From Bacteroidetes bacterium RIFCSPLOWO2_12_FULL_35_15 (GTDB lineage: Bacteria > Bacteroidota > Bacteroidia > 2-12-FULL-35-15): a DNA stretch of 64,000 bases. The notes below the pieces were generated by a model, which saw nothing but the letters and a program-made list of their open reading frames with translations, had not been told where the DNA came from and did no database searches. Position numbers and translations under genes: made by a program. Where the stretch lies: assembly GCA_001769385.1 (NCBI GenBank), contig MEPB01000033.1, positions 1-64,000 on the forward strand, in the 5' to 3' direction. This document shows positions 1 through 64,000 of this stretch, piece after piece (positions within the stretch are counted from its first letter, which is position 1; the number at the start of each line of letters is the position of its first letter).

Positions 1-24
1 AAGCAGACACATCGAGATTGTGTT
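1..24. repeat. Remnant of a palindromic intergenic element
   Basis: The first bases (aagcagacacatcgaga) closely match one arm of the palindromic element at 4432-4506 (gaagcagacatatcgagaaa). It is probably the end of another copy that begins outside the window. Nothing else is recognisable before the first gene at 150. Confidence 0.4.
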
Positions 25-149
25 GGGCTAAATTTCGGAAATAATATATTTAGAATTGGTCTAATTTAGCTTAACAAAATTTAACAAATTTCAGTACTAA
101 GTAATTTTAAAAAATAAGAATTTTGTTTAAAATTTCAGATTTTAATACG

Positions 150-911
150 ATGAAAAAATTAATAGTCACTTTAACCTCTGTCCTGTTGTTTTCTGCTTCT
201 GCTATTGCCATTTCAAGCGCTCCCGGTGATACCAACAAAACAGATACCAACGGTAAAAAAACCGGAATTTGGAAAGAAAAATTAAATCAGGAAGATTATT
301 ATGGAACGTATTCAAATGATAAAAAAGAAGGACTTTGGATCGGTTATTATACGAATGGAATAATCAGCAGCATTGATGAATATAAGAATGATAAAAAAAA
401 CGGATATTCCATTTCGATTGACAAATCAGGTTTTTACATTCAGAAAGATTATTATATAAATGATACCTTAAATGGTTTGTGTGTTGCTTATTATCCGGGG
501 GCAAAATTACGTACAGAAATGGAGTATAAAATGGGTGTTTTGAATGGAATCAAACGTATTTATTATCCCGATGGAAAATTACAGGAAGATGGAAAATATT
601 CAAATGGCGTTCGTAACGGAGTAACAAAATGGTTTTTTCCGGAAGGTCAGTTAAGCGTGGAATATATTTATATAAATGGAAATTTAGAGGGCTCTCAAAA
701 AACATATTATCGAAACGGGAACCTTAATTCAGAAGTAAAAAATGTAAATAATTTTGAAGAAGGAGAGTATCATGAATATTTTGAAAATGGGAAATTAAAA
801 TTTTTCGGCAAGTATGTTCATGGGAAAAAAGAAGGTCCCTGGAAGGAATTTAATGAAGAAGGAAAAGTAATACTCACCGAAAATTATAAGAACGGAGAAT
901 TAAAAAAGTAA
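150..911 (+). CDS. Secreted YwqK/MORN-type repeat protein
   Basis: The 253-residue protein starts with a signal peptide (MKKLIVTLTSVLLFSASAIA). The ATG at 150 is preferred over the in-frame TTG at 123 because the signal peptide begins there. The rest is a run of about eight repeats of roughly 23 residues with the pattern YY-xx-G-x-L-xx-E-xx-Y-xx-G-xx-x-G (for example YYPDGKLQEDGKYSNG), as in proteins annotated as MORN-repeat or 'toxin-antitoxin YwqK family antitoxin'. No catalytic motif is visible. A larger protein of the same type lies at 9561-11144. The antitoxin name is inherited from annotation and nothing here shows a toxin. The role is unknown and the location is probably periplasmic or surface. 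Confidence 0.8.
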   Translation: MKKLIVTLTSVLLFSASAIAISSAPGDTNKTDTNGKKTGIWKEKLNQEDYYGTYSNDKKEGLWIGYYTNGIISSIDEYKNDKKNGYSISIDKSGFYIQKDYYINDTLNGLCVAYYPGAKLRTEMEYKMGVLNGIKRIYYPDGKLQEDGKYSNGVRNGVTKWFFPEGQLSVEYIYINGNLEGSQKTYYRNGNLNSEVKNVNNFEEGEYHEYFENGKLKFFGKYVHGKKEGPWKEFNEEGKVILTENYKNGELKK

Positions 912-1073
912 AGTAAATCTTTTCATTTCAACCGCAGGGCGAAATCTCCTTCCAGCTCTAAAAATTATTTTACAGGATTTAATACCTCCTTTCATTCGTT
1001 TTTGAATTCAAATTATCAACAAGCCACATTACTTCACTGAATTGTTTAATTTTACAGCTTATTAATTTGTTGT

Positions 1074-2795
1074 ATGGAAAAACGTTGGAGTATAAAAACA
1101 CAGGCGGAGGAAACACTTGTTGATCAGTTAGCTAATGAAGTTGGAATTGACAAAGTGTTGGCAAACCTTTTAATACAACGTGGCGTAACATCATTTGAAA
1201 CCGCAAAAAGTTTTTTCAGGCCTTCCTTAAGCGATCTTCACGATCCTTTTTTGATGAAGGATATGGACAAAGCTATTAGCCGAATCGAAAAGGCAATTAA
1301 AGATCACGAAAAAATACTGGTATATGGCGATTATGATGTTGACGGGACAACTGCAGTAGCGCTGGTTTATTCCTTTTTCAAAAAAAATATTCCTCCTTTA
1401 AGTGAAGAACTTGTTGATTATTATATTCCTGATCGATATGCCGAAGGTTATGGCGTTTCATTTCAGGGAATTGATTTTGCCAAAGAAAACAATTTCACTT
1501 TGATCATTGCACTTGACTGCGGAATTAAAGCCAACGATAAAGTAGATTATGCAAATGAACGGAATATTGATTTTATCATTTGCGACCATCATCGTCCGGG
1601 AGAGTTTTTACCCAACGCTGTTGCTGTTTTAGACGCAAAACGAAACGATTGCACCTATCCTTTTGATGAATTGTGTGGATGTGGCGTAGGATTCAAATTA
1701 ATACAGGCATACGCACAAAAAAATAATATTTCATTTGACAAGCTAACGGAATATCTTGACTTAACAGCTATTTCAATTGCGTCAGACCTTGTTCCTATTG
1801 TCGGAGAAAACAGAACGCTTTGTTATTTTGGTATCGAACAGATCAATAAAAACCCCAGAAAAGGAATAAAAGCCATTTTGGATCTTGCCAACATCAAAAA
1901 AGAAATTACCATGAATGAATTGGTATTTACTGTTGGACCTCGTATTAATGCAGCAGGAAGAATTGAAACCGGTCGAAGCGCAGTAAAATTGCTTATTTCA
2001 GATAGTCACGAAAATGCAAAAACATCAGGAGCAAGTATTAATGTAACGAATACCGAACGCAGAGCGTTAGATGTCACTATTACACAACATGCTTTAAGCA
2101 TGATCGATGAAAATGACGAATTGATTAGTAGAAAATCTACTGTTTTATTTCATTCCGACTGGCATAAAGGGGTTATTGGAATTGTTGCATCCCGACTTAC
2201 AGAAAAATATTATCGTCCAACAATTATCCTTACCGAATCTAATGGAATGGCAACAGGTTCGGCACGTTCAGTAAAAGATTTCGATGTGTATAATGCCATT
2301 GAATCCTGTGCCGACCTTCTGGAACAATTTGGCGGGCATAAATATGCTGCCGGTCTTACTATGAAATTAGAAAATCTGGAAGCGTTTCAAAAACGTTTTG
2401 AAGAAGTAGTGTGTGAAACTATCCTGGATCACATGCTCATACCTGAAATTGAAATTGATGCCGAATTGGAACTGCATCAAATAACACCTAAGTTTTTTCG
2501 AATACTAAAACAATTTGCTCCATTTGGCCCTGAAAATATGGCTCCTGTGTTTATGTCAAAAGGATTAATGGATAAAGGCTATGTTAGAATTGTAGGTAAC
2601 AATCATTTAAAATTAGATATCCAAGCGGCTCAAAACCCCAGAGAAGGCTTTTCTGCTATTGCTTTCGGGCAATCGGAACATTTTGACAATGTACTAAGAA
2701 AAAACGTTTTTAGTGCTTGTTATGCCATCGAAGAAAATGAATACAATGGAAACATTTCACTTCAATTGAATGTGAAGGATATGAAAATGGAATAA
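1074..2795 (+). CDS. recJ: Single-stranded-DNA-specific exonuclease RecJ
   Basis: A 573-residue DHH-family 5'-3' exonuclease of normal RecJ length, acting on single-stranded DNA in recombination and repair. DHH motif I is at 84-91 (YGDYDVDG), the second metal motif at 148-150 (DCG) and the DHH motif at 171-173 (CDHHRPGE). The DHHA1 domain follows, with SDWHKGVIGIVASRL at about 361 and GGH at about 422. The C-terminal OB-fold part ends with the gene. It stands alone on the plus strand and converges with the lipoprotein gene at 2846. No clear terminator hairpin lies between the two. Confidence 0.95.
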   Translation: MEKRWSIKTQAEETLVDQLANEVGIDKVLANLLIQRGVTSFETAKSFFRPSLSDLHDPFLMKDMDKAISRIEKAIKDHEKILVYGDYDVDGTTAVALVYSFFKKNIPPLSEELVDYYIPDRYAEGYGVSFQGIDFAKENNFTLIIALDCGIKANDKVDYANERNIDFIICDHHRPGEFLPNAVAVLDAKRNDCTYPFDELCGCGVGFKLIQAYAQKNNISFDKLTEYLDLTAISIASDLVPIVGENRTLCYFGIEQINKNPRKGIKAILDLANIKKEITMNELVFTVGPRINAAGRIETGRSAVKLLISDSHENAKTSGASINVTNTERRALDVTITQHALSMIDENDELISRKSTVLFHSDWHKGVIGIVASRLTEKYYRPTIILTESNGMATGSARSVKDFDVYNAIESCADLLEQFGGHKYAAGLTMKLENLEAFQKRFEEVVCETILDHMLIPEIEIDAELELHQITPKFFRILKQFAPFGPENMAPVFMSKGLMDKGYVRIVGNNHLKLDIQAAQNPREGFSAIAFGQSEHFDNVLRKNVFSACYAIEENEYNGNISLQLNVKDMKME

Positions 2796-2845
2796 ATTTC
2801 TTTTCTGAATGAAGTTCCAAAACAAAATTTATTCTGGAATATTTC

Positions 2846-3772
2846 CTATAATCCATCCAACAATGCTGTCAATGCAGCATCTGAAGTAGCACTCATTGTC
2901 ACATCAACTGAAGCACTTGCATTTACAGTTTGTGTTTGATAAAAACTATATAACTGATTACTTCCATCTACTGCAATGGCAATAATTTTTACTGCAGAAC
3001 CATTTGGTATTTGTCCTGAAGCCAAATTATAAACCTGCATCACTGTTTTTGTATTTGGGAAATAAACAAATATGGCCACATTGGTGAGATCATCAACTGT
3101 TGAGGTAAAAGACAAAGTGGAATTAGAAGTACTGCCCGCCTGCAATCCGCAATTGATCCATCCTAGCTTAGCGATAGAAGCCGAATAACCATAAGTGGTA
3201 GTAGAAAACACCGGATTAAGAGTTGTTGTTACTCCTAATGATGCCGGATTATCTGTCCAATCAGGTAGCCCACTTGTTTGAAAACCATAAAAAACACGCA
3301 TATTATTTTGAGGTGCAACATTTGGCATTTCTATTTGAGCCATGCAAGGATCCGGCTTTAATAACAGCTCTGTTCCATCTTTAAATGCACGTAATCTTAT
3401 TTCACCATCTGTTTTTAGAATTCCGGAAGTAGCAACTGTTGGCATTTGATAATAGATCATATCTTTTGGTTTGTACAACTCAACCAATTTGAGAGTATAG
3501 GGCCATGTAACACTGTCGCCATTCGGGAACATCAAACATTCTTTGCCTCCCCAGATTTTTGTTCCCTGATTTCCAATGATTGGCCCCGATCCCGATGTAT
3601 CAATTATAAACTCCTGCTCTTCTTGTTTCTTACTATCCAAATAGGTGTTTGGAGAATTGTAAGAATTCAACTGCCTGTCTTCAATTCTATCTTTCGAACA
3701 ACTGTAATAAAAAACAGAAGACAAAAAAATCAGTAAAAATGACACTTTGGAAACGATGTTTAATTTTTTCAT
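2846..3772 (-). CDS. Hypothetical lipoprotein
   Basis: A 308-residue protein with a classical Bacteroidota lipoprotein signal: a hydrophobic stretch followed by a lipobox ending in YYSC at about residue 25, then a polar linker (SKDRIEDRQ). It is therefore probably outer-membrane anchored. The mature part has a segment rich in glycine and aromatic residues (GTKIWGGKECLMFPNGDSV) and a C-terminal half rich in Ser, Thr and Ala that looks like beta-sandwich sequence. I do not recognise the family and see no enzyme motif. The neighbouring minus-strand gene at 3847 is probably transcribed separately or just ahead of it. Confidence 0.75.
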   Translation of the reverse strand: MKKLNIVSKVSFLLIFLSSVFYYSCSKDRIEDRQLNSYNSPNTYLDSKKQEEQEFIIDTSGSGPIIGNQGTKIWGGKECLMFPNGDSVTWPYTLKLVELYKPKDMIYYQMPTVATSGILKTDGEIRLRAFKDGTELLLKPDPCMAQIEMPNVAPQNNMRVFYGFQTSGLPDWTDNPASLGVTTTLNPVFSTTTYGYSASIAKLGWINCGLQAGSTSNSTLSFTSTVDDLTNVAIFVYFPNTKTVMQVYNLASGQIPNGSAVKIIAIAVDGSNQLYSFYQTQTVNASASVDVTMSATSDAALTALLDGL

Positions 3773-3846
3773 GAGTACAAATTAAAATTAATAGTTAAAG
3801 ATAAAAAAAAATCTGAAATTCGAAAATACCCTATGACACTACCCGA

Positions 3847-4368
3847 TCAAGATCCATAGGCAGCACACCTGTCAACGCTATGTTTTCTTCTGCCACCGCA
3901 CCCAAAAACATATAATACACCCAAACGTAAATGAGTTTCTCTGAATTTAATGTTATACCGGTATTCCAAAAATGGTCGTAAACATTTATTGTTTGTAATT
4001 CCAATGCCACCTTCGGCATTCCAATTGTTTAATTGAGCGCCTTTTAATGCAGAATTTTCATAGCTTAACCATGAATTATAAGCTCCATGAGCAATTAAAT
4101 AAAAATTAAATCTATCACGTCTAAAAACTTTATATTCTAAACCTAATCCGATATAATATTCCTGCACTTTGTTAAACGGAAAATAATAGGAGAATTGTGG
4201 AACGAAACTTAAGCGATTGTTTGGAAAAACATTAACCCTGAGCCCTGCCCCGAAACCTTCTGTTTGAAAATTATACATCACATCAACTCCGGCCCCTATG
4301 TTTTGAGATGTTCCTGAAAATGAAAAAAAGAAAGCAAATAAGGTTAAAAAAAACACTCTATAGATCAT
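3847..4368 (-). CDS. Small outer-membrane beta-barrel protein
   Basis: A 173-residue protein with a signal peptide (MIYRVFFLTLFAFFFSFSGTSQ). It is followed by alternating hydrophobic and polar strands with aromatic girdle residues (FVPQFSYYFPFNK, YIGLGLEYKVF, FLEYRYNIKF, HLRLGVLYVFG), the pattern of the 'outer membrane protein beta-barrel' families of Bacteroidota. The barrel seems to end at about residue 156 (LYVFG). The last 17 residues (CGGRRKHSVDRCAAYGS) look like an out-of-character extension, possibly from a lost stop codon or a frameshift. The specific substrate or function is unknown. Confidence 0.65.
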   Translation of the reverse strand: MIYRVFFLTLFAFFFSFSGTSQNIGAGVDVMYNFQTEGFGAGLRVNVFPNNRLSFVPQFSYYFPFNKVQEYYIGLGLEYKVFRRDRFNFYLIAHGAYNSWLSYENSALKGAQLNNWNAEGGIGITNNKCLRPFLEYRYNIKFRETHLRLGVLYVFGCGGRRKHSVDRCAAYGS

Positions 4369-4431
4369 AATCCGGCAACAAAATAATACTATATACCAAT
4401 ATAAACCAGTCCAATTAGTTTGTCTCTATCG

Positions 4432-4506
4432 TTTCTCGACTCCGCTCGAATTGCCAGCGATGGTGTCAATTCGAGCATTCTGCGTTGAAGCAGACATATC
4501 GAGAAA
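4432..4506. repeat. 75-bp palindromic intergenic element
   Basis: The ends are perfect inverted repeats (TTTCTCGA at 4432-4439, TCGAGAAA at 4499-4506). Inside is a second stem, CTCGAATTG/CAATTCGAG. The arrangement is MITE/REP-like. A fragment of the same element is at 1-24. It lies between the barrel gene and the response regulator terminator. Confidence 0.7.
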
Positions 4507-4545
4507 GTGGGAGTGCAAAAATATTTTTACAAATTGTATTACAGA

Positions 4546-4571
4546 AAAGGCTGCCTTAGCAGACAGCCTTT
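4546..4571 (-). terminator. Hairpin terminator after the LytTR regulator
   Basis: An eight-base-pair stem AAAGGCTG/CAGCCTTT is followed on the minus strand by TTTTCTGT. It lies 22 bases past the stop of the response regulator and probably ends the MORN-kinase-regulator transcript. Confidence 0.65.
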
Positions 4572-4592
4572 CTCAAAAATTTATTTTTGGTA

Positions 4593-5345
4593 TTAAACCA
4601 TATTCAATCGTTTCGATAAATCATCTTTGTATGAACCGCCAATAGGAATAACTTTTTTATCTTCTTCTAAAATTAAATTTGATTGTTCGATGGCTACAAT
4701 TTTATCAATACGAACAATAAACGAGCGATGAACACGAATAAAATCCGTTGCAGGCAATTTTTTCTCTATATCTTTCATGGTTGAGTGAATAGTATAACGA
4801 GCGTTTGCCGTGTTTATCACTACATAATCCTTCAGCGCTTCCACAAAATAAATATCATTTGTTTTTACTTTTACCAGTCGTGAATTTGATTTCACAAAAA
4901 TGATATCCTTCGATTCTTTATTTTCCACAATGGAATATAAAAAATCTCTTTCTTTTTTTACATCCGTTTCTTTCTCATGCTTGTATATCGCCATTTCAAT
5001 TGATGTATGTAAATCAATTTCTTTGAAAGGCTTAATAATATACCCGTATGGCTCAGAAACTTTGGCTTTGCTTAAGGTACTTTCATCGGCATAAGCTGTC
5101 AGATAAATTATAGGAACATTGTATTTTTCCCGAATTTGGCCTGCTGCTTCAATACCACTCATGTCCCCTTTTAGCATGATATCCATCAATACCAGGTCCG
5201 GTTTTAATTCTTCGACAGATTTTATTGCATCTTCACCGGTAGAACAAATTCCTACAACAGTGTATCCAAGTTTTTTTAAACTGTGCTGAATATCTTTAGC
5301 AACAATGCTTTCATCTTCAACAATTAGAATATTCGTTTTTGACAT
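4593..5345 (-). CDS. LytTR-family response regulator
   Basis: A 250-residue two-domain regulator. The receiver domain covers residues 1-120, with acidic residues E10/D11, phospho-acceptor D55 in LVLMDIML, T83 and K105 in YIIKPF. A LytTR DNA-binding domain follows at about 145-248 (KVKTNDIYFVEALKDY, FIRVHRSFIV). It starts 2 bases after the stop of the sensor kinase at 5348, so the two form a co-transcribed two-component pair. The expected role is DNA binding and transcription control in response to kinase phosphorylation. Targets cannot be inferred from the window. Confidence 0.92.
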   Translation of the reverse strand: MSKTNILIVEDESIVAKDIQHSLKKLGYTVVGICSTGEDAIKSVEELKPDLVLMDIMLKGDMSGIEAAGQIREKYNVPIIYLTAYADESTLSKAKVSEPYGYIIKPFKEIDLHTSIEMAIYKHEKETDVKKERDFLYSIVENKESKDIIFVKSNSRLVKVKTNDIYFVEALKDYVVINTANARYTIHSTMKDIEKKLPATDFIRVHRSFIVRIDKIVAIEQSNLILEEDKKVIPIGGSYKDDLSKRLNMV

Positions 5346-5347
5346 AT

Positions 5348-8300
5348 TTATATCCGTTTTTTTACTTCGTTGTGTTTAAAAATTATTATAAAATTAACTC
5401 CTTTATTATTTTCCAGTTCAATGGTTCCGCCAAGTTGATCCACCAATGTTACCACTAATTGCAGGCCAAGCGACTCTGTATTCCTATAATCAATTGTTGA
5501 TGGCAAACCTTTTCCATTATCACCAATCATTAACAGTAGTTTATCCTCTTTTACCAGCATCCTGATTTTGATCTCTCCCTCATCACTTTTATCGACAAAA
5601 GCATATTTTAATGCGTTAGAGACAATCTCATTAATGATTAACCCACATGGAATTGCTAGGTCTAAATTAAGAAAAACATTTTGAATGTCAAGTTTTAATT
5701 TTACATCATGATTAATATTGGAATAGGAATGCATTAAATTATTGGCAAGATTTTCAACATATTCAGTGAAATTGATGCTTGAAAAATCTTTGGTCTGATA
5801 GAGGCTCTCGTGTATGAAAGCCATTGATTTTATTCGATTTTGGCTTTCTTTTAAAATATTGAGCGTGCCCTGATCTTTGACATAAGAGGACTGCAAATTC
5901 AGGATGCTTGAAATTACCTGTAAATTATTTTTTACACGGTGATGAACTTCTTTTAATAACACCTCTTTTTCCTGAAGGGATTGCCGGATATGTTCCTCAG
6001 TAAGTTTTTTCTCAGTAATATCATGGGCAATACCAGAAACTTCAATAACTTTTCCTTTTTCATCAAAAATTGGATTTAAATAAATATCGCGCCATACCAG
6101 ATTTTGATGTATATCTACCAATTTTGTTTCAAAATATTGAGGGTGTCCATTTAATACTTGCTGGTATTTACTGATCCAATAATTATTGTATTCCGTTGTT
6201 GAAACTGCATCTCCTTTAACTAATGAAAGTCCTATATGAGGTACAACATCATATCTTTTTTTCATGTGATCATCAAAATTTTTGTTATAGGAGGTAAGAC
6301 AAAAATTACGATCGGCTGTCCAGATAACATGAGAACTGCTTTCAAAAATGGCTCTTAATTTTGCAGCTTGCGATTGCTTTTCACGTTCGGTATTTAAACG
6401 TTCGGTGATATCCTGAAAAACGGAAATAAAATACAAGGGTTTATCGTAATCATCTTTTACCAGAGAAAGTGTAAGATTAATATTTACTATTCGACCACTC
6501 TTGTGAATGTATTTTTTTTCGAATGTTGCTTTTTTAATTTCTCCGTTAACAAGTTTGTTTCTGATTTCTAAACTTTTGTTTATATCATCAGGTGTTGAAA
6601 TATCCATGAATGTTTTAGAACAAAGTTCTTCTTTTGAATATCCAACAATGTTGCACAAGTGATTATTTACCTGTAAAAAATTTCCTTGCAGATCAACCTG
6701 AGCAATTCCAATAAATGCCTGATTGTAGATAGCACGGTAATGTTCCTCACTTTCTTTCAATTCTCTTTCTGCTTTTTTAATTTCAGAAATGTCTCTTGAA
6801 ACACCCATTGCACCAATAACTTCTCCTTCTTCATTTTTTAAAATCGAAGCCGAAAGAAATGCAATAAATGATTCACCATTCTTTCTTAAATTGGTCACTT
6901 CACCTGAATAGCTGCCGGTGATGTATAATTCCTCCTCTGTAATTCGAAGTCTTTCATCCCAATTTTCATATAAAAAGTTTACGTGCATTCCGATAATTTC
7001 GCTCAATTCGTATCCGAAGGTTTTTTGCGCAGCTGCATTAAATTCAATGATATACCCATTTCTGTCGGTCGCACAGATCATGTCCAGCGAGCTATCGATC
7101 AATAATCGTGTATATTTTTGAGTGCTTTGCAATGCATCTTCAACTCTCTTGCGTTCAAGAATTTCGTTTTGTAATTTTTGATTTGTTTCTTCTGCAATTT
7201 GCGCCCTTAGCTGTTCTTTGACAAGTGCTTTCTCAGCACCTATTTTATGCATTGTGACCTGAATAGCTGCTACGCCATTGTATTGAACATGTTCAGCCTG
7301 CAATTCTAAATCAACAATATTTCCTTTGGTAGTTTTTACTTTCATTTCCCGAAATGCACGGGCTTCCGGTGGATAGTTAGTCTTCATACGCTCAATAACA
7401 TCCGGGTGATATTCAGGAAGGATGAAATCTAAAACGGTTTTGTTAGTTAATTCTTTAAGCGAATTTATTTCCACTATTCCAAATGCACTTGGATTTGCAA
7501 AAACAACTTTTCCATCACGGGGATTAAAGATAAAAATTCCGTCAGGAGATTCATCCACAAGGTTTTTGTAGTTTTCCCGACTTTGTTTCAGATCGGATTC
7601 ATATCGTTTTTTCTCATCAATATCTAAAATAAATCCTTCCAGGAATAATAATTTTCCTTCATCAGAAAACACACCTTCCCCTTTTTCTAAAACCCATTTT
7701 ATTTCACCGGTCGCTTTAATGATCCGGTATTCCAACTCAAAAGGCTGTTTGTTCGTTATGGCATTTTTAATTTTATCAGTTGACCTGTCTCCGGGATGAA
7801 TAATATAAGCAAAAGCTGTTCTGAAATTATCAATAAGGTCCTTGGGTTTATATCCGGTAAGAGCAAAAGCTCCTTTGCTAACAAATCGCATGGTCCATTT
7901 ATCATTATATTCGCAACGATAGGCCATACCAGGTAATTGGTTCATTAACGTGGAGAGAATCCGTTCACTTTCTTTTAAAATTTTTTCCGAATTTTTTCTA
8001 TACGAAATATTATTAAAGATCGTTTGTATTCCTTTTTTTCCGTTATGTAAAATAGTTTTTGATTTTATTTCAATATCTAATTTTTTACCATTGGGAGTCT
8101 GTACCTCAATTTCCCAGAATGGCAAAACTTTTCCATTTAGTACTTGTTTAATACGCTCATTAATTTCTTTCTGATATTTTGGAAGAATGTAATCAAAAAT
8201 ATTAATTTTTTTTATTTCCCCAAGCTCCTTCTGTTTTAATCCTAAAATTTCAAATGCCGCTTTATTAGCAAACACAACAATCGAATCAACGTAAATAATT

Positions 8301-9550
8301 ACTCCACTTGGGATTTCCTGCAAAAAATGTTTGTGATTTTCTTCGCTGTCCTTAATTTTTTGCTCATTTTCTTTATACTTTGTAATGTCACGAATTGAGG
8401 TAACACGTGCAGGTTCGCCTTTATAAATAATTTCAGTCCCAAGTAATTCTGCCCAAAAACTTTTATTTCCTTTCCGAAGCATTTGCACTTCATAAGGAGT
8501 TTCCACCCTGTTTTTTACATTTTCAAGAACTATTTTATGGTAATCGGGATGAATAAATTTAAGAATAGGTTGATTTATAATTTCTTTATCTGAATATTGA
8601 AATGTTTTTCTAATACCATTATTAATATCAATTACTTTTCCGTTTCTATGAATTGCAACTCCTTCGAAAGCGGAATCAGATAATTTTTTAAATCTTTCTT
8701 CGCTTTCCTTAATTCTTTGCGCATTTTCTTTGTACTTAGTAATGTCCCGTATTGAAACCACCCGTGCAGGTTCACCTTTATAAATTATTTCAGTTCCCAG
8801 CATTTCAACCCAAACTTCTTCTCCTCCTTTACGAAAAATTATAACTTCATAAGGTGTTTCTACTTTATTTTTTATGTTTTCAATTACTATTTTATGAAAA
8901 TCCGGGTGAAAAAATTGTAAAAAAGATTTTCCGACAATTTCCTTTTCTGTATATCGAAATGTTTTATACAAGGCATTGTTGGCTTCCACAATTTTTCCGT
9001 CTTTGTGTATAGCAACCCCTTCGAATGCTGAATCTGATAATTTTTTGAATTTTTCTTCGCTTTGTTTTAATTGACTTTTTGCATTTATTTCATTTGTAAT
9101 ATCTATCGCTTCAATCGCTACAAAAACAGCTTTTTTATTCTCAATTATCGGTGTAATTTTATTGTTATAATATTTTTTATTTCCTTTTTTATCTATGTTC
9201 CAACATTCCAATTCCTGCGACACCGATTTCTTAAAAACAGCAGAGATCGCTTTTTTCATTTTTACTAATGAATCATCAAATAAAAAACTATTTATATTTT
9301 TTCCGATTATATTTTCTTTTTTTGATTTTTTTGCAAGCCGGTTTGTGTCATGAATAATAAAATTTTTATCCACAATGATAATGTGTAAAGAGTTTTTTAA
9401 AAAGAAATCCCATTTAGAACCAATGACTGCCGGAGTCAGTTTAGAAGGCGATTTAGGGAGATTTTTATTTTTAGTGAGCTGTTCAATTTTTCGCTGAAGT
9501 TTTTTTACTTCAGAAACAAGTTCAATTTTTGTTTTTTTCAAGAGCGTCAT
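5348..9550 (-). CDS. Multi-PAS sensor histidine kinase (HisKA_2 type)
   Basis: A 1400-residue soluble kinase with no signal peptide or membrane segment. An N-terminal coiled coil (about 1-30) is followed by about nine PAS/PAC modules from residue 45 to 1180, several ending in the PAC signature 'DIT'. The HisKA_2 dimerisation/phospho-acceptor region contains EVHHRVKNNLQV with H1203/H1204. The HATPase has its N box at N1307 (NEIVSNALKYAF) and DNGKGLP at about 1343-1349. The second and third PAS modules (residues about 164-283 and 284-402) are near copies. It is cytoplasmic and presumably senses internal ligands or redox. It starts 10 bases after the MORN-type gene and is followed at 2 bases by its LytTR partner. 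Confidence 0.95.
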   Translation of the reverse strand: MTLLKKTKIELVSEVKKLQRKIEQLTKNKNLPKSPSKLTPAVIGSKWDFFLKNSLHIIIVDKNFIIHDTNRLAKKSKKENIIGKNINSFLFDDSLVKMKKAISAVFKKSVSQELECWNIDKKGNKKYYNNKITPIIENKKAVFVAIEAIDITNEINAKSQLKQSEEKFKKLSDSAFEGVAIHKDGKIVEANNALYKTFRYTEKEIVGKSFLQFFHPDFHKIVIENIKNKVETPYEVIIFRKGGEEVWVEMLGTEIIYKGEPARVVSIRDITKYKENAQRIKESEERFKKLSDSAFEGVAIHRNGKVIDINNGIRKTFQYSDKEIINQPILKFIHPDYHKIVLENVKNRVETPYEVQMLRKGNKSFWAELLGTEIIYKGEPARVTSIRDITKYKENEQKIKDSEENHKHFLQEIPSGVIIYVDSIVVFANKAAFEILGLKQKELGEIKKINIFDYILPKYQKEINERIKQVLNGKVLPFWEIEVQTPNGKKLDIEIKSKTILHNGKKGIQTIFNNISYRKNSEKILKESERILSTLMNQLPGMAYRCEYNDKWTMRFVSKGAFALTGYKPKDLIDNFRTAFAYIIHPGDRSTDKIKNAITNKQPFELEYRIIKATGEIKWVLEKGEGVFSDEGKLLFLEGFILDIDEKKRYESDLKQSRENYKNLVDESPDGIFIFNPRDGKVVFANPSAFGIVEINSLKELTNKTVLDFILPEYHPDVIERMKTNYPPEARAFREMKVKTTKGNIVDLELQAEHVQYNGVAAIQVTMHKIGAEKALVKEQLRAQIAEETNQKLQNEILERKRVEDALQSTQKYTRLLIDSSLDMICATDRNGYIIEFNAAAQKTFGYELSEIIGMHVNFLYENWDERLRITEEELYITGSYSGEVTNLRKNGESFIAFLSASILKNEEGEVIGAMGVSRDISEIKKAERELKESEEHYRAIYNQAFIGIAQVDLQGNFLQVNNHLCNIVGYSKEELCSKTFMDISTPDDINKSLEIRNKLVNGEIKKATFEKKYIHKSGRIVNINLTLSLVKDDYDKPLYFISVFQDITERLNTEREKQSQAAKLRAIFESSSHVIWTADRNFCLTSYNKNFDDHMKKRYDVVPHIGLSLVKGDAVSTTEYNNYWISKYQQVLNGHPQYFETKLVDIHQNLVWRDIYLNPIFDEKGKVIEVSGIAHDITEKKLTEEHIRQSLQEKEVLLKEVHHRVKNNLQVISSILNLQSSYVKDQGTLNILKESQNRIKSMAFIHESLYQTKDFSSINFTEYVENLANNLMHSYSNINHDVKLKLDIQNVFLNLDLAIPCGLIINEIVSNALKYAFVDKSDEGEIKIRMLVKEDKLLLMIGDNGKGLPSTIDYRNTESLGLQLVVTLVDQLGGTIELENNKGVNFIIIFKHNEVKKRI
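8345..9061 (-). repeat. Tandem PAS duplication inside the kinase gene
   Basis: Two adjacent units of 119 codons (357 bp) encode PAS modules 2 and 3. They share long stretches such as FKKLSDSAFEGVAIH, VETPYEV and GTEIIYKGEPARV. This is an internal tandem duplication in the coding sequence. Confidence 0.85.
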
Positions 9551-9560
9551 CTGTTGATTC

Positions 9561-11144
9561 CTATTTAATACTTGGCTCAGATGTTGATGTTTCGGGAACT
9601 ACTTTTATTCCATCAAAACGAATTTCAATATCATTTTTAAACAAAATGGTCAAAAACAAAAAACCCGTTTCCTCATAAAATCTCCATTCGCCTTCTTTGA
9701 ACCCTCCTACATATTTTCCTGTTTGTTTTTCTTTACCATTTGGGTAATAAAAAATTTGCATTCCATCGGGCACCCCATCAATAAATTTTCCAACAAAGCG
9801 TAGCTTTCCTGAATCGGTAAAATAATGTTTCCATTCGCCATCCCGTCTATCACCCTTATAAGAACCTTCTTCACGATAATCTCCGAGCTCCAGTATCCAG
9901 GGTCCTTCTTTTTGTCCGTCCACATAATCGCCTTTGGTAATTATTTTTCCGTTATCGCTATACTCTGTCATGGTACCATCCTGTAGATCATTCCTGTAAT
10001 TTTCCTCCCGCAATAAATTTCCACTTTCATAAAACCATTGCCAGGCACCTTGCGCCCTTCCCCGTTTATCATACTTTCCTTTTTGTTCTACCTTACCATT
10101 AGCATGATAAAATATCCATTCGCCAATCCGTTTTCCGTTCACATATTCGCCTTTTGATTTCAATTCTCCATTCGGATGATATTCTTTCCATGGCCCTTGC
10201 TGACGGCCCGCGGTATCTAAGATCCCTTCACCGGTTAAAACACCTTCCACATAAACCTTTGCAGCTATAACATTTCCTTCAGGAGAAAACACCCGATGAA
10301 TTCCTTCGGCAACACCATCTTTGTAAGTGCCTGTAAACTTAACAATACCACCAGGAAAATATTCTGTCCGCACATCGAGCTTTGCCAATTCAGGTGCATT
10401 GCTTTCAATAGCACCATTAATATATTTTGTAGTATTTAAAAGGCTTCCTTTTGTTGAATATTCTTTCAGGTAACCGTTCATTTTATCGTCAACATAAGTG
10501 ACTTCCGTTTTTAGGATACCTGTCGGATAAAATAGTTTCCAGGTACCTTGTTTCAAACCTTTTCCATCTCTGCGATTTATTTTTTCTTCCCGCTGAATAA
10601 AACCCATTTTATATTGAGTAAGCGTAATAATGGTACTGTCGGGTGCTAATTCGAAACCTGCTCCTTCTTCTTTTCCGGCAACAAAAGGAATAATTTGTTT
10701 TACTTTTCCCTCCCCGCCCGAACGACCAATATCTTCCGGTCGGGCAGGTTTATAGTAAGTGATAGTATTGCCCTGCTTCACATCATTCTCAAAATTCTCG
10801 GAGGTAATTAAAAAACCTTCTTTTGAATCAAACGTCTTCTTTGCTCCATTCTTCTTGCCATCTTTATAATTAAATTCAAATGCAAGTTTTCCTTGTTCAT
10901 TATAAAATTTCCAAATGCTATCGAGTTTAAAATTTTTGCGATTTCCTTCCGATTTTATTTTACCGTTTTCGGAATATGTCTTCCAATATCCATCAGGCTT
11001 TCCATCACGCATGGTACCTTCGCTGGAAATTTTTCCATTGTCATAATAAAAGGTATTATACCCGTTAGGATTTACATTCTGAGCAGGCTGTGCAAAAATT
11101 GCAACAGGAAGAAACAATAAAATAAATATAAAAAAACGGTACAT
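9561..11144 (-). CDS. Secreted long YwqK/MORN-type repeat protein
   Basis: A 527-residue protein with a signal peptide (MYRFFIFILLFLPVAIFAQ). About 18 tandem repeats of roughly 23 residues follow the pattern YYxNGKxxxEGxYxxGxxxGxW (for example YHPNGELKSKGEYVNGKRIG). It is a larger relative of the protein at 150-911. Its stop is only 10 bases before the kinase start, which suggests co-transcription. An extracytoplasmic repeat protein fixed to a cytoplasmic kinase is an unusual arrangement and the functional link is unknown. No enzyme motif is seen. Confidence 0.82.
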   Translation of the reverse strand: MYRFFIFILLFLPVAIFAQPAQNVNPNGYNTFYYDNGKISSEGTMRDGKPDGYWKTYSENGKIKSEGNRKNFKLDSIWKFYNEQGKLAFEFNYKDGKKNGAKKTFDSKEGFLITSENFENDVKQGNTITYYKPARPEDIGRSGGEGKVKQIIPFVAGKEEGAGFELAPDSTIITLTQYKMGFIQREEKINRRDGKGLKQGTWKLFYPTGILKTEVTYVDDKMNGYLKEYSTKGSLLNTTKYINGAIESNAPELAKLDVRTEYFPGGIVKFTGTYKDGVAEGIHRVFSPEGNVIAAKVYVEGVLTGEGILDTAGRQQGPWKEYHPNGELKSKGEYVNGKRIGEWIFYHANGKVEQKGKYDKRGRAQGAWQWFYESGNLLREENYRNDLQDGTMTEYSDNGKIITKGDYVDGQKEGPWILELGDYREEGSYKGDRRDGEWKHYFTDSGKLRFVGKFIDGVPDGMQIFYYPNGKEKQTGKYVGGFKEGEWRFYEETGFLFLTILFKNDIEIRFDGIKVVPETSTSEPSIK

Positions 11145-11221
11145 AGAAAAAAGAATTCGAATCCAACAAAATTAAACAATTTAGAGGAGTTTAGAAAGGA
11201 AAAAAACGGGTATGCAAACGC

Positions 11222-13186
11222 TTATTTATTTGAAGAAAAAGTAGAAATGGCAATGATCTGTATTTTCCGCTCTAAAGCAGCCGCAGGACTGTAAACAGAG
11301 TTTTTTGTGTCGTAATAATCATCGCTTACATTTGGCCGGGCTTTTAACTCACCAATATCTTCATTAAAAAACGTGATGCTTCCTTCGGCCAGATTTTGAT
11401 TGTCCACATATTTTACAAATACTCCATTCTGATATTCCATAAAATAATTTCTAAGGCTTGATATTCTTCTTTTTGCAAGATTCACATTATAGTCGGTAGA
11501 GGCTAAGGGACTGCAATATCCTTTCATGGTAATAGTTACTTTTTCGCTGTCTTTCAATACTTTTAAGAGTAATTGTGCAAATTTTTCCAGGTCCTGCATT
11601 CCGGCATCAACGCTATCATCAAACAAATTATCAATATCATTATAGGCCCGTTCCAGTTCTTTATCCTTAGCCCCTTTTGAATATTCCTTTTTGTATTGTT
11701 CGCGCATTACTGAATAATCTTCATACGTTTTTTTATAATTTTTTTCGGTAGTTATAGCGAGCGTTTTTTTGTCGGGCTCATCATTATGAAAATACAAAGT
11801 AAGAGGAACCAATAATTTCATTTGCGTGATAAAAATCTGTGTACTATCAACCTTTTTAGGTGGTTCGTTGATCTGTGGAATTTCAAACATATAAATATCA
11901 TTGCAACAACTTTCTTTTTCTTCGAAGTAAGAACCAATACGATTGGATGAAATAAAAGCTTCTGTTCTTTTTGAGTTGATACTGAAATATATATCGTTGT
12001 AATTACTATTGATTGGTAAGCCAAGATTTTGAGGCTCACCTAATTCATTGTTCTTATATTCGCTTTTAAAAATATCAAAACCTCCCAGGCCTTTGTGCCA
12101 GGTAGAGCTAAAAAATAATTCCTGGCAAGGGTTACAATAAAACGGAGTAATTTCATCTTCCATTGAATTTACTTTTTTTCCTGCATTAACAGGTTTTTCA
12201 TACGAGCCGTCAGCATTAATTTTACTGTGCCATATATCTAACTTCCCTTCTCCACCCGGACGGTTTGATGCAAAAAATAATACTTCCTGTTCACCCATGA
12301 AGCCAATAGCAGGTTGTGTATTGGTATACCCTTTCATATTTATTTCAGAAGGTAATTTCTGTAATGATTGCCAATGTCCGTTCTTAAAACCAGAAGAATA
12401 AATTTCACACATAAAATCCTGCATATTTTTTTGTTCACATCGTGTGATGTAAACTTTCGTAAAATCTGTATTAAAGGATGTGTTTGCATTGTGTATGCCT
12501 TCTTTATTAAAAAGGGTATCCAGCTCGTTTGCTTTCTGAAATCCAATAGTGTCTTGAATTGAAGTATAGATCTTATTGTAATTAACATTATGTTTTTTAT
12601 CTCTGTCTTTTGTATCCCGCAAGGATGAAAAATATAAAATACTATCCATTTGAATGGGCGCATATTCCGATACTTTGCTATTTACGGTGCTATCCAGATG
12701 GATTATCGATATACTCTTATCGGGACTGACTGTTAACAGTTGCGCATAGTCACAAGCAAGAACTTCCTGATTTGCTTTTAAAACAAAATAATCGTTCTTC
12801 TTTTTCTTGTTTTTTTTGGCGTATTTATCAAAAAGTTTTTTTGCTTCTTTATATTTTCCTTCTGTTTTTTTGATGCTTGCCAGCCAAAATGCACATTCCG
12901 GGAACAGTCTTCCTTGGGCATCAGCCTTATAAACTTTACTATACCAGTGGTCGGCAATGGCATAATCATAATTTAAACGACTCGCATCTGCATATTTATA
13001 TTGAATAGTAATATCACTGGAATCCTGCAATATAGCTTTGTTATAATAAATTGCAGCACCGAAATAATCATTATCAGCAATCGCTTTATCGCCATCGGCT
13101 AAAAGTTTTTTTAGATTTTGAGCTGACAGAGAAGAACCGAGAAACAAGAGGCAAGATACAAGATACAGGACAAATCTTGTTTTCAT
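11222..13186 (-). CDS. PorE-like OmpA/PD40 protein of the T9SS/gliding block
   Basis: A 654-residue protein starting at the ATG that opens a signal peptide (MKTRFVLYLVSCLLFLGSSLSAQ). An in-frame ATG at 13222 would put 12 extra residues before it. TPR-like helices lie at about 25-120. A WD40/PD40 beta-propeller follows (IGFMGEQEVLFFASNRPGGEGKLDIW, FFSSTWHKGLGGFDIFKS). The C-terminal OmpA-like peptidoglycan-binding motif is near residue 550-580 (GYCSPLASTDYNVNLAKRR). This order matches PorE and related OmpA proteins that anchor T9SS assemblies. It follows the PorP gene directly, supporting a PorP-PorE-like functional pair in the outer membrane/periplasm. Confidence 0.88.
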   Translation of the reverse strand: MKTRFVLYLVSCLLFLGSSLSAQNLKKLLADGDKAIADNDYFGAAIYYNKAILQDSSDITIQYKYADASRLNYDYAIADHWYSKVYKADAQGRLFPECAFWLASIKKTEGKYKEAKKLFDKYAKKNKKKKNDYFVLKANQEVLACDYAQLLTVSPDKSISIIHLDSTVNSKVSEYAPIQMDSILYFSSLRDTKDRDKKHNVNYNKIYTSIQDTIGFQKANELDTLFNKEGIHNANTSFNTDFTKVYITRCEQKNMQDFMCEIYSSGFKNGHWQSLQKLPSEINMKGYTNTQPAIGFMGEQEVLFFASNRPGGEGKLDIWHSKINADGSYEKPVNAGKKVNSMEDEITPFYCNPCQELFFSSTWHKGLGGFDIFKSEYKNNELGEPQNLGLPINSNYNDIYFSINSKRTEAFISSNRIGSYFEEKESCCNDIYMFEIPQINEPPKKVDSTQIFITQMKLLVPLTLYFHNDEPDKKTLAITTEKNYKKTYEDYSVMREQYKKEYSKGAKDKELERAYNDIDNLFDDSVDAGMQDLEKFAQLLLKVLKDSEKVTITMKGYCSPLASTDYNVNLAKRRISSLRNYFMEYQNGVFVKYVDNQNLAEGSITFFNEDIGELKARPNVSDDYYDTKNSVYSPAAALERKIQIIAISTFSSNK

Positions 13187-13225
13187 AATACAATTATTTT
13201 TAGCTCCACTTTTTAAAACCATACA

Positions 13226-14305
13226 CTACATGTAAATTGGACAAACGCGTTTTTTAGCAACAAAGGGTGCAACTTTTTTGAATATATATATTATCGAAAT
13301 TTCAAATCCACCACGATGATTTGTTGCTGCTATTAATTTAGATGTATTTACATCATAACTTATTCCCACATTAAAATTGCGATAATCCAAGTTTGCAACA
13401 ACAATAAAAGCATCTTTCAAACGATAAAAACCACCCAATGAAATTGCTGTTGGAATACCATTAACAGGTTTTAAATAATATTTTCCAAACAAGCCAACAA
13501 CCGTTTCATTAAACTTGCCTTGGCGCTGATATAAAATTGTTGGAACAACATCTAATTGTGCTGCAACGGGGAATTCAGCCATCCCACTGAATGTTGTCTT
13601 AATATCCAATTTAATATCTCTGTTAGTAAAAAAAGATTGTTTGGGTCTGTTTAAATGAAAAGCAGAGAAACCGATATTTATTTGGGTTCTCTGTGTTTTT
13701 CTCCACAGGTAAGCCATGCCGGCACCCAGATCAAAATAAGTTATGCGGGTTGTATTGAAATTTTCTCCACTTCCTAAAACCGCATTATAATGATCGCCAT
13801 CGTATTGATTATCGAAAGTTAACGCGTTCACATTAAAACTTTTTGTGGTCACACCTGGCTGAACAGCAATAGAAATAAAATTTGTAGAATCATTGCTTAA
13901 TTTTTTTATATACGAAGCAGATGCAAAAACCTGTGTTGTTGAAAATTTTGAATCGCCTGCTTTATCTGTGTTTACTATCATTCCAAGCGCAGGAACATCA
14001 TTTTTCAATTTCGTTTTTAAGCGAGTATCTGTTGCTAAGGAATAAGTAGTATAAGGAACCGGAATTACAGACCATTGACTTCTATGATTACCCACGAAGC
14101 GCCAATCGCCATCAAACATACCGGTTTGAGCAGGATTCAGATTTTGCGGGGATGCATTGAATTGGGAAAAATGAATGTCCTGCGCAAAGACCTCTCCCCC
14201 AGCGCCTTTCCAAAGAAAAAAAAGAAATAACAAAACACCTCTCCCTAACTCTCTCCACAGGAGAGGGAAGTGGTACTTGCTAATTTTATCTTTTATTTTT
14301 TTCAT
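13226..14305 (-). CDS. PorP/SprF-family T9SS outer-membrane protein
   Basis: A 359-residue protein of the PorP/SprF family, which accompanies T9SS-secreted gliding adhesins. The mature start is typical (AQDIHFSQFNASPQNLNPAQTG), followed by barrel strands (WSVIPVPYTTYSLATDT, GAGMAYLWR, FSAFHLNRPKQSFF). The N-terminus is odd. Residues from about 12 to 41, including the hydrophobic core of the signal peptide (LLWRELGRGVLLFLFFLWKG), are encoded by two copies of the palindromic CTCTCC-type repeat. The gene lies just upstream of the PorE-like gene and just downstream of the giant gliding-type protein, which is the usual context. Spacing to the PorE-like protein is short, so they are probably one transcript. 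Confidence 0.9.
   Translation of the reverse strand: MKKIKDKISKYHFPLLWRELGRGVLLFLFFLWKGAGGEVFAQDIHFSQFNASPQNLNPAQTGMFDGDWRFVGNHRSQWSVIPVPYTTYSLATDTRLKTKLKNDVPALGMIVNTDKAGDSKFSTTQVFASASYIKKLSNDSTNFISIAVQPGVTTKSFNVNALTFDNQYDGDHYNAVLGSGENFNTTRITYFDLGAGMAYLWRKTQRTQINIGFSAFHLNRPKQSFFTNRDIKLDIKTTFSGMAEFPVAAQLDVVPTILYQRQGKFNETVVGLFGKYYLKPVNGIPTAISLGGFYRLKDAFIVVANLDYRNFNVGISYDVNTSKLIAATNHRGGFEISIIYIFKKVAPFVAKKRVCPIYM
14191..14270. repeat. Two C-rich REP-like palindromes in the PorP signal peptide
   Basis: One truncated unit (cctctcccccagcgcctttc, from 14191) and one full unit at 14238-14270 with stem CTCTCC (14251-14256), loop ACA, stem GGAGAG. They lie inside the 5' part of the PorP coding sequence and are read in frame. 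Confidence 0.75.
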
Positions 14306-14330
14306 TACACTTTATTCTTTTACGTTTCGC

Positions 14331-14364
14331 CTGCTCTCCTGTGGAGAGGAGATTAAAAGGAGAA
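14331..14364. repeat. Inverted copy of the CTCTCC/GGAGAG palindrome
   Basis: Stem CTCTCC (14334-14339), loop TGT, stem GGAGAG (14343-14348), followed by a GGAGA motif. It is the inverted partner of the copy at 14238-14270. The two flank the PorP start codon and sit before the next gene upstream. Confidence 0.75.
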
Positions 14365-14370
14365 GTCTTT

Positions 14371-17300
14371 TTACCTTACCAACGTTACGTTTCCTTGTTT
14401 TTTTAATTCGTTTCCATTATAACACTTAGCTTTCAGATACCAGGCAAATACAGCCGGGTCCGCTTTCATTCCTTTGTATATACCATCCCAGCCTTTTGTA
14501 ATATCTGTTGTTTCAAATACCATTTCTCCCCAACGGTTATATACTCCAAAATACAATTCGGTTAATTCATTTCCTCTGACAAATAAAATATCATTTTGTC
14601 CGTCATTATTCGGAGTAAACGTATTCGGTATAAACACGTCCTCGGTATTGCATTTCATGGAAATAACATAGATTGTTACTGTAGCAGCTACAATACAACC
14701 CGCGCTATTTGTAATGGTCACAGTATATGTTGTGGTATGTTCAGGTGTAGCAATGGGATTAAAAGAAATGGGATTACTTAATCCGGCTGAAGGACTCCAT
14801 GTAATTTGCAATGTAGTATCTGTTATTGCATGGATTATTGTTGATTGCCCCAGATCTAATGTATCATCATCCACTGTTGCTGTTAATACTAATGTTGATG
14901 GATCTATTACAAAAACAGTTGTTGACAATGTTTGAATACAGGTATCGCCCAGCGGGTTTACAGAGGAAACAATAACAGTATAAATAGTAGTTGAGTCAGG
15001 TGTTGCAATTGGATTTGGAATATTCGGATTGCTTAATTCTGTTGGTGGCGACCAACTATAAGCATATCCACCGGAAGCGATTAATTGAGAACTGTTACCA
15101 TTACAAATCGTTGAGTTCGGATTTATTACTACCGGGTTTGAACCAGCAAAATCAACCTGTACTATTGTTGTGTCTTTACAGCCATTTATTGTTGACGTAA
15201 TTAATTGAACATTGTATGTTCCGGTGGAATCATACAAATGTGTTGGATTTTGAACAATTGACGAATCGCCATCATCAAAATACCATAACCATGAAACAGG
15301 TGCAACAGCAGAAGAATCAAAGAAAGCAGCCTGATTGGTGCAGGGTGTGGTAACAACATTAAAATCAGCAGTAATTGCCGGATAAACCGTAACGTATTGA
15401 AATGCGGTATCCCACACATTACAACTTGCAGGATTGTTTACAAACAACTGAACCAAATATGTTCCCGGGGTTGGAAATATTCTTATCGGGTCGAAAACCG
15501 AGGCTGTAGTATCTCCATTTCCAAAATCCCATAAATAATTTCCTCCTTGTGTGCTTTGATTATCGAAGTGAACAGTAAGTGGTGCGCATCCATCATAATA
15601 ATTTACTGTAAAATTTGCATCTGCAATAGCAACCTGAAAATCAAATTTGAATGTCCCGTTATTACAATTAGAGTTCATGTTAATTCCTGTTGAAGGAACA
15701 CTTGGATTATAAGGAGAATATATTGGAGATGTGTATGGCCAGGAACCTGCAGTTACCGGAAAATCATCGTTTCCGCCACACCCTGCACAAACCGATTGGT
15801 AAATTATTCCCTTTTTATCAAAGCGGCTAGTACCTCCGTCAACATGTTCCCTGCTTGACGCTCCACCAAAATAAGTTGCATAAAGTAATGAATTTGCATT
15901 TGTGGAGAGCACAAATAAATAAAAATTAAATCCGTCAGTGCTTGGTTGAATTGCATTAGCTGTCAGCGGCATTCCGGTAGTCGGGAAACCGGAAATAATA
16001 TTTCCTCCCCAACCTGAAACATAAATATTTTCACAATAATCCACCAGAAAGGCCGAAGGAGAAATATTTGGCAGTCCATTTCCATTCCCAAACACAGTAG
16101 AAAAAATTAATGTGTTTAAGGAATCATTCATTTTTGAAATGAACTGGCCGCTATTCGGATTATTATAAACACCCGCAGTTATTGGCATAACACCCTCTGT
16201 TTGCCCAACAACATAAACATTGTTATTTTTATCTAACTGCACAAAATAATTTTGATCATATACACCTGTACCCCAATAAGTGGATTGTAAAATGGCGGTT
16301 CCATCCTTATTGATCTTGGTAATGTATCCATCTGCTTTACCTCCATTGTAGGTAGGTTTTAAAACACCTGTGGTTGTCGGGAAATCAGAACTGCGTGTAC
16401 CACCTGTAATATATAAATTTGTAGAGTCATCCAGTGCTAAGGCATAACCTGCATCATTATCAGTTCCCCCTAAATAAGTACTCCACAGCAATTGAGATAA
16501 ATCACTATTAAATTTAAAAGCAACGGCATCCTGCTCTCCACCCAGTGTATTATCAAAGCCGTTAACAATAGGGAAATTGGAAGAGCGTGTAGAACTTGCT
16601 ATGTAAACATTGCCAAACTGATCAACATTTATTTCACCACGATATTGGTCTCCATAATTGTATTGCAATGAATCAGGAGGAAATTCATACGAACTAATTG
16701 CGGGGATAAAAACACTATCATTATTCACGTTCACACCATCATTCAAACTGCCGCCTATGTATGTTGAGGCCAATAAGGATGTTCCTGTAGCATTAAATTT
16801 TGCAACATATATATCTGTTCCGTTATCAAAATAACTACCATTGTAAACAAAACGAAGTAAGATTCCACCATTAAAAGTTGCATCGTAGGCATTGGTTGTT
16901 ATGGGAAAATCGGAAGAGCCGGTTGCTCCATATAAGAACAGGTTATTCTGAGCATCTACTACCAGACTAGTAACAATTTCGGTACTCGTAGCTCCACCTA
17001 AATAAGTAGAATATTGTAAAAATGTACCTGATGAATCATATTTTGTAATAACTACATCTGTTCTGCCATAAGCTGTTGCTCCATTAAATGAAACATCATA
17101 CACCCCGGGAGTTGTAGGGAATCCGATATCAAAACAGGTGCCTCCTGAATATAAATTTCCCTGAGAATCATACGTTGCAGTCATTCCGAAGTTATCAGCT
17201 GTTGAACCGGAAGAACAGGCAAATACAAGAATTGGATCGATTACTAATTCAAAACCCTTATCATATCCCTGAGGAAAATAAAAACTTACCGTTGAATTTT

Positions 17301-17988
17301 TCAAAACAAATTCGCAAGGAACATTTACTCTTTTTCCACCGATCCATTGATAGGCAAAAGGTTGTTCTTCCGTCATTTCATTCACACTTGTTTTTATTTT
17401 TAATGCTCCCTTTTCCAGTGAAAGAGTCGTGAGACCTTCATAAAAAAGTTGTATGTCATTTGTGTTTCCCTGAGGTGCAACAATAAAATTATATTTCACA
17501 CTGTTCTGAAAACCGAGAACTTGCAAATCAATTTTTTCATAAATATTTTTATAATTTACTTCTTTATAATTTTTTGCATTGCCCACCCATTTACTTTTAT
17601 CTTTACCAATAAAGTAATTGCAATAGTCCGGTGTCACTGTTTTTGCAGAGGTAGAAACATTTTGTTGTGCATTCAAAAATGTCATTCGAAAAGCATGGGA
17701 ACGAATTGGTTTTAGCGCTTTTTCAGAAATGTTTTTTCCTCCTTGTCCATGACTTTCCCGCAATGTTTCTTTATCATAAAAATTATAAGTAAAGGCGTTT
17801 TTTTCAAGAAACAATGCTCCACCATCAAGTTGAGCACGATAAATTATTTTTTTATCCCATTGATTTTTATTCTCTGTGAACTTAATGGTGTTTTGGGGTG
17901 GAGGGGTTTTAATGCCTCCGGCAAAGCCATTTGAAATAATTGCAAATAGGAAAATTAAAATAAAATATGTTTTAACTATTTGCTTCAT
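14371..17988 (-). CDS. Giant secreted protein: DUF7948, SBBP repeats, PKD, gliding C-terminal domain
   Basis: A 1205-residue protein with a signal peptide (MKQIVKTYFILIFLFAIISNGFA). The N-terminal domain is DUF7948-like (IKFTENKNQWDKKIIYRAQL). Beta-propeller-type SBBP repeats follow (YSTYLGG..., LLASTYIGGS..., WSTYLGGTDNDAGYALALD). One or two PKD domains are next (YLWDFGNGDTTASVFDP, WLWYFDDGDSSIVQNPTH). The C-terminal gliding-motility/T9SS type B domain reads FIPNTFTPNNDGQNDILF and VYNRWGEMVFET. It is therefore exported by the T9SS and surface-bound or released. It is the first of three tandem paralogues and directly precedes PorP, the usual accessory of such proteins. The ligand is unknown. 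Confidence 0.9.
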   Translation of the reverse strand: MKQIVKTYFILIFLFAIISNGFAGGIKTPPPQNTIKFTENKNQWDKKIIYRAQLDGGALFLEKNAFTYNFYDKETLRESHGQGGKNISEKALKPIRSHAFRMTFLNAQQNVSTSAKTVTPDYCNYFIGKDKSKWVGNAKNYKEVNYKNIYEKIDLQVLGFQNSVKYNFIVAPQGNTNDIQLFYEGLTTLSLEKGALKIKTSVNEMTEEQPFAYQWIGGKRVNVPCEFVLKNSTVSFYFPQGYDKGFELVIDPILVFACSSGSTADNFGMTATYDSQGNLYSGGTCFDIGFPTTPGVYDVSFNGATAYGRTDVVITKYDSSGTFLQYSTYLGGATSTEIVTSLVVDAQNNLFLYGATGSSDFPITTNAYDATFNGGILLRFVYNGSYFDNGTDIYVAKFNATGTSLLASTYIGGSLNDGVNVNNDSVFIPAISSYEFPPDSLQYNYGDQYRGEINVDQFGNVYIASSTRSSNFPIVNGFDNTLGGEQDAVAFKFNSDLSQLLWSTYLGGTDNDAGYALALDDSTNLYITGGTRSSDFPTTTGVLKPTYNGGKADGYITKINKDGTAILQSTYWGTGVYDQNYFVQLDKNNNVYVVGQTEGVMPITAGVYNNPNSGQFISKMNDSLNTLIFSTVFGNGNGLPNISPSAFLVDYCENIYVSGWGGNIISGFPTTGMPLTANAIQPSTDGFNFYLFVLSTNANSLLYATYFGGASSREHVDGGTSRFDKKGIIYQSVCAGCGGNDDFPVTAGSWPYTSPIYSPYNPSVPSTGINMNSNCNNGTFKFDFQVAIADANFTVNYYDGCAPLTVHFDNQSTQGGNYLWDFGNGDTTASVFDPIRIFPTPGTYLVQLFVNNPASCNVWDTAFQYVTVYPAITADFNVVTTPCTNQAAFFDSSAVAPVSWLWYFDDGDSSIVQNPTHLYDSTGTYNVQLITSTINGCKDTTIVQVDFAGSNPVVINPNSTICNGNSSQLIASGGYAYSWSPPTELSNPNIPNPIATPDSTTIYTVIVSSVNPLGDTCIQTLSTTVFVIDPSTLVLTATVDDDTLDLGQSTIIHAITDTTLQITWSPSAGLSNPISFNPIATPEHTTTYTVTITNSAGCIVAATVTIYVISMKCNTEDVFIPNTFTPNNDGQNDILFVRGNELTELYFGVYNRWGEMVFETTDITKGWDGIYKGMKADPAVFAWYLKAKCYNGNELKKQGNVTLVR

Positions 17989-18053
17989 CCGAAGTATTCG
18001 TTATTGAATTTGTTTAAATGTTATTATCAAATAAAAAAAAATTACAGGCTACA

Positions 18054-21000
18054 TCAATACACCACATTTACATGGCCAATTTTTGTATTTAATTTATCCT
18101 CTGTACATTTTGTTTTATATTGAAAGTTCCAAACATACACATCTTGCTTGACTAAAGTTCCTTTGTAAATACCATTCCATCCAGTATCTTCTTTTTCTGA
18201 TTCAAAAATTAATTCTCCCCAGCGATCAAATATGGTTAAATGATAATAGGTAATGTCTATACCTTTACCTGTAAAAATATCATTTAGTCCGTTGGTATTT
18301 GGAGTAAAAGAATTTGGAAACCAAACAATACCAGCCCCCAAACCTCCATCAAGCAAAATAGTATCGCTCAAGATACAATTTGCATTATTCATCACTACCC
18401 AATATTTACCGGATTCAGTTACATCGATTGTTTGTGTAGTCGCCCCTGTTGACCATAAATAGGAAGCCCCGGATGCTCCTGCATCAAGCGTATATTTTTC
18501 TATGTTACAAAGCATGGCACTGTTTTCCCAAGCAACCGGTTTAATAGCATTTACAATAGTGGTATCTCTTATTTTACACTGGGTATTGGCAACTATTACT
18601 GAAAATGTTCCTCCGGAAGAAACTGTAATTGTTTGGGTACTTGCTCCTGTTGACCATAAATAGGATGTTGCTGGAGCTCCTGCATCCAAAATGATGGAAT
18701 CATTCGGACAAATACTGCTGGTAGTTGGAAGATTTACTACCGGATAGGAAATATAATTAACATTCAATGTATCAAATGTTTGGCAGGATCCTAAAGTAGT
18801 AATTACTGAATACTGCCCAGATGATGTTACGTTTATGGCCGATGACACAGCTCCGGTTGACCAAAGATAAGTTGAACTGAAAACAAAAGCATTTAATGTT
18901 ACACTTTGGCCTGAACATAAAGTAGTGTCGTTGCCCAAAGATAGTTGACTTAAAATTTGAATATTTATAGTGTCTTTTTTTATACAGTTTCCATTTGATA
19001 CAGTAACATAATAAGGTCCTGTAGTATTTACAGTAATAGTTTGCATTACACTGCCTGTTGACCACAAATAGGTTGATCCCGGGTTCCCTGCATTTAATGT
19101 AATTGAACTGCTCTGGCAAACCGTTGTATCATTCCCTAAATTAGGCACAGGATAAGTTAAAAAAGCAATATTCATAGTGTCATCTAATTGACATGTTCCG
19201 GAAGAAACAGAAACCCAATATTGGCCACTATTTATAACATTAATAATTTGTGATGAAGCCCCTGTGGACCATAAATACGTTGAACCTGCATTTTCTGCAT
19301 TTAATGTTAAGCTTTGACCCGAACACAAACTTGTGTCATTACCTATAGATGGTTGGCTTAAAAGCTGAATGTCTATGGTGTCAGAAGCTGAACAAGTTCC
19401 ATTACTAACAGTTACCCAATAATTTCCAATTGAATTTGCTGTTATGGTTTGAGTGCTTGCTCCTGTGGACCATGAATAAATATTTCCTGAAGAACCTGCA
19501 TTCAGTATCATATTTGGGACTCCACATAGGGTTGTATCATTTCCAAGATTTACTTGGGGTTGAGGCAACACTTTGACAATTAGATGAGCTGTATCAGAAA
19601 TATTGCAACTCGAAGAATCCACAGCTGTAAACACTACGGTATAGGTACCCGGACTTGAATAAACATGGGTTGGCGATGTACTTGTATTTATTACTGAGCC
19701 ATCACCAAAATCCCACAGGTAGCTTACTGCATTGCTGGTATTTAAAAAACTTACAGAAGTTCCCAAACAAACGGTATCATTGGGGGCGATTGATGCAACT
19801 GCATTTATGCCTGCCATCTGAAAATCTATTTTAACCACAAACAAATTATAGGAGGATGTTAAAGAACCGTCATCATACGCCCAACTCGGAGTAACGGCTC
19901 CTCCAGCCGGCATGCAAATGCCTTGATATATTGTCCCGCTGGGATCAAAACGACTGGTCCCACCATCCACATGCGTACCATAATAAAATGAGCCATATAG
20001 TTGTGTTAAAGCATTTTTTCCAAGTACAAAAAAGTAACAAGAACCGCCATTCGCTGATGATTGTGTGCTAAAAAGAGCATTACTTGTAATAGGATAGTTA
20101 TTGGTAGATCCAAATCCTGACATATAAACATTTTCACAGCTATCAACCATAAAGGCTGCTGGCTCCATATGCGAAGCTGATCCATCTCCGAATACGGTCG
20201 AAAACATAAGTGATGTTAATCCTGAATTAAATTTGCTTACAAAGTTGCTGCTCCCCGGATTACTATAAACTCCGGCAGTTATAGGAATGGCACCATTGCT
20301 ACACCCATATATGTATGGATTTCCCGAACCATCCATATCCATAAAATAAGATATATCATCCGCATTGGTTCCGAAAAAGGTGGAAGAGAGTATAGCGGTT
20401 CCGGTAGCATTAAATTTGGTAATATAGCCATCTATTGTACCTCCACTAAACGATTGATCGTAGGCACCAGCGGTGTTTGGAAAGTTTAAGCTTTCGCTAC
20501 AGCCGGTAACATATAACTGCCCTGCTGAATTTAACCGCAAAGCGTAAGCTCCATCTGAATTTGAACCTCCCAAAAAAGTGCTCCATTGCAATGAAGAAAG
20601 ATTTGGAGACAGACGAAAAGCGCATCCATCATACGTTCCTGCTCCATTAAGTGTTTGATTATAAGCTCCTGCTGATGTAGGGAAATTTGATGAATTTGTA
20701 AAACTTGCCACCCATGCATTCCCTGTAGCATCAACAATTATTTCTCCTCGCTGAGAATCATGATAATTCATATTCCAGGGAACGTTTCCTCCTCCATCGT
20801 CCTGGCTTCCCCCGATATAGGTAGATCCAATCAACGCTGTACCGGAAGCATTTAAATGTGTTATAACAATATCTGTATTTCCATTGTAAGAATTATCAAA
20901 ACAAATTGCAGAGGTCGGATAATTGGAAGATAAACTGGCACCAAGTACATATAATTCTCCATTTGCAGGAATAAATAAACTATTAGGAACATCATCAGAT

Positions 21001-22004
21001 GTTCCACCAAGATAAGTCGCATAAAGCAAGGACGATGAATTAGGATTAAATTTACTTATTGCAATATCACAGCCTCCTCCAAAACTTGACTGAAAAGCAC
21101 CCATAGTTGTAGGATATCCAGGACCCCAGCATTGACCCCCGGTATAAATATTTCCTGCCGGATCGTAAGCCGCACAGTGGCCATAAGTAGCTGTATTTGC
21201 TGACCCGGTATAAGTTGCACCAACTAATACCGGATCAATTATCAAAGTATTATTAGTATCATATCCCTCAGGCAATTTAAATGAAACCATTGTTCCATCG
21301 TCAGATAATTCATATTGACATTTTATCTCTTGTTTTATTCCATTAATAAATTGATATGAATACGGAATGTTCTCAATAATATCACCTACCGAAGTTTTAA
21401 TAATCAGTTTATTATTTATAACAATCAATTTGTCCACACCATTAAACTCCATCTTTATTTTTTCAGGGTTACCTCCTGTTGCAACCACAAAATCATATTT
21501 AAAATTTTGTCCCTTTTGATAGGCTGTTATATTAATCTTCGGATAAATATTTTTATAGTTAACAGTAGCGTATGAACTCACTTCCGAAGCCCATTTGGAA
21601 GGGTCGTTCCCGATAAAATAGTTGCTGTAATAACTTGCCTTTTTTTGAGCAAATATCTCAACATCCGAATTCGAACCAACAAAATTCATTTGAAAGGCAT
21701 GCAAATGGACTGCTTCATTTTGAACATCGTTATTGATTTTGAAATTTTGATATTTGTCGTGTATTTTTTCAAGTTCAGAAGGATCGTATTTTACAAAAGT
21801 AAATTTGTCTTTCTCCATGAATAATGTAGTGCCATTTCCAACCTCAGAACGGTATTTAACTTGAGCAGGCCATTGATTTTTATTCTCTGTGAACTTAATG
21901 GTGCTTTGTGGTTCCGAAGTTTTAACTCCACCACCGGCAAAGCCATTTGAGAAAAAAACAAATAGAAAAATAAATACGAAAGATTTTTTAACTATTTGCT
22001 TCAT
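18054..22004 (-). CDS. Giant secreted protein with PKD, six Ig-like repeats and gliding C-terminal domain
   Basis: A 1316-residue paralogue of the neighbouring genes with an almost identical signal peptide (MKQIVKKSFVFIFLFVFFSNGFA) and a DUF7948-like start (IKFTENKNQWPAQVKYRSEV). SBBP repeats and one PKD domain (YLWDFGDGSVINTSTSPTH) follow. Then come six tandem repeats of about 67 residues carrying LGNDTTLC and YLWSTGA. The end is a type B T9SS domain (IVWFPNSFTPNTNGLNDIF, IFDRWGELIFES). The repeats resemble extracellular Ig-like spacers. The last repeat and the sorting domain are nearly the same as in the next paralogue, which implies recent exchange or duplication. Export via the T9SS is inferred. 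Confidence 0.9.
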   Translation of the reverse strand: MKQIVKKSFVFIFLFVFFSNGFAGGGVKTSEPQSTIKFTENKNQWPAQVKYRSEVGNGTTLFMEKDKFTFVKYDPSELEKIHDKYQNFKINNDVQNEAVHLHAFQMNFVGSNSDVEIFAQKKASYYSNYFIGNDPSKWASEVSSYATVNYKNIYPKINITAYQKGQNFKYDFVVATGGNPEKIKMEFNGVDKLIVINNKLIIKTSVGDIIENIPYSYQFINGIKQEIKCQYELSDDGTMVSFKLPEGYDTNNTLIIDPVLVGATYTGSANTATYGHCAAYDPAGNIYTGGQCWGPGYPTTMGAFQSSFGGGCDIAISKFNPNSSSLLYATYLGGTSDDVPNSLFIPANGELYVLGASLSSNYPTSAICFDNSYNGNTDIVITHLNASGTALIGSTYIGGSQDDGGGNVPWNMNYHDSQRGEIIVDATGNAWVASFTNSSNFPTSAGAYNQTLNGAGTYDGCAFRLSPNLSSLQWSTFLGGSNSDGAYALRLNSAGQLYVTGCSESLNFPNTAGAYDQSFSGGTIDGYITKFNATGTAILSSTFFGTNADDISYFMDMDGSGNPYIYGCSNGAIPITAGVYSNPGSSNFVSKFNSGLTSLMFSTVFGDGSASHMEPAAFMVDSCENVYMSGFGSTNNYPITSNALFSTQSSANGGSCYFFVLGKNALTQLYGSFYYGTHVDGGTSRFDPSGTIYQGICMPAGGAVTPSWAYDDGSLTSSYNLFVVKIDFQMAGINAVASIAPNDTVCLGTSVSFLNTSNAVSYLWDFGDGSVINTSTSPTHVYSSPGTYTVVFTAVDSSSCNISDTAHLIVKVLPQPQVNLGNDTTLCGVPNMILNAGSSGNIYSWSTGASTQTITANSIGNYWVTVSNGTCSASDTIDIQLLSQPSIGNDTSLCSGQSLTLNAENAGSTYLWSTGASSQIINVINSGQYWVSVSSGTCQLDDTMNIAFLTYPVPNLGNDTTVCQSSSITLNAGNPGSTYLWSTGSVMQTITVNTTGPYYVTVSNGNCIKKDTINIQILSQLSLGNDTTLCSGQSVTLNAFVFSSTYLWSTGAVSSAINVTSSGQYSVITTLGSCQTFDTLNVNYISYPVVNLPTTSSICPNDSIILDAGAPATSYLWSTGASTQTITVSSGGTFSVIVANTQCKIRDTTIVNAIKPVAWENSAMLCNIEKYTLDAGASGASYLWSTGATTQTIDVTESGKYWVVMNNANCILSDTILLDGGLGAGIVWFPNSFTPNTNGLNDIFTGKGIDITYYHLTIFDRWGELIFESEKEDTGWNGIYKGTLVKQDVYVWNFQYKTKCTEDKLNTKIGHVNVVY

Positions 22005-22041
22005 ATGAAGTATTCGTTATCGAATTAATTTAAAAACGTAT

Positions 22042-22072
22042 CAAAAATAAGAAAATTTATAGCCTACTTCAA
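22042..22072 (-). promoter_or_regulatory. Probable promoter of the second giant gene
   Basis: On the minus strand TTG (22070-22072), a spacer of 20, and TATTTTTG (22042-22049) match the Bacteroidota promoter pattern (TTG, about 19 bases, TAnnTTTG). The gene starts 37 bases downstream. It shows that each giant gene may be transcribed on its own. Confidence 0.4.
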
Positions 22073-25000
22073 CGTACCACTGTTACGTGTCCAATTTTTG
22101 TATTCAATTTATCCTCCGTACATTTTGTTTTATAGGCCAACTTCCAGATATATACATCTTGCTCCACTATAGCCCCTTTGAATGTGCCATTCCATCCATT
22201 GTTTTCTTTTTCCGATTCAAAAACCAGTTCTCCCCAGCGATTAAATATGCTCAAATGAAAATAAGTAATATCTATGCCTTTTCCTGTAAAATTATCGTTC
22301 AATCCATTTGCATTTGGAGTAAATGAATTGGGGAACCAAACAATACCTGCTCCTAAACCACCATCCAATAGAATGGTATCGCTTAAGATGCAATTATCTT
22401 TATTCATTTGTACCCAATAAGTACCCGGCTCTGCAACATCAATTGTTTGTGTGACTGCTCCTGTTGACCAGAGATAAGATGTTCCGGATGCTCCCGCATC
22501 AAGGCTGAATTTCTCCATATTACATAGGGTTACATTCTTTTCCCAGGTAATCGGAAGAATCCCAGTTATGATAGCTGTATCCTTGGTTTTACATTGCGCA
22601 TTAGCTACGGTTACAGAAAACATTCCTCCGGAAGAAATTGTAATTGATTGAGTAGTATCACCTGTTGACCATAAATAAGATGTTGCCGGAGCACCTGCAT
22701 CCAAAACTAGGGTCTCATTCGGACAAATAATATTACTCGATGGAAGATTAACTAAGGGGTAGGGAACATAATTGACATTCATTGTATCCCGTGACTGGCA
22801 GGCACCTAACCTTGTAATGACTGTATATTGCCCTGATGAAATAACATTTATGGCTGAGGATGTTGCTCCTGTTGACCATAAATAGGTTGCACCTGAAACA
22901 AAAACACTTAATGTTACATGCTGTCCGGCACATAAAGTAGTATCGCTTCCTAATTGAGGTAAGATCCGCTCAATGACAATGGCTGTATCCGATACACTGC
23001 ATTGTCCATTAGAAACGGTTACAAAATAAGTTCCTCCTGAAGAAACGAAAATTTCTTGAGTAGTGTCGCCTGTTGACCATAAATAGGATGTTGCAGAAGT
23101 TCCTGCATCTAATAACATAGAATCGTTTTGGCAAATAAAACCACTCGCGGGCAAATTAACTACCGGATAGGGAATATAATTTATTGCAACAGTATCAAAT
23201 GTTTGACACGATGCCAACGTAATAGTTACCGAATATTGGCCGGCTGATGACACATTAATTGATGAAGTAGTAAGACCAGTTGACCATAGATAAGTGGCTC
23301 CTGAAACAAATGCGTTTAATGTTATAGGTTGACCCATACACAAGGTTGTATCGTTTCCTAATGGTGAAAATAAATCAAGCTGTTGAATATTTATGGTATC
23401 TGAGGCGGCACAATTTCCATTACTTACTTCCACCCAAAAACTACCAATGGTATCCGCGATAATTGTTTGTGATACTGCCCCTGTTGACCAATTATAAATA
23501 GTTCCGGATGTACCAGCATTCAATACTAAATTGGGTGTTTGGCATAAAACAGTATCGTTTCCTATGTTTAAATTTGGAAGCGGTGCAACCACGATCGTTA
23601 AATGTGAGGTATCAGAAAACAGGCAGCCGGAAGAATCAATAGCAATAAGTGTGACAATGAATGTTCCTGATGTTGCATAGGTATGACTAGGAGAAGCTAT
23701 GTTGCTAACTGCTGAATTGTCACCAAAATTCCATAAATAATTATAGGCATTTGCACTTGCGTTATTAAAGTTAACTGTTTCTCCAAGGCAAATGGTGTCA
23801 TTGGGTGAAATCACGGCATTTGCATTTACACCTGCTGCCTGGAAATCAAATTTAAAAACTCCCATATTGCAATTCCAGGATAGATTTACATTGGTTGGAT
23901 CGGTTGAATCAATCAATGCGTGTGGCCAGGAACCGGGAGTAACAGGGAAATCATCGTTTCCGGGGCAACCCGCACAAACAGCCTGATATACAATCCCTTT
24001 TTTGTCAAAACGACTTGTTCCTCCATCAACATGTTCCTGACTTAAGGGACCACCAAAATATGTTCCATAGAGTAAAGAACTGGCATTAGGTGTGAGCACA
24101 AATAAATAAAAATTAAAGCCATCGGTGGTCGGCTGCAAGGCATTGCTTGTAAGAGGCATATTTGTTGTCGGGCTGCCGGTAAGTATATTTCCGCCCCATC
24201 CACATACATAAATATTTCCGCAATTATCCACTAAAAAAGAGGAGGGGGAAATATTAACTTGTCCACTGCCATTCCCAAAAACAGTAGTGATCAACTGTGA
24301 TGATAAATTATTATCCATTTTCCAAATGAATTGTTTGCTATTCGGATTTGAATATACACCCCCCGAAACAGGCATCACTCCTTCTGATTGCCCAATAATA
24401 TATACATCGTAATTGTTATCCAATTGAATTAAAAATGATTGATCATAAAATGGTGTGCCGATAAATGTTGATTTTAAAAAGGCCGTGCCATCATTCTTAA
24501 TTTTTGTTACAAAGCCATCTGTTATACCTCCATTATAGGTTGTATTAAGCGCTCCGGATGTAATCGGAAAATTAACACTTGCTGTTCCACCTGTAGTATA
24601 AATATTTAAGGAATTATCCAGGGTGAGTGCATAACATCCGTCATCAGCATTTCCACCAACGTAGGTGCTCCACAACAGGGTGCTGAAATCAGCATCCATT
24701 TTAAACACAACACCATCCATGCCTCCTCCGGCTGCAGGCTGCGGACACCCTGCTGTTGTTGGGAAATCAGATGAATAGGTACAACTGGCAATATAGCAAT
24801 TACCGGCATTATCTACCTGAATTTCTCCGCGATAATAATCACCATAATTATACACCAATACATTGCTGCTGTTATTGGCACCATCATTATCACTACCACC
24901 AATAAAGGAAGAAGCCAGCAAAGCTGTTCCTGTGATATTGAATTTTGAAACGTATAAATCTGTTCCACTTGGATATTCTGTTCCATTTGAGGAGAACATC

Positions 25001-26133
25001 AAATACGCTCCTCCGGCAAAACTTGTATCAAATGCGTTTGGCGTTACGGGAAAATCACTGGAACCGGTGGCTCCAAAAAGCATTAATTCGTTTTGAGAAT
25101 TTACAATTAAACTGCTTACAATTTCAGTACCTACAGCTCCTCCAATATAGGTTGCATATTGTAAAAAAATTCCGGAGGAATCATATTTTGTAATAACTAC
25201 ATCTGTTCTGGCGTATTGAACTATGCCGTTATAGGTTTCATCAAACGCACCCAGTGTAACAGGGTACCCCTGATCAAAACAAGTACCTCCTCCATATAAA
25301 TTCCCTGCATCATCATACGTAGCTGTCATTCCAAAATTATCAGCAGTAGAACCCGAAGAACAAGCAAATACTAATATTGGATCTATTATCAGCTCCTCGT
25401 TTTTATCATATCCTTTAGGAAAACGAAAACTTACGATCGTATTTTCCAGTACAAACTCGCAAGGCACTTCCACTTTTTCTCCATCGATCCATTGATAAGC
25501 ATATGGTTTCTCTTCAACCAGTTCATTCAGACCGGTTTTTATTCGTAATGATTTTTTTACGATTGAAATTTTTTCCAAGCCCTCATACAAAAGTTTAATT
25601 TCATCAGGATTGGCTTGTGGTGCAACAATAAAATTATACTTCAAACTATTTTGTAAACCAAGCAATTGTATGTCTATTCCATTATAGAGGTTTTTGTAAT
25701 TTACCTCCTTGTAATTTTTTACATTACCCGCCCATTTGCTTTTGTCATTTCCGATAAAAAAATTGCAATAATCAGGAGTTGTCTGTTTGGCCGATGTCAG
25801 AGGATCGTTCAATGAATTAACAAACGTCATTCGAAATGCATGGGAACGAATCTGCTCATGCTTTTGAGAGGTTGCGGAACGGTGTTTTTTAACATGATTT
25901 TTTCGTAGCGTTTCTTTGTCATAAAAATTATAGGTGAAACAATTTTTTTCAAGAAATAATACACCACCATCCAATTGGGCACGGTACAATACCTTTTTAT
26001 CCCACTGCGATTTGTTTTCGGTGAATTTGATGGCACTTTGCGGCACAGGATGTTTCAGACCAACAGCAAACCCGTTGTTGATAAAGGCGCATAAAAATAC
26101 AAGAAGCAACTGTTTTTTTACTCTATGCTTCAT
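22069..26133 (-). CDS. Giant secreted protein, third paralogue with six Ig-like repeats
   Basis: A 1354-residue protein with a signal peptide (MKHRVKKQLLLVFLCAFINNGFA). The DUF7948-like domain (IKFTENKSQWDKKVLYRAQL) and SBBP repeats are closest to the 14371-17988 protein. The C-terminal half, with one PKD domain (YLWNFGDNSAVSNIASPSH), six repeats of about 67 residues with YLWSTG and a type B T9SS domain (SIFNRWGELVFESEKE), is closest to the 18054-22004 protein. It therefore looks like a mosaic of the two other paralogues. It is expected on the cell surface or in the medium. Its neighbour upstream is a pseudogene region. Confidence 0.9.
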   Translation of the reverse strand: MKHRVKKQLLLVFLCAFINNGFAVGLKHPVPQSAIKFTENKSQWDKKVLYRAQLDGGVLFLEKNCFTYNFYDKETLRKNHVKKHRSATSQKHEQIRSHAFRMTFVNSLNDPLTSAKQTTPDYCNFFIGNDKSKWAGNVKNYKEVNYKNLYNGIDIQLLGLQNSLKYNFIVAPQANPDEIKLLYEGLEKISIVKKSLRIKTGLNELVEEKPYAYQWIDGEKVEVPCEFVLENTIVSFRFPKGYDKNEELIIDPILVFACSSGSTADNFGMTATYDDAGNLYGGGTCFDQGYPVTLGAFDETYNGIVQYARTDVVITKYDSSGIFLQYATYIGGAVGTEIVSSLIVNSQNELMLFGATGSSDFPVTPNAFDTSFAGGAYLMFSSNGTEYPSGTDLYVSKFNITGTALLASSFIGGSDNDGANNSSNVLVYNYGDYYRGEIQVDNAGNCYIASCTYSSDFPTTAGCPQPAAGGGMDGVVFKMDADFSTLLWSTYVGGNADDGCYALTLDNSLNIYTTGGTASVNFPITSGALNTTYNGGITDGFVTKIKNDGTAFLKSTFIGTPFYDQSFLIQLDNNYDVYIIGQSEGVMPVSGGVYSNPNSKQFIWKMDNNLSSQLITTVFGNGSGQVNISPSSFLVDNCGNIYVCGWGGNILTGSPTTNMPLTSNALQPTTDGFNFYLFVLTPNASSLLYGTYFGGPLSQEHVDGGTSRFDKKGIVYQAVCAGCPGNDDFPVTPGSWPHALIDSTDPTNVNLSWNCNMGVFKFDFQAAGVNANAVISPNDTICLGETVNFNNASANAYNYLWNFGDNSAVSNIASPSHTYATSGTFIVTLIAIDSSGCLFSDTSHLTIVVAPLPNLNIGNDTVLCQTPNLVLNAGTSGTIYNWSTGAVSQTIIADTIGSFWVEVSNGNCAASDTINIQQLDLFSPLGNDTTLCMGQPITLNAFVSGATYLWSTGLTTSSINVSSAGQYSVTITLASCQTFDTVAINYIPYPVVNLPASGFICQNDSMLLDAGTSATSYLWSTGDTTQEIFVSSGGTYFVTVSNGQCSVSDTAIVIERILPQLGSDTTLCAGQHVTLSVFVSGATYLWSTGATSSAINVISSGQYTVITRLGACQSRDTMNVNYVPYPLVNLPSSNIICPNETLVLDAGAPATSYLWSTGDTTQSITISSGGMFSVTVANAQCKTKDTAIITGILPITWEKNVTLCNMEKFSLDAGASGTSYLWSTGAVTQTIDVAEPGTYWVQMNKDNCILSDTILLDGGLGAGIVWFPNSFTPNANGLNDNFTGKGIDITYFHLSIFNRWGELVFESEKENNGWNGTFKGAIVEQDVYIWKLAYKTKCTEDKLNTKIGHVTVVR

Positions 26134-26175
26134 TTACTAGATTAAACGGATTAAATTCAAAATTTGCAATACTAC

Positions 26176-26206
26176 CAAAAATAAGAAAAATAGTTAGTAA
26201 TGTCAA
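26176..26206 (-). promoter_or_regulatory. Probable promoter of the third giant gene
   Basis: Minus-strand TTG (26204-26206), a 20-base spacer and TATTTTTG (26176-26183) lie 43 bases before the start codon. The arrangement equals the one found before the paralogue at 22004. Confidence 0.4.
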
Positions 26207-26542
26207 GGGCATGAAGAAATGAACGCTCTGTTCAATTTCATTCCGAAGAGTACACATTAACACTAATTTCGCATAAATATTCACGTCTTATTTCAATTTT
26301 AAAAAGAAAAAAATTAAATTCAAAAAGACTTATTTTTGAAAGACAAATAAAAGACGCTTAAAAGAAGGCAAATGGTTGCATTTAAAATACACGCTAAACT
26401 CAACCACAAATGAAAAAATCAATACTTGTCTTCAATTGCACTGCTGGCAGTTTCAATGCAATCCTGTAAGAAGGGTTATTTATCACCTGAGCCCGATTAA
26501 AAATTGATTTTAAATGGGAGCTGCACTTTGTTTACAAGCACC

Positions 26543-26612
26543 TGTCATCCTATGAGCGGATCGAAGAATCTTTTTTTTATTAGCAAGATGCTTCATTCCA
26601 TTCAGCATGACA
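26543..26612. repeat. 70-bp TGTCAT...ATGACA palindromic element
   Basis: The element has terminal inverted repeats TGTCAT/ATGACA and an interior typical of the widespread 'GTCATCCTGAGC...TCGAAG...' elements. It sits inside the decayed lipoprotein gene and probably helped to inactivate it. Confidence 0.6.
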
Positions 26613-26840
26613 AAACAACAAACACATAATTTCATAAATAGCTCTGTTTGTTGATGTTTTCGAGGTATTATTAATCGAACTCAGGTTTATACATTGAAAA
26701 ACAGGTATCTCCACCATCTAATTTATCCTTTGTCGCTGATATAATGCCACTTATAAATACCTATGGATATGCAAATGGCTCAGGTTGCCATGGGACCGGA
26801 GATTATACCAATTATATTTATAAAACAGTCCAATGTGTGC

Positions 26841-26870
26841 TGTCCGTTTGAGTTTGTCGAAGACTGTGCG
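26841..26870. repeat. Short repeat tgtccgtttgagtttgtcga
   Basis: This resembles the dispersed Bacteroidota repeat with the core 'GTTTGAGCTTGTCGAA'. It breaks the pseudogene after TNYIYKT. Its exact borders are uncertain. Confidence 0.4.
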
Positions 26871-27087
26871 CAGAAATTTGTTGGACTAAAATATATTTCA
26901 ATTGGGTATTAACACGGCATCCTTCTTCAAGTGTTTTTTATCAATCATTAAGTGACCCGGGGTTTTCACCTAAACAAATGCCTCAAGGCGGTCCAAAACT
27001 GACTCTAATGAGCAAGCAAGAATTTTAGCATGGATAACACAAGGAGCTAAGCCTTAAATTGGATAACAACTTAATTTTCAGGAAGAA

Positions 27088-28173
27088 TTATTTAAATGGA
27101 ACTTTTTTAACGGAGTGCTTAAAAATATAAGAAATGGAAGCGCCTATTTCCAATGCTTTATTATATTTAAAATCATTGTCAACATAACTGTACTCATTTA
27201 TCAGTTCAGTATTGCTATTCCGCTGCGAAGCGTTCACTACATTTGCAAAACCTCCAAAATATCTGGCATCCAGATAAATTCGAATGTTCCTTATTTTGTA
27301 TCCGATACTTCCTCCGGCAAGCCATTCAAAATTGTTTTTTTTCCTCAATGACGTAATGTCAATTTGGTTGTGATAAATGCTTTTATCCACTGCCCCTTCG
27401 GTATAGGTTAAACTTACATTAGCTTTGGAATTTGTTAAATACAAATATCCTATACCGCCATTAATGTTAAATAAAAAATTTTTTACGCTGAATGATTTTT
27501 TTACATAAGTCGGGATCTCCAGAAAGGTTAAATTTTCACTGTAATATAAATTCCAATCTTTGGTGTTACTTTCTAACACTCTGTAGTAACCTATTGTGTA
27601 ATATATTAAATCAAAATTAAAGGAAATGCTTTTGAAGGGCTGAATTTCCATCCATCCATAATAATTAGTGTACCAACCGTTCCCGTATTTCAGATAAGGA
27701 ACATTATAATCAACTTTTTCGAGAATAGAATATGTTTTGGTACTTGTAAAATTAAAATTCATTACTGCATTTTTTACTCCAAGAGAAAACTTAGGAGTAA
27801 CGTAAAACCTTTTTACCAAACGATTAAAATCCTCGTTGTTATTTTCTTCGATAAGTTCATAGTTGGGATTTCTTTTTAATATCTTAAATACAACATCTTC
27901 TGCCTGAGAAATTTCATCTTTTTCGAGAAGGGCTTTTGATTTTAGTGTGTAAATATTTTCTCTTCCTTTTTTTGTAAGCCATGCATTTTTTGAAACACTA
28001 TCCAATAAGCTGATACACCCGTCATAATCCCCATTATTATATAATTCTCCGGCCTTTTGAAGAGCTTCTTCTCCATTGGTTTTTAAACTGGAAACAATTG
28101 CACCAATGTTTTGCCCGCTGGTAAGTGAAGCTGTACCGATAAGAAGTAGAAATAAAAAAAATAGTTGTTTCAT
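27088..28173 (-). CDS. TPR plus outer-membrane beta-barrel protein
   Basis: A 361-residue protein started at the ATG that opens a signal peptide (MKQLFFLFLLLIGTASLTSGQ); an upstream ATG at 28203 only adds ten polar and hydrophobic residues. Residues about 25-110 are TPR-like helices (ALQKAGELYNNGDYDGCISLLDS). Residues 120-361 are barrel-type strands with many aromatics (WMEIQPFKSISFNFDLIYYT, FLFNINGGIGYLYL, IRIYLDARYFGG, ALEIGASISYIF). The location is outer membrane. It lies downstream of the STAND cluster but is separated from it by an inverted-repeat element, so membership in that operon is doubtful. No specific function is recognised. Confidence 0.75.
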   Translation of the reverse strand: MKQLFFLFLLLIGTASLTSGQNIGAIVSSLKTNGEEALQKAGELYNNGDYDGCISLLDSVSKNAWLTKKGRENIYTLKSKALLEKDEISQAEDVVFKILKRNPNYELIEENNNEDFNRLVKRFYVTPKFSLGVKNAVMNFNFTSTKTYSILEKVDYNVPYLKYGNGWYTNYYGWMEIQPFKSISFNFDLIYYTIGYYRVLESNTKDWNLYYSENLTFLEIPTYVKKSFSVKNFLFNINGGIGYLYLTNSKANVSLTYTEGAVDKSIYHNQIDITSLRKKNNFEWLAGGSIGYKIRNIRIYLDARYFGGFANVVNASQRNSNTELINEYSYVDNDFKYNKALEIGASISYIFKHSVKKVPFK

Positions 28174-28239
28174 TTTAAAAATAATATACGGTTTAATTAA
28201 CACGCATTGTTTTCAGCCAGTAAATTTTCAAATTTCAAG

Positions 28240-28385
28240 AAATAAAAAAATCGCCACAGATTCACAGATTATTAAACAAATTATTATTCATCTTGCTTTC
28301 GTCAATGTTGGCAATTAAATATCAAATTTAATTTTCTGAATATTCCATACTCGTAATCTGCGAATCTGTGGCTATTTATTTTTTT
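28240..28385. repeat. Inverted-repeat element with GCCACAGATTCACAGATTA arms
   Basis: Left arm 28253-28271 (GCCACAGATTCACAGATTA) and right arm 28354-28372 (TAATCTGCGAATCTGTGGC) are inverted copies, extended by AT-rich ends. The right end overlaps the stop codon of the STAND gene. A related arm occurs at 54007-54026. Confidence 0.7.
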
Positions 28386-31302
28386 ATGGCAATTCTTTTT
28401 TAGTTTTCTCATAAGGCAAATCTTTATAAAATTTTACCCATTCTTCTGTTGTCATATTTCTTTTAAGTAAACGACTTATTTCCTCTGTAATTTTTTTTGA
28501 AGAAGTTTCGATAACGTAAATATTTTTATCCGTACATCCTGCAATAAGTTTTCCGCTATTTGTAAAAATCATACTTTTTACTTTTGTATTTAAATTATTT
28601 ATGCTCAGCGGATTTTCTTCCAGTTTTTCAGTAGCATATATTTTTATTTTCCGATCTGATCCGGCAGTAGCAAAAAGGCTAAAATCCTTGTTGAACACCA
28701 TGTAATCAACGGATGCCGTGTGTGCTTTAATTTCAAAATATTTATCAGAGACAAGGTTCTGAATACGAATGTTTCCATTGGATAAACCAATCAATAAAGA
28801 ATTATTTTTTTTATTTAAAGCTATGCACGATGGTTTTGAACTGCCTGTATAATCCACTTCATTTTTCTCTGAAGTACTAATATTCCACCGAATAATTTTT
28901 CCATTTTCCTGAAGAGAGAATAGTTGATCGGAGGTAGCAGAATAAATAACAGATTTTATTGCTGCCTCTGATTTTAATGATCTTTCGAGAGACGCTTTTC
29001 CATTTTCAATTTTCCAGATCAGAATTAAACTATCTTTTCCGGCGGTTGCAAAATGAGAAGCATCCGGACTAAAACACATACTGCGAACCAATCCCATGTG
29101 TCCATTTAATTCCTGTGGAGGAGGAAAAAGTGCATTCTGTTTCGAGATCATCAACACTTTGTTTCCATATAATGCTGCATTCGGTTTTCCTTTCGACTCG
29201 ATATGCCAAAGGCAGACCGTAAAATTATCATGACTGGTAACAATCTGCTTTCCATTAGGGCCAAAGTAAAGCATGTCAATCGGACTGTCATAAAAACCTA
29301 CACTTGCCCTTACTTTTTTCTCATCAAAATTCCGGATATCTTCCGCAAGTATGCTTCCATCGCGATCTGCAAAAACCAAGGTATCATTATCATCAAAAAG
29401 GGCTCTTGATTCGCTGGACCAGGAAATTGAATTTTTTTTATTATTGTTCAATGCATTGGAAGCGTGACGTAAGGCATCAAAAATTATTGGATCCTGTTCC
29501 TGTCCACCATTATTTTTATTGATGGTATATGCTTGTAAAGCAAGCAACCCTTGCAGTTGCGGATCATTTTTATAAAGCGGAACTTTAAGTGCCACTCCTT
29601 GCGCCAAAGAAAGCATAAAACCTTTTTTTGCAATTTTTTCGGATTCTTCTGCTTTTAATTTTTCTGATTTTGCAATTTCTTTTTGAGAATCGGCATTGAT
29701 TTTTTCTTTTTTTGCGACTTCTGCCTGTTGCTGTGCATTCAGCTTTTCTCTTTCCGCAACCCCTTTAGCAGCAACCGCTTCCTGCTTTGACGACTCGGCT
29801 TGCTGCTTGGCAATTAGTGCTAATTTTTCATTTTGCTGGGCCTTGAATTTTTCCTCTTCTACCTTTTTATTTGCCTGTAATGCTTCATTCGTTTGCTGCT
29901 CTGCAAGCAGTGTTTGTTTTTTTGCCTCGTTTGCGAGCTCCAGAGCATGTGTTCTTTCCTTTAGCGCCCATAAAGTAAATCCCGATAAAGTAACAAATAA
30001 CAACGAAACAATTACAATCAGCATATTTCTTTTTCTTCGTTTTATTTTGCTTACCTGCCTGATGCTGGATTCCAGAAAATCATTTACTTCTTCATTTAAA
30101 AATAACTTATCCTTGTATGGAGTAATGTATTTTAAATCCTCTTCGTTTATAAAGAGTTTTCGTTTTAAATAATTTTTGTAGGATGTTTCTATTAAAGCCC
30201 TTACTTCAATAAGTTCTTTTTCAACGATGGTGATCTTTTCATAAATTTTTGTTGCCAGTGAGTCGTGGCGAAGTTCATAGTTGCCACTTTCATCCTTATC
30301 CCTTAAAATTCGCAGATCAACAAACTGGTGTAGAAAAACTTCAACTTTATCTTTCGGAATTATTTTACCAAGTGAAGATGCAAATTTTTCGATCTCCTCC
30401 ACATTCATTTGTTTTTTTGTTCCTTCTAATGAAACAAAACTCTTCAGAACAGTAATCGCGGTTTCTGAATCGGGGATTTTCGCAATTTGTTCTTCCAGAA
30501 AATCAGAAAGCACATCACTTATTTTTCCAAGCTGATCTAATAATTGATTAGAAAATTCAGGTTCTGAAGGATTCTTTTCTATCGCTTTTTTATACAATTT
30601 ATCAAGAAATACCTGTAAATAGGTAAGCTCGACTTCTGTTTTATCTGGGCTAAGTTTCTCTAAAAAATTCTGAGCAAAACCTTCTTCAACTTTTATATTA
30701 GCAATATTACAAGGCCCAATTACTGCTTCTGCAGCATTCGAACGTGTCATTTTTTCGATCCGGATCCTGTTATTAAAAAACTCAGGTAAATCGTCTTCAA
30801 AAACAGTAAGGTGTTGCAGGTATTCACCACGGATGACGAAAATAAATTTGCATTGCAGGTCTGATTTAATAATGCTTGCAACATCAGAGACAAACGTTTT
30901 TATTTCATCAGGTTTACCGAAAATAAAAAGTTCTTCAAACTGATCGAATATTAAATAGAGGGGTTTGAAATGATCGAGATAAAGCGATTGTATTGATTTT
31001 TTAAGCGTATTATTTTCTTTGATCGGGGTAATCGCCAATTGATTCAAATGACTCTTAAGCGAATCGTTGATATTGTTTCCTCTGCGGATAATTATCGGAA
31101 GCCAATCTGAATCATTGAATTTATTTGCAAGTCCGCATTGTATCAAGCTTGTTTTCCCAGTACCGGAAGCACCATAAACCAATAACAGATTGCTTTGAAA
31201 AACACGAGAATATATTTCTTCTACTTCTTTTTCCCTTCCGAAAAAAATATCTTTATCTTCTTTTGTAAAACTGTCTAAAAATTTGAATGGACTTGTTTTC
31301 AT
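28384..31302 (-). CDS. STAND NTPase with transmembrane segment, coiled coil and WD40 repeats
   Basis: A 972-residue protein. The N-terminal nSTAND-type NTPase has FGREKEVEEI at 21-30, Walker A GASGTGKT at 44-51 and a Walker B-like LYLIFDQFEELF at about 113-124. A winged-helix-like part follows. A single membrane helix (MLIVIVSLLFVTLSGFTLWAL) lies near 425-447, then a long charged coiled coil (about 450-560, rich in A/E/K/Q), then WD40 repeats to the end (GLVRSMCFSPDASHFATAGKDSLILIWKI). STAND-WD40 proteins act as nucleotide-gated switches in signalling or defence. The gene starts 9 bases after the HEPN protein, so they are co-transcribed. Its partners suggest a membrane-linked sensing complex; that is inference. 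Confidence 0.9.
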   Translation of the reverse strand: MKTSPFKFLDSFTKEDKDIFFGREKEVEEIYSRVFQSNLLLVYGASGTGKTSLIQCGLANKFNDSDWLPIIIRRGNNINDSLKSHLNQLAITPIKENNTLKKSIQSLYLDHFKPLYLIFDQFEELFIFGKPDEIKTFVSDVASIIKSDLQCKFIFVIRGEYLQHLTVFEDDLPEFFNNRIRIEKMTRSNAAEAVIGPCNIANIKVEEGFAQNFLEKLSPDKTEVELTYLQVFLDKLYKKAIEKNPSEPEFSNQLLDQLGKISDVLSDFLEEQIAKIPDSETAITVLKSFVSLEGTKKQMNVEEIEKFASSLGKIIPKDKVEVFLHQFVDLRILRDKDESGNYELRHDSLATKIYEKITIVEKELIEVRALIETSYKNYLKRKLFINEEDLKYITPYKDKLFLNEEVNDFLESSIRQVSKIKRRKRNMLIVIVSLLFVTLSGFTLWALKERTHALELANEAKKQTLLAEQQTNEALQANKKVEEEKFKAQQNEKLALIAKQQAESSKQEAVAAKGVAEREKLNAQQQAEVAKKEKINADSQKEIAKSEKLKAEESEKIAKKGFMLSLAQGVALKVPLYKNDPQLQGLLALQAYTINKNNGGQEQDPIIFDALRHASNALNNNKKNSISWSSESRALFDDNDTLVFADRDGSILAEDIRNFDEKKVRASVGFYDSPIDMLYFGPNGKQIVTSHDNFTVCLWHIESKGKPNAALYGNKVLMISKQNALFPPPQELNGHMGLVRSMCFSPDASHFATAGKDSLILIWKIENGKASLERSLKSEAAIKSVIYSATSDQLFSLQENGKIIRWNISTSEKNEVDYTGSSKPSCIALNKKNNSLLIGLSNGNIRIQNLVSDKYFEIKAHTASVDYMVFNKDFSLFATAGSDRKIKIYATEKLEENPLSINNLNTKVKSMIFTNSGKLIAGCTDKNIYVIETSSKKITEEISRLLKRNMTTEEWVKFYKDLPYEKTKKELP

Positions 31303-31311
31303 GAGTACATA

Positions 31312-32364
31312 TTATACATTCACATTTTCAGATGAAGTAAAAGAGGCCACCAGATCTTTAAACTGTTCCACAAGCATCGCATAATTACTTAAAGGGGTAA
31401 GGTCACATTTTTCAGAAATTTCTGTTCCAACATACATCAGCTTTTCATTAACAAATTTAGTGTACATAAAAATGTCTTTCTTTAAATTAAATTTTTCTTT
31501 CGTATCAATAATTTCAGGACGTGTATCAATAACAAGCGGAGAGAGATTCAGAAATTCATTGGGAACTTTAAAATCTTTCATCAGCAAAACACAATTGCTA
31601 TCCGCAAAAATATCATGTTGCATTTCGGTGGCTTTAAAATCAGAATCGGAGTTGTTGAGCAGGTCCATCACATGATTGAATTTCGCTCCTTTGTGTTTAT
31701 TTTTTAATACTTTGATTTCACGAATGGTTACCAATTTATATTTGATAATGAACGAAATATTCTGTAAAATAAAAGCAAGCTTGTCTTCATATTCCACGCA
31801 TCTTTTCTGAATCTCTTCATCCGACAAGTTTATCTGATAATGTCCAATTTCATTCCGTTCAGGAACCCAGAAATCAAGTGACTGATAAAATTTATTGTTC
31901 AGCATCTCCTTCATTTCGGGCATAAATGGTTCGATGCTTAGTTTTTCAAAAAGGTTGCCTGTAGCGCGAATGAGCCATGTATAATTTCCAAGGGAAAGAA
32001 CATTGAACCGATTTTTAAATTGATCGGAATAATCTTTTGGCAATTCAAAATTCTTTTTTATTTTTTCTTCCCAGAGTTGAGCGATCATCACAAAAGACAA
32101 AAATTGCATTGTCCGTTCAATGGTTTTAAATAATTGGTCGAGCCGTCCGCGATTAAGCTGACGCATGGAGCCGGAGAATAATCTTCGTAGTTCAACACCT
32201 ATCGGCCAGGGAAAATGTTTTATGGTAAGATCGGCAAGTACTCTTGTATCAACGGTTTCGTTGGGGTCATCTTCATCGGCAATCAGGTGCTTGGCAAGCG
32301 AAGGCTTGTGCTTGATCATCTCATCAAAAACCTTTTTAACTAATTCTTCATTGACCTGTGCCAT
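31312..32364 (-). CDS. HEPN-like domain protein paired with the STAND NTPase
   Basis: A 350-residue, largely helical protein. The motif RNEIGH at residues 170-175 fits the R-x4-6-H active site of HEPN ribonucleases, with the favoured N after R. It is preceded and followed by long helices (LFKTIERTMQFLSFVMIAQLWEEKI, DKLAFILQNISFIIKYKL). The C-terminal 110 residues look like a separate alpha/beta part (DCNVLLMKDFKV-like strands, MYTKFVNEKLMYVG). It is followed at 9 bases by the STAND NTPase. HEPN plus STAND pairs are known in conflict systems, where the HEPN part cuts RNA. Whether this one is active cannot be seen. No homologue name is recognised. Confidence 0.65.
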   Translation of the reverse strand: MAQVNEELVKKVFDEMIKHKPSLAKHLIADEDDPNETVDTRVLADLTIKHFPWPIGVELRRLFSGSMRQLNRGRLDQLFKTIERTMQFLSFVMIAQLWEEKIKKNFELPKDYSDQFKNRFNVLSLGNYTWLIRATGNLFEKLSIEPFMPEMKEMLNNKFYQSLDFWVPERNEIGHYQINLSDEEIQKRCVEYEDKLAFILQNISFIIKYKLVTIREIKVLKNKHKGAKFNHVMDLLNNSDSDFKATEMQHDIFADSNCVLLMKDFKVPNEFLNLSPLVIDTRPEIIDTKEKFNLKKDIFMYTKFVNEKLMYVGTEISEKCDLTPLSNYAMLVEQFKDLVASFTSSENVNV

Positions 32365-32443
32365 ATTTTGAATAAAAGTTTTTTGAAAAAAAATTCTTTT
32401 TCAGAAATATAAAATTCGATTTTGTGCTTTATCAAAATCTTTT

Positions 32444-32451
32444 CAAAGATA
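32444..32451 (-). promoter_or_regulatory. Possible internal -7 element for the HEPN-STAND pair
   Basis: Minus-strand TATCTTTG is an exact TAnnTTTG match in the 114-base gap before the HEPN gene. No TTG lies at the ideal distance; the nearest is 24 bases away. This suggests, weakly, a separate transcript for the last two genes. Confidence 0.3.
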
Positions 32452-32478
32452 AAACTTTTGCGAACTACGAATTTACAA

Positions 32479-34410
32479 TTAAACTTTAACACCAATCATA
32501 CACACGTCATCAATCTGCTCATGTTCACCTTTCCAGTTATTATATGCTTTGAGAAGTATCGTATGTTGTTCGTCCATTGGTTTGTGTTGAATTGACAGCA
32601 GCAATTCTTTTAAGGCCTTAGACTTAAATTTTTTTCCAAGGGCTCCGCCAAATTGATCTGCAAAACCATCAGAAAAGGAATATAGCGTATCGTCTTTTTG
32701 CAACTCCATTTCGTGCAGGGTAAAGGGATTGGTTATTTCATAATTCCCGATAGGTTGCTTGTCAGCTTTAATTTCTATTAAATGATGACTTTCTGTAATC
32801 GCCATATTTTCTTCAGATGTGGACGGTTTTCCTTCTCGAATGATCCACAATGGATTGTTGGCTCCCGCAAATTGCAACTTCACTTTTTCTCCCACAGGTA
32901 ACAAACGAACCAGGGAAATATCCATACCATCTTTTTGCTTTACATCTCCCTGTTGTTTAAATGCCGTAGTTACTATGTTCCGCACTTCATTCAGGATAAG
33001 ATCAGGTTGCTGAATATTTTTTTTATTAACCACTTCATTTAAAGCATTGCAACAAATAACACTCATTATGGCTCCCGGTACTCCGTGACCTGTACAGTCG
33101 GCCGCTGCAAATAATATTGAAGGAACAGGGGAGTTTAATTGGGTGAACCAATAAAAATCACCGCTTACAATGTCTTTGGGTTTAAATAATAAAAAGGCCT
33201 TTGGAAACACCTTGTTAAACAATTCCTTTTCAGGTAAATAGGCATCCTGTATGCGTTTAGCATAATTAATGCTATCGGTTATTTCTTTGTTCTTTTCTTC
33301 TAGTTCAGAATGTTGGGCAGCTATTTTATCAAATGCATTTTTTAATTCAACATTTTTTAAGCGGTGTATTTCAGCTTCTTTTTCAGCACTCTCTACGGAA
33401 AAGGCGATCTGCTGATGTTTGAGCATGTTCACCTTTTCACTGCTCAATATCGATTGTCTTAACTCGTCATAGCTTTTATAATGAGAAAGGGCATGCTGCA
33501 AATCTCCTTCTTTTTCGTATGCTTCGGCCAGTAACTCATGTGTTTCGGATTCCAATGAAATAATTTTCAGCGCCTTTGCAAGAGCAAGTGCTTTATTTAA
33601 ACAGAAAATACCATTAGCGGTGGTCGCCTGGTTCAGAAATGTTTTACCTTTTCCTAACAAGCTCAATAATTCAAATCGTTGATCATTGTTGTGATTTGCT
33701 TTTTCAGCTTTGTCAAAAAAATCTAATGCAAGTTCCCATTCTTCTTTTTCAGAATACAAACTGGCAAGTCCGAGATAGGTCCAGGGAATGCCATCTTTAT
33801 CCCCAATTCTTTCTCTCAACAATAAGCTTTCTTCATAATACGTTTTTGCGACTTCGTATTTTTTACTCAATAAATAATTCCTTGCAATGAGGTTAAGGGA
33901 AGAGGCAATCGCTTTCTCCTCTTTTATTTTTTTTCGTATTTCCAAGCCTTTCTTTAAGGCATTAATTGCATTCGCATAATCGTGGATCCTCGAATAAATT
34001 TGTCCAAGCAAGGTATAACAATCCCCTTTGTTGGATTCATTATCTAATAACTCGCTTGTTTTTACCGCATTTAATGCGTGGTGCATTCCTCTTTCGTATT
34101 GTCCAAACTGATCATACATACCTGCACAAATAAAATGCGCTCTTGAAATTCCTAATAATTCATTTTTATTTTCAAAATAGGTAAGCGCTTCGTTTGCAAT
34201 TTTCAATTGCTCGCCTTCACTGGACCGCCAATAAAGAATCTGGGCAATGGTAAGCTGAGCAAAATGAAAATCAAGTAAGTTGTTTTTTTGTGTAGCAATG
34301 TCCTTTGCTTCTAAAGCAAACTCCAGCGCTTTACTTCTATCAATATACCTGATTTCCCAAGCTTTGGTATTTAATTCGCTGGCAGACATATTTGAAGCAT
34401 TTATTGACAT
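32479..34410 (-). CDS. TPR protein with SpoIIE/PP2C-type phosphatase domain
   Basis: A 643-residue protein. TPR repeats fill about residues 10-325 (YTLLGQIYSRIHDYANAINALKKGLEI and similar). A coiled coil spans about 335-385 and the conserved linker INYAKRIQDAYLP is at 381-393. A PPM/SpoIIE-type phosphatase follows with metal-binding aspartates D418 (SGDFYW) and D438 (ADCTGHGVPGA) and a C-terminal DTLYSFSDGFADQFGG. There is no signal peptide, so it is cytoplasmic. It is expected to dephosphorylate Ser/Thr on a partner. It sits 5 bases after the CsgG-like gene, so it is co-transcribed with it. A kinase partner is not found in the window. Confidence 0.92.
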   Translation of the reverse strand: MSINASNMSASELNTKAWEIRYIDRSKALEFALEAKDIATQKNNLLDFHFAQLTIAQILYWRSSEGEQLKIANEALTYFENKNELLGISRAHFICAGMYDQFGQYERGMHHALNAVKTSELLDNESNKGDCYTLLGQIYSRIHDYANAINALKKGLEIRKKIKEEKAIASSLNLIARNYLLSKKYEVAKTYYEESLLLRERIGDKDGIPWTYLGLASLYSEKEEWELALDFFDKAEKANHNNDQRFELLSLLGKGKTFLNQATTANGIFCLNKALALAKALKIISLESETHELLAEAYEKEGDLQHALSHYKSYDELRQSILSSEKVNMLKHQQIAFSVESAEKEAEIHRLKNVELKNAFDKIAAQHSELEEKNKEITDSINYAKRIQDAYLPEKELFNKVFPKAFLLFKPKDIVSGDFYWFTQLNSPVPSILFAAADCTGHGVPGAIMSVICCNALNEVVNKKNIQQPDLILNEVRNIVTTAFKQQGDVKQKDGMDISLVRLLPVGEKVKLQFAGANNPLWIIREGKPSTSEENMAITESHHLIEIKADKQPIGNYEITNPFTLHEMELQKDDTLYSFSDGFADQFGGALGKKFKSKALKELLLSIQHKPMDEQHTILLKAYNNWKGEHEQIDDVCMIGVKV

Positions 34411-34415
34411 AAATT

Positions 34416-36503
34416 TTATTGAGGCATATAAGTGGTTAAGGAATTGACGGACTCGGTATAAGGACTTGTTGGGTATTTTCCTTTTAACTGATCTGCTGTT
34501 TTTTTTACATTCTCAAAATATCCTAAATTATAATAGCTCATCGAAAGTAAAAACAGCTGTAACGATTCTTTGTCTTCATCCAGTTTAAACAAGTCGATCA
34601 ACTGTTTTCGGGTAGTTGATTCTTCCGTGTATTGGTGATTTTCATTATATATTTTAGCGTAATTTTCCAATACTCCAACCATTGGGTCATTATTTTTTAA
34701 ATATTTTTGATAATTAACATAATCATTCTGCAAACCGTTTATATCCTGATTAATTTCTCTTATTTTTTTGTCGTAGGAAACTTTATTGATCTTAAAATCG
34801 TCCGCCTTACTTTTAAATGTTTCGGCTAATTTTTTTGCATCATCAAGGCTCTTTGATTTCGCTGTATTACTTATAAGTGCGTCCCAGGCATCTAACTGTA
34901 AACCTGATTCGTTTTCATTACTTGGCTTAAAGTCCTTTATGTAACGATCACAAATTGCAATGAGCAGATCAGAGCGATTGAATTTCTCTTTGCTGTATAA
35001 GGACCTGATGATTTTTTCCAATTCTTCTTTCGTTCCTTTTTTAGAAACAGCTTCAAGTTCCTTTATTTTTTCTTCATTTTCAAGGGAGGAGATTTTAAAA
35101 TCTTCCAGCTTATTTTCCAAACGAAAAACACGATCCTGATCATCTGTTTCTGTAAATAGTTGTTTGCATACCTTCACAATTTCTTCCATTGTTTTGGTAT
35201 CATTAAAATGAATGGCCACATCAAAAAATTCTGTGAATTCATTGAATTTCCCACTTTCATCCCATGCTGCAAGAACCTCCCTGTTAATGTTTAATACATT
35301 TGCTTTATATAATTGCGCATATCTTTTATATTCTTTTTCATCTACAAATTGAAGATTTGATTTCCATTCCAGTTTATTCAAATAATTCAGGTAAGCATCG
35401 AGTGATTCTGATGATAATTTTATTTCAATTCCTTTTTTTCCGTTTTCTTTTTTTTCTAATTCTTTGATCGCTTGCTCTAAATGCATTTTTATACCTGAAA
35501 AATACAAGCTTGTTGGATAGGCAGTAATAAATGCTTTTGAAACATCAATTACTTCATCGTATTTTTTTAACGTGGCCAATGCCGTACAATCATAATACAA
35601 CATCATTTCACCAAGTGTGATGGGAGAGGCCTCACCATAAAGTTTCTTCTTTTCATCCAACTTCATTTTCCGCAGCGAATTATTAAAAGAAAGTAACTGC
35701 TTGTATTTATAGGATGTTAAAAGGGTGCTCCACACTGTTGATAGCTGCATGCCAAATTTATCAGAAGTTGCATCCAGTGTATTGATCGTGTTTTTTAGTT
35801 CTTCAGCAATTAATTGTTCCCTTTGCAGCTCCACTTTTTTTAACCATTCTTTTAGCTCATCAAGTTTATTTTGAGCAAAATGAAATTTAGGGTTTGCCTT
35901 AATTGTTTTTTCTAACAATTGTTTTGCATCACTACTCATCCCTTCATCCTGTAATTCAATTGCATTGGAATAATTAACAACAGCTGTTAAGCTAACTTCT
36001 TCATTGGGTTTGTAAAGTCCGCTTAGATCGGGGTTGTAAGGAACGTTTAAATTTTTAGCAAGCAAATTAGCAAGTTGCTGATGCAGATCAAAAAAATTAT
36101 TTTTATTCCCTGTAACTTGTTCAGCAACCACAATTCCTCCCGTTTGCACATCGATCAAACGCGCATCAATACGAATGGTATTGTCCACCAAATAAAAAGA
36201 ACCTGTTAATATATTTTGCGCACCCAAACCTTTCCCTAATTTTTGAGCTGTTGCAGGATCAAAATATTTTGATTGACCAAGCTTTATTTCCTGAATTAAT
36301 TTTTCAAGTTTTTCACGTTCAACGATGGTAACTCCTTTTATTTTTGAAAGGTCGGTAATGAGCATATCGGCAATACCTTTTGATAGCGCATTGTATTTCG
36401 CATCTCCACTCGAATTATCAAAGTATGAAATGGCAATTGTTTTTGCATGTGAGCAAAAAACAAAAACAATAATACTTAAAAAAAGTAATATCCTTTTTTT
36501 CAT
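34416..36503 (-). CDS. Secreted CsgG/FlgO-like protein with long TPR-like region
   Basis: A 695-residue protein with a signal peptide (MKKRILLFLSIIVFVFCSHA). The N-terminal domain of about 140 residues is CsgG/FlgO/TolB-N like (KTIAISYFDNSS, LSKGIADMLITDLSKIKGVTIVEREKLEKL, AQNILTGSFYLVDNTIRIDARLIDVQTG). The remaining 500 residues are helical and charged, TPR-like in places. Its ATG overlaps the stop of the preceding gene (TAATG at 36501-36505), so translation is probably coupled. The same CsgG-like domain is found in that preceding gene, making a paralogous pair. A periplasmic role is expected. The function is unknown. Confidence 0.85.
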   Translation of the reverse strand: MKKRILLFLSIIVFVFCSHAKTIAISYFDNSSGDAKYNALSKGIADMLITDLSKIKGVTIVEREKLEKLIQEIKLGQSKYFDPATAQKLGKGLGAQNILTGSFYLVDNTIRIDARLIDVQTGGIVVAEQVTGNKNNFFDLHQQLANLLAKNLNVPYNPDLSGLYKPNEEVSLTAVVNYSNAIELQDEGMSSDAKQLLEKTIKANPKFHFAQNKLDELKEWLKKVELQREQLIAEELKNTINTLDATSDKFGMQLSTVWSTLLTSYKYKQLLSFNNSLRKMKLDEKKKLYGEASPITLGEMMLYYDCTALATLKKYDEVIDVSKAFITAYPTSLYFSGIKMHLEQAIKELEKKENGKKGIEIKLSSESLDAYLNYLNKLEWKSNLQFVDEKEYKRYAQLYKANVLNINREVLAAWDESGKFNEFTEFFDVAIHFNDTKTMEEIVKVCKQLFTETDDQDRVFRLENKLEDFKISSLENEEKIKELEAVSKKGTKEELEKIIRSLYSKEKFNRSDLLIAICDRYIKDFKPSNENESGLQLDAWDALISNTAKSKSLDDAKKLAETFKSKADDFKINKVSYDKKIREINQDINGLQNDYVNYQKYLKNNDPMVGVLENYAKIYNENHQYTEESTTRKQLIDLFKLDEDKESLQLFLLSMSYYNLGYFENVKKTADQLKGKYPTSPYTESVNSLTTYMPQ

Positions 36504-37801
36504 TAAACTCCTACAGTTAACTTATTAAGCGCTTGTTTTGCCGGTAAAAAATCCGGATTTTTTTGAAGAACTTTTTTAAAGGTGTCAATCGCTTTTGAAG
36601 TTTCACCTTTGTCCATTTGCTCTAAACCATCCGAATAAAGCAATGATGTATCATAAGTAAGCGAGGTTTCTTTTGAGGTAGCATTCGTTTGCTCAACTGC
36701 CAGATCAACATTTAATCCACCGGCAATTTTCACAACCAATTTTTTTTCCAGATCAAAAAAAGTATTGGTTGCACCATCAATGCCTTCACTTTTTATTATT
36801 TTTCCTGTTTCTACATCAATAATTCGTGCATCAATACGCATGGTTCCCAGCATATCAAAAAAGGAGCCCGTTAGAATGTACTGAACACCTAAAAGTTTCC
36901 CCACTTTACTTGCAGTAGATGCATCAAACTCTTTTGAATTGTTCAGCTTTTGCTCCTTCAGTATTTCTTCCAATCGTGCCCTTTCAATAACATTCAGCAT
37001 TTTCACTTTAGACAGATCGGATATGAGCATATCCGCCAAACCTTTTCTTAATCTTGATAGTTCAGCATTATCAGATCCGTTGTCAAAATATAAAATTGCA
37101 ATTCTTTTGGCATCCGCATTTGGTGTTGTACTATTTAAATTATTAACCATCTCTTCTTGCTGTTTCACTACAGTATTGGATGCAGCAATTGCAGTATCAG
37201 CTGGTTTAACAGCGGTGCTTAAGTTAGTCTGGTTATTAAAATAAAAAACACTAAAACAAATTATTATTACAGCAAGTGAAATAATTAAAATAGCGGCAAG
37301 TGGTTTTTTCTTATTTCCGGAAGAAGCATGCTGAGTATTTGCATTTGCGATCGGTTCAGAATAACTTTGAATGGGTGTTACCAATTCATTCGGAACATTT
37401 CCTTTTAAATATTCGAGAAAGAACCAATTGGTTAAACTTGCCAATGCTGTTTGGCAGGGTGCGATCCACTCGCGTGTTGTTTCTGACAGATCCTCTTGTG
37501 CGTGAGCAGCATAATTACCATAGGTTTGAATGGTCCCGATAAGAATTCCAATTCTGTCTGGAATTATTTTTTTATTTAATAATTCCCTGCCATAATCATT
37601 CAGCATCATTTTACCTTTCGGTTCTCCCAGTTCTTTTATGTACAAAAATCTACAAATGGCTTCGGTGGTTCTGCGGGCATTTTGCAGGAAAGTATCGGGG
37701 TCTTGATCAGCATAACCGAATGATTTAACAAGCATTCGACTCAAATGAGTAACTTTTTCCTCCAAACTTTCAATTTGTTTATCTTTTTTATTTTCAGACA
37801 T
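36503..37801 (-). CDS. Membrane protein: DUF4145-like domain, TM helix, CsgG/FlgO-like domain
   Basis: A 432-residue protein started at the ATG at 37801, because a -7 box lies just upstream; the in-frame ATG at 37822 overlaps it. Residues 1-140 are helical with the DUF4145-like signature YGNYAAHAQED (H100) and resemble HEPN-fold proteins without the usual arginine. A membrane helix is at about 168-189 (AAILIISLAVIIICFSVFYF). The outer part is a CsgG/FlgO-like domain (AILYFDNGSDNAELSRLRKGLADML, GVQYILTGSFFDM, RIDARIIDVETG) plus a short TPR. The protein thus joins a cytoplasmic sensor or adaptor to a periplasmic domain. It is the first gene of a five-gene cluster. Confidence 0.85.
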   Translation of the reverse strand: MSENKKDKQIESLEEKVTHLSRMLVKSFGYADQDPDTFLQNARRTTEAICRFLYIKELGEPKGKMMLNDYGRELLNKKIIPDRIGILIGTIQTYGNYAAHAQEDLSETTREWIAPCQTALASLTNWFFLEYLKGNVPNELVTPIQSYSEPIANANTQHASSGNKKKPLAAILIISLAVIIICFSVFYFNNQTNLSTAVKPADTAIAASNTVVKQQEEMVNNLNSTTPNADAKRIAILYFDNGSDNAELSRLRKGLADMLISDLSKVKMLNVIERARLEEILKEQKLNNSKEFDASTASKVGKLLGVQYILTGSFFDMLGTMRIDARIIDVETGKIIKSEGIDGATNTFFDLEKKLVVKIAGGLNVDLAVEQTNATSKETSLTYDTSLLYSDGLEQMDKGETSKAIDTFKKVLQKNPDFLPAKQALNKLTVGV

Positions 37802-37819
37802 GGTGTATTGGATGAGTAT

Positions 37820-37827
37820 CAAAAGTA
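37820..37827 (-). promoter_or_regulatory. Possible -7 element of the five-gene cluster
   Basis: Minus-strand TACTTTTG (TAnnTTTG) is centred about 20 bases before the preferred ATG at 37801, giving a very short leader. No clear TTG is seen at 19 bases. It supports the later of two possible starts. Confidence 0.35.
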
Positions 37828-38663
37828 CAAAATATAATGAGAAATAATAAGAGAAGTCTTTCCCTTTGTTTTAGTAAGAGGTTAAGGAAACACGCATCGA
37901 TATGCAATGTTTCAGTAATCAACAAAAAAGGTTCCTCTATCAAACTGTTTGTTTGTATAGGAATTCAGATGATAACAGAGATCTTAGCGATGTTATGAAT
38001 GAAAAAGTTGGATTAATTTTTCTTCCTGTTTTTTTTCACCCTGAATTTTCGTTCGTTCACTTGTTAAAATCATCCATTCACTAAGTTCGTTTTAAATGGT
38101 TCCAAAGCTATTGTAAATTTGTTCCGAAGGGAAAACAAATTGAAACTCCAACGCAAAAAAGAGGTTATGGATAATTCGTTACTAAATAGTGGAAAATTAA
38201 TTGAGTTCATCACAAAAAATGATTCTTTTTATTCCTGCGACAGGCTAAGAGAGAGGTCAATAACCCAACTGGTCATTATTAAAACAGAAATAGAAGTGGA
38301 AATGGCTAATGATTTAAAAAATAAAGATGATTATCAAATGTTGTCACAGGGAAACTGAATTTTAGCGGGGGCATTATTTTGTAAAAAGAAAGAAAAATTT
38401 TTCCATTTTCGAATTTAAAATTTGATAAAATCAGAAAGGACATTGAACAACTATAAATTATGCCCGCTATTCAGTTTGGAAATGACAACGTACACTTGTT
38501 GACAAACACCTCCACTTTTGAAAATGAAATTATCGTTTTTTTCACTGATGCAAATCATATTTTTCTGTTCCATTAAAACACTAATTATACCTCTAAAATC
38601 AATACATTTGAGGGTTTCCTCTTTATCAAATTACAATAAAAAGAAAATAAAAATTCTCTAAAA
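37828..38663. other. Long intergenic region without a convincing gene
   Basis: The 836 bases lie between two divergent genes. The only open frame of note is a possible 63-codon plus-strand frame from an ATG at 38167 to 38358 (MDNSLLNSGKLIEF...) with charged but unfamiliar sequence; I do not call it a gene. A TACATTTG motif at 38603-38610 could be a -7 box for the gene at 38664, but there is no TTG at the right distance. Confidence 0.4.
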
Positions 38664-41465
38664 ATGACTACTAAAAAAGCCCTCCTTACAATTTGTTCAG
38701 TTTTATTTTTTTACCAGTTTACTAATGCGCAAAACATCGGTATTAATGCGAATGGTACTACACCAAACAGTTCAGCCATGCTTGACATTGATGTGAGTTC
38801 ACTTGCAACAAAAAAAGGATTGTTGATCCCTAGAATGACAGCAGCGGAAATTGCGGCAATGAGTCCATTACCTGGTGCAGCTCAAGGGCTAATTGTTTAT
38901 CAAACAGATGGGGTGCAGGGATTTTATTATAATACAAGTTCGACAACAACACCGGCATGGAACCTGGTTTTTTCATCAGCTGCCGGTGGATGGTCAACAA
39001 CAGGAAATACGGGTACTTCTGCAGCCACAAATTTTATTGGAACAACTGATGCTGTGGATTGGATCGTAAAGACAGGTAATTCAGAAAGGCTTCGGGTTTT
39101 AGCAACAGGAAATGTTGGCATTGGAAACGGAACAACTACGCCCACTCATCAATTAACGATTGAAGGATCCGGTCAGACTTTGCGTTTGATTGGTCCCGGT
39201 GTTTGGGGAAGTACATCCAAAATTAATTTTGGAGATGGTGATTATGTTCATTTTTCAGAAGACATGGATGATAAATTATTAATCAATGCTAGTGGTCGTA
39301 CAGCAATCATGGGAGGCAATGTAGGTATTGGAACACTTACTCCGGATGGTTCAGCAAAATTTGACATCACATCAACAGACAAAGGCCTACTAATCCCCCG
39401 TGTTACACTCCTGGGAACAAGCGATGCGACCACCATTTCAAGTCCTGCAACGAGTTTGGTAGTTTACAATAGTGCAACAGCGGGAGTGTCACCAAACAAT
39501 GTGCTGCCCGGATTTTATTATTGGGTAGGCAGTAAATGGATTTCATTAAGCGGAGGACAAGGTGGCAAAGACTGGTCTCTGACAGGCAATGCAGGAACCA
39601 CAGCTGGCACAAATTTTATGGGTACCACAGATGCCATTGATTTGGTGCTTAAATCCAATAATTCAGAATTTATAAGAATCGATACTACGGGAATGGTTGG
39701 CATCGGTACCAACAATCCAATAGAAAAACTGCATGTTGCCGAAGGAAATATTTTGATTGAGAATGATTATTTTATAAAAAATTCTGCCGGTTATAATATG
39801 ATTGGAACGGAAGGAGGTATGGAGGCTGGAATCGCGATAGGAGATGTGAATAGTAATTCTCATCTTAAACTGATCATCCCTCCCGGAGCAGCAAATGCGC
39901 TACTTTTTGCGACCCCTTTGGCAGCTGATTACGCCTATTTTACAAATACCGGAAATCTGGGACTTGGTCAGGTTGTTCCGAATGAACGCATCAGAGTAAA
40001 TGGAAATATCCAGGTGGATATTCCTTATCATGTTAAAAATTCAAATGGACTAAATTTGATTGGAACCACGCTGGCAGGGGATATAGAAATTGGTGATCCC
40101 GCTACCTGGGATGGTTTAACAATGTATATACCTCAATCAGGTGGAGTAACATTTTCTACCGCAGTGGGTACTAATTCAGGATTTTATGATTCGGATGGAA
40201 ATCTGGGGATTGCTACCACCACCCCCTCTGAGAGGTTACATGTGAAACAGGGAAATATTAAAATTGAACAAAATTATCATTTGAAAAATTTCGATAATTA
40301 TAATTTACTAGGTACTGATTTTGGAGGAAATCAGGAACTTGGCGACCCAACAAATCCAAAAGCCTTACTGTTGAATACTCCAAGCGGTGCCGGAAATGGA
40401 ATTTATTTCGTTAACCCGGTTGCTTATGGTGTTTATACAAATACCGGAAAATTTGGGATTGGAACTATGGATCCAACAGAAAGATTTCAGCTCGCTGGTG
40501 GAAATATGCAAATAGATAACAATTTTTTTATTAAAGGGAAAGACGCAGCAGGAAGTGCGCTAAAAATACTCGGAATTAATAATTCAAACTGGATTACTAT
40601 TGGTGATGGAACATTGGCTTATGAGGGAATTAATTTGGTTTCCTCCGGAACAGGGAGTGGTGCTGTTAAAGTTTCAGCTTCAACAGGGGGAGTAATAGCC
40701 TATTTTTCTGAAAATGGGAATGTGGGAATTGGAACAACTTCTCCCCTTTTAAAATTAGACGCAAGAGGCATGTTTAATAAAACTGGAACCGCTTTTGAAA
40801 ATATTTTCCAGGTTGGGAGTGCAGATGTTGGAAATCCTGTAGCACTGCGAATCGGCATAAAATCAGATGCTATAGCCTCGGACAGGTATGCATCCATCGA
40901 AGTTGATGATGAAGGGACTAAAAGAGCTCTGGTAGTGCAACCAACGGGAGGCAATGTTGGAATTGGAACTGCAGCCCCTTCTGAAAAATTAGAAATATGC
41001 GGAAACCTGAAAGTGATCGGAACCATTAACGCCTCCAGTACAATTAATGCTTCCCAAGCCATTTCATGTTCATCGGATTTCCGTTTCAAGAAAAACATTA
41101 CTCCTTTGACCGGTTCACTTAATAAAACACTTCTGCTCCAGGGTGTAAATTATAATTGGAAAACAGAAGAATTTCCTGAGAGAGGGTTTACAAATGAAAA
41201 GCAAATAGGATTCATTGCCCAGGAGGTAGAAAAAATAGTTCCTGAAATTGTATATACCGACAGCAAAGGGTTTAAATCAATTGATTATTCACGTTTGACA
41301 CCTGTTCTGATTGAAGCCATCAAAGAACTAAACACGAAAGTTGAATCCCTTGAAAAAGAAATAGCTGAAACAAAGTTACAGAACAAAAAACTGGAGGAAT
41401 TAAATGAAAGAATTGTTCTTCTTGAAAAAATAAATACAAATTCTGTTACTGCTGAAACACAATAA
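38664..41465 (+). CDS. Giant secreted protein with tail-fibre type S74 chaperone domain
   Basis: A 933-residue protein with a signal peptide (MTTKKALLTICSVLFFYQFTNA). The N-terminal part is typical of Bacteroidota surface proteins (NIGINANGTTPNSSAMLDI). The body is built from many repeats with 'GN.GIGT..P..KL' (for example NVGIGTTSPLLKLDA), as in phage-type fibres. At the end is the intramolecular chaperone/peptidase S74 domain (CSSDFRFKKNITPL, QIGFIAQEVEKIVPEIVYTD, IDYSRLTPVLIEAIKEL), then a coiled coil (LNTKVESLEKEIAETKLQNKKLEELNER). The S74 domain normally helps trimerise the fibre and is cut off. It is not in a prophage; no phage gene is near. The substrate is unknown. Confidence 0.9.
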   Translation: MTTKKALLTICSVLFFYQFTNAQNIGINANGTTPNSSAMLDIDVSSLATKKGLLIPRMTAAEIAAMSPLPGAAQGLIVYQTDGVQGFYYNTSSTTTPAWNLVFSSAAGGWSTTGNTGTSAATNFIGTTDAVDWIVKTGNSERLRVLATGNVGIGNGTTTPTHQLTIEGSGQTLRLIGPGVWGSTSKINFGDGDYVHFSEDMDDKLLINASGRTAIMGGNVGIGTLTPDGSAKFDITSTDKGLLIPRVTLLGTSDATTISSPATSLVVYNSATAGVSPNNVLPGFYYWVGSKWISLSGGQGGKDWSLTGNAGTTAGTNFMGTTDAIDLVLKSNNSEFIRIDTTGMVGIGTNNPIEKLHVAEGNILIENDYFIKNSAGYNMIGTEGGMEAGIAIGDVNSNSHLKLIIPPGAANALLFATPLAADYAYFTNTGNLGLGQVVPNERIRVNGNIQVDIPYHVKNSNGLNLIGTTLAGDIEIGDPATWDGLTMYIPQSGGVTFSTAVGTNSGFYDSDGNLGIATTTPSERLHVKQGNIKIEQNYHLKNFDNYNLLGTDFGGNQELGDPTNPKALLLNTPSGAGNGIYFVNPVAYGVYTNTGKFGIGTMDPTERFQLAGGNMQIDNNFFIKGKDAAGSALKILGINNSNWITIGDGTLAYEGINLVSSGTGSGAVKVSASTGGVIAYFSENGNVGIGTTSPLLKLDARGMFNKTGTAFENIFQVGSADVGNPVALRIGIKSDAIASDRYASIEVDDEGTKRALVVQPTGGNVGIGTAAPSEKLEICGNLKVIGTINASSTINASQAISCSSDFRFKKNITPLTGSLNKTLLLQGVNYNWKTEEFPERGFTNEKQIGFIAQEVEKIVPEIVYTDSKGFKSIDYSRLTPVLIEAIKELNTKVESLEKEIAETKLQNKKLEELNERIVLLEKINTNSVTAETQ

Positions 41466-41502
41466 AAAGTAGTATTATATTACTTGGTGACAATTTTGGT
41501 GT

Positions 41503-43029
41503 TTACCAGAAAGGTTTTTTATCGGTTCCCTTCTCCGTATTCAATATCATCACCCGGAAACCAATGAATGGCGAAGCGCCATACTTTTTATATGTTTCCA
41601 ACATTTTCAGATACTCCTCCTTGCTCTTCCAACAACAACCCCGCACTGTCATTCCACCCTCTTTATCTTTTATAAGTTCGCACACATGTCCCGCAAGGCA
41701 ACAAGCTTCTATATTATTGGGGTAGGATGAAGGATCGGAAGAGTTACCGGAACTTTTTGAGATAGCATCTTTATAGCTCATTGCTTCTTTGAATATGGAT
41801 ATCATTTCTGCTTCTGTCATTCCGAAACGATTCACATCCAATAGTTTGTCCATTCGGGTTTCTTTGCGCAAGTCGCGTTTGTTCACTTGTGACGTTCGCT
41901 TAAAAAAACCTTTGTCCACCAGGCCCTCACTCGCATCATAAATAGTATTGTACCCGCCACAATCCGGTATGAGTGTATAGGCAGCATCTGCAGAATAAAT
42001 CCATTCATAATCATAAGGAAGACGCACGATCACCTGTTTCTTTTTAACAGCTCCTTTCATTTTTGACGGTTGTGCGGATTCCGCTAGCTTTTGATTGGTC
42101 TCTTCTTCCAGCCATTCGCAGAAAATCATGCATGCTTCTTTCTCCACATTAACAACCGGAAAATCATTGTATGATTCGCTCTCAAAATAATCCTTCGCCA
42201 AAGTGTTGCAACCATATTCTTTCCACACTTCTTCTTTTGGCAAACATTTTTTCAGATCATCAACTCTTCCCTCCAGGGCAAGATCAGCTAAAAAGGTTTT
42301 GTATTGAAGGTTAGTGACCGGAAAATTACTCATCACAAAGGGTGACACCAACACTTCCCTGTTTTTATACATCGTAGCGCCAGGTTCTGTTTTCGCATAA
42401 AGCTGATCATCAATCTTAACCAGTTTTTGCAACATCCTCTCTTTTACTTTTGCGAAATAAGCAAGTCCTTCTTTGTTAAAATAAGGAAGGATCTTTTCAT
42501 CAATCGGATCATTTTTTGTTTCCGGAATAAATGGCGGAGGCTGTGGTGCAGGATCGGCTAAAGGTATAATTTGTTGATCATTTGGCACAAGTGATGGAGA
42601 AGTATTGAGAGGTGTTTTCAGTTTCAACTTTTCTTCAGTGGTTGGGGATGATGATGTTGAAACGGTTTGCATCGCCTCCTGATTCGATTCAGAAAATGTC
42701 TGAGTAATTTGCTGAGGTTCAAAAATCATTTCCTTTCCTGCCTGGTCTGCAGGTGGGTTTTCTTTGTTTTTATTAAATAAAAAGAGTGATGCAACTATAA
42801 TAAAAAGAAGTGCAAGGATCAACAGAATACTATTTTTTCCTCCTCCTTGTTTTCCATTTAATCTGGCAAGAAGTTCCGCTTCTTTTTTTGAATTGATACT
42901 GACCTTATAATCCTGTTCCAAGAAAAAACGAGCCATGCCTTCATCGGTTTCCCGACTGTAGGTCTCCAGGAACAAAGCGTTCAGCGCTCCATCCAGCTCA
43001 TTTTCATTTATGGAAGCAAATTCCTTCAT
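41503..43029 (-). CDS. Membrane-anchored FGE/SUMF1-fold protein with anti-sigma-like N-terminus
   Basis: A 508-residue protein. Residues 1-65 are soluble and charged, then comes a membrane helix (about 67-85, ILLILALLFIIVASLFLF), a Pro-rich linker (about 95-175), and a formylglycine-generating-enzyme/SUMF1-like domain (VSPFVMSNFPVTNLQYKTFL, YNDFPVVNVEKEACMIFCEWLEE, VRLPYDYEWIYSA, GMTVRGCCWKS, SPFIGFRVMI). The ATG follows the TAA of the sigma-factor gene with no gap. A soluble N-terminus and a membrane helix next to an ECF sigma gene suggest an anti-sigma factor with an FGE-fold sensor outside; this is inference. Catalytic FGE cysteines cannot be assigned with confidence. Confidence 0.8.
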   Translation of the reverse strand: MKEFASINENELDGALNALFLETYSRETDEGMARFFLEQDYKVSINSKKEAELLARLNGKQGGGKNSILLILALLFIIVASLFLFNKNKENPPADQAGKEMIFEPQQITQTFSESNQEAMQTVSTSSSPTTEEKLKLKTPLNTSPSLVPNDQQIIPLADPAPQPPPFIPETKNDPIDEKILPYFNKEGLAYFAKVKERMLQKLVKIDDQLYAKTEPGATMYKNREVLVSPFVMSNFPVTNLQYKTFLADLALEGRVDDLKKCLPKEEVWKEYGCNTLAKDYFESESYNDFPVVNVEKEACMIFCEWLEEETNQKLAESAQPSKMKGAVKKKQVIVRLPYDYEWIYSADAAYTLIPDCGGYNTIYDASEGLVDKGFFKRTSQVNKRDLRKETRMDKLLDVNRFGMTEAEMISIFKEAMSYKDAISKSSGNSSDPSSYPNNIEACCLAGHVCELIKDKEGGMTVRGCCWKSKEEYLKMLETYKKYGASPFIGFRVMILNTEKGTDKKPFW

Positions 43030-43581
43030 TTATTTTTTATTCATACAATCATTCGTTTTTTCTGTCACCACTTTTTTCAACCGCATGTGATATACTTTAA
43101 GCTGATCACCCGGACGAGCAATATATTTTGAAATATCTTCATACGAATGATCTTGTGCCCGCATTAGTAAAAGAATACGTTGCCAGTCGTCAAGTATTGC
43201 TAAAGCTTTTTGAAGACACTTCATAAGCGGACTCGTATTTTCTTCTTCGCTTTCTGTTCGGTCGCTACTGAGTTTTTCATGTTTTTCAAGTAACTCAGTT
43301 GTAGCAATCCCTTTTGCTTTGGTATCACGGTAGTGATTTCGGAGATAGTTTACGAAGACTTTAAAAAGAAAGCCAATAAATTTTCCTTCATCCTTAAAAC
43401 TATATTGATCAGCTACATTCATTACTTTGTAAAGCGTCTTGTACACCAGCTCCCAGGAATCATCTTCACTTACTTTCCATTTGGTAATGGCAAAGCCATA
43501 GAGTTTTTTTCCATAACGCTCATATAACAAAGCAATCGTTTCTTTGTTCTTATTCTTGAGTATGGAATTTATGTCAGACAT
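43030..43581 (-). CDS. ECF-type RNA polymerase sigma factor
   Basis: A protein of 183 residues from the ATG at 43581; an upstream in-frame start (43650) would overlap the VWA gene and adds a non-conserved tail. Region 2-like sequence is ETIALLYERYGKKLYGFAITKW to FLFKVFVNYLRNHYRD. Region 4-like sequence is CLQKALAILDDWQRILLLMRAQDHSYEDISKYI. The role is promoter recognition. It is the third gene of an operon (barrel protein, VWA protein, sigma factor, FGE-fold membrane protein). The next gene abuts it exactly. Confidence 0.85.
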   Translation of the reverse strand: MSDINSILKNKNKETIALLYERYGKKLYGFAITKWKVSEDDSWELVYKTLYKVMNVADQYSFKDEGKFIGFLFKVFVNYLRNHYRDTKAKGIATTELLEKHEKLSSDRTESEEENTSPLMKCLQKALAILDDWQRILLLMRAQDHSYEDISKYIARPGDQLKVYHMRLKKVVTEKTNDCMNKK

Positions 43582-43631
43582 ATCGGTACACCCGTACGAA
43601 AACGGGCATACTAAGATATGAATTTTATCAC

Positions 43632-45014
43632 TTAAAACTTTGAGCGACACTTTCTTTTAAAGCCATCTTCTTTGCTTAGCTTGATATTATATCGGAAAGT
43701 TTCACGATCCATGTCTTTCATATTGTCGATGAGCAATGCATACTCCGATAATTTTTTGTCGAAGTCGCGCAGAAAAATATTTTCACCAACTTTTTTAAAA
43801 TGATTGTCAAGGATCTCACGTGCTTCCTTCACTTTTGCTTTCGCTTCCGGATAATGTTCTGCATTAGCATTTTCTACTGCATTGTCATACAACTCCTGTG
43901 TGATCCCTAGTGCATACCCTTCACTCGCAGCATGGTTATATCCAAGATCGTATTCTTTATCATCCATTGCCGGTTTTATTTCTGATTTTCTTAGATCTGT
44001 TGTAGCCAGCATAGGATCTGTATTCGCATTTGAATAATCCAACGAACATTCTATAGTGATGGGAGTGCTTATTTTTCGGTTGGTTTTAAAACAGATAAGA
44101 ATGGATTTTTGTTCTTCAGCAAACAGATCATTAAAACTGATCTCCAAAACATTTCCTTTTAAATTGCTGCTGAAATTGAAAGTTCTGTCGTAAGTGAGTT
44201 GTTCCTCCGGAAATTTTATTTTCAAGATGGTATTTTTTGCAATCACTTTTGACATTCCTTTTAATTCTTCATTGAATATCGCAGGAAGTTTTTCAGGGGA
44301 GTAGATAAAATAATACAGACCACCACCATGTAGCGCTATCTTAGCCATCAGGTTTTCATTGTAATCATTTCCCACGCCAAAAGTAGAAATAGAGATGTGC
44401 TCTTCTTCAAAAAACTTTTTTGTAATTGCACTCAAAGCTTCCGGATCACTTATTCCAACATTGGCTAGCCCGTCAGAAAGTAACAATACACGATTGACCA
44501 TTTCGCTGCCTATTAATTTTTTTGCACTCTTCACAAGTTCATATCCTTTACGGATTCCACCTTCCAGATTAGTGGAACCGGCAGTTACGATTTTGTCAAT
44601 CCTTTTTAATAAGGCGCTTTTATCTTCCAACCGCTGAGGTTCAAGAAAAACTTCCACATTTGTTTCATACAATACAATGGAGATCACATCGCGACTATCA
44701 AGATGATTAACAACATATTTCAATGCTTCTTTGGTATAATTCAATTTGTCTCCATCCATTGATCCGCTACGGTCAAGTACAACAGAAATATTTAATGGGA
44801 CATGTTCTTTTGCATCGGTCAGTTTTTTTTCGACACCCTGCAGATGTATATAGTAGTAAAGGTTTCCGGCTTTATCGGGCAGAAAATTATTGACCGGTTC
44901 GGCTCTGAAATAAAGTGATCCATTAGCGGCAAGCTCACCGTGGTGCACTTGTTGTGCATTTACCGACACAGCTACAAGTAGTGCCATCATTAAGAGTTTG
45001 ATTGAAGTTTTCAT
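43632..45014 (-). CDS. Secreted von Willebrand factor A-domain protein
   Basis: A 460-residue protein with a signal peptide (MKTSIKLLMMALLVAVSVNAQ). The VWA domain begins at about 75 (PLNISVVLDRSGSM) and carries the MIDAS motif D81-x-S83-x-S85. It continues with VNHLDSRDVISIVLYETNVEVFLEP and VNRVLLLSDGLANVG. The C-terminal half is a beta-rich part and a helical segment (LYDNAVENANAEHYPEAKAKVKEAREIL). It is likely periplasmic or surface and binds a partner with a divalent metal. It follows the barrel gene by 4 bases and precedes the sigma factor, so it may belong to a signalling operon. Confidence 0.88.
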   Translation of the reverse strand: MKTSIKLLMMALLVAVSVNAQQVHHGELAANGSLYFRAEPVNNFLPDKAGNLYYYIHLQGVEKKLTDAKEHVPLNISVVLDRSGSMDGDKLNYTKEALKYVVNHLDSRDVISIVLYETNVEVFLEPQRLEDKSALLKRIDKIVTAGSTNLEGGIRKGYELVKSAKKLIGSEMVNRVLLLSDGLANVGISDPEALSAITKKFFEEEHISISTFGVGNDYNENLMAKIALHGGGLYYFIYSPEKLPAIFNEELKGMSKVIAKNTILKIKFPEEQLTYDRTFNFSSNLKGNVLEISFNDLFAEEQKSILICFKTNRKISTPITIECSLDYSNANTDPMLATTDLRKSEIKPAMDDKEYDLGYNHAASEGYALGITQELYDNAVENANAEHYPEAKAKVKEAREILDNHFKKVGENIFLRDFDKKLSEYALLIDNMKDMDRETFRYNIKLSKEDGFKRKCRSKF

Positions 45015-45018
45015 GATT

Positions 45019-45849
45019 TTATTTATTTAGGGTTTTATTTAATTGTTCTTGAATTTCTTTTTGTTTTTGTTCCAGCAATTTCTTTTTTTCTTCTGCATTA
45101 CCTGCATTGACTTCCTTTTCTATGCTGATGTGTGGTAGTTTTGCCGAAATCCCGATACGAAATCGCAAGCCATAGCTGATCGTAGTCATACTGGTTCCGT
45201 CTTCTTTAAAATAGCCGCTTCCTATTCCGGCATAAGGTTCGAGGTCGATCCTGATACGTTTCTTTAAAATGAAGAGCTGGTCACAAAGCCCGACAGTGAG
45301 CGAATGCTGGAAGGATTGTTCATTGCTATGGAAGTTAGAAAGGAAGGTTTTAAGGTCGGCTCCACCGGATGTATTTACAGAAAAAGTACTTCTTCCTTCG
45401 AAAGAAGGTGTATACGTAATACTGAACCCGAAATGAAGCCAGTCCCTTCCTGAATGACAATTTCTGTAGAAGCTTCTTCGAACGGAACTGCCTGTCCAGG
45501 TGTATGAAACAGGGAAACTCCAGTAAGCGATCTGTCCATTAACAATGGCTGCACCAAACTGATTGCTTTCAGGAAATATGCCCAACCATTCTTTTTGATA
45601 AATGACTTTACTGAGACCCATTCCAATGCCTAAATAATTTTTGCGTCCAACGGCAAAGTGATAAGATGCACCTGAAAAATTTCCTTCGCAACGATTTAGT
45701 TTTTCATAAATACCGGCATAATTTCCACTGACCGTTGAAGGTTTAAATTGAGAAAAGGAATAATCGAACATCAGGTAATTTCGTTGAGCCTGAGAAGAAA
45801 CTCCTATAAAGAGACCTAGGAGAAGTGTTGTTATGTGTTTTTTTGACAT
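45019..45849 (-). CDS. Outer-membrane beta-barrel protein, first gene of the sigma operon
   Basis: A 276-residue protein with a signal peptide (MSKKHITTLLLGLFIGVSSQAQ). Beta-strands with Tyr, Phe, Ser and Gly follow (YLMFDYSFSQF, ASYHFAVGRKNYLGIGMGL, YWSFPVSYTW, HFGFSITYTPSF, IDLEPYAGIGSGYF, YGLRFRIGISAKL). The C-terminal 35 residues form a charged coiled coil (EEKKKLLEQKQKEIQEQLNK). It probably sits in the outer membrane. It is co-transcribed with the VWA protein. Function unknown. Confidence 0.72.
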   Translation of the reverse strand: MSKKHITTLLLGLFIGVSSQAQRNYLMFDYSFSQFKPSTVSGNYAGIYEKLNRCEGNFSGASYHFAVGRKNYLGIGMGLSKVIYQKEWLGIFPESNQFGAAIVNGQIAYWSFPVSYTWTGSSVRRSFYRNCHSGRDWLHFGFSITYTPSFEGRSTFSVNTSGGADLKTFLSNFHSNEQSFQHSLTVGLCDQLFILKKRIRIDLEPYAGIGSGYFKEDGTSMTTISYGLRFRIGISAKLPHISIEKEVNAGNAEEKKKLLEQKQKEIQEQLNKTLNK

Positions 45850-46040
45850 CGTTGTTGTTATTGGATATCATACTAACACAAACAGGTAACAAAATAATTA
45901 ATTTACTGACAATCATTCAGTTATAAACGGATAATGGTTTCACGAACAAGAACTGAAAAGGTCTGAAATACAAAAAACAGCTTAAACCAAAAACTAATTT
46001 TCAATTATTTATAATCCGCGTTCGACTTTGAATGTTTTCG

Positions 46041-46189
46041 ATATGTCACCCCTAAAGGGGTTTGGTATCAACCATACATTATTTTTCTACCAATATATAG
46101 TCCCTCCGGGACTTTTAGCCCTGTTAAGGGCGAATATTGGTAGAAATGAATAACCCTGTTCCTGCCAAGCCCATTTAGGGGCGACATAT
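46041..46189. repeat. 149-bp palindromic MITE-like element
   Basis: The terminal arms are ATATGTC (46041) and GACATAT (46183-46189). Nested inverted segments CTACCAATAT/ATATTGGTAG, GTCCC-TCC-GGGAC (46100-46112) and GCCCT/AAGGGC make the whole unit nearly self-complementary. No coding potential. Confidence 0.8.
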
Positions 46190-46352
46190 TATTTTGTTTT
46201 TGGAAGTTTTACCCCAGCTAAAAAAATCTGCTTTATACATTTCTGAGCGAAAGGGAACCTTACAACTCCAGCAGAAGTTGATTTCGTTGTGTATGTATTT
46301 AAATTATAACACACTTTTGAAAACACAAAACAGGGGATCGTATCAAACAAAA

Positions 46353-46380
46353 ATCCCTTGAAGATTTTACTTCAAGGGAT
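46353..46380 (-). terminator. Terminator of tRNA-Cys
   Basis: A hairpin with stem ATCCCTTGAA/TTCAAGGGAT followed on the minus strand by TTTTTG, directly downstream of the tRNA gene. Confidence 0.75.
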
Positions 46381-46387
46381 GCGATTG

Positions 46388-46458
46388 AGGTCCCGAGCGG
46401 ATTCGAACCGCTGTAGCAGCTTTTGCAGAGCTGAGCCTAGCCACTCGGCCACAGGACC
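46388..46458 (-). tRNA. tRNA-Cys (GCA)
   Basis: On the minus strand a cloverleaf begins GGTCCTG and ends with CGGGACC. The anticodon loop reads CTGCAAA, giving anticodon GCA. The T arm contains GGTTCGAATCC, and the discriminator base is T, as normal for tRNA-Cys. CCA is not encoded. Confidence 0.92.
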
Positions 46459-46494
46459 TTTTGTATTTTTAAGTTTGGCAAAGGTAATAAATAT

Positions 46495-46689
46495 TTATTT
46501 ATTTGGAAGCTTAGCCGAAAATTGTGTTTCAAATGCTTTCAGACAGGCCGGACACAAACAGTTATCATAATGTTCTTTTAAGTAGTTCAATGCTTCGATA
46601 TTTAAATCTACCTGTTCGCACCAACAGCCTGTTTCTTCGTGCTTACAGGTAAATAATTCTGCACATTTTGAACATTTTTTGACAGACAT
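46495..46689 (-). CDS. Cysteine-rich CWC-family protein
   Basis: A 64-residue protein with the pattern CSKCAELFTC near the start, then CWC at about 22-24 (GCWCEQ), and CLCPACLKAF at the end. This matches the small cysteine-rich CWC family, thought to bind zinc. It starts one base before the folB stop and could be co-transcribed with folB. No known reaction. Confidence 0.85.
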   Translation of the reverse strand: MSVKKCSKCAELFTCKHEETGCWCEQVDLNIEALNYLKEHYDNCLCPACLKAFETQFSAKLPNK

Positions 46690-46690
46690 T

Positions 46691-47041
46691 TTATTCTGAA
46701 ATAATAATACTTACCCTTTCTACATTACCATTCATAGGTGGATTAAGTTTGATGATTTTTAAATCCACTTTTATCAATCCTCTTAATTCTTTTTTCAATT
46801 CGGTAATTATCCGTTTTCCCACGTGTTCAATTAACATCGAACGAATAGCCATTTGTTTTTTCACGATATTGTAAACAACCACATAATCGATGGTCTTCGT
46901 CAGATCATCCGTTTCGGCTGCTTCCGAAAAATCAGTTTCCATAGTTACATCAACGATGTAATTGCCGCCAATCTTACCTTCTTCTTCCATGCAACCATGG
47001 TAGGCGTAAAGTTTTATTCCTTCTACAAGTATTTTATTCAT
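46691..47041 (-). CDS. folB: Dihydroneopterin aldolase FolB
   Basis: A 116-residue enzyme that converts 7,8-dihydroneopterin to 6-hydroxymethyl-7,8-dihydropterin and glycolaldehyde in folate synthesis. The ATG at 47041 (MNKILVEGIKLYAYHGCMEEEG) matches the usual start of the family and is preferred over the upstream ATG at 47083. Typical features are YAYHGCMEEEGKIGGNY, LTKTIDYVVVYNIV, LIEHVGKRI and a C-terminal KLNPPMNGNVERVSI. The length is normal. Its neighbours gltX (upstream) and the CWC gene (downstream) are on the same strand. Confidence 0.93.
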   Translation of the reverse strand: MNKILVEGIKLYAYHGCMEEEGKIGGNYIVDVTMETDFSEAAETDDLTKTIDYVVVYNIVKKQMAIRSMLIEHVGKRIITELKKELRGLIKVDLKIIKLNPPMNGNVERVSIIISE

Positions 47042-47047
47042 GGTGCG

Positions 47048-47108
47048 AATTCGAAAGTCGGAAGTGTGATTTCGGAAATGCAATTCCGAATTTGAACTTC
47101 CGAATTCC
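47048..47108. repeat. Nested inverted repeat between gltX and folB
   Basis: The arms CGGAAGT (near 47058) and ACTTCCG (near 47096) enclose a second pair ATTTCGGAA/TTCCGAATT. The structure lies after the gltX stop on the minus strand and could be a cruciform or transcript hairpin. It lacks a T-run, so it is not called a terminator. Confidence 0.45.
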
Positions 47109-47116
47109 GCCTTATA

Positions 47117-48664
47117 TTAATTTTTAATCGTTTCAATAGCAAAAGCCAATCGCTTCACTACTTCCTCTTTACCAAGTAACTCCACCATTTCAAATAACAT
47201 CGGGCCACCGCCAACACCGCTCAAACAAACACGAAACAATTGCATTACTTGTCCGGCTCCAATACCTGATTTTTCTGCTGTTGCTTTAAATGTTACTTCG
47301 GTTTCTGCTGCAGTAAATGTATTTAAATTTTTAAATGCTTCAGTTACTTCTTTGATGAATCCGGCACTTTGCTCATTCCAACGTTTTTTAATTACATCCG
47401 CATCGAAAGTTGTTGGTGCAATAAAAAAATATTTTCCACCTTCCCAAAATTCGCTCACAAAATGTGCTTTTTCTTTTACTAATTTGCAAACACCTTGTAA
47501 ATAGTGCGTAGAGAGTTGTGAATAATGAGATTCGCTAAGATTTTCTTTTAATACCGGTTTGAATAATTCTGCCAGTTCAGCATCTGGTTTCATCCTTAAA
47601 TATTGCTGATTGAACCATTTTGTTTTTTCAGGATCGAATTTAGCACCCGATTTATTTACACGTTCAAAGGTAAATGCTGCTATCAATTCATCCAGAGTAA
47701 ATAGCTCTTGTGTCGTCCCGGGATTCCATCCCAACATGGCCAACATATTTATAAAAGCTTCCGGAAAAAACCCTGTTTCACGGTAACCTACATATTTTTC
47801 ACCTGTACGTTCATCGTACCAATCAAGCGGGAACATGGGTATTCCGGATTTATCCCGTTTAGAAAGTTTTCCATTCCCATCCGGTTTTAATATCAATGGC
47901 AAATGTGCTAACAATGGCATTTTATCTTCCATTCCTAAATAGCGATAGATCAACACATGTGATGGAGCTGATGGCAACCATTCCTCACCGCGTACAGCAT
48001 GAGAAATTTCCATTTCGATATCATCTACGATATGCGCCAGATGATAGGTTGGCATTCCATCCGATTTCAATAAAACTTTATCATCTACTTGCGTAGAATT
48101 TACAACCACCCAACCACGAATAATATCATGAAAACGAATTTCTTCATTACGTGGAACTTTTAATCGAATAACATAAGGTGTTCCGGCATCCATTAATTTT
48201 TTCACATCATCTTCCGACAAGGTTAAGGAATTTCGCATGTTTTGGCGTGATACCGAATTGTATTGAGGTGCGACTACTTTTGCTGCTTCCAAACGTTTAC
48301 GCATAGCATCCAACTCTTCGGATGTATCAAATGCAACATACGCATGGCCACTGGCAATAAGCTGATCAGCATATTTTTTATAAATACCCAATTCTTTCCG
48401 TTCACTCTGACGATAGGGAGCATGCGGTCCGTCACCAAAACCAACCCCTTCGTTAGGTTCAATGCCGCACCATTTTAATGACTCAATGATATACTCTTCC
48501 GCGCCTTTAACATAGCGGGTTTGATCAGTGTCTTCGATACGTAAAATAAAATCTCCCTTGTGCTTTTTTGCAAATAAATAACTAAACAATGCTGTACGCA
48601 CACCACCCATATGTAAACCGCCTGTTGGACTTGGCGCAAAACGTAAACGAACTCTTTTCTCCAT
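47117..48664 (-). CDS. gltX: Glutamate-tRNA ligase
   Basis: A 515-residue class I aminoacyl-tRNA synthetase that charges tRNA-Glu with glutamate. The HIGH-type motif is at 18-21 (GLHMGGVRTAL), the KMSKS-type motif at 266-270 (KLSKR), and the core motif FAPSPTGGL is near the start. LRIEDTDQTR and SDGMPTYHLAHIVDDI are typical. Length and order are normal. A promoter of the Bacteroidota type lies just upstream, so the gene probably begins its own transcript. Confidence 0.96.
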   Translation of the reverse strand: MEKRVRLRFAPSPTGGLHMGGVRTALFSYLFAKKHKGDFILRIEDTDQTRYVKGAEEYIIESLKWCGIEPNEGVGFGDGPHAPYRQSERKELGIYKKYADQLIASGHAYVAFDTSEELDAMRKRLEAAKVVAPQYNSVSRQNMRNSLTLSEDDVKKLMDAGTPYVIRLKVPRNEEIRFHDIIRGWVVVNSTQVDDKVLLKSDGMPTYHLAHIVDDIEMEISHAVRGEEWLPSAPSHVLIYRYLGMEDKMPLLAHLPLILKPDGNGKLSKRDKSGIPMFPLDWYDERTGEKYVGYRETGFFPEAFINMLAMLGWNPGTTQELFTLDELIAAFTFERVNKSGAKFDPEKTKWFNQQYLRMKPDAELAELFKPVLKENLSESHYSQLSTHYLQGVCKLVKEKAHFVSEFWEGGKYFFIAPTTFDADVIKKRWNEQSAGFIKEVTEAFKNLNTFTAAETEVTFKATAEKSGIGAGQVMQLFRVCLSGVGGGPMLFEMVELLGKEEVVKRLAFAIETIKN

Positions 48665-48683
48665 TTTTATTTTAATTGAGGTG

Positions 48684-48713
48684 CAAAGATAATTGAATTT
48701 GAAGATGTAACAA
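48684..48713 (-). promoter_or_regulatory. gltX promoter, TTG-N19-TATCTTTG
   Basis: On the minus strand TTG at 48711-48713, a 19-base spacer and TATCTTTG at 48684-48691 exactly fit the Bacteroidota sigma-A pattern. The start codon is 20 bases away, so the leader is very short. Confidence 0.65.
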
Positions 48714-48767
48714 TTTGAAAATTTGAAAATGAAATAAAATACGGCTTTAAACTGCTTATTTTATTAA

Positions 48768-48775
48768 TACATTTG
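48768..48775 (+). promoter_or_regulatory. Probable -7 element of the methyltransferase
   Basis: TACATTTG fits TAnnTTTG and is placed 41 bases before the start codon. The upstream element is poor (only CTTT at about the right distance), so confidence is moderate. Confidence 0.4.
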
Positions 48776-48816
48776 CTATCACAATTTTCGGCATTTTCAA
48801 ATTTTCACATTAAATC

Positions 48817-49728
48817 ATGGAATTACTTACACCACAAAATTTTACTGATTACGAATTAATTGATGTCGGCCATTTTGAAAAGCTCGAACGATTTGGTCAA
48901 TACATTACCATTCGTCCGGAACCACAAGCTGTTTGGGATAAAACGCTTAGCAATGCCGAATGGGAAAAATTGGCACATGTAAAATTTATTTCCCGTTCAA
49001 GCTCTTCAGGAGAATGGAAAAAATTAAAACCAATGCCCGATCAATGGAAGATTAGTTATCCTGTGGTCGGAAATCAAGAAACACAAATCTGTTTCCGTTT
49101 AGGATTAACTTCTTTTAAACATGTTGGAATATTTCCGGAACAAGCAAGTAATTGGGATTATATTTTCGAAACGATTAAAGCAATGAGCGCTGACTCATCT
49201 CCCTCTGGGGGAGGTCGGGAGGGGGGGCCGAAGGTATTGAATTTATTTGCCTATACCGGTGGGGCATCATTAGCAGCAAAAGCTGCCGGAGCTGATGTTA
49301 CACATGTTGATTCGATAAAACAAGTTGTTAGCTGGAGTAAAGAAAACATGGATCTTTCCAACTTAACTAACATTCGTTGGGTGGTGGAAGATGCATTAAA
49401 ATTTGTAAAACGTGAAGAGAAACGTGGCAACAAATACAATGGAATTATACTTGATCCTCCTGCATTTGGGCACGGACCAAGTGGTGAAAAATGGAAGCTC
49501 GAAGACAATATCAACGAAATGATAAAAGGTGTTTTAAATTTATTGGATGATAAAGAACACTTCTTAATTCTGAATGCATACTCATTAGGATTTTCATCCC
49601 TCATCATCGAAAATTTACTGAAAGAAAAAGCCGGAAAAAATTTACATGTGGGCGAATTATACTTACAAGCAACCAAAGGAAGCAAGCTGCCGTTGGGTGT
49701 TTTCGGGAGGTTCAGGAATTTTTTATAA
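48817..49728 (+). CDS. Class I SAM-dependent (RlmI-type) rRNA methyltransferase
   Basis: A 303-residue protein of the RlmI/RlmK type, which uses SAM to methylate a cytosine in 23S rRNA; the exact site is unknown. The SAM motif is LNLFAYTGGASLAAKAAG (about 145-162), a GADVTHVD acidic loop follows, and the catalytic-site motif is IILDPPAFGHGPSG (about 210). Residues SADSSPSGGGREGGP, just before the SAM motif, are encoded by a C/G-rich palindrome of the REP-like family and interrupt the normal sequence in frame. The last 20 codons are repeated in diverged form at 50343-50405, beyond the DUF559 cassette. Confidence 0.9.
   Translation: MELLTPQNFTDYELIDVGHFEKLERFGQYITIRPEPQAVWDKTLSNAEWEKLAHVKFISRSSSSGEWKKLKPMPDQWKISYPVVGNQETQICFRLGLTSFKHVGIFPEQASNWDYIFETIKAMSADSSPSGGGREGGPKVLNLFAYTGGASLAAKAAGADVTHVDSIKQVVSWSKENMDLSNLTNIRWVVEDALKFVKREEKRGNKYNGIILDPPAFGHGPSGEKWKLEDNINEMIKGVLNLLDDKEHFLILNAYSLGFSSLIIENLLKEKAGKNLHVGELYLQATKGSKLPLGVFGRFRNFL
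49196..49230. repeat. REP-like palindrome inside the methyltransferase
   Basis: The sequence ctccctctgggggagg plus a downstream GGGAGGGGGGG run matches the inverted form of the C-rich palindrome family found at 49783 and 49860. It is kept in frame and encodes the Gly/Ser-rich insertion. Confidence 0.7.
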
Positions 49729-49782
49729 AGCCTACTAATTTAACTTGTTCATTCAGTTACCCGAATGATAGTTTGTACGCTG

Positions 49783-49812
49783 TCCCCCTCTTGAGGGGGA
49801 TTAAGGGGGAGG
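49783..49812. repeat. REP-like palindrome, left of the DUF559 gene
   Basis: Stem TCCCCCTC (49783-49790) and GAGGGGGA (49793-49800), followed by TTAAGGGGGAGG. The orientation is inverted relative to the copy at 49860. Confidence 0.8.
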
Positions 49813-49859
49813 CATCACGAATTAAACTCTCTGCTAATAAATATTGAAAATAAACAAAA

Positions 49860-49887
49860 CCTCCCCCTGCCCCCTCGGAGAGGGGGA
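49860..49887. repeat. REP-like palindrome before the DUF559 start
   Basis: CCTCCCCCTG is followed by a hairpin with stem CCCCCTC (49870-49876), loop GGA and stem GAGGGGG (49880-49886). It ends seven bases before the start codon, so it lies in the ribosome-binding region. Confidence 0.8.
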
Positions 49888-49894
49888 CAAAAAA

Positions 49895-50329
49895 ATGAAA
49901 GCAACAAAAGAAAACCATAATTTATATAACAGAACACTTCAGCCATTTGCACACGAAAATCGTTACCAAATGACTAAAGCAGAAGCTTGTTTGTGGAAAT
50001 ATGTGTTAAGGGCAAAAATGATGTGTGGTTATACATTTAACCGGCAACGTCCTGTTTTAAATTACATTGCCGACTTTATGTCTAAAGAATTAAAATTAAT
50101 AATTGAGGTTGATGGATACTCTCATACGTTGGATGAAGTGATTGAAAAGGATATTATTAAACAAAGAAATTTGGAAAATGCAGGATTTAAAGTAGTCCGA
50201 TTTTCGGATGAAGAGGTATTGAAAAGAATCGAAGATGTGAGAAGATCACTGGAGATAATAATAGAAGAATTAAAAAAGCTGGATAACCTCCCCTGCCCCC
50301 TCCAGATGGGGATAAAAGAAGGGGGATGA
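49895..50329 (+). CDS. DUF559-type (Vsr-like fold) endonuclease
   Basis: A 144-residue protein of the DUF559 'endonuclease domain-containing' family, related in fold to very-short-patch repair endonucleases. The ATG at 49895 is chosen because earlier codons (from 49844) are read from the palindrome. Key features are MTKAEACLWKYVLRAKM (26-42), FNRQRPVLNYIADF (48-61) with D60, LKLIIEVDGYSH (66-77) with E71/D73, and FKVVRFSDEEVL (98-109). The last 15 residues (NLPCPLQMGIKEGG) are encoded by another palindrome copy. The gene is alone, flanked on both sides by REP-like palindromes. An inserted cassette is inferred. The substrate is unknown. Confidence 0.85.
   Translation: MKATKENHNLYNRTLQPFAHENRYQMTKAEACLWKYVLRAKMMCGYTFNRQRPVLNYIADFMSKELKLIIEVDGYSHTLDEVIEKDIIKQRNLENAGFKVVRFSDEEVLKRIEDVRRSLEIIIEELKKLDNLPCPLQMGIKEGG
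50287..50326. repeat. REP-like palindrome at the 3' end of the DUF559 gene
   Basis: cctcccctgccccctccaga is followed by TGGGGATAAAAGAAGGGGGA. The order and spacing match the copy at 49860, with the stem partly degraded. It supplies the C-terminal residues and ends near the stop codon. Confidence 0.75.
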
Positions 50330-50342
50330 TGACGCTGGTAAA

Positions 50343-50405
50343 ATGAGAGCTACCAAAAGAAGTAAACGGCCACTTGGTGTTTTCGGGAGGTTCAAAAACT
50401 TTTAA
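50343..50405 (+). pseudogene. Relic or second copy of the methyltransferase 3' end
   Basis: The frame encodes RATKRSKRPLGVFGRFKNF and then a stop. The methyltransferase ends with QATKGSKLPLGVFGRFRNFL. The DNA differs mostly at silent positions, except for a perfectly kept core gtgttttcgggaggttca. This fits the end of a homologous gene left behind by a cassette that brought its own 3' end. There is no start or SAM domain here. Confidence 0.7.
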
Positions 50406-50750
50406 TTATTTTTTCTTAACAGCCGTTTTCGCTGGTGTTTTTTTGATTGGCGCTTTTTTAGTTCCGCCCTTGGCGATAACAGTATATGGATAATTCATGC
50501 GAACAAATTGCGTGAACTGAGCCTTAGTGGCATGTGCAGCAACCTCCGCCCCTTTTGTTTTATCAACCGAGATCATTTTTGAAAACTGTCCTATCTCCTG
50601 CATGGAGTTTACCTTGAATTTAAAATAAACAACATTGTTTGTTTTAAATAACTTGTTAATGGCTTGCAACTGTTGCGGTGACTGCGCCAAACCCTTCGTT
50701 GAAAAAAAGAAGAATGCAACGATGACAAGTAATGAGAATGTTTTTTTCAT
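50406..50750 (-). CDS. Small secreted protein resembling a stand-alone propeptide
   Basis: A 114-residue protein with a signal peptide (MKKTFSLLVIVAFFFFSTKGLAQ). Residues 24-92 align with the N-terminal propeptide-like part of the carboxypeptidase in the preceding gene (KLFKTNNVVYFKFKVNSMQE versus KLFKKHGEVYFKFSITSKAE; ISVDKTKGAEVAAHA versus ISIDNVKNNEVVAYA). The last 20 residues are lysine-rich (KKAPIKKTPAKTAVKKK). It starts 13 bases after the carboxypeptidase stop, so they are co-transcribed. A role as inhibitor or chaperone in trans is inferred. No similarity to an enzyme. Confidence 0.72.
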   Translation of the reverse strand: MKKTFSLLVIVAFFFFSTKGLAQSPQQLQAINKLFKTNNVVYFKFKVNSMQEIGQFSKMISVDKTKGAEVAAHATKAQFTQFVRMNYPYTVIAKGGTKKAPIKKTPAKTAVKKK

Positions 50751-50763
50751 TGAAAGTTTTAAT

Positions 50764-53700
50764 TTAATTCCCCTTTTTCTGAACGATCATTTTTTGAATT
50801 TTAGTATCTCTGTCAGAAGATATTTTCAAAAAATAAATTCCATTTTCAAAATTCATAGCTCTGATATGTATGATTTTGTTTGTTGTTGTTTCTGAATACA
50901 CATTCTGCCCCAACACCGAAAAAAGTTCAACAAGCGTTTCTGCATTGTTAAAATTTTTGAGTTCAACAGTAAAATCACCTTTGTTCGGATTCGGATAAAT
51001 TGAAAAAGAAAAGGCATCATTTTCCTCAACACCTGTAATAACAATAAGATTAGAAGAATCAGAACTGCACCCATTAGCATCGGTAACGATCACAAAATAA
51101 TTGTCGTTTTGTGTAGGCGTATAACTCTGTCCTGTTTCACCCAAAATAATCCCTGATCCATCGTACCATTGGTTTCCGGTTGCTGCACTGGAAGTTAGCG
51201 TGGCACCGGACAGTGTAATAACCGGAGTTGATGGCAAAGGGTTTATTATTACTGAAAGCGAATTGGATGTCTCCGGATTATTTAATGCACAACTATTTGA
51301 AGAATTAATTATGCAGGTAACAACATCTCCAGTAATTAATGCTGAACTGGAAAAAGTAGAACTGTTTGTTCCTGCATTACTTCCATTTACCTGCCATTGA
51401 TAGCTTGGCGCTGTTCCTCCATTTGAAGCATTTGCAGTAAATGTTGCTATTGAACCGACACAAAAACCTGATGAAGGAACAGCAATACTTGCGCCTACAT
51501 TTGTTCCCGGGTTAATGGTTGCGGTTACCGGAACTAACACACTTGTGCACCCTTGTTTGATTTCCCAATCATAGAAATAATAGTAATAAGCTAAATTATT
51601 TGCGCTGTTTCCTGTTATGGAAACAATTCCGGCAAGAGAATAAGGATAAGATGCTCCCGCAGAATTTCTATACATATTATTATTTCCTGCAACACCTAAT
51701 TGCAGATCAACACCAACCGGCACATTAAAATTTAAGGTGATCCGATTTTGTCCGGAAGGAACATTAATAAGAGCAGATTGTAAAACTGTTCCTGCATTGT
51801 TACGCAATTCGATCGTTCTGTTTCCCGCTGTATTTGCATTTACCCATACCGAAACAAGAGTAAATGCACTACTTGAAGTAAATTCTAAATAATGATATGT
51901 ACCTGCAGTAAAATATCCTCCTGCACCAATACTGCTATTTAAGGCTCCGACATATTGTGAACCTGCTCCGGCATCACTCTCAACATAATAAGTTGTACTT
52001 GATGAAAGTGTTGGTGTTGTATAAGATGTTCCTGTGTTTACTAAATTTCCCGCAGTCGCAGCATCATACCAATTTAATGTTCCGCTGCCGGAGGCTGTTA
52101 AAACTACAGAAGCCGGGCCACAACCCGGTGCTGTTGCCGACTGAACAATGGGCGCATTAACAACTGTTACTGTAACATAATTTGTTTTTATTAATGAATC
52201 AGCACCAGCGCAATTCGTTACTTTTAATTGTATGGTATAGGTTCCGCTGGAAGTGTAAACATGCGTAGGGTTTTGTTGAATGGAGGTAACACCATCACCA
52301 AAAGTCCAGAGCCAGGAAGTGGAACTGCCACTAAGGTCTGTAAAACCAACTGTTCCACCACATGCGCTTGTAATTGAGGCAGTAAAATTCGAGACCGGTG
52401 AAATGGGATTTAAACTGATATTTTGTATCGTGGCATTTCCATCCGTTACAACAATATTGTTTATTGTTTGCGATTGATAACCGGCGGCAGAATAAGTGAC
52501 ATTGTATGTCCCCTGATAAATAGGACGATGATAGTTTCCAACGGGCAATGCAGAAAAAACATGGGAACTGTCAAAATCATGCCCGCTAATAAACACTTTT
52601 GCTTTTATGGGCTGATTGGTACATGCATCTTTTATTGTTCCGCGTATGCCATGTAATGCTTCTTCCATATAATTCAGCCAGGATCTGTAGTTATCATTCC
52701 AATTTGTTAGAAGATCGGATGTAGGTGTTAGTTTTATATCCGACAATTCCAATGTAAACTCCCTGCAATGTTTATAATAATTCATATAATCCTGTCGCCC
52801 TCCGGTTACTTGATACCATGCAAAGCCATTCGTAATTCCGCTCGGAGTTACACTTGTAAAATATCCTGCCGGAGCGTTTGCCATGGCAGTATCAGCATAC
52901 TTTGAGGATTCGCGCACCCACCAATTATCATCAGCTGGTAATTGCGCCCAGGTATCCCAAGGGTAATTTACTACCTCTGCACCACCATGAAAATTTGCTG
53001 CCATCACAAAATTCATTGTGTCGGCAAAAGCCATGAAAGCTTGAGTTTCGGGCTGCCATGCATTTCCATCCGGATGAGGACCGGCTTGTGGATCGGGGTA
53101 ATTGCGATTCAGGTCGATATTATTTCCATTAAAACGTGTTGCTCCGTTTACCGTAGCATCACCTGCGGCATAAGTACCGTCAGGATTTGCAAGCGGACAT
53201 ATCCAGATCTCCATATTGTTCACCAGATTGGTAACTCGCGAATCGATACCATAATTTGTCAATAAAAAATCAATGTAATGCAACATACCAATGTACCCAG
53301 CAGTTTCATCCCCATGCATGGTGGAAGAGTATAGAAATTGCGGCTCATTTTCTTTTGCATTTATATTGTCAGAAATTTTTAACAGCATCAATTTTCTCCC
53401 ACTTGGCAAAGTTGAAATGGTAATCAGCTTGCAAATACCCGGATGATCAATTACAAACTGATTCATGATCGTTTCGTAATTTGGATAGGTTGGATATGTA
53501 TTCCAGATAGTTTGCACCTGAGTTAAACTTTTCCCTTTTCCCATCTTTACTTTATTCAATGAACTTGGAGGAGGTAAAATAGTATATTGATAATTCAGGA
53601 CAATAAACTTTGTAAAGCCACTTTTATTGGCATATGCAACTACTTCATTGTTTTTTACATTGTCGATCGAAATAATTTTGGTGAGACTATTTATTTCTGC

Positions 53701-53856
53701 TTTGGAAGTGATGCTGAATTTAAAATATACTTCCCCGTGTTTTTTAAAAAGCTTGTCAACTGTTTTTTGCTGACTTTTAGTAAGTGTTTGAGAGTTTGCT
53801 TCGATTGAACACAGTAACATCGAAAATGCAAATAAGAGAGAGAGAGCTTTCTTCAT
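50764..53856 (-). CDS. Secreted M14 zinc carboxypeptidase with T9SS type A tail
   Basis: A 1030-residue protein. The signal peptide is followed by a propeptide-like region (about 24-95). The M14 metallocarboxypeptidase domain has zinc ligands H181 and E184 (MHGDET), H290 (ANFHGGAE), substrate-binding residues N250/R251 (NIDLNRNYPDPQ) and catalytic Glu at about 370 (EFTLELSDIKL). A carboxypeptidase-regulatory/CnaB-like domain (about 400-490), a PKD domain (WLWTFGDGVTSIQQNPTH), Ig-like parts and a type A sorting domain (SFSIYPNPNKGDFTVELK, IQKMIVQKKGN) follow. It cleaves C-terminal residues from peptides outside the cell and is exported by the T9SS. The next gene encodes a paralogue of its propeptide. 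Confidence 0.94.
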   Translation of the reverse strand: MKKALSLLFAFSMLLCSIEANSQTLTKSQQKTVDKLFKKHGEVYFKFSITSKAEINSLTKIISIDNVKNNEVVAYANKSGFTKFIVLNYQYTILPPPSSLNKVKMGKGKSLTQVQTIWNTYPTYPNYETIMNQFVIDHPGICKLITISTLPSGRKLMLLKISDNINAKENEPQFLYSSTMHGDETAGYIGMLHYIDFLLTNYGIDSRVTNLVNNMEIWICPLANPDGTYAAGDATVNGATRFNGNNIDLNRNYPDPQAGPHPDGNAWQPETQAFMAFADTMNFVMAANFHGGAEVVNYPWDTWAQLPADDNWWVRESSKYADTAMANAPAGYFTSVTPSGITNGFAWYQVTGGRQDYMNYYKHCREFTLELSDIKLTPTSDLLTNWNDNYRSWLNYMEEALHGIRGTIKDACTNQPIKAKVFISGHDFDSSHVFSALPVGNYHRPIYQGTYNVTYSAAGYQSQTINNIVVTDGNATIQNISLNPISPVSNFTASITSACGGTVGFTDLSGSSTSWLWTFGDGVTSIQQNPTHVYTSSGTYTIQLKVTNCAGADSLIKTNYVTVTVVNAPIVQSATAPGCGPASVVLTASGSGTLNWYDAATAGNLVNTGTSYTTPTLSSSTTYYVESDAGAGSQYVGALNSSIGAGGYFTAGTYHYLEFTSSSAFTLVSVWVNANTAGNRTIELRNNAGTVLQSALINVPSGQNRITLNFNVPVGVDLQLGVAGNNNMYRNSAGASYPYSLAGIVSITGNSANNLAYYYYFYDWEIKQGCTSVLVPVTATINPGTNVGASIAVPSSGFCVGSIATFTANASNGGTAPSYQWQVNGSNAGTNSSTFSSSALITGDVVTCIINSSNSCALNNPETSNSLSVIINPLPSTPVITLSGATLTSSAATGNQWYDGSGIILGETGQSYTPTQNDNYFVIVTDANGCSSDSSNLIVITGVEENDAFSFSIYPNPNKGDFTVELKNFNNAETLVELFSVLGQNVYSETTTNKIIHIRAMNFENGIYFLKISSDRDTKIQKMIVQKKGN

Positions 53857-53999
53857 TGAAAAATAATTTTAATGGAAGGTAAATGAAATATTTTTAAAAT
53901 CCAATAATTAAGACCAGTTAAGGTTTTGTTCGTTTAGATTCTAAAAATGATTAGCCGAATTTTTTAAAAAGAATTCTTCGCGGCTGTGGACCCTGTATA

Positions 54000-54085
54000 T
54001 TTTTTTGCCGCAGATTCGCAGATTATGTTTTTATCTTTAAAACGATTCTTGATTTAATGCGCTGTTCGTGGTTAATTATTAAAGA
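54000..54085. repeat. Element with GCCGCAGATTCGCAGATTAT arm
   Basis: The sequence at 54007-54026 matches the arms of the element at 28240-28385, and the following stretch (gctgttcgtggttaattatt) belongs to the same type of dispersed repeat. It sits between the carboxypeptidase and the DnaJ gene. Its borders are uncertain. Confidence 0.5.
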
Positions 54086-54117
54086 CACTGATAGAGAAAC
54101 AAATCATTTTACGATTC

Positions 54118-55050
54118 TTACTGAAAAAACTCCTCTACCGGAATTTTTTCAGTTTGAGTAACCTGATTGGGATGTAAAGTAACATCAAACGTTCCGTATG
54201 ACACGGTGTTGCCTATTTTTTCTTGTTTAAATTTTAAAACATCTTTCCCTGTATTCAACTTAATAAATCCAATCTCATTTAAAAATCCACCATTTATTTT
54301 GTTGTTTAAAAAAGATTTTTTTGCATCCCATTGATTTCCGAAATATATTTTTAAAAAATAATTTCCATCCGGAATGTTATTTAATTTAAACGTAGCGCCC
54401 CATGGCAGATATTGATTACGAATCGTTTTATTGGGTGTACCGCTTTGAACCAAACATACCACAACTTCGCTTTCGTCACTATTGTGAATAACAATATTGT
54501 TTTTGCTTTCCATATCATACTGCTCTTCCCCAAAAATTATACTATAAGGTGAATCCGGATTATTTATAACAGGTTCGGCTTCTTTTACAACGGAAGTTGA
54601 AGTTTCTACAGCAATGGGATGTTCCCGGATTTCATTTTTCGTATTGAATGAAATAATGAAATAAAGCAACAAAAGTGCGATTCCTACACTTACAAGTATT
54701 TGCCAACTCTCTGTATAATCAAATTTTTGAGGAACGTATTCACTTTTTTTTTGAGAAGTCCCTTGTTTTGGTTGTTGTTGCGAAAACTGATTTGCTTTAC
54801 CGGAAGAAGCTGGTTTTTGTTTTGGATAAATATGAGTATATGAAATTTTTAGATCATATTTTTTTCGTTTCTCCACATTTGACAATACAGCATATGCTTG
54901 TTGTATTTCCTTGAAATACTCTTCTGCAGCATTATTTCCATGATTTTTATCCGGATGATATTTTTTTGCCAGAGCTCTGTATGCAGTTTTTATTTCATCA
55001 AAACTGGCAGTGTTTTTTACTCCAAGAATGACATAATAATTTTTCTGCAT
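54118..55050 (-). CDS. J-domain protein with one membrane helix
   Basis: A 310-residue protein. The J domain covers residues 3-65, with the HPD motif at 32-34 ([10 protein letters not shown]) and a normal order ([45 protein letters not shown]). It is followed by a Gln/Ser/Lys-rich linker, one membrane helix at about 118-136 ([18 protein letters not shown]), and a C-terminal domain of about 170 residues that looks like a beta-sandwich ([34 protein letters not shown]). The J domain stimulates a DnaK-type ATPase and the outer part is unassigned. It lies downstream of the DUF4139 gene on the same strand, 41 bases away. Confidence 0.88.
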
Positions 55051-55091
55051 ATTTTCTTCCGCTCTGTTTTTTTGAAAGTAATTCTAATGAA

Positions 55092-56777
55092 CTAAAACTT
55101 AGCTCGCATTTTACTTTTTGTTTTTTGCAAATTAATGGTTGCTGTTTTAGGATATTTTACCGAATAGGTAAGAACTATTTTTTTTACTTCACCGGGTTGC
55201 AAGGTATAGGTCCAAGTGAGTTTTCCGGTTTTAGTGTCATACTCCGCTTTTGTTATTTCAAGCGCCTCAACAATAATATCACTTTGTGTTGAAACAGGAA
55301 TTTGATCCAAAACATCAATTTGTACAGCTGTTTTACGATTATTTTTCACCACCATTTCATATCCAAATGTTTCCTTTTTTGCGTTTCCAAGATACTTCGT
55401 ATTACAAAACTCTTTTACTTTGCTTCGCGTAACCAATACTTTATTGTCGCGTCCTAATGACAGATCCAGCGTATCATCTGCACTTCGTGTATAAATATAA
55501 GACTGCCCAACATAAGTTCCGCCATAATATACATTGGCTGGTCCTTCAACCAGATCAAGATCTTCCCAACCGGTGATGCGTGCCAATAAAAAAGCATCCC
55601 TATCAATCTTCGGAACACTATGATGCTGATATGTTGCCGGCAATTTATATTCCGTAACATCCACGATATATGGTTTTGCATCAGATGGGATGGAATAGCT
55701 TGTTTTAATATCAAATTCTGCACTTAATTCGGAAACCTGAATTTCCTCGAACTCAATTGGCTTTACATTTTTGTTTGGTGCGCTTTTTTCTTGTGCATCA
55801 ATAGACTGGTTACTGGTAATAGAGTTTTGTATATAGCCTTGGTTTGATTGGTATGCAGGAGCCGCATTGGAATTACTATAAACATTACCTTTATAAACTG
55901 GACCTGAATAATAATCCAGGTTCCATGTCAGCAAAACAGGTTTTGAAGCACTTTGAGATGGATCGGAAGTAGAAAGTTTAATTTTAATATCATTCCAATC
56001 TATTCCGGTATTATTAAATACTTTTGCTCTGTATTTTAATTCAATCGGCTGATTGATGTCTTCTGCATGTAAGTCGTAGCTTGGCGCCCAACCCGCATCG
56101 CTTACAATATATTTTAAATTAATTGTTGTTGTTGTTTTTGTTGCCGAAGATAAAAGAATAGTAATTTCTGAAGTGGGCTGATTATTTTTCGCATTCAACT
56201 CCCTCAATTGCTGATTGGTTTTTGAAAGAACTTCATTTAATTGAATTGTTTTTTTGTCTAGTTTAAAAACTTCTGCATTAATTTCTTTTATTCTGCTTCT
56301 ATAAAAATCAGCTGCAAGCTTCAGTTCTGCAATAGCTACACCCTTTTCGTTTCCGCCAATTTTATCATTTACCAACAGCATATTTTTTTCTGTTACAAAG
56401 GCATCTTTATCGTTATTTAGTTGTGAAATAACATCGTTTAACAATAATGCGGAATCTTTCAATTGTTTTATTTTAATACTTTCTTTTTGATTCGCCATAT
56501 AATTAATAACATCTGAAATGGCTAAGATGGACACATCTCCTGTTGCATTGACCTGTATGCTTTTTGAATCGAGTTTAGCAGACAACCCAACAAACACAAT
56601 TTTATTTCTGCCGGAATTCAATGTTACTTGTTTACTATGATTTACTTCGGCTCCATATAAATAAATAATTGCCGATTGAACAGGTGTGCTTACTTCCTGA
56701 GTTGATTCAGTGTTTTGACCAAACACATGGGAAATCATTGCAAGCACAAAAAACAAAAAAGAACACGTTTTTTTCAT
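55092..56777 (-). CDS. DUF4139-family (MuiA-like) secreted protein
   Basis: A 561-residue protein with a signal peptide (MKKTCSFLFFVLAMISHVFGQ). An N-terminal DUF4140-like domain (SAIIYLYGAEVNHSKQVTL) is followed by a coiled coil (about 95-190). The DUF4139 domain has YIVSDAGWAPSYDLHAEDI and FNNTGIDWNDIKIKLSTSDP, and ends with IDVLDQIPVSTQSDIIVE and LTWTYTLQPGEVKKIVLTYSVKYPK. The family includes 'mucoidy inhibitor A', whose molecular role is unclear. It is an exported periplasmic or surface protein. The J-domain gene follows on the same strand. Confidence 0.87.
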   Translation of the reverse strand: MKKTCSFLFFVLAMISHVFGQNTESTQEVSTPVQSAIIYLYGAEVNHSKQVTLNSGRNKIVFVGLSAKLDSKSIQVNATGDVSILAISDVINYMANQKESIKIKQLKDSALLLNDVISQLNNDKDAFVTEKNMLLVNDKIGGNEKGVAIAELKLAADFYRSRIKEINAEVFKLDKKTIQLNEVLSKTNQQLRELNAKNNQPTSEITILLSSATKTTTTINLKYIVSDAGWAPSYDLHAEDINQPIELKYRAKVFNNTGIDWNDIKIKLSTSDPSQSASKPVLLTWNLDYYSGPVYKGNVYSNSNAAPAYQSNQGYIQNSITSNQSIDAQEKSAPNKNVKPIEFEEIQVSELSAEFDIKTSYSIPSDAKPYIVDVTEYKLPATYQHHSVPKIDRDAFLLARITGWEDLDLVEGPANVYYGGTYVGQSYIYTRSADDTLDLSLGRDNKVLVTRSKVKEFCNTKYLGNAKKETFGYEMVVKNNRKTAVQIDVLDQIPVSTQSDIIVEALEITKAEYDTKTGKLTWTYTLQPGEVKKIVLTYSVKYPKTATINLQKTKSKMRAKF

Positions 56778-57036
56778 TTGGATTTTTTTAAAGATAATTA
56801 GTTTTAGACTTTATACATTTAATTTATTAAAATAACTGAATGAATAGTTGGAACGTCATTGCGAGACTTTTTTCAGTCGAAGCATCTCAAACAATGATAG
56901 GTAAGATTGCTTCGTGCTGACAAATACTCTCTGGGTGAACCTTTTTATAAAAAATTTTACACCATTTTAACTTATATAAAATCTATGAAACAATAAAATA
57001 AATACAACCTTGTTTTTAAAAATTTCATATAAAAAT
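56778..57036. other. Intergenic region with a dispersed CGTCATTGCGAG-type element
   Basis: An element at 56854-56921 begins CGTCATTGCGAGAC and contains GTCGAAGCATCTC and AAGATTGCTTCG, the parts of a widespread REP-like repeat. The rest is AT-rich and shows no gene. Confidence 0.55.
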
Positions 57037-57073
57037 AAAACCCTGACAATGCGAATACAATTGACAGGGTTTT
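57037..57073 (-). terminator. Terminator of the ABC binding-protein gene
   Basis: A strong hairpin with the stem AAAACCCTG/CAGGGTTTT, extended by CAAT/ATTG, lies 21 bases after the stop of the minus-strand gene. Confidence 0.75.
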
Positions 57074-57093
57074 AAGGTTTTTTTAAATTGAAA

Positions 57094-58848
57094 TTATTTT
57101 TTTTCTTCCTCTTTTTTTCCGGCTGCCGGAGCAACATCTTTTAAATATACTAAAGAATAATCTCTGTAACGCATTGGATTTGAAAAAAGATTATGAACAT
57201 TTGATTTTACTAATCGATAATTTTCATCGTACCATAGAACCATAACCGGAGCATCATCCATCATTAGTTGTTCTGCTTTGATAAAAAAATCATAACTTTC
57301 TTCAAGTGTTTTTGCTGATTTTCCGGCTTCAAATAATTTATCAAATTCCGGGTTTTTGTAACGAGGTGTGTTCGGGAAAGATGGTTGATTTATATCAGCA
57401 GGAACTGTTGCACCATATAAAATCCATAAAAAGTTTTCAGGACTTGGAAAATCTGCGATCCATGCTGCACGGAAAATTTCAGCACGCGCATATTTTTCAT
57501 CTTCTAATTTTTGTTTTTGAGGAACAACTTCAAAATCAACATTCACATTTAAAACATCCATCAATTGTTTCTGAATTTCTAAAACCACATTTGCATTTTT
57601 AGAACCCCCGCTATTCAATTCAATTTTAACTTTTGGAAATCCTTTTCCATTTGGATAGCCGGCTTCAGCTAATAATTTTTTTGCTTTTTCAGCATCAAAA
57701 TCATAACCAATTACTTTTGTAATATCATATCCTTTGAAGGACGGAGGTGAAATTCCATTTATTCCGGGACCATATGCTTCGCCTTTTAATACATCTTCAA
57801 CAATTTTATTTCTATTGATCGCATAAGAAAAAGCTTTACGCACTTTTACATTATTAAATGGTTCTTTGGTCAAATTAAATTCATAATACTGGCTAGCCAT
57901 TTCGGGAGAACGTTCCAAAATGTATTTTGGTGGCTTATTTTGAAAATTACCAATTTGGCTTTCAACCAGATCTTTAATAGATTCGGATGGAAGTCCTATT
58001 ATCATAGCTAAATCTCCATTTTGAAAATTATCCAATTCTTGTTTTTTTGTCGGTAAAAAACTTATTACAACAGAATCAAGAAACGGTAACTGGTTTCCTA
58101 ATGAGTCCATTCCATAATAATTGTTGTTACGTTTAAGAATAACTTTATCCTCTCCTGCTTTTTCAACAAAAACAAATGGACCTGTTCCAACTTTCATATC
58201 TACACCATATTTATCAAATGCTTCTTTTGCAATTATACTCGCAGAGGGAGATGCAAGAGCAAACAAGAAAGACGAGCTTGGTGCTGTTAAGGTGATAGAA
58301 ATAGTATTATCATCAATTATTTTTACTCCTTCAATGGCACCACTAGGTTTTCCTTTGCTAACTTCAAAAAATTTATTTGCCCCAACAACTCTGTCTTTAA
58401 ATGTGGCGGAAAAATTTGAATTGTCTTTACTGTCAGTACATAATAATTCAAATGAATAGCTAACATCCGAAGCTTTTACTTCTCTGCCTTTTCCTTCAGG
58501 GAAACATTCATTATCTTGAAAGAAAATTCCTTTTTTCAAATGAAAAGTATAGATGGTTCCTGAAGCATCAATATCCCATTTTTCAGCAATACTTGGTATA
58601 ATAGAAAGGTCTTTGGGATTAAATTTAACCAATCCTTCATATATCTGATTTGCAATATGAGCAGATCCGATATCAGTTATTGCTGCAGGATAGAGCGTTT
58701 GATACATTTCGGTCTCGTTTATTCGCAAAGTGCCACCATATACTTTATCCCCTTTTGCAACTCTGGCAGAATCAGTGGTATTTGTCGGATTTGAGCATGA
58801 TGTATAAAGCATCACTAACGGAAGTACTATAAACAACGTTTTTTTCAT
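57094..58848 (-). CDS. Peptide/solute-binding lipoprotein of the ABC family 5
   Basis: A 584-residue lipoprotein; the lipobox is MLYTSC at about residue 18. It belongs to the SBP_bac_5 family of extracellular binding proteins for di- and oligopeptides and related solutes. Signatures are YEGLVKFNPKDLSIIPSIAEKW, YTFHLKKGIFFQDNECFPEGKGREVKASDVSYSF, VGTGPFVFVEKAGEDKVILKRN and FNNVKVRKAFSYAINRNKIVEDVLKG. No permease or ATPase gene is next to it, so its transporter is elsewhere. A hairpin terminator follows. The substrate cannot be inferred. Confidence 0.93.
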   Translation of the reverse strand: MKKTLFIVLPLVMLYTSCSNPTNTTDSARVAKGDKVYGGTLRINETEMYQTLYPAAITDIGSAHIANQIYEGLVKFNPKDLSIIPSIAEKWDIDASGTIYTFHLKKGIFFQDNECFPEGKGREVKASDVSYSFELLCTDSKDNSNFSATFKDRVVGANKFFEVSKGKPSGAIEGVKIIDDNTISITLTAPSSSFLFALASPSASIIAKEAFDKYGVDMKVGTGPFVFVEKAGEDKVILKRNNNYYGMDSLGNQLPFLDSVVISFLPTKKQELDNFQNGDLAMIIGLPSESIKDLVESQIGNFQNKPPKYILERSPEMASQYYEFNLTKEPFNNVKVRKAFSYAINRNKIVEDVLKGEAYGPGINGISPPSFKGYDITKVIGYDFDAEKAKKLLAEAGYPNGKGFPKVKIELNSGGSKNANVVLEIQKQLMDVLNVNVDFEVVPQKQKLEDEKYARAEIFRAAWIADFPSPENFLWILYGATVPADINQPSFPNTPRYKNPEFDKLFEAGKSAKTLEESYDFFIKAEQLMMDDAPVMVLWYDENYRLVKSNVHNLFSNPMRYRDYSLVYLKDVAPAAGKKEEEKK

Positions 58849-59151
58849 AGGTATATGAATAAAGGTAATTAGTCTTAAATTAAATGCAAGATTACTGCAT
58901 CTTTAACAAAATTGCAAATAAATATGCAAAATATGCGTATTCTTGTCGAATAAACTTATGAAAACAAAAAAAGACAGGAAAAGAAGAAGAATTCACGAAG
59001 TATCGTTTTTGTTAGATAAATTTGTTTAATTTTGAGGTTCAATTAAAAAATAATGATTTTTTATTTTGAAATTGATAAATAAGATTATAATATTGCGTTC
59101 GAAAATAAGCAACCGGAATTAATTGGACTTATTTTTTACATAAACGAGAAA
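58849..59151. other. Divergent intergenic region
   Basis: 303 AT-rich bases between two divergent genes. They should hold both promoters, but I find no clear TTG-N19-TAnnTTTG match and no gene. Confidence 0.4.
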
Positions 59152-59955
59152 ATGAAAAAAACACTTTTTGCTATACTTAGTTTACTTGTTTCAACATCCG
59201 GATTTGCTGTCGGAGTAATAGTGTTGGAAGGCAACTATCAAGGAAAAAACCTTTATATTCAAAACCCTTTTGCAGGTTCAGGAGTTGGTTTTTGTGTGCA
59301 ACAGGTAACTGTTAATGGCAATGTTACTACTGATGAAATTGCATCAAGTGCATTTGAAATTGATTTTAGAAACTTACAATTAAAGGTTGGCGATAAAGTG
59401 GAGGTAAAAATCACTCACAAAGATGATTGCAAACCAAAAGTATTGAACCCGGAAGTTTTAAAACCTAAAAGCACTTTCGAAATTGTTTCCATGTCAGTTG
59501 GAACAGACTTAACTTTTAAATGGTCAACAAAAGGAGAAACAGGTAAACTTGCTTATACAATTGAACAGTTCCGCTGGAACAAATGGGTAAAAGTTGGTGA
59601 AGTGGAAGGCCTTGGAACTCCGGATGTAAATAGCTATTCTTTTAAAGTTACTCCACATTCCGGAAAAAATCAATACCGCGTTAAACAAGTGGATTATACA
59701 GGACAACCGAAACTTTCTAAAACAATTGACTACATGTCTGCTTCTGCAGAAATTACTTTCAGCCCTGCTAAAGTTTCAAAAGAAATTTCGTTTTTCTCTG
59801 GTAGCTCACCGGTAGAAACCATGTTCGAAATATACGATCAGTTTGGTAACATTGTGAAACGAGGATTTGCTTCAACTATTGATGCTGCTAACCTTCCAAA
59901 GGGAGCCTATTACTTAAACTATGATAATAAAATGGGAGAGTTTATTAAAAAATAA
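59152..59955 (+). CDS. Secreted protein with sorting-domain-like C-terminus
   Basis: A 267-residue protein with a signal peptide (MKKTLFAILSLLVSTSGFAVG). The N-terminal half (about 20-95) is beta-rich with a Cys (GVGFCVQQVTVNGNVTTD). Residues 105-190 look fibronectin- or Ig-like (TFKWSTKGETGKLAYTIEQFRW). The C-terminal 70 residues (FSPAKVSKEISFFS, YDQFGNIVKRGF, LPKGAYYLNYDNKMGEFIKK) have the layout of T9SS type A sorting domains. It is therefore probably surface or extracellular. It stands alone and is followed by a strong terminator. Function unknown. Confidence 0.75.
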   Translation: MKKTLFAILSLLVSTSGFAVGVIVLEGNYQGKNLYIQNPFAGSGVGFCVQQVTVNGNVTTDEIASSAFEIDFRNLQLKVGDKVEVKITHKDDCKPKVLNPEVLKPKSTFEIVSMSVGTDLTFKWSTKGETGKLAYTIEQFRWNKWVKVGEVEGLGTPDVNSYSFKVTPHSGKNQYRVKQVDYTGQPKLSKTIDYMSASAEITFSPAKVSKEISFFSGSSPVETMFEIYDQFGNIVKRGFASTIDAANLPKGAYYLNYDNKMGEFIKK

Positions 59956-59992
59956 TCTTTCGAATCCATATGGATAACAAAATATTGAAATG

Positions 59993-60024
59993 ATCCCGAT
60001 CCAAAAAATCGGGATTATTTTTTT
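59993..60024 (+). terminator. Rho-independent terminator
   Basis: Stem ATCCCGAT (59993-60000) and ATCGGGAT (60008-60015), followed by TATTTTTTTTG. It ends the gene at 59152-59955, and its T-run lies 23 bases ahead of the next start codon. Confidence 0.85.
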
Positions 60025-60046
60025 GTGGGATTTTAAACTTATTGAC

Positions 60047-60451
60047 ATGTTAAAAATAGAACACTTAGGTATTGCTGTAAAAAACCTGGAACAATCAAAT
60101 GCATTGTTTTCCAAGTTATTTGGGAAAGAACCTTACAAGCTGGAAATAGTTGAATCGGAAGGTGTTTCAACTTCTTTTTTCAGGATGGGTGACAGTAAAA
60201 TAGAATTACTGGAAGCAATAAAACCGGATAGTGCTATCGCGAAATTTATTGAGAAAAAAGGCGAGGGAATACACCATGTTGCATTTGAAGTAACTGATAT
60301 TTATATAGAAATGAAGCGTTTGCAGGAAGAAGGATTTACCTTAATTTCTGATCAACCCAAAAAAGGTGCCGACAATAAACTCATTTGCTTTTTACATCCG
60401 AAAGGCACAAATGGTATGTTGATCGAGTTGTGTCAGGAAATAAAAACATAA
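60047..60451 (+). CDS. mce: Methylmalonyl-CoA epimerase
   Basis: A 134-residue VOC-fold protein that interconverts (R)- and (S)-methylmalonyl-CoA in the propionate/succinate route. The ATG at 60047 gives the normal N-terminus (MLKIEHLGIAVKNLEQS). The metal ligands expected are H6 and the H of GIHHVAFEV (about 83), and E in MLIELCQE near the end. Length and order are typical. It sits just after the terminator of the previous gene. The mutase genes are not in the window. Confidence 0.93.
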   Translation: MLKIEHLGIAVKNLEQSNALFSKLFGKEPYKLEIVESEGVSTSFFRMGDSKIELLEAIKPDSAIAKFIEKKGEGIHHVAFEVTDIYIEMKRLQEEGFTLISDQPKKGADNKLICFLHPKGTNGMLIELCQEIKT

Positions 60452-60471
60452 ACAAAATATATTAACAAAGA

Positions 60472-60502
60472 ATGTCTCCATTTGGAAGTGGGCAGGGGGA
60501 GG
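60472..60502. repeat. Decayed copy of the C-rich REP-like palindrome
   Basis: Read on the minus strand it begins CCTCCCCCTGCCC, the same core as at 49860, and continues CACTTCCAAATGGAGACA, a degraded version of the stem. It lies after the epimerase gene. Confidence 0.65.
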
Positions 60503-60505
60503 ATT

Positions 60506-61129
60506 TCAAAACAGATCCAACATACTTTCCTTTTTTACATCTAAGCAATACACCTGAATACCCAAATTTTGCGCAGCTTCTATATTCTCTTCAGAATCAT
60601 CAATAAATAATGTTTTTTTCGGATCAAGATTATTATCCGATACTACCAGGTCAAAAATTTCTCTATCCGGCTTTCGCATACCAACTTTATACGACAAATA
60701 GGTTTTTTCAAAAAAAACCGACAGATCGTGTATTTCAAACTTGTTTTGTAAATAATTGGAGATCGCATTAAAATGTATTTCATTGGTATTGCTTAATAGA
60801 AATGTACGATGTTTAGTTTTTAATTTTTTTAAAAGGTCAAGCCTTTCTATTGGAAGATCAAGTAACATAGCATTCCAGGCCAAATCAATTTCTTTATCTT
60901 CCGGTGGATTTTTAAAATATGATTTAATTTTTTTTCGAAATTCCTGTGAAGCCATTTCTCCTTTTTCAAATGAATCAAAAAGTATTTGCTGAGCATTTTT
61001 AAATTTCGGATCATTAATATTTAAGCCTAGTTCAACAAATGACTTTGCAGTTAATGAATGATCAATATTAATGATTACTGCTCCCAGATCAAAAATGATA
61101 TTTTCATATTTATTTGAATCAATAACCAT
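60506..61129 (-). CDS. HAD-superfamily phosphatase-like hydrolase
   Basis: A 207-residue HAD-like protein. Motif I is FDLGAVIINID with D14, motif II LLSNTNEIH, the lysine of YKVGMRKPD near 152, and motif IV LFIDDSEENIEAA with two aspartates. It is most like the YihX/sugar-phosphatase type, in which the second motif-I residue is Gly, as here. The substrate is unknown. It is cytoplasmic, with the normal length for the family, and converges with the epimerase gene. Confidence 0.88.
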   Translation of the reverse strand: MVIDSNKYENIIFDLGAVIINIDHSLTAKSFVELGLNINDPKFKNAQQILFDSFEKGEMASQEFRKKIKSYFKNPPEDKEIDLAWNAMLLDLPIERLDLLKKLKTKHRTFLLSNTNEIHFNAISNYLQNKFEIHDLSVFFEKTYLSYKVGMRKPDREIFDLVVSDNNLDPKKTLFIDDSEENIEAAQNLGIQVYCLDVKKESMLDLF

Positions 61130-61201
61130 AATAAATGCGAATAGTGTTTGTTAATTGGCTACAAATATATAATTTCGCATCTCAAAATTACGAAAGTAAT
61201 T

Positions 61202-61275
61202 GGGCCTATAGCTCATTCGGTTAGAGCAACAGACTCATAATCTGTGGGTGCTTGGTTCGATTCCAAGTGGGCCCA
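61202..61275 (+). tRNA. tRNA with CAT anticodon (annotated tRNA-Met; could be Ile2)
   Basis: The cloverleaf begins GGGCCTA, has D-loop GCTCATTCGGTTAGAGC, anticodon loop CTCATAA (anticodon CAT at 61236-61238) and T arm TTGGTTCGATTCCAA, and ends TGGGCCC plus A. The acceptor stem pairs with one wobble. No CCA is encoded. The sequence is of the elongator Met or lysidine-modified Ile2 type; I cannot separate them by eye. The 3' half overlaps the end of the convergent recombinase gene. Confidence 0.93.
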
Positions 61276-62797
61276 CTTTACAGGAAAGCACATCTAAAAA
61301 GGTGTGCTTTCTTTTTTTACTACCTTTAGACCGCCCGTTATTATTGCAAATCAGAGAAACGACACTATTTAATTTAGGGGTTCGATATTGATTATTTTCA
61401 AAAATCAACCTTTCGGGGAAAATCGAACCGATAATGTTCTGTTTCCCTTGTGCATTGGTGTCTTTATAGATTTTATCAATCTCTTTTAGCAGGCTTACAA
61501 TGAAATCTATATCCTTATCATAATTCTCCTTTCCATCTTCAAATAGGAGTTGTTTTATCTTTAATTCATGTAACAGGCTTTCAATATCGCATTTCATTGC
61601 TTTGTAATCGTCAGGGGTAATATCCCCATCCAACATTAAAGCCCTTGCATTTTGCAAGCGTTGCTTTTGTTTATCTATATCCTTTGTGATAACTTCTAAA
61701 TCCAACTTTACGTGCTTGTTGTTTTCTTTGAATGATTGCTTTATTACATTACCGTATAATTCCAACACTTCGGGCTTTAGCGTAAAGCTATGCAATACAT
61801 TTATAAATTCACGGTTTGCTTCCTCTGCCTTTTGGCGTTCTTTACAGCCATTACTACAATGATAATAAAAGAACTTACCACCGTGCCGACCCGTTGAAGC
61901 CGAACCCGTCATTATTCGCCCGCATTTCGGGCAAGTTAAATGCCCCCGCAATGGTAATTCATCCCGCACCTTTGAATTTTTTAATGGAATATTGCGTTTG
62001 CGCCCCTGTAATACTTCCTGTACGGTGTAAAATGTTTTTTCATCTATTAACCGTTCGTGTTGCCCCTCTACCCATACATTCGCTTCATCTTTATAAGCAG
62101 GAACATTAACCATTCCTATATAGGCTTTATTGCGAAGTAAAGCCCAAAAGGTATTGCGGGTAACTTTCAACCCTTTTTTATTCATCCTTCGCCTTAAATC
62201 TTCAATCGGGTACATTCCAGTTGCGAACCATGAAAAAGCCTCTTTTACAAGTTCTTCTTGCAATCCACCTTCGGGAATTATAATAGGTCTTTTGTTTTCA
62301 TCCCTTGCGTTTACATATCCACGGGGACAAGCCCCCATCCATCGACCCTCTTTTTTACCTCTTCTTATTCCATGAAATATATTTAAGGCTCTACGGTCAT
62401 TATCTACTTCGGGGGCTGCAAGATAAACAGCCAACATAATTTTACTTTCGGGAATTTCAAAGTTCAAAGGTTGTTCTATTGCTTGTGCCTCTATTCCAAA
62501 TTTTCGCAAATCCCTTATGGCAATATATGCCTCTGCAACATTTCGGCTGAATCTATCCCACTTAATGAATAATACTACATCAACTGTTCCTTTGTTCTTT
62601 TTTATGAACGTCATTATATTAATCCATTCGGGACGGTCAAAGGATTTACCGCTTTCGTCATCATGGTAAAAAGCGACTATCTCAATTCCCTGTTGGTCGC
62701 AATATTTAATTAAGCGTTCCTTTTGGTCTGCGGGACTATACCCGTCATTTTGTTCGTCCGTACTTACACGGGTGTACAAAATTGCTTTCTGTTTCAT
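61235..62797 (-). CDS. Large serine recombinase of an integrated element
   Basis: A 520-residue serine recombinase. The resolvase domain begins KAILYTRVSTDEQ with catalytic S12, followed by IKWDRFSRNVAEAY. A recombinase domain and a zinc ribbon (LTCPKCGRIMTG, YYHCSNGC, near 297-325) and a coiled coil follow. It integrates DNA by a phosphoserine mechanism. Its last residues (KVGPLGIEPSTHRL) are read from the reverse of the tRNA gene, so the stop codon lies inside the tRNA. This marks the tRNA 3' end as the element boundary. The gene is preceded by a small ORF on the same strand. Confidence 0.94.
   Translation of the reverse strand: MKQKAILYTRVSTDEQNDGYSPADQKERLIKYCDQQGIEIVAFYHDDESGKSFDRPEWINIMTFIKKNKGTVDVVLFIKWDRFSRNVAEAYIAIRDLRKFGIEAQAIEQPLNFEIPESKIMLAVYLAAPEVDNDRRALNIFHGIRRGKKEGRWMGACPRGYVNARDENKRPIIIPEGGLQEELVKEAFSWFATGMYPIEDLRRRMNKKGLKVTRNTFWALLRNKAYIGMVNVPAYKDEANVWVEGQHERLIDEKTFYTVQEVLQGRKRNIPLKNSKVRDELPLRGHLTCPKCGRIMTGSASTGRHGGKFFYYHCSNGCKERQKAEEANREFINVLHSFTLKPEVLELYGNVIKQSFKENNKHVKLDLEVITKDIDKQKQRLQNARALMLDGDITPDDYKAMKCDIESLLHELKIKQLLFEDGKENYDKDIDFIVSLLKEIDKIYKDTNAQGKQNIIGSIFPERLIFENNQYRTPKLNSVVSLICNNNGRSKGSKKRKHTFLDVLSCKVGPLGIEPSTHRL
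61275..61275. other. Probable left element boundary at the tRNA 3' end
   Basis: The host tRNA gene ends here and the element-encoded recombinase enters it. The exact crossover point is not visible because the right end is outside the window. Confidence 0.5.
61285..61317 (+). terminator. Terminator after the CAT tRNA
   Basis: Stem AAAGCACATC/GGTGTGCTTT (one wobble) and a C followed by seven T. It is read on the plus strand for the tRNA, and on the other strand it forms part of the recombinase coding region. Confidence 0.8.
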
Positions 62798-62805
62798 GGT
62801 TCTTT

Positions 62806-62985
62806 TTATTTATCTTCTTGACGGTTCTCTCTTTCTTCAAATGATGTTAGCGAAATTTCACTTATAAAATAAAGCCAATTCCGTATTTCTATTATTTCAT
62901 TATCCGTATAATGATTACCGTTTTTATTTAAAACCTTTTTACATTCCGTTAGCGAAATCCGTTCGCTCTCTCTAATGCTTTTCAT
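62806..62985 (-). CDS. Small protein upstream of the recombinase
   Basis: A 59-residue protein (MKSIRESERISLTECKKVLN..., then NGNHYTDNEIIEIRNWLYFI). The segment KKVLNKNGNHYTDNEIIEIRNWL looks like the small helical proteins that lie directly before serine recombinases in Bacteroidota elements. It ends 8 bases before the recombinase start, so they are co-transcribed. Whether it directs excision or controls transcription is unknown. Confidence 0.65.
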   Translation of the reverse strand: MKSIRESERISLTECKKVLNKNGNHYTDNEIIEIRNWLYFISEISLTSFEERENRQEDK

Positions 62986-63152
62986 GGCTACATGACATTA
63001 AATGGCATTAATTCTTTTGAACTAATGACGCGGAAAGTAGCCAACGAATACCGCTAATGCACCCTTTTATGTAGCCAACAAATAGGGCGTTTCAGCTTAT
63101 AACTACAATAATTACATTAAGTTACTTTGATATAACCAAAAATCCAAACCGA
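62986..63152. promoter_or_regulatory. Divergent regulatory region with GTAGCCAACRAATA direct repeats
   Basis: GTAGCCAACGAATA (63037-63050) and GTAGCCAACAAATA (63071-63084) are direct repeats 34 bases apart, with a related TGGCTAC near 62985. They may be operator sites for the element's genes on either side. Confidence 0.45.
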
Positions 63153-63272
63153 ATGAAAGATTTTATAGAGGCATTGAAAATAGGGCATTTTAGAGGTGGT
63201 AAAAAAATTCAAGACATGGTTAGATTTTTAAAAATAGTTGAAAAATTAGTTTCAAGTAATCTAAGAGTTTGA
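63153..63272 (+). CDS. Possible small element protein
   Basis: A 39-codon frame (MKDFIEALKIGHFRGGKK, IQDMVRFLKIVEKL, VSSNLRV) with a helical, amphipathic look. It ends 6 bases before the next ORF. A part (LKIGHF) returns as KIGHL in the frame after 63581. The gene status is uncertain; it could also be the truncated start of a larger protein. Confidence 0.35.
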   Translation: MKDFIEALKIGHFRGGKKIQDMVRFLKIVEKLVSSNLRV

Positions 63273-63278
63273 TAAAAA

Positions 63279-63584
63279 ATGTACTTTTATATTGCCATGT
63301 TAAAAGAACATCAAAGAATCATAACCGAACAAATCAGCAAAAGGGAATCCTTAATGTCAAGAACAAATATTGCTGGAAGCACTAAAGAAATTGACCTAAT
63401 TATGTCCGATTATTCGGAATGGGACAAAGACAATAAACTGATATTAGAAAAAGGGTTTAAGCAGTTGTTTCAACAGTTTTATAGAATGTATTCCACTACA
63501 AACTATTTAGGTAATATTAATGTGGATAAAGATTCTTTTGAATTTAAAAGCGAAAAGCTACTTAATTGTTTACAAAAAAAATAG
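63279..63584 (+). CDS. Helical protein upstream of the TIR gene
   Basis: A 101-residue protein (95 if it begins at the second ATG, 63297, which fits MLKEHQRIITEQISKRES better). It is rich in charged residues, helical, with no known domain. It ends LLNCLQKK and stop, and the last codons contain A-AAA-AAA in phase (63575-63581) right before TAG. A -1 shift there would extend the protein into the TIR frame without a stop for the whole distance to 63692. It may thus be the N-terminal part of a TIR protein. Confidence 0.55.
   Translation: MYFYIAMLKEHQRIITEQISKRESLMSRTNIAGSTKEIDLIMSDYSEWDKDNKLILEKGFKQLFQQFYRMYSTTNYLGNINVDKDSFEFKSEKLLNCLQKK
63575..63581 (+). promoter_or_regulatory. Candidate -1 frameshift site A-AAA-AAA
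   Basis: The zero frame reads CAA AAA AAA TAG. A slip of one base back gives ATA GGG CAT TTA AAA ..., open through to the TIR ATG at 63692. A homopolymer sequencing error or a plain frameshift mutation would look the same. Confidence 0.4.
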
Positions 63585-63691
63585 GGCATTTAAAAACAAC
63601 ATTAAATCAACTAAGCAGTATTTCACCTACAAATTTATTGCCTTTAAGTGAAGTGGAAGGCTTGAATTTACACATAAAAACAAAAAGCGAC

Positions 63692-64000
63692 ATGAAAAAA
63701 ATATTTATAAGTCATTCATCTAAAGATAGCGATAAAGTTAATTTATTAAGGGATTTAATTGAAGGCATGGGCATTAAGGACAGTCAAATTTTTTACTCCT
63801 CTCATCCTGCACACGGTGTTGGTCTTGGAGAAAACATCTTTGAACGTTTAAAAAGAGAGTTAACCTCAGACGTGTTTGTATTATTTATTCTAACAGATAA
63901 TTTTTACAGCAGTCCGGTATGTCTTTGTGAAATGGGGGCAACGTGGATCATGACAAAGGAACAGGTTCCAATTTTGATTCCTCCTTTTGATTTTAGCAAA
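63692..64000 (+). CDS. TIR-domain protein, partial at the window edge
   Basis: The visible 103 residues form a TIR domain: KIFISHSSKDSDKVNLLRDL (strand A and helix A), IFYSSHPAHGVGLGENIFERLKREL, VFVLFILTDNFYSSPVCLCEMGATW with the glutamate E80 in the catalytic position of TIR NADases, then VPILIPPF. TIR proteins in bacterial mobile elements often act in defence by consuming NAD or producing signal nucleotides. The partner or effector domain lies outside the window. The ATG at 63692 is the obvious start, but the frame is open upstream to the frameshift site at 63581. Confidence 0.85.
   Translation, partial: MKKIFISHSSKDSDKVNLLRDLIEGMGIKDSQIFYSSHPAHGVGLGENIFERLKRELTSDVFVLFILTDNFYSSPVCLCEMGATWIMTKEQVPILIPPFDFSK

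Follow-up and report, generated by a model that had tools for sequence, protein, structure and literature searches.

Organization of the locus

Within the window (the whole 64,000-nucleotide stretch of Bacteroidetes bacterium RIFCSPLOWO2_12_FULL_35_15 DNA analyzed here), a gene for a SAM-dependent methyltransferase is followed by a short cassette, behind which the 3' end of the methyltransferase gene occurs a second time (Table 1). The two ends form a direct repeat in the same orientation, with a spacing of 680 bp and 47 of 59 positions identical; when both strands of the 64-kb window were searched with the left copy, the next best match reached only 31/59. The left end reads QATKGSKLPLGVFGRFRNFL and the right-hand end MRATKRSKRPLGVFGRFKNF, each followed by a stop. 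As stated in a preliminary description of this DNA, the differences between them are mainly silent, though not wholly so, the exceptions being G>R, L>R, and R>K.

The gene in the cassette encodes a DUF559 protein (PF04480; E value, 8.9e-28; 96.8 bits against a curated cutoff of 20.6), and ATG at 49895 is its likely start, the listed TTG being disfavored. Apart from DUF559, the Pfam scan of the cassette returned only a sub-threshold match to MTES_1575; no DDE, tyrosine, serine, or HUH transposase was found in it, so that the cassette does not qualify as an insertion sequence. The hairpins of palindromes P1 and P2 (49870-49886 in P2, preceded by its tail) are perfect, whereas the core of P3 (50287-50312) is imperfect and covers the last codons of DUF559. 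No Rfam family scored above its gathering score (best, 17.2 bits against 39). The palindrome inside the methyltransferase is translated as ..SADSSPSGGGREGGPK.., where relatives have a shorter ..NTPQPK.. instead. Thus, the preliminary description of a DUF559 cassette lying between C/G-rich palindromes at a doubled methyltransferase end was borne out.

Table 1 Features located in the window
Feature	Coordinates	Strand	Remarks
SAM-dependent methyltransferase (PF10672)	48817..49728	+	Pfam match; host gene with duplicated 3' end
Lone palindrome	49189..49230 (about)	+	In frame within the methyltransferase; no DUF559; absent from orthologs
59-nt direct duplication, left copy	49668..49726	+	C terminus now in use
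Palindrome P1	49783..49813	-	Hairpin 49783-49800, then tail TTAAGGGGGAGGC
Palindrome P2	49860..49887	+	Tail CCTCCCCCTG, then hairpin CCCCCTCGGAGAGGGGG
DUF559 nuclease gene	49895..50329	+	144 aa; predicted EDxHD/Vsr fold; conserved E71, D73, H77, D86
Palindrome P3	50287..50327	+	Imperfect; overlaps the DUF559 3' end
59-nt direct duplication, right copy	50348..50406	+	Original gene end, joined to ancestral downstream DNA
Second pair of pyrimidine-arm palindromes	14238..14360	not assigned	Same general kind; without DUF559

The two palindromes of the second pair are ∼70 bp apart, the first one with a tail, and sit at the 5' end of a minus-strand gene (13226-14305) that we take, from its sequence alone, to be PorP/SprF-like; they are translated in its N-terminal signal region (..LLWRELGRG..LWKGAGGE..). 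A degenerate palindrome with a tail is also found between genes at 60476-60502. In genome G000, contigs C21, C28, C45, C48, C55, C91, C103, and C110 carry a CATCCCCCTGCCCCCTT-type sequence within their first 120 bases; because several contigs start in this way, a larger repeat containing this sequence probably interrupts the assembly.

Fold and family of the DUF559 protein

The structure predicted for DUF559 (pLDDT, 83) matches NGO0050 (PDB 3hrl; Z score, 14.9), the homing endonuclease I-Bth0305I (3r3p; Z score, 11.3), Vsr (Z score, 10.1), and TnsA (Z score, 7.5, a value below 8 that may reflect a shared arrangement only). Sequence profiles likewise matched 3hrl (E value, 2.5e-31) and 3r3p (E value, 1.7e-7), and the E, D, H, and D residues are invariant across 16 diverse DUF559 copies. 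The predicted fold is, therefore, that of the EDxHD homing endonucleases and Vsr. The Vsr profile itself (PF03852) had no match in the window genome, so that the protein does not classify as a Vsr repair endonuclease. Earlier work has related E. coli YcjD to Vsr and the PD-(D/E)XK superfamily (PMC1189080) and has placed a cyanobacterial DUF559 gene in the EDxHD family (PMC9403480).

DUF559 genes are commonly flanked by pyrimidine-arm palindromes

The preliminary description had left it to be checked whether palindromes accompany DUF559 genes in general, and they do. All four DUF559 genes of the window genome have C/G-rich palindromes on both sides (as judged by eye). Among 57 copies from the genus with full flanks, a GC-rich hairpin lies within 300 bp upstream of 45 and downstream of 47, against an expectation of 0.044 per 300 bp. 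In a second set, 101 copies drawn from Bacteroidota, Patescibacteria, Nitrospinota, Chlorobiota, Cyanobacteriota, and a single Sulfopaludibacter-labeled record, the corresponding numbers are 72 and 70 (expected, 0.038 per 300 bp); the profile for the contig scan was built on four DUF559 sequences. Pyrimidine-arm palindromes within 300 bp on both sides were found at 95 of the 158 DUF559 copies (60%) but at only 1 of 233 small ORFs (0.4%) from the same loci (Fisher P = 1e-46, which overstates independence because copies within the genus are related, although the pattern repeats across phyla). About 13% of the copies have no pyrimidine palindrome within this distance.

The hairpins near DUF559 are strongly polarized: the 5' arm is pyrimidine in 86% and purine in 0.8%, compared with 26% pyrimidine in the background. 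Within a given copy, a 6-mer is common to the left and the right arm in 83% of cases (40% after shuffling), and the commonest tails are CACCCCTAA, CACCCCCGG, and TCCCCCTAG. Genomes of the genus with DUF559 contain a median of 24 palindromes and those without it 3 (P = 0.006), in counts that cover one exact pattern and only 5 genomes without DUF559.

The pairing of DUF559 with palindromes recurs in at least seven phyla. Pyrimidine-arm palindromes occupy both sides of the gene in Synechocystis, Pseudanabaena, Deinococcus psychrotolerans (within a paa operon), D. aetherius, Sphingomonas (within a transhydrogenase operon), and Sphingobium, and one side in Photobacterium, Neisseria, Sinorhizobium, and Azospirillum. 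The Deinococcus flanks consist, by eye, of long inverted repeats. The cyanobacterial and proteobacterial cases come from plasmid-collection records, some of them misfiled chromosomes.

The empty site and the flanking duplications

Relatives of the methyltransferase locus were sought among 59 genomes. A cassette-free relative (L024) has a single methyltransferase end and an empty site; the tandem methyltransferase pair that the preliminary description had raised as an alternative source of the two ends was looked for there and is rejected. In G031, whose methyltransferase is 89% identical, the one gene end is directly followed by the gene that lies 3' of the right-hand end in the window, and the right-hand end is hence the original one. 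G024 (methyltransferase, 93% identical) has the cassette with its palindromes and the left end only, and the downstream gene is absent; here, the methyltransferase body and the cassette are ∼90% identical to those of the window. The proposal that the element replaced the end of the gene and restored it with its own copy finds no support in that form: the right-hand end runs on into ancestral downstream DNA, and the duplications at other copies are varied.

Such duplications were surveyed around free-standing DUF559 copies, 23 of 117 of which are flanked by direct repeats of 18 to 148 bp, 83 to 100% identical and often touching the palindrome; the same was seen at 1 of 206 control ORFs and at none of 156 pairs of mismatched flanks. 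At L211, the arrangement is similar to that in the window, the duplicated stretch ending in TAG next to the palindrome. The window duplication itself scores 12.5, below the survey cutoff of 18, owing to its 80% identity and partial masking, and since this case was missed, the count of 23/117 is conservative. Because direct duplications of various host sequences also surround other cassettes, the doubled methyltransferase end would most simply be a long target duplication, a diverged member of the same class. Since the methyltransferase stop codon was among the 59 duplicated nucleotides, the insertion would have kept the gene intact and left its original end behind the cassette.

The doubled end alone could also stem from recombination in which the partner was a related methyltransferase allele already bearing the cassette, the native end being left over, in line with the earlier suggestion that the left end was imported. 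The last 54 nucleotides of the left end (49668-49721) do differ from the closest relative, G024, at 14 positions (40/54 identical), compared with ∼10% in the body and cassette, which leaves room for an import. However, 11 of 54 positions differ between the two ends, slightly fewer than separate either of them from any relative compared (at least 12/54); they have in common a residue found in no relative read (KxSK against KGNK or EGNK); and unrelated host DNA is likewise duplicated around other cassettes. We consider the import possible but unlikely; it would be compatible with a mobile cassette in any case.

In-frame copies inside housekeeping enzymes

DUF559 is present in 31 of 36 genus genomes, often within open frames of 440 to 1,417 aa. 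From their protein sequences, we take the hosts to be MetH (at two sites), LeuRS, acetyl-CoA synthetase (Acs), IleRS, a PaaZ-like protein, and a BadF-type ATPase. Elsewhere, restriction-modification enzymes also carry DUF559 in frame. The palindromes on both sides of these inserts are translated (LTPNPSPKERG ... SPLSFGEGxGG). No splicing element was seen: besides DUF559, the inserts comprise only palindrome codons and a short linker, and the frame is open on both sides, so that, judged by reading frame, they do not qualify as self-splicing inteins or group I introns.

Relatives show three states of the LeuRS and MetH sites, namely, empty, palindrome only, and palindrome-DUF559-palindrome. For example, G031 (empty) and G006 (filled), whose LeuRS is 97% identical, differ by the insert, and the closest empty LeuRS site (L120) contains no palindrome. 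Searches for a further full LeuRS in G006, G019, and G004 and for a further MetH in G000 gave no match; presumably, then, the enzymes function despite being interrupted. DUF559 itself is under purifying selection (dN/dS mostly 0.04 to 0.2). The structure predicted for a LeuRS-DUF559 fusion was unusable (pLDDT, 37).

In a tree of DUF559 (105 columns, quick method), all 26 copies from housekeeping enzymes of the main clade (MetH, LeuRS, Acs, IleRS, and PaaZ) group together (SH-aLRT, 90); L288, an IleRS copy, falls outside this clade, as do the BadF copies. The two MetH lineages are separate and have different palindrome types; one of them is sister to the LeuRS copies. To us, this pattern indicates movement from one host gene to another. 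In G006 and G032, type-II palindromes occur solely at both ends of the MetH insert, and type-II counts showed no rise in genomes carrying the type-II insert. Flanking duplications were found at 0 of 39 in-frame copies; one mechanism, therefore, may not cover both the in-frame and the free-standing life styles.

Two variants of the in-frame inserts were also observed. In G009 (C5:287502-287647), the two type-II palindromes of MetH are separated by only ∼109 bp; the DUF559 insert has probably lost an internal part and is still in frame. At L102 and L103 (G016 and G025), the peptide encoded by the palindrome (SIPLAPFSKGEGSDLNSENTATN..) is repeated in tandem behind DUF559, in frame with it.

A probable mobile nuclease with palindromic ends

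With a probability of roughly 0.7, the block in the window would be a copy of a compact mobile element that consists of a DUF559 nuclease and palindromic ends, and the lone palindromes found in these genomes would be short derivatives that lack the gene. This reading, which is drawn from comparison of sequences, is favored by the co-occurrence in many phyla, the matching left and right palindromes, presence and absence at the same sites, the in-frame spread, and the long duplications. It agrees with the preliminary description of DUF559 and its palindromes as a mobile unit, which the cassette-free relative and the general palindrome association support. The nuclease would nick the target, or else DNA within its own palindromes or close to them, and host repair would copy the unit into the nick or break; widely spaced nicks could yield duplications of tens to more than 100 bases. 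We infer a selfish nuclease with palindromic ends that might work like REP/RAYT or like a homing gene, and that by definition is fully neither.

The main rival makes the palindromes targets rather than ends. They would be dispersed repeats that existed beforehand and spread by other means, and copies of a DUF559 homing nuclease that targets them would end up between palindrome halves or duplicates. The palindrome-only LeuRS and MetH sites could indeed be targets instead of remnants, and the order duplication-palindrome-DUF559-duplication-palindrome at L211, L212, L217, and L277 also speaks for homing. Nevertheless, the palindrome-free state of the closest empty LeuRS site, the confinement of type-II palindromes to insert ends in two genomes, and the lower palindrome numbers of genomes without DUF559 argue against it, and we give it only a small chance. 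If instead DUF559 were a resident Vsr-like mismatch nuclease, the palindromes would be terminators or mRNA-stabilizing hairpins. The fold match to Vsr fits such a role, and a counterpoint to the mobile element comes from the best-studied DUF559 protein, Caulobacter VsrA, a Vsr-like nuclease that underlies a DNA damage response and has been proposed to act in mismatch (VSP) repair (PMC12907096). However, true Vsr genes from the same phylum have palindromes of the DUF559 type in 0 of 29 cases, the pyrimidine-arm bias and the tails are unlike terminators, and a terminator makes no sense where it is translated within LeuRS and MetH; the terminator reading was thus rejected, and a resident repair gene is very improbable.

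Mobilization of the palindromes by RAYT (Y1/HUH) transposases, with DUF559 as a passenger, would account for their REP-like look, and Y1 proteins are also present in 29 of the 36 genus genomes. Yet the palindromes next to RAYT genes of these genomes are of another kind (the DUF559 type at 1 of 23), palindrome number tracks RAYT number (0.31; P = 0.06) less than DUF559 number (0.50; P = 0.002), and G006, G011, G024, and G031 have DUF559 and palindromes without a Y1 match. RAYT was, accordingly, rejected as the mobilizer, and we regard this role as scarcely credible.

Relation to known systems

The mobile element proposed here resembles several known systems. With the EDxHD homing endonuclease I-Bth0305I, DUF559 shares the fold, sequence similarity, the conserved E..D..H..D residues, and residence in host genes at conserved sites, and as in homing, some alleles carry the gene at a site that is empty in others (LeuRS and MetH). 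Unlike in EDxHD homing, DUF559 comes without an intron or intein and is flanked by palindromes, and its in-frame copies are read as host protein; as far as we found, this unspliced palindromic anatomy is new to the family. The comparison with REP/RAYT (REPtron; TnpA-REP) made in the preliminary description is apt as an analogy: in both, a nuclease gene lies between short palindromes that also occur alone genome-wide, and a conserved tail precedes the palindrome. However, DUF559 is an EDxHD rather than a Y1/HUH enzyme, and Y1 genes lie elsewhere, with other palindromes; the tail is CCTCACCCCTAA-like and not a GTAG (or CGTC) tag; and pyrimidine-biased arms, in-frame insertion, and long flanking duplications set the element apart.

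Rickettsia palindromic elements (RPE) and other in-frame palindromic MITEs likewise place short palindromes in frame in many protein genes, but by their description, they differ from the present case, where a nuclease-carrying form lies between palindromes at the same sites; we know of no partner enzyme for RPE. TnsA of Tn7 has a related fold and is a PD-(D/E)XK-type nuclease that serves transposition, but it acts together with TnsB and TnsC, and no such partner was seen here. NGO0050, E. coli YcjD, and Caulobacter VsrA belong to the DUF559 family, ycjD lying beside the same palindrome type, but these proteins are known for a structure or a proposed repair role. In the open-licence literature, no paper linking DUF559 to palindromes was found, and an earlier description elsewhere is possible. 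Within that literature, the type of nuclease-palindrome element thus appears undescribed, whereas the enzyme class is known.

To our knowledge, no mobilizer is known for most short palindromic repeats outside REP/RAYT or for palindromes in frame in proteins. A specific nuclease partner would make the question of their mobilizer testable, even in E. coli K-12 through ycjD. A mobile nuclease that resides in a MetH or LeuRS loop without being spliced out would represent a new selfish-gene life style in essential genes, and the in-frame sites would form a natural catalogue of insertion-tolerant loops. DUF559, so far labeled as of “unknown function” or “repair,” gains a likely alternative role.

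Palindromes beside E. coli ycjD

We see an even chance that the idea extends further, such that DUF559/EDxHD nucleases would be the engines of pan-bacterial pyrimidine-arm palindromic repeats, the ycjD repeat included, and would form a class of autonomous mobile elements that insert in frame, unspliced, in essential enzymes. In E. coli, ycjD is a DUF559 gene, and behind it lies CCCTCACCCTAACCCTCTCCCCAGAGGGGCGAGGGG, which is close to the Bacteroidota CCTCACCCCTAACCCCTCTCC..GGAGAGGGG; the median count of this repeat is 16 per E. coli genome. At one E. coli locus (L325, ∼3283-3310 and 3390-3412), the 3' end of ycjD (GGAGACGGTGCTGGAGAATATTC) is repeated ∼110 bp downstream, with palindromes between the two copies and behind them.
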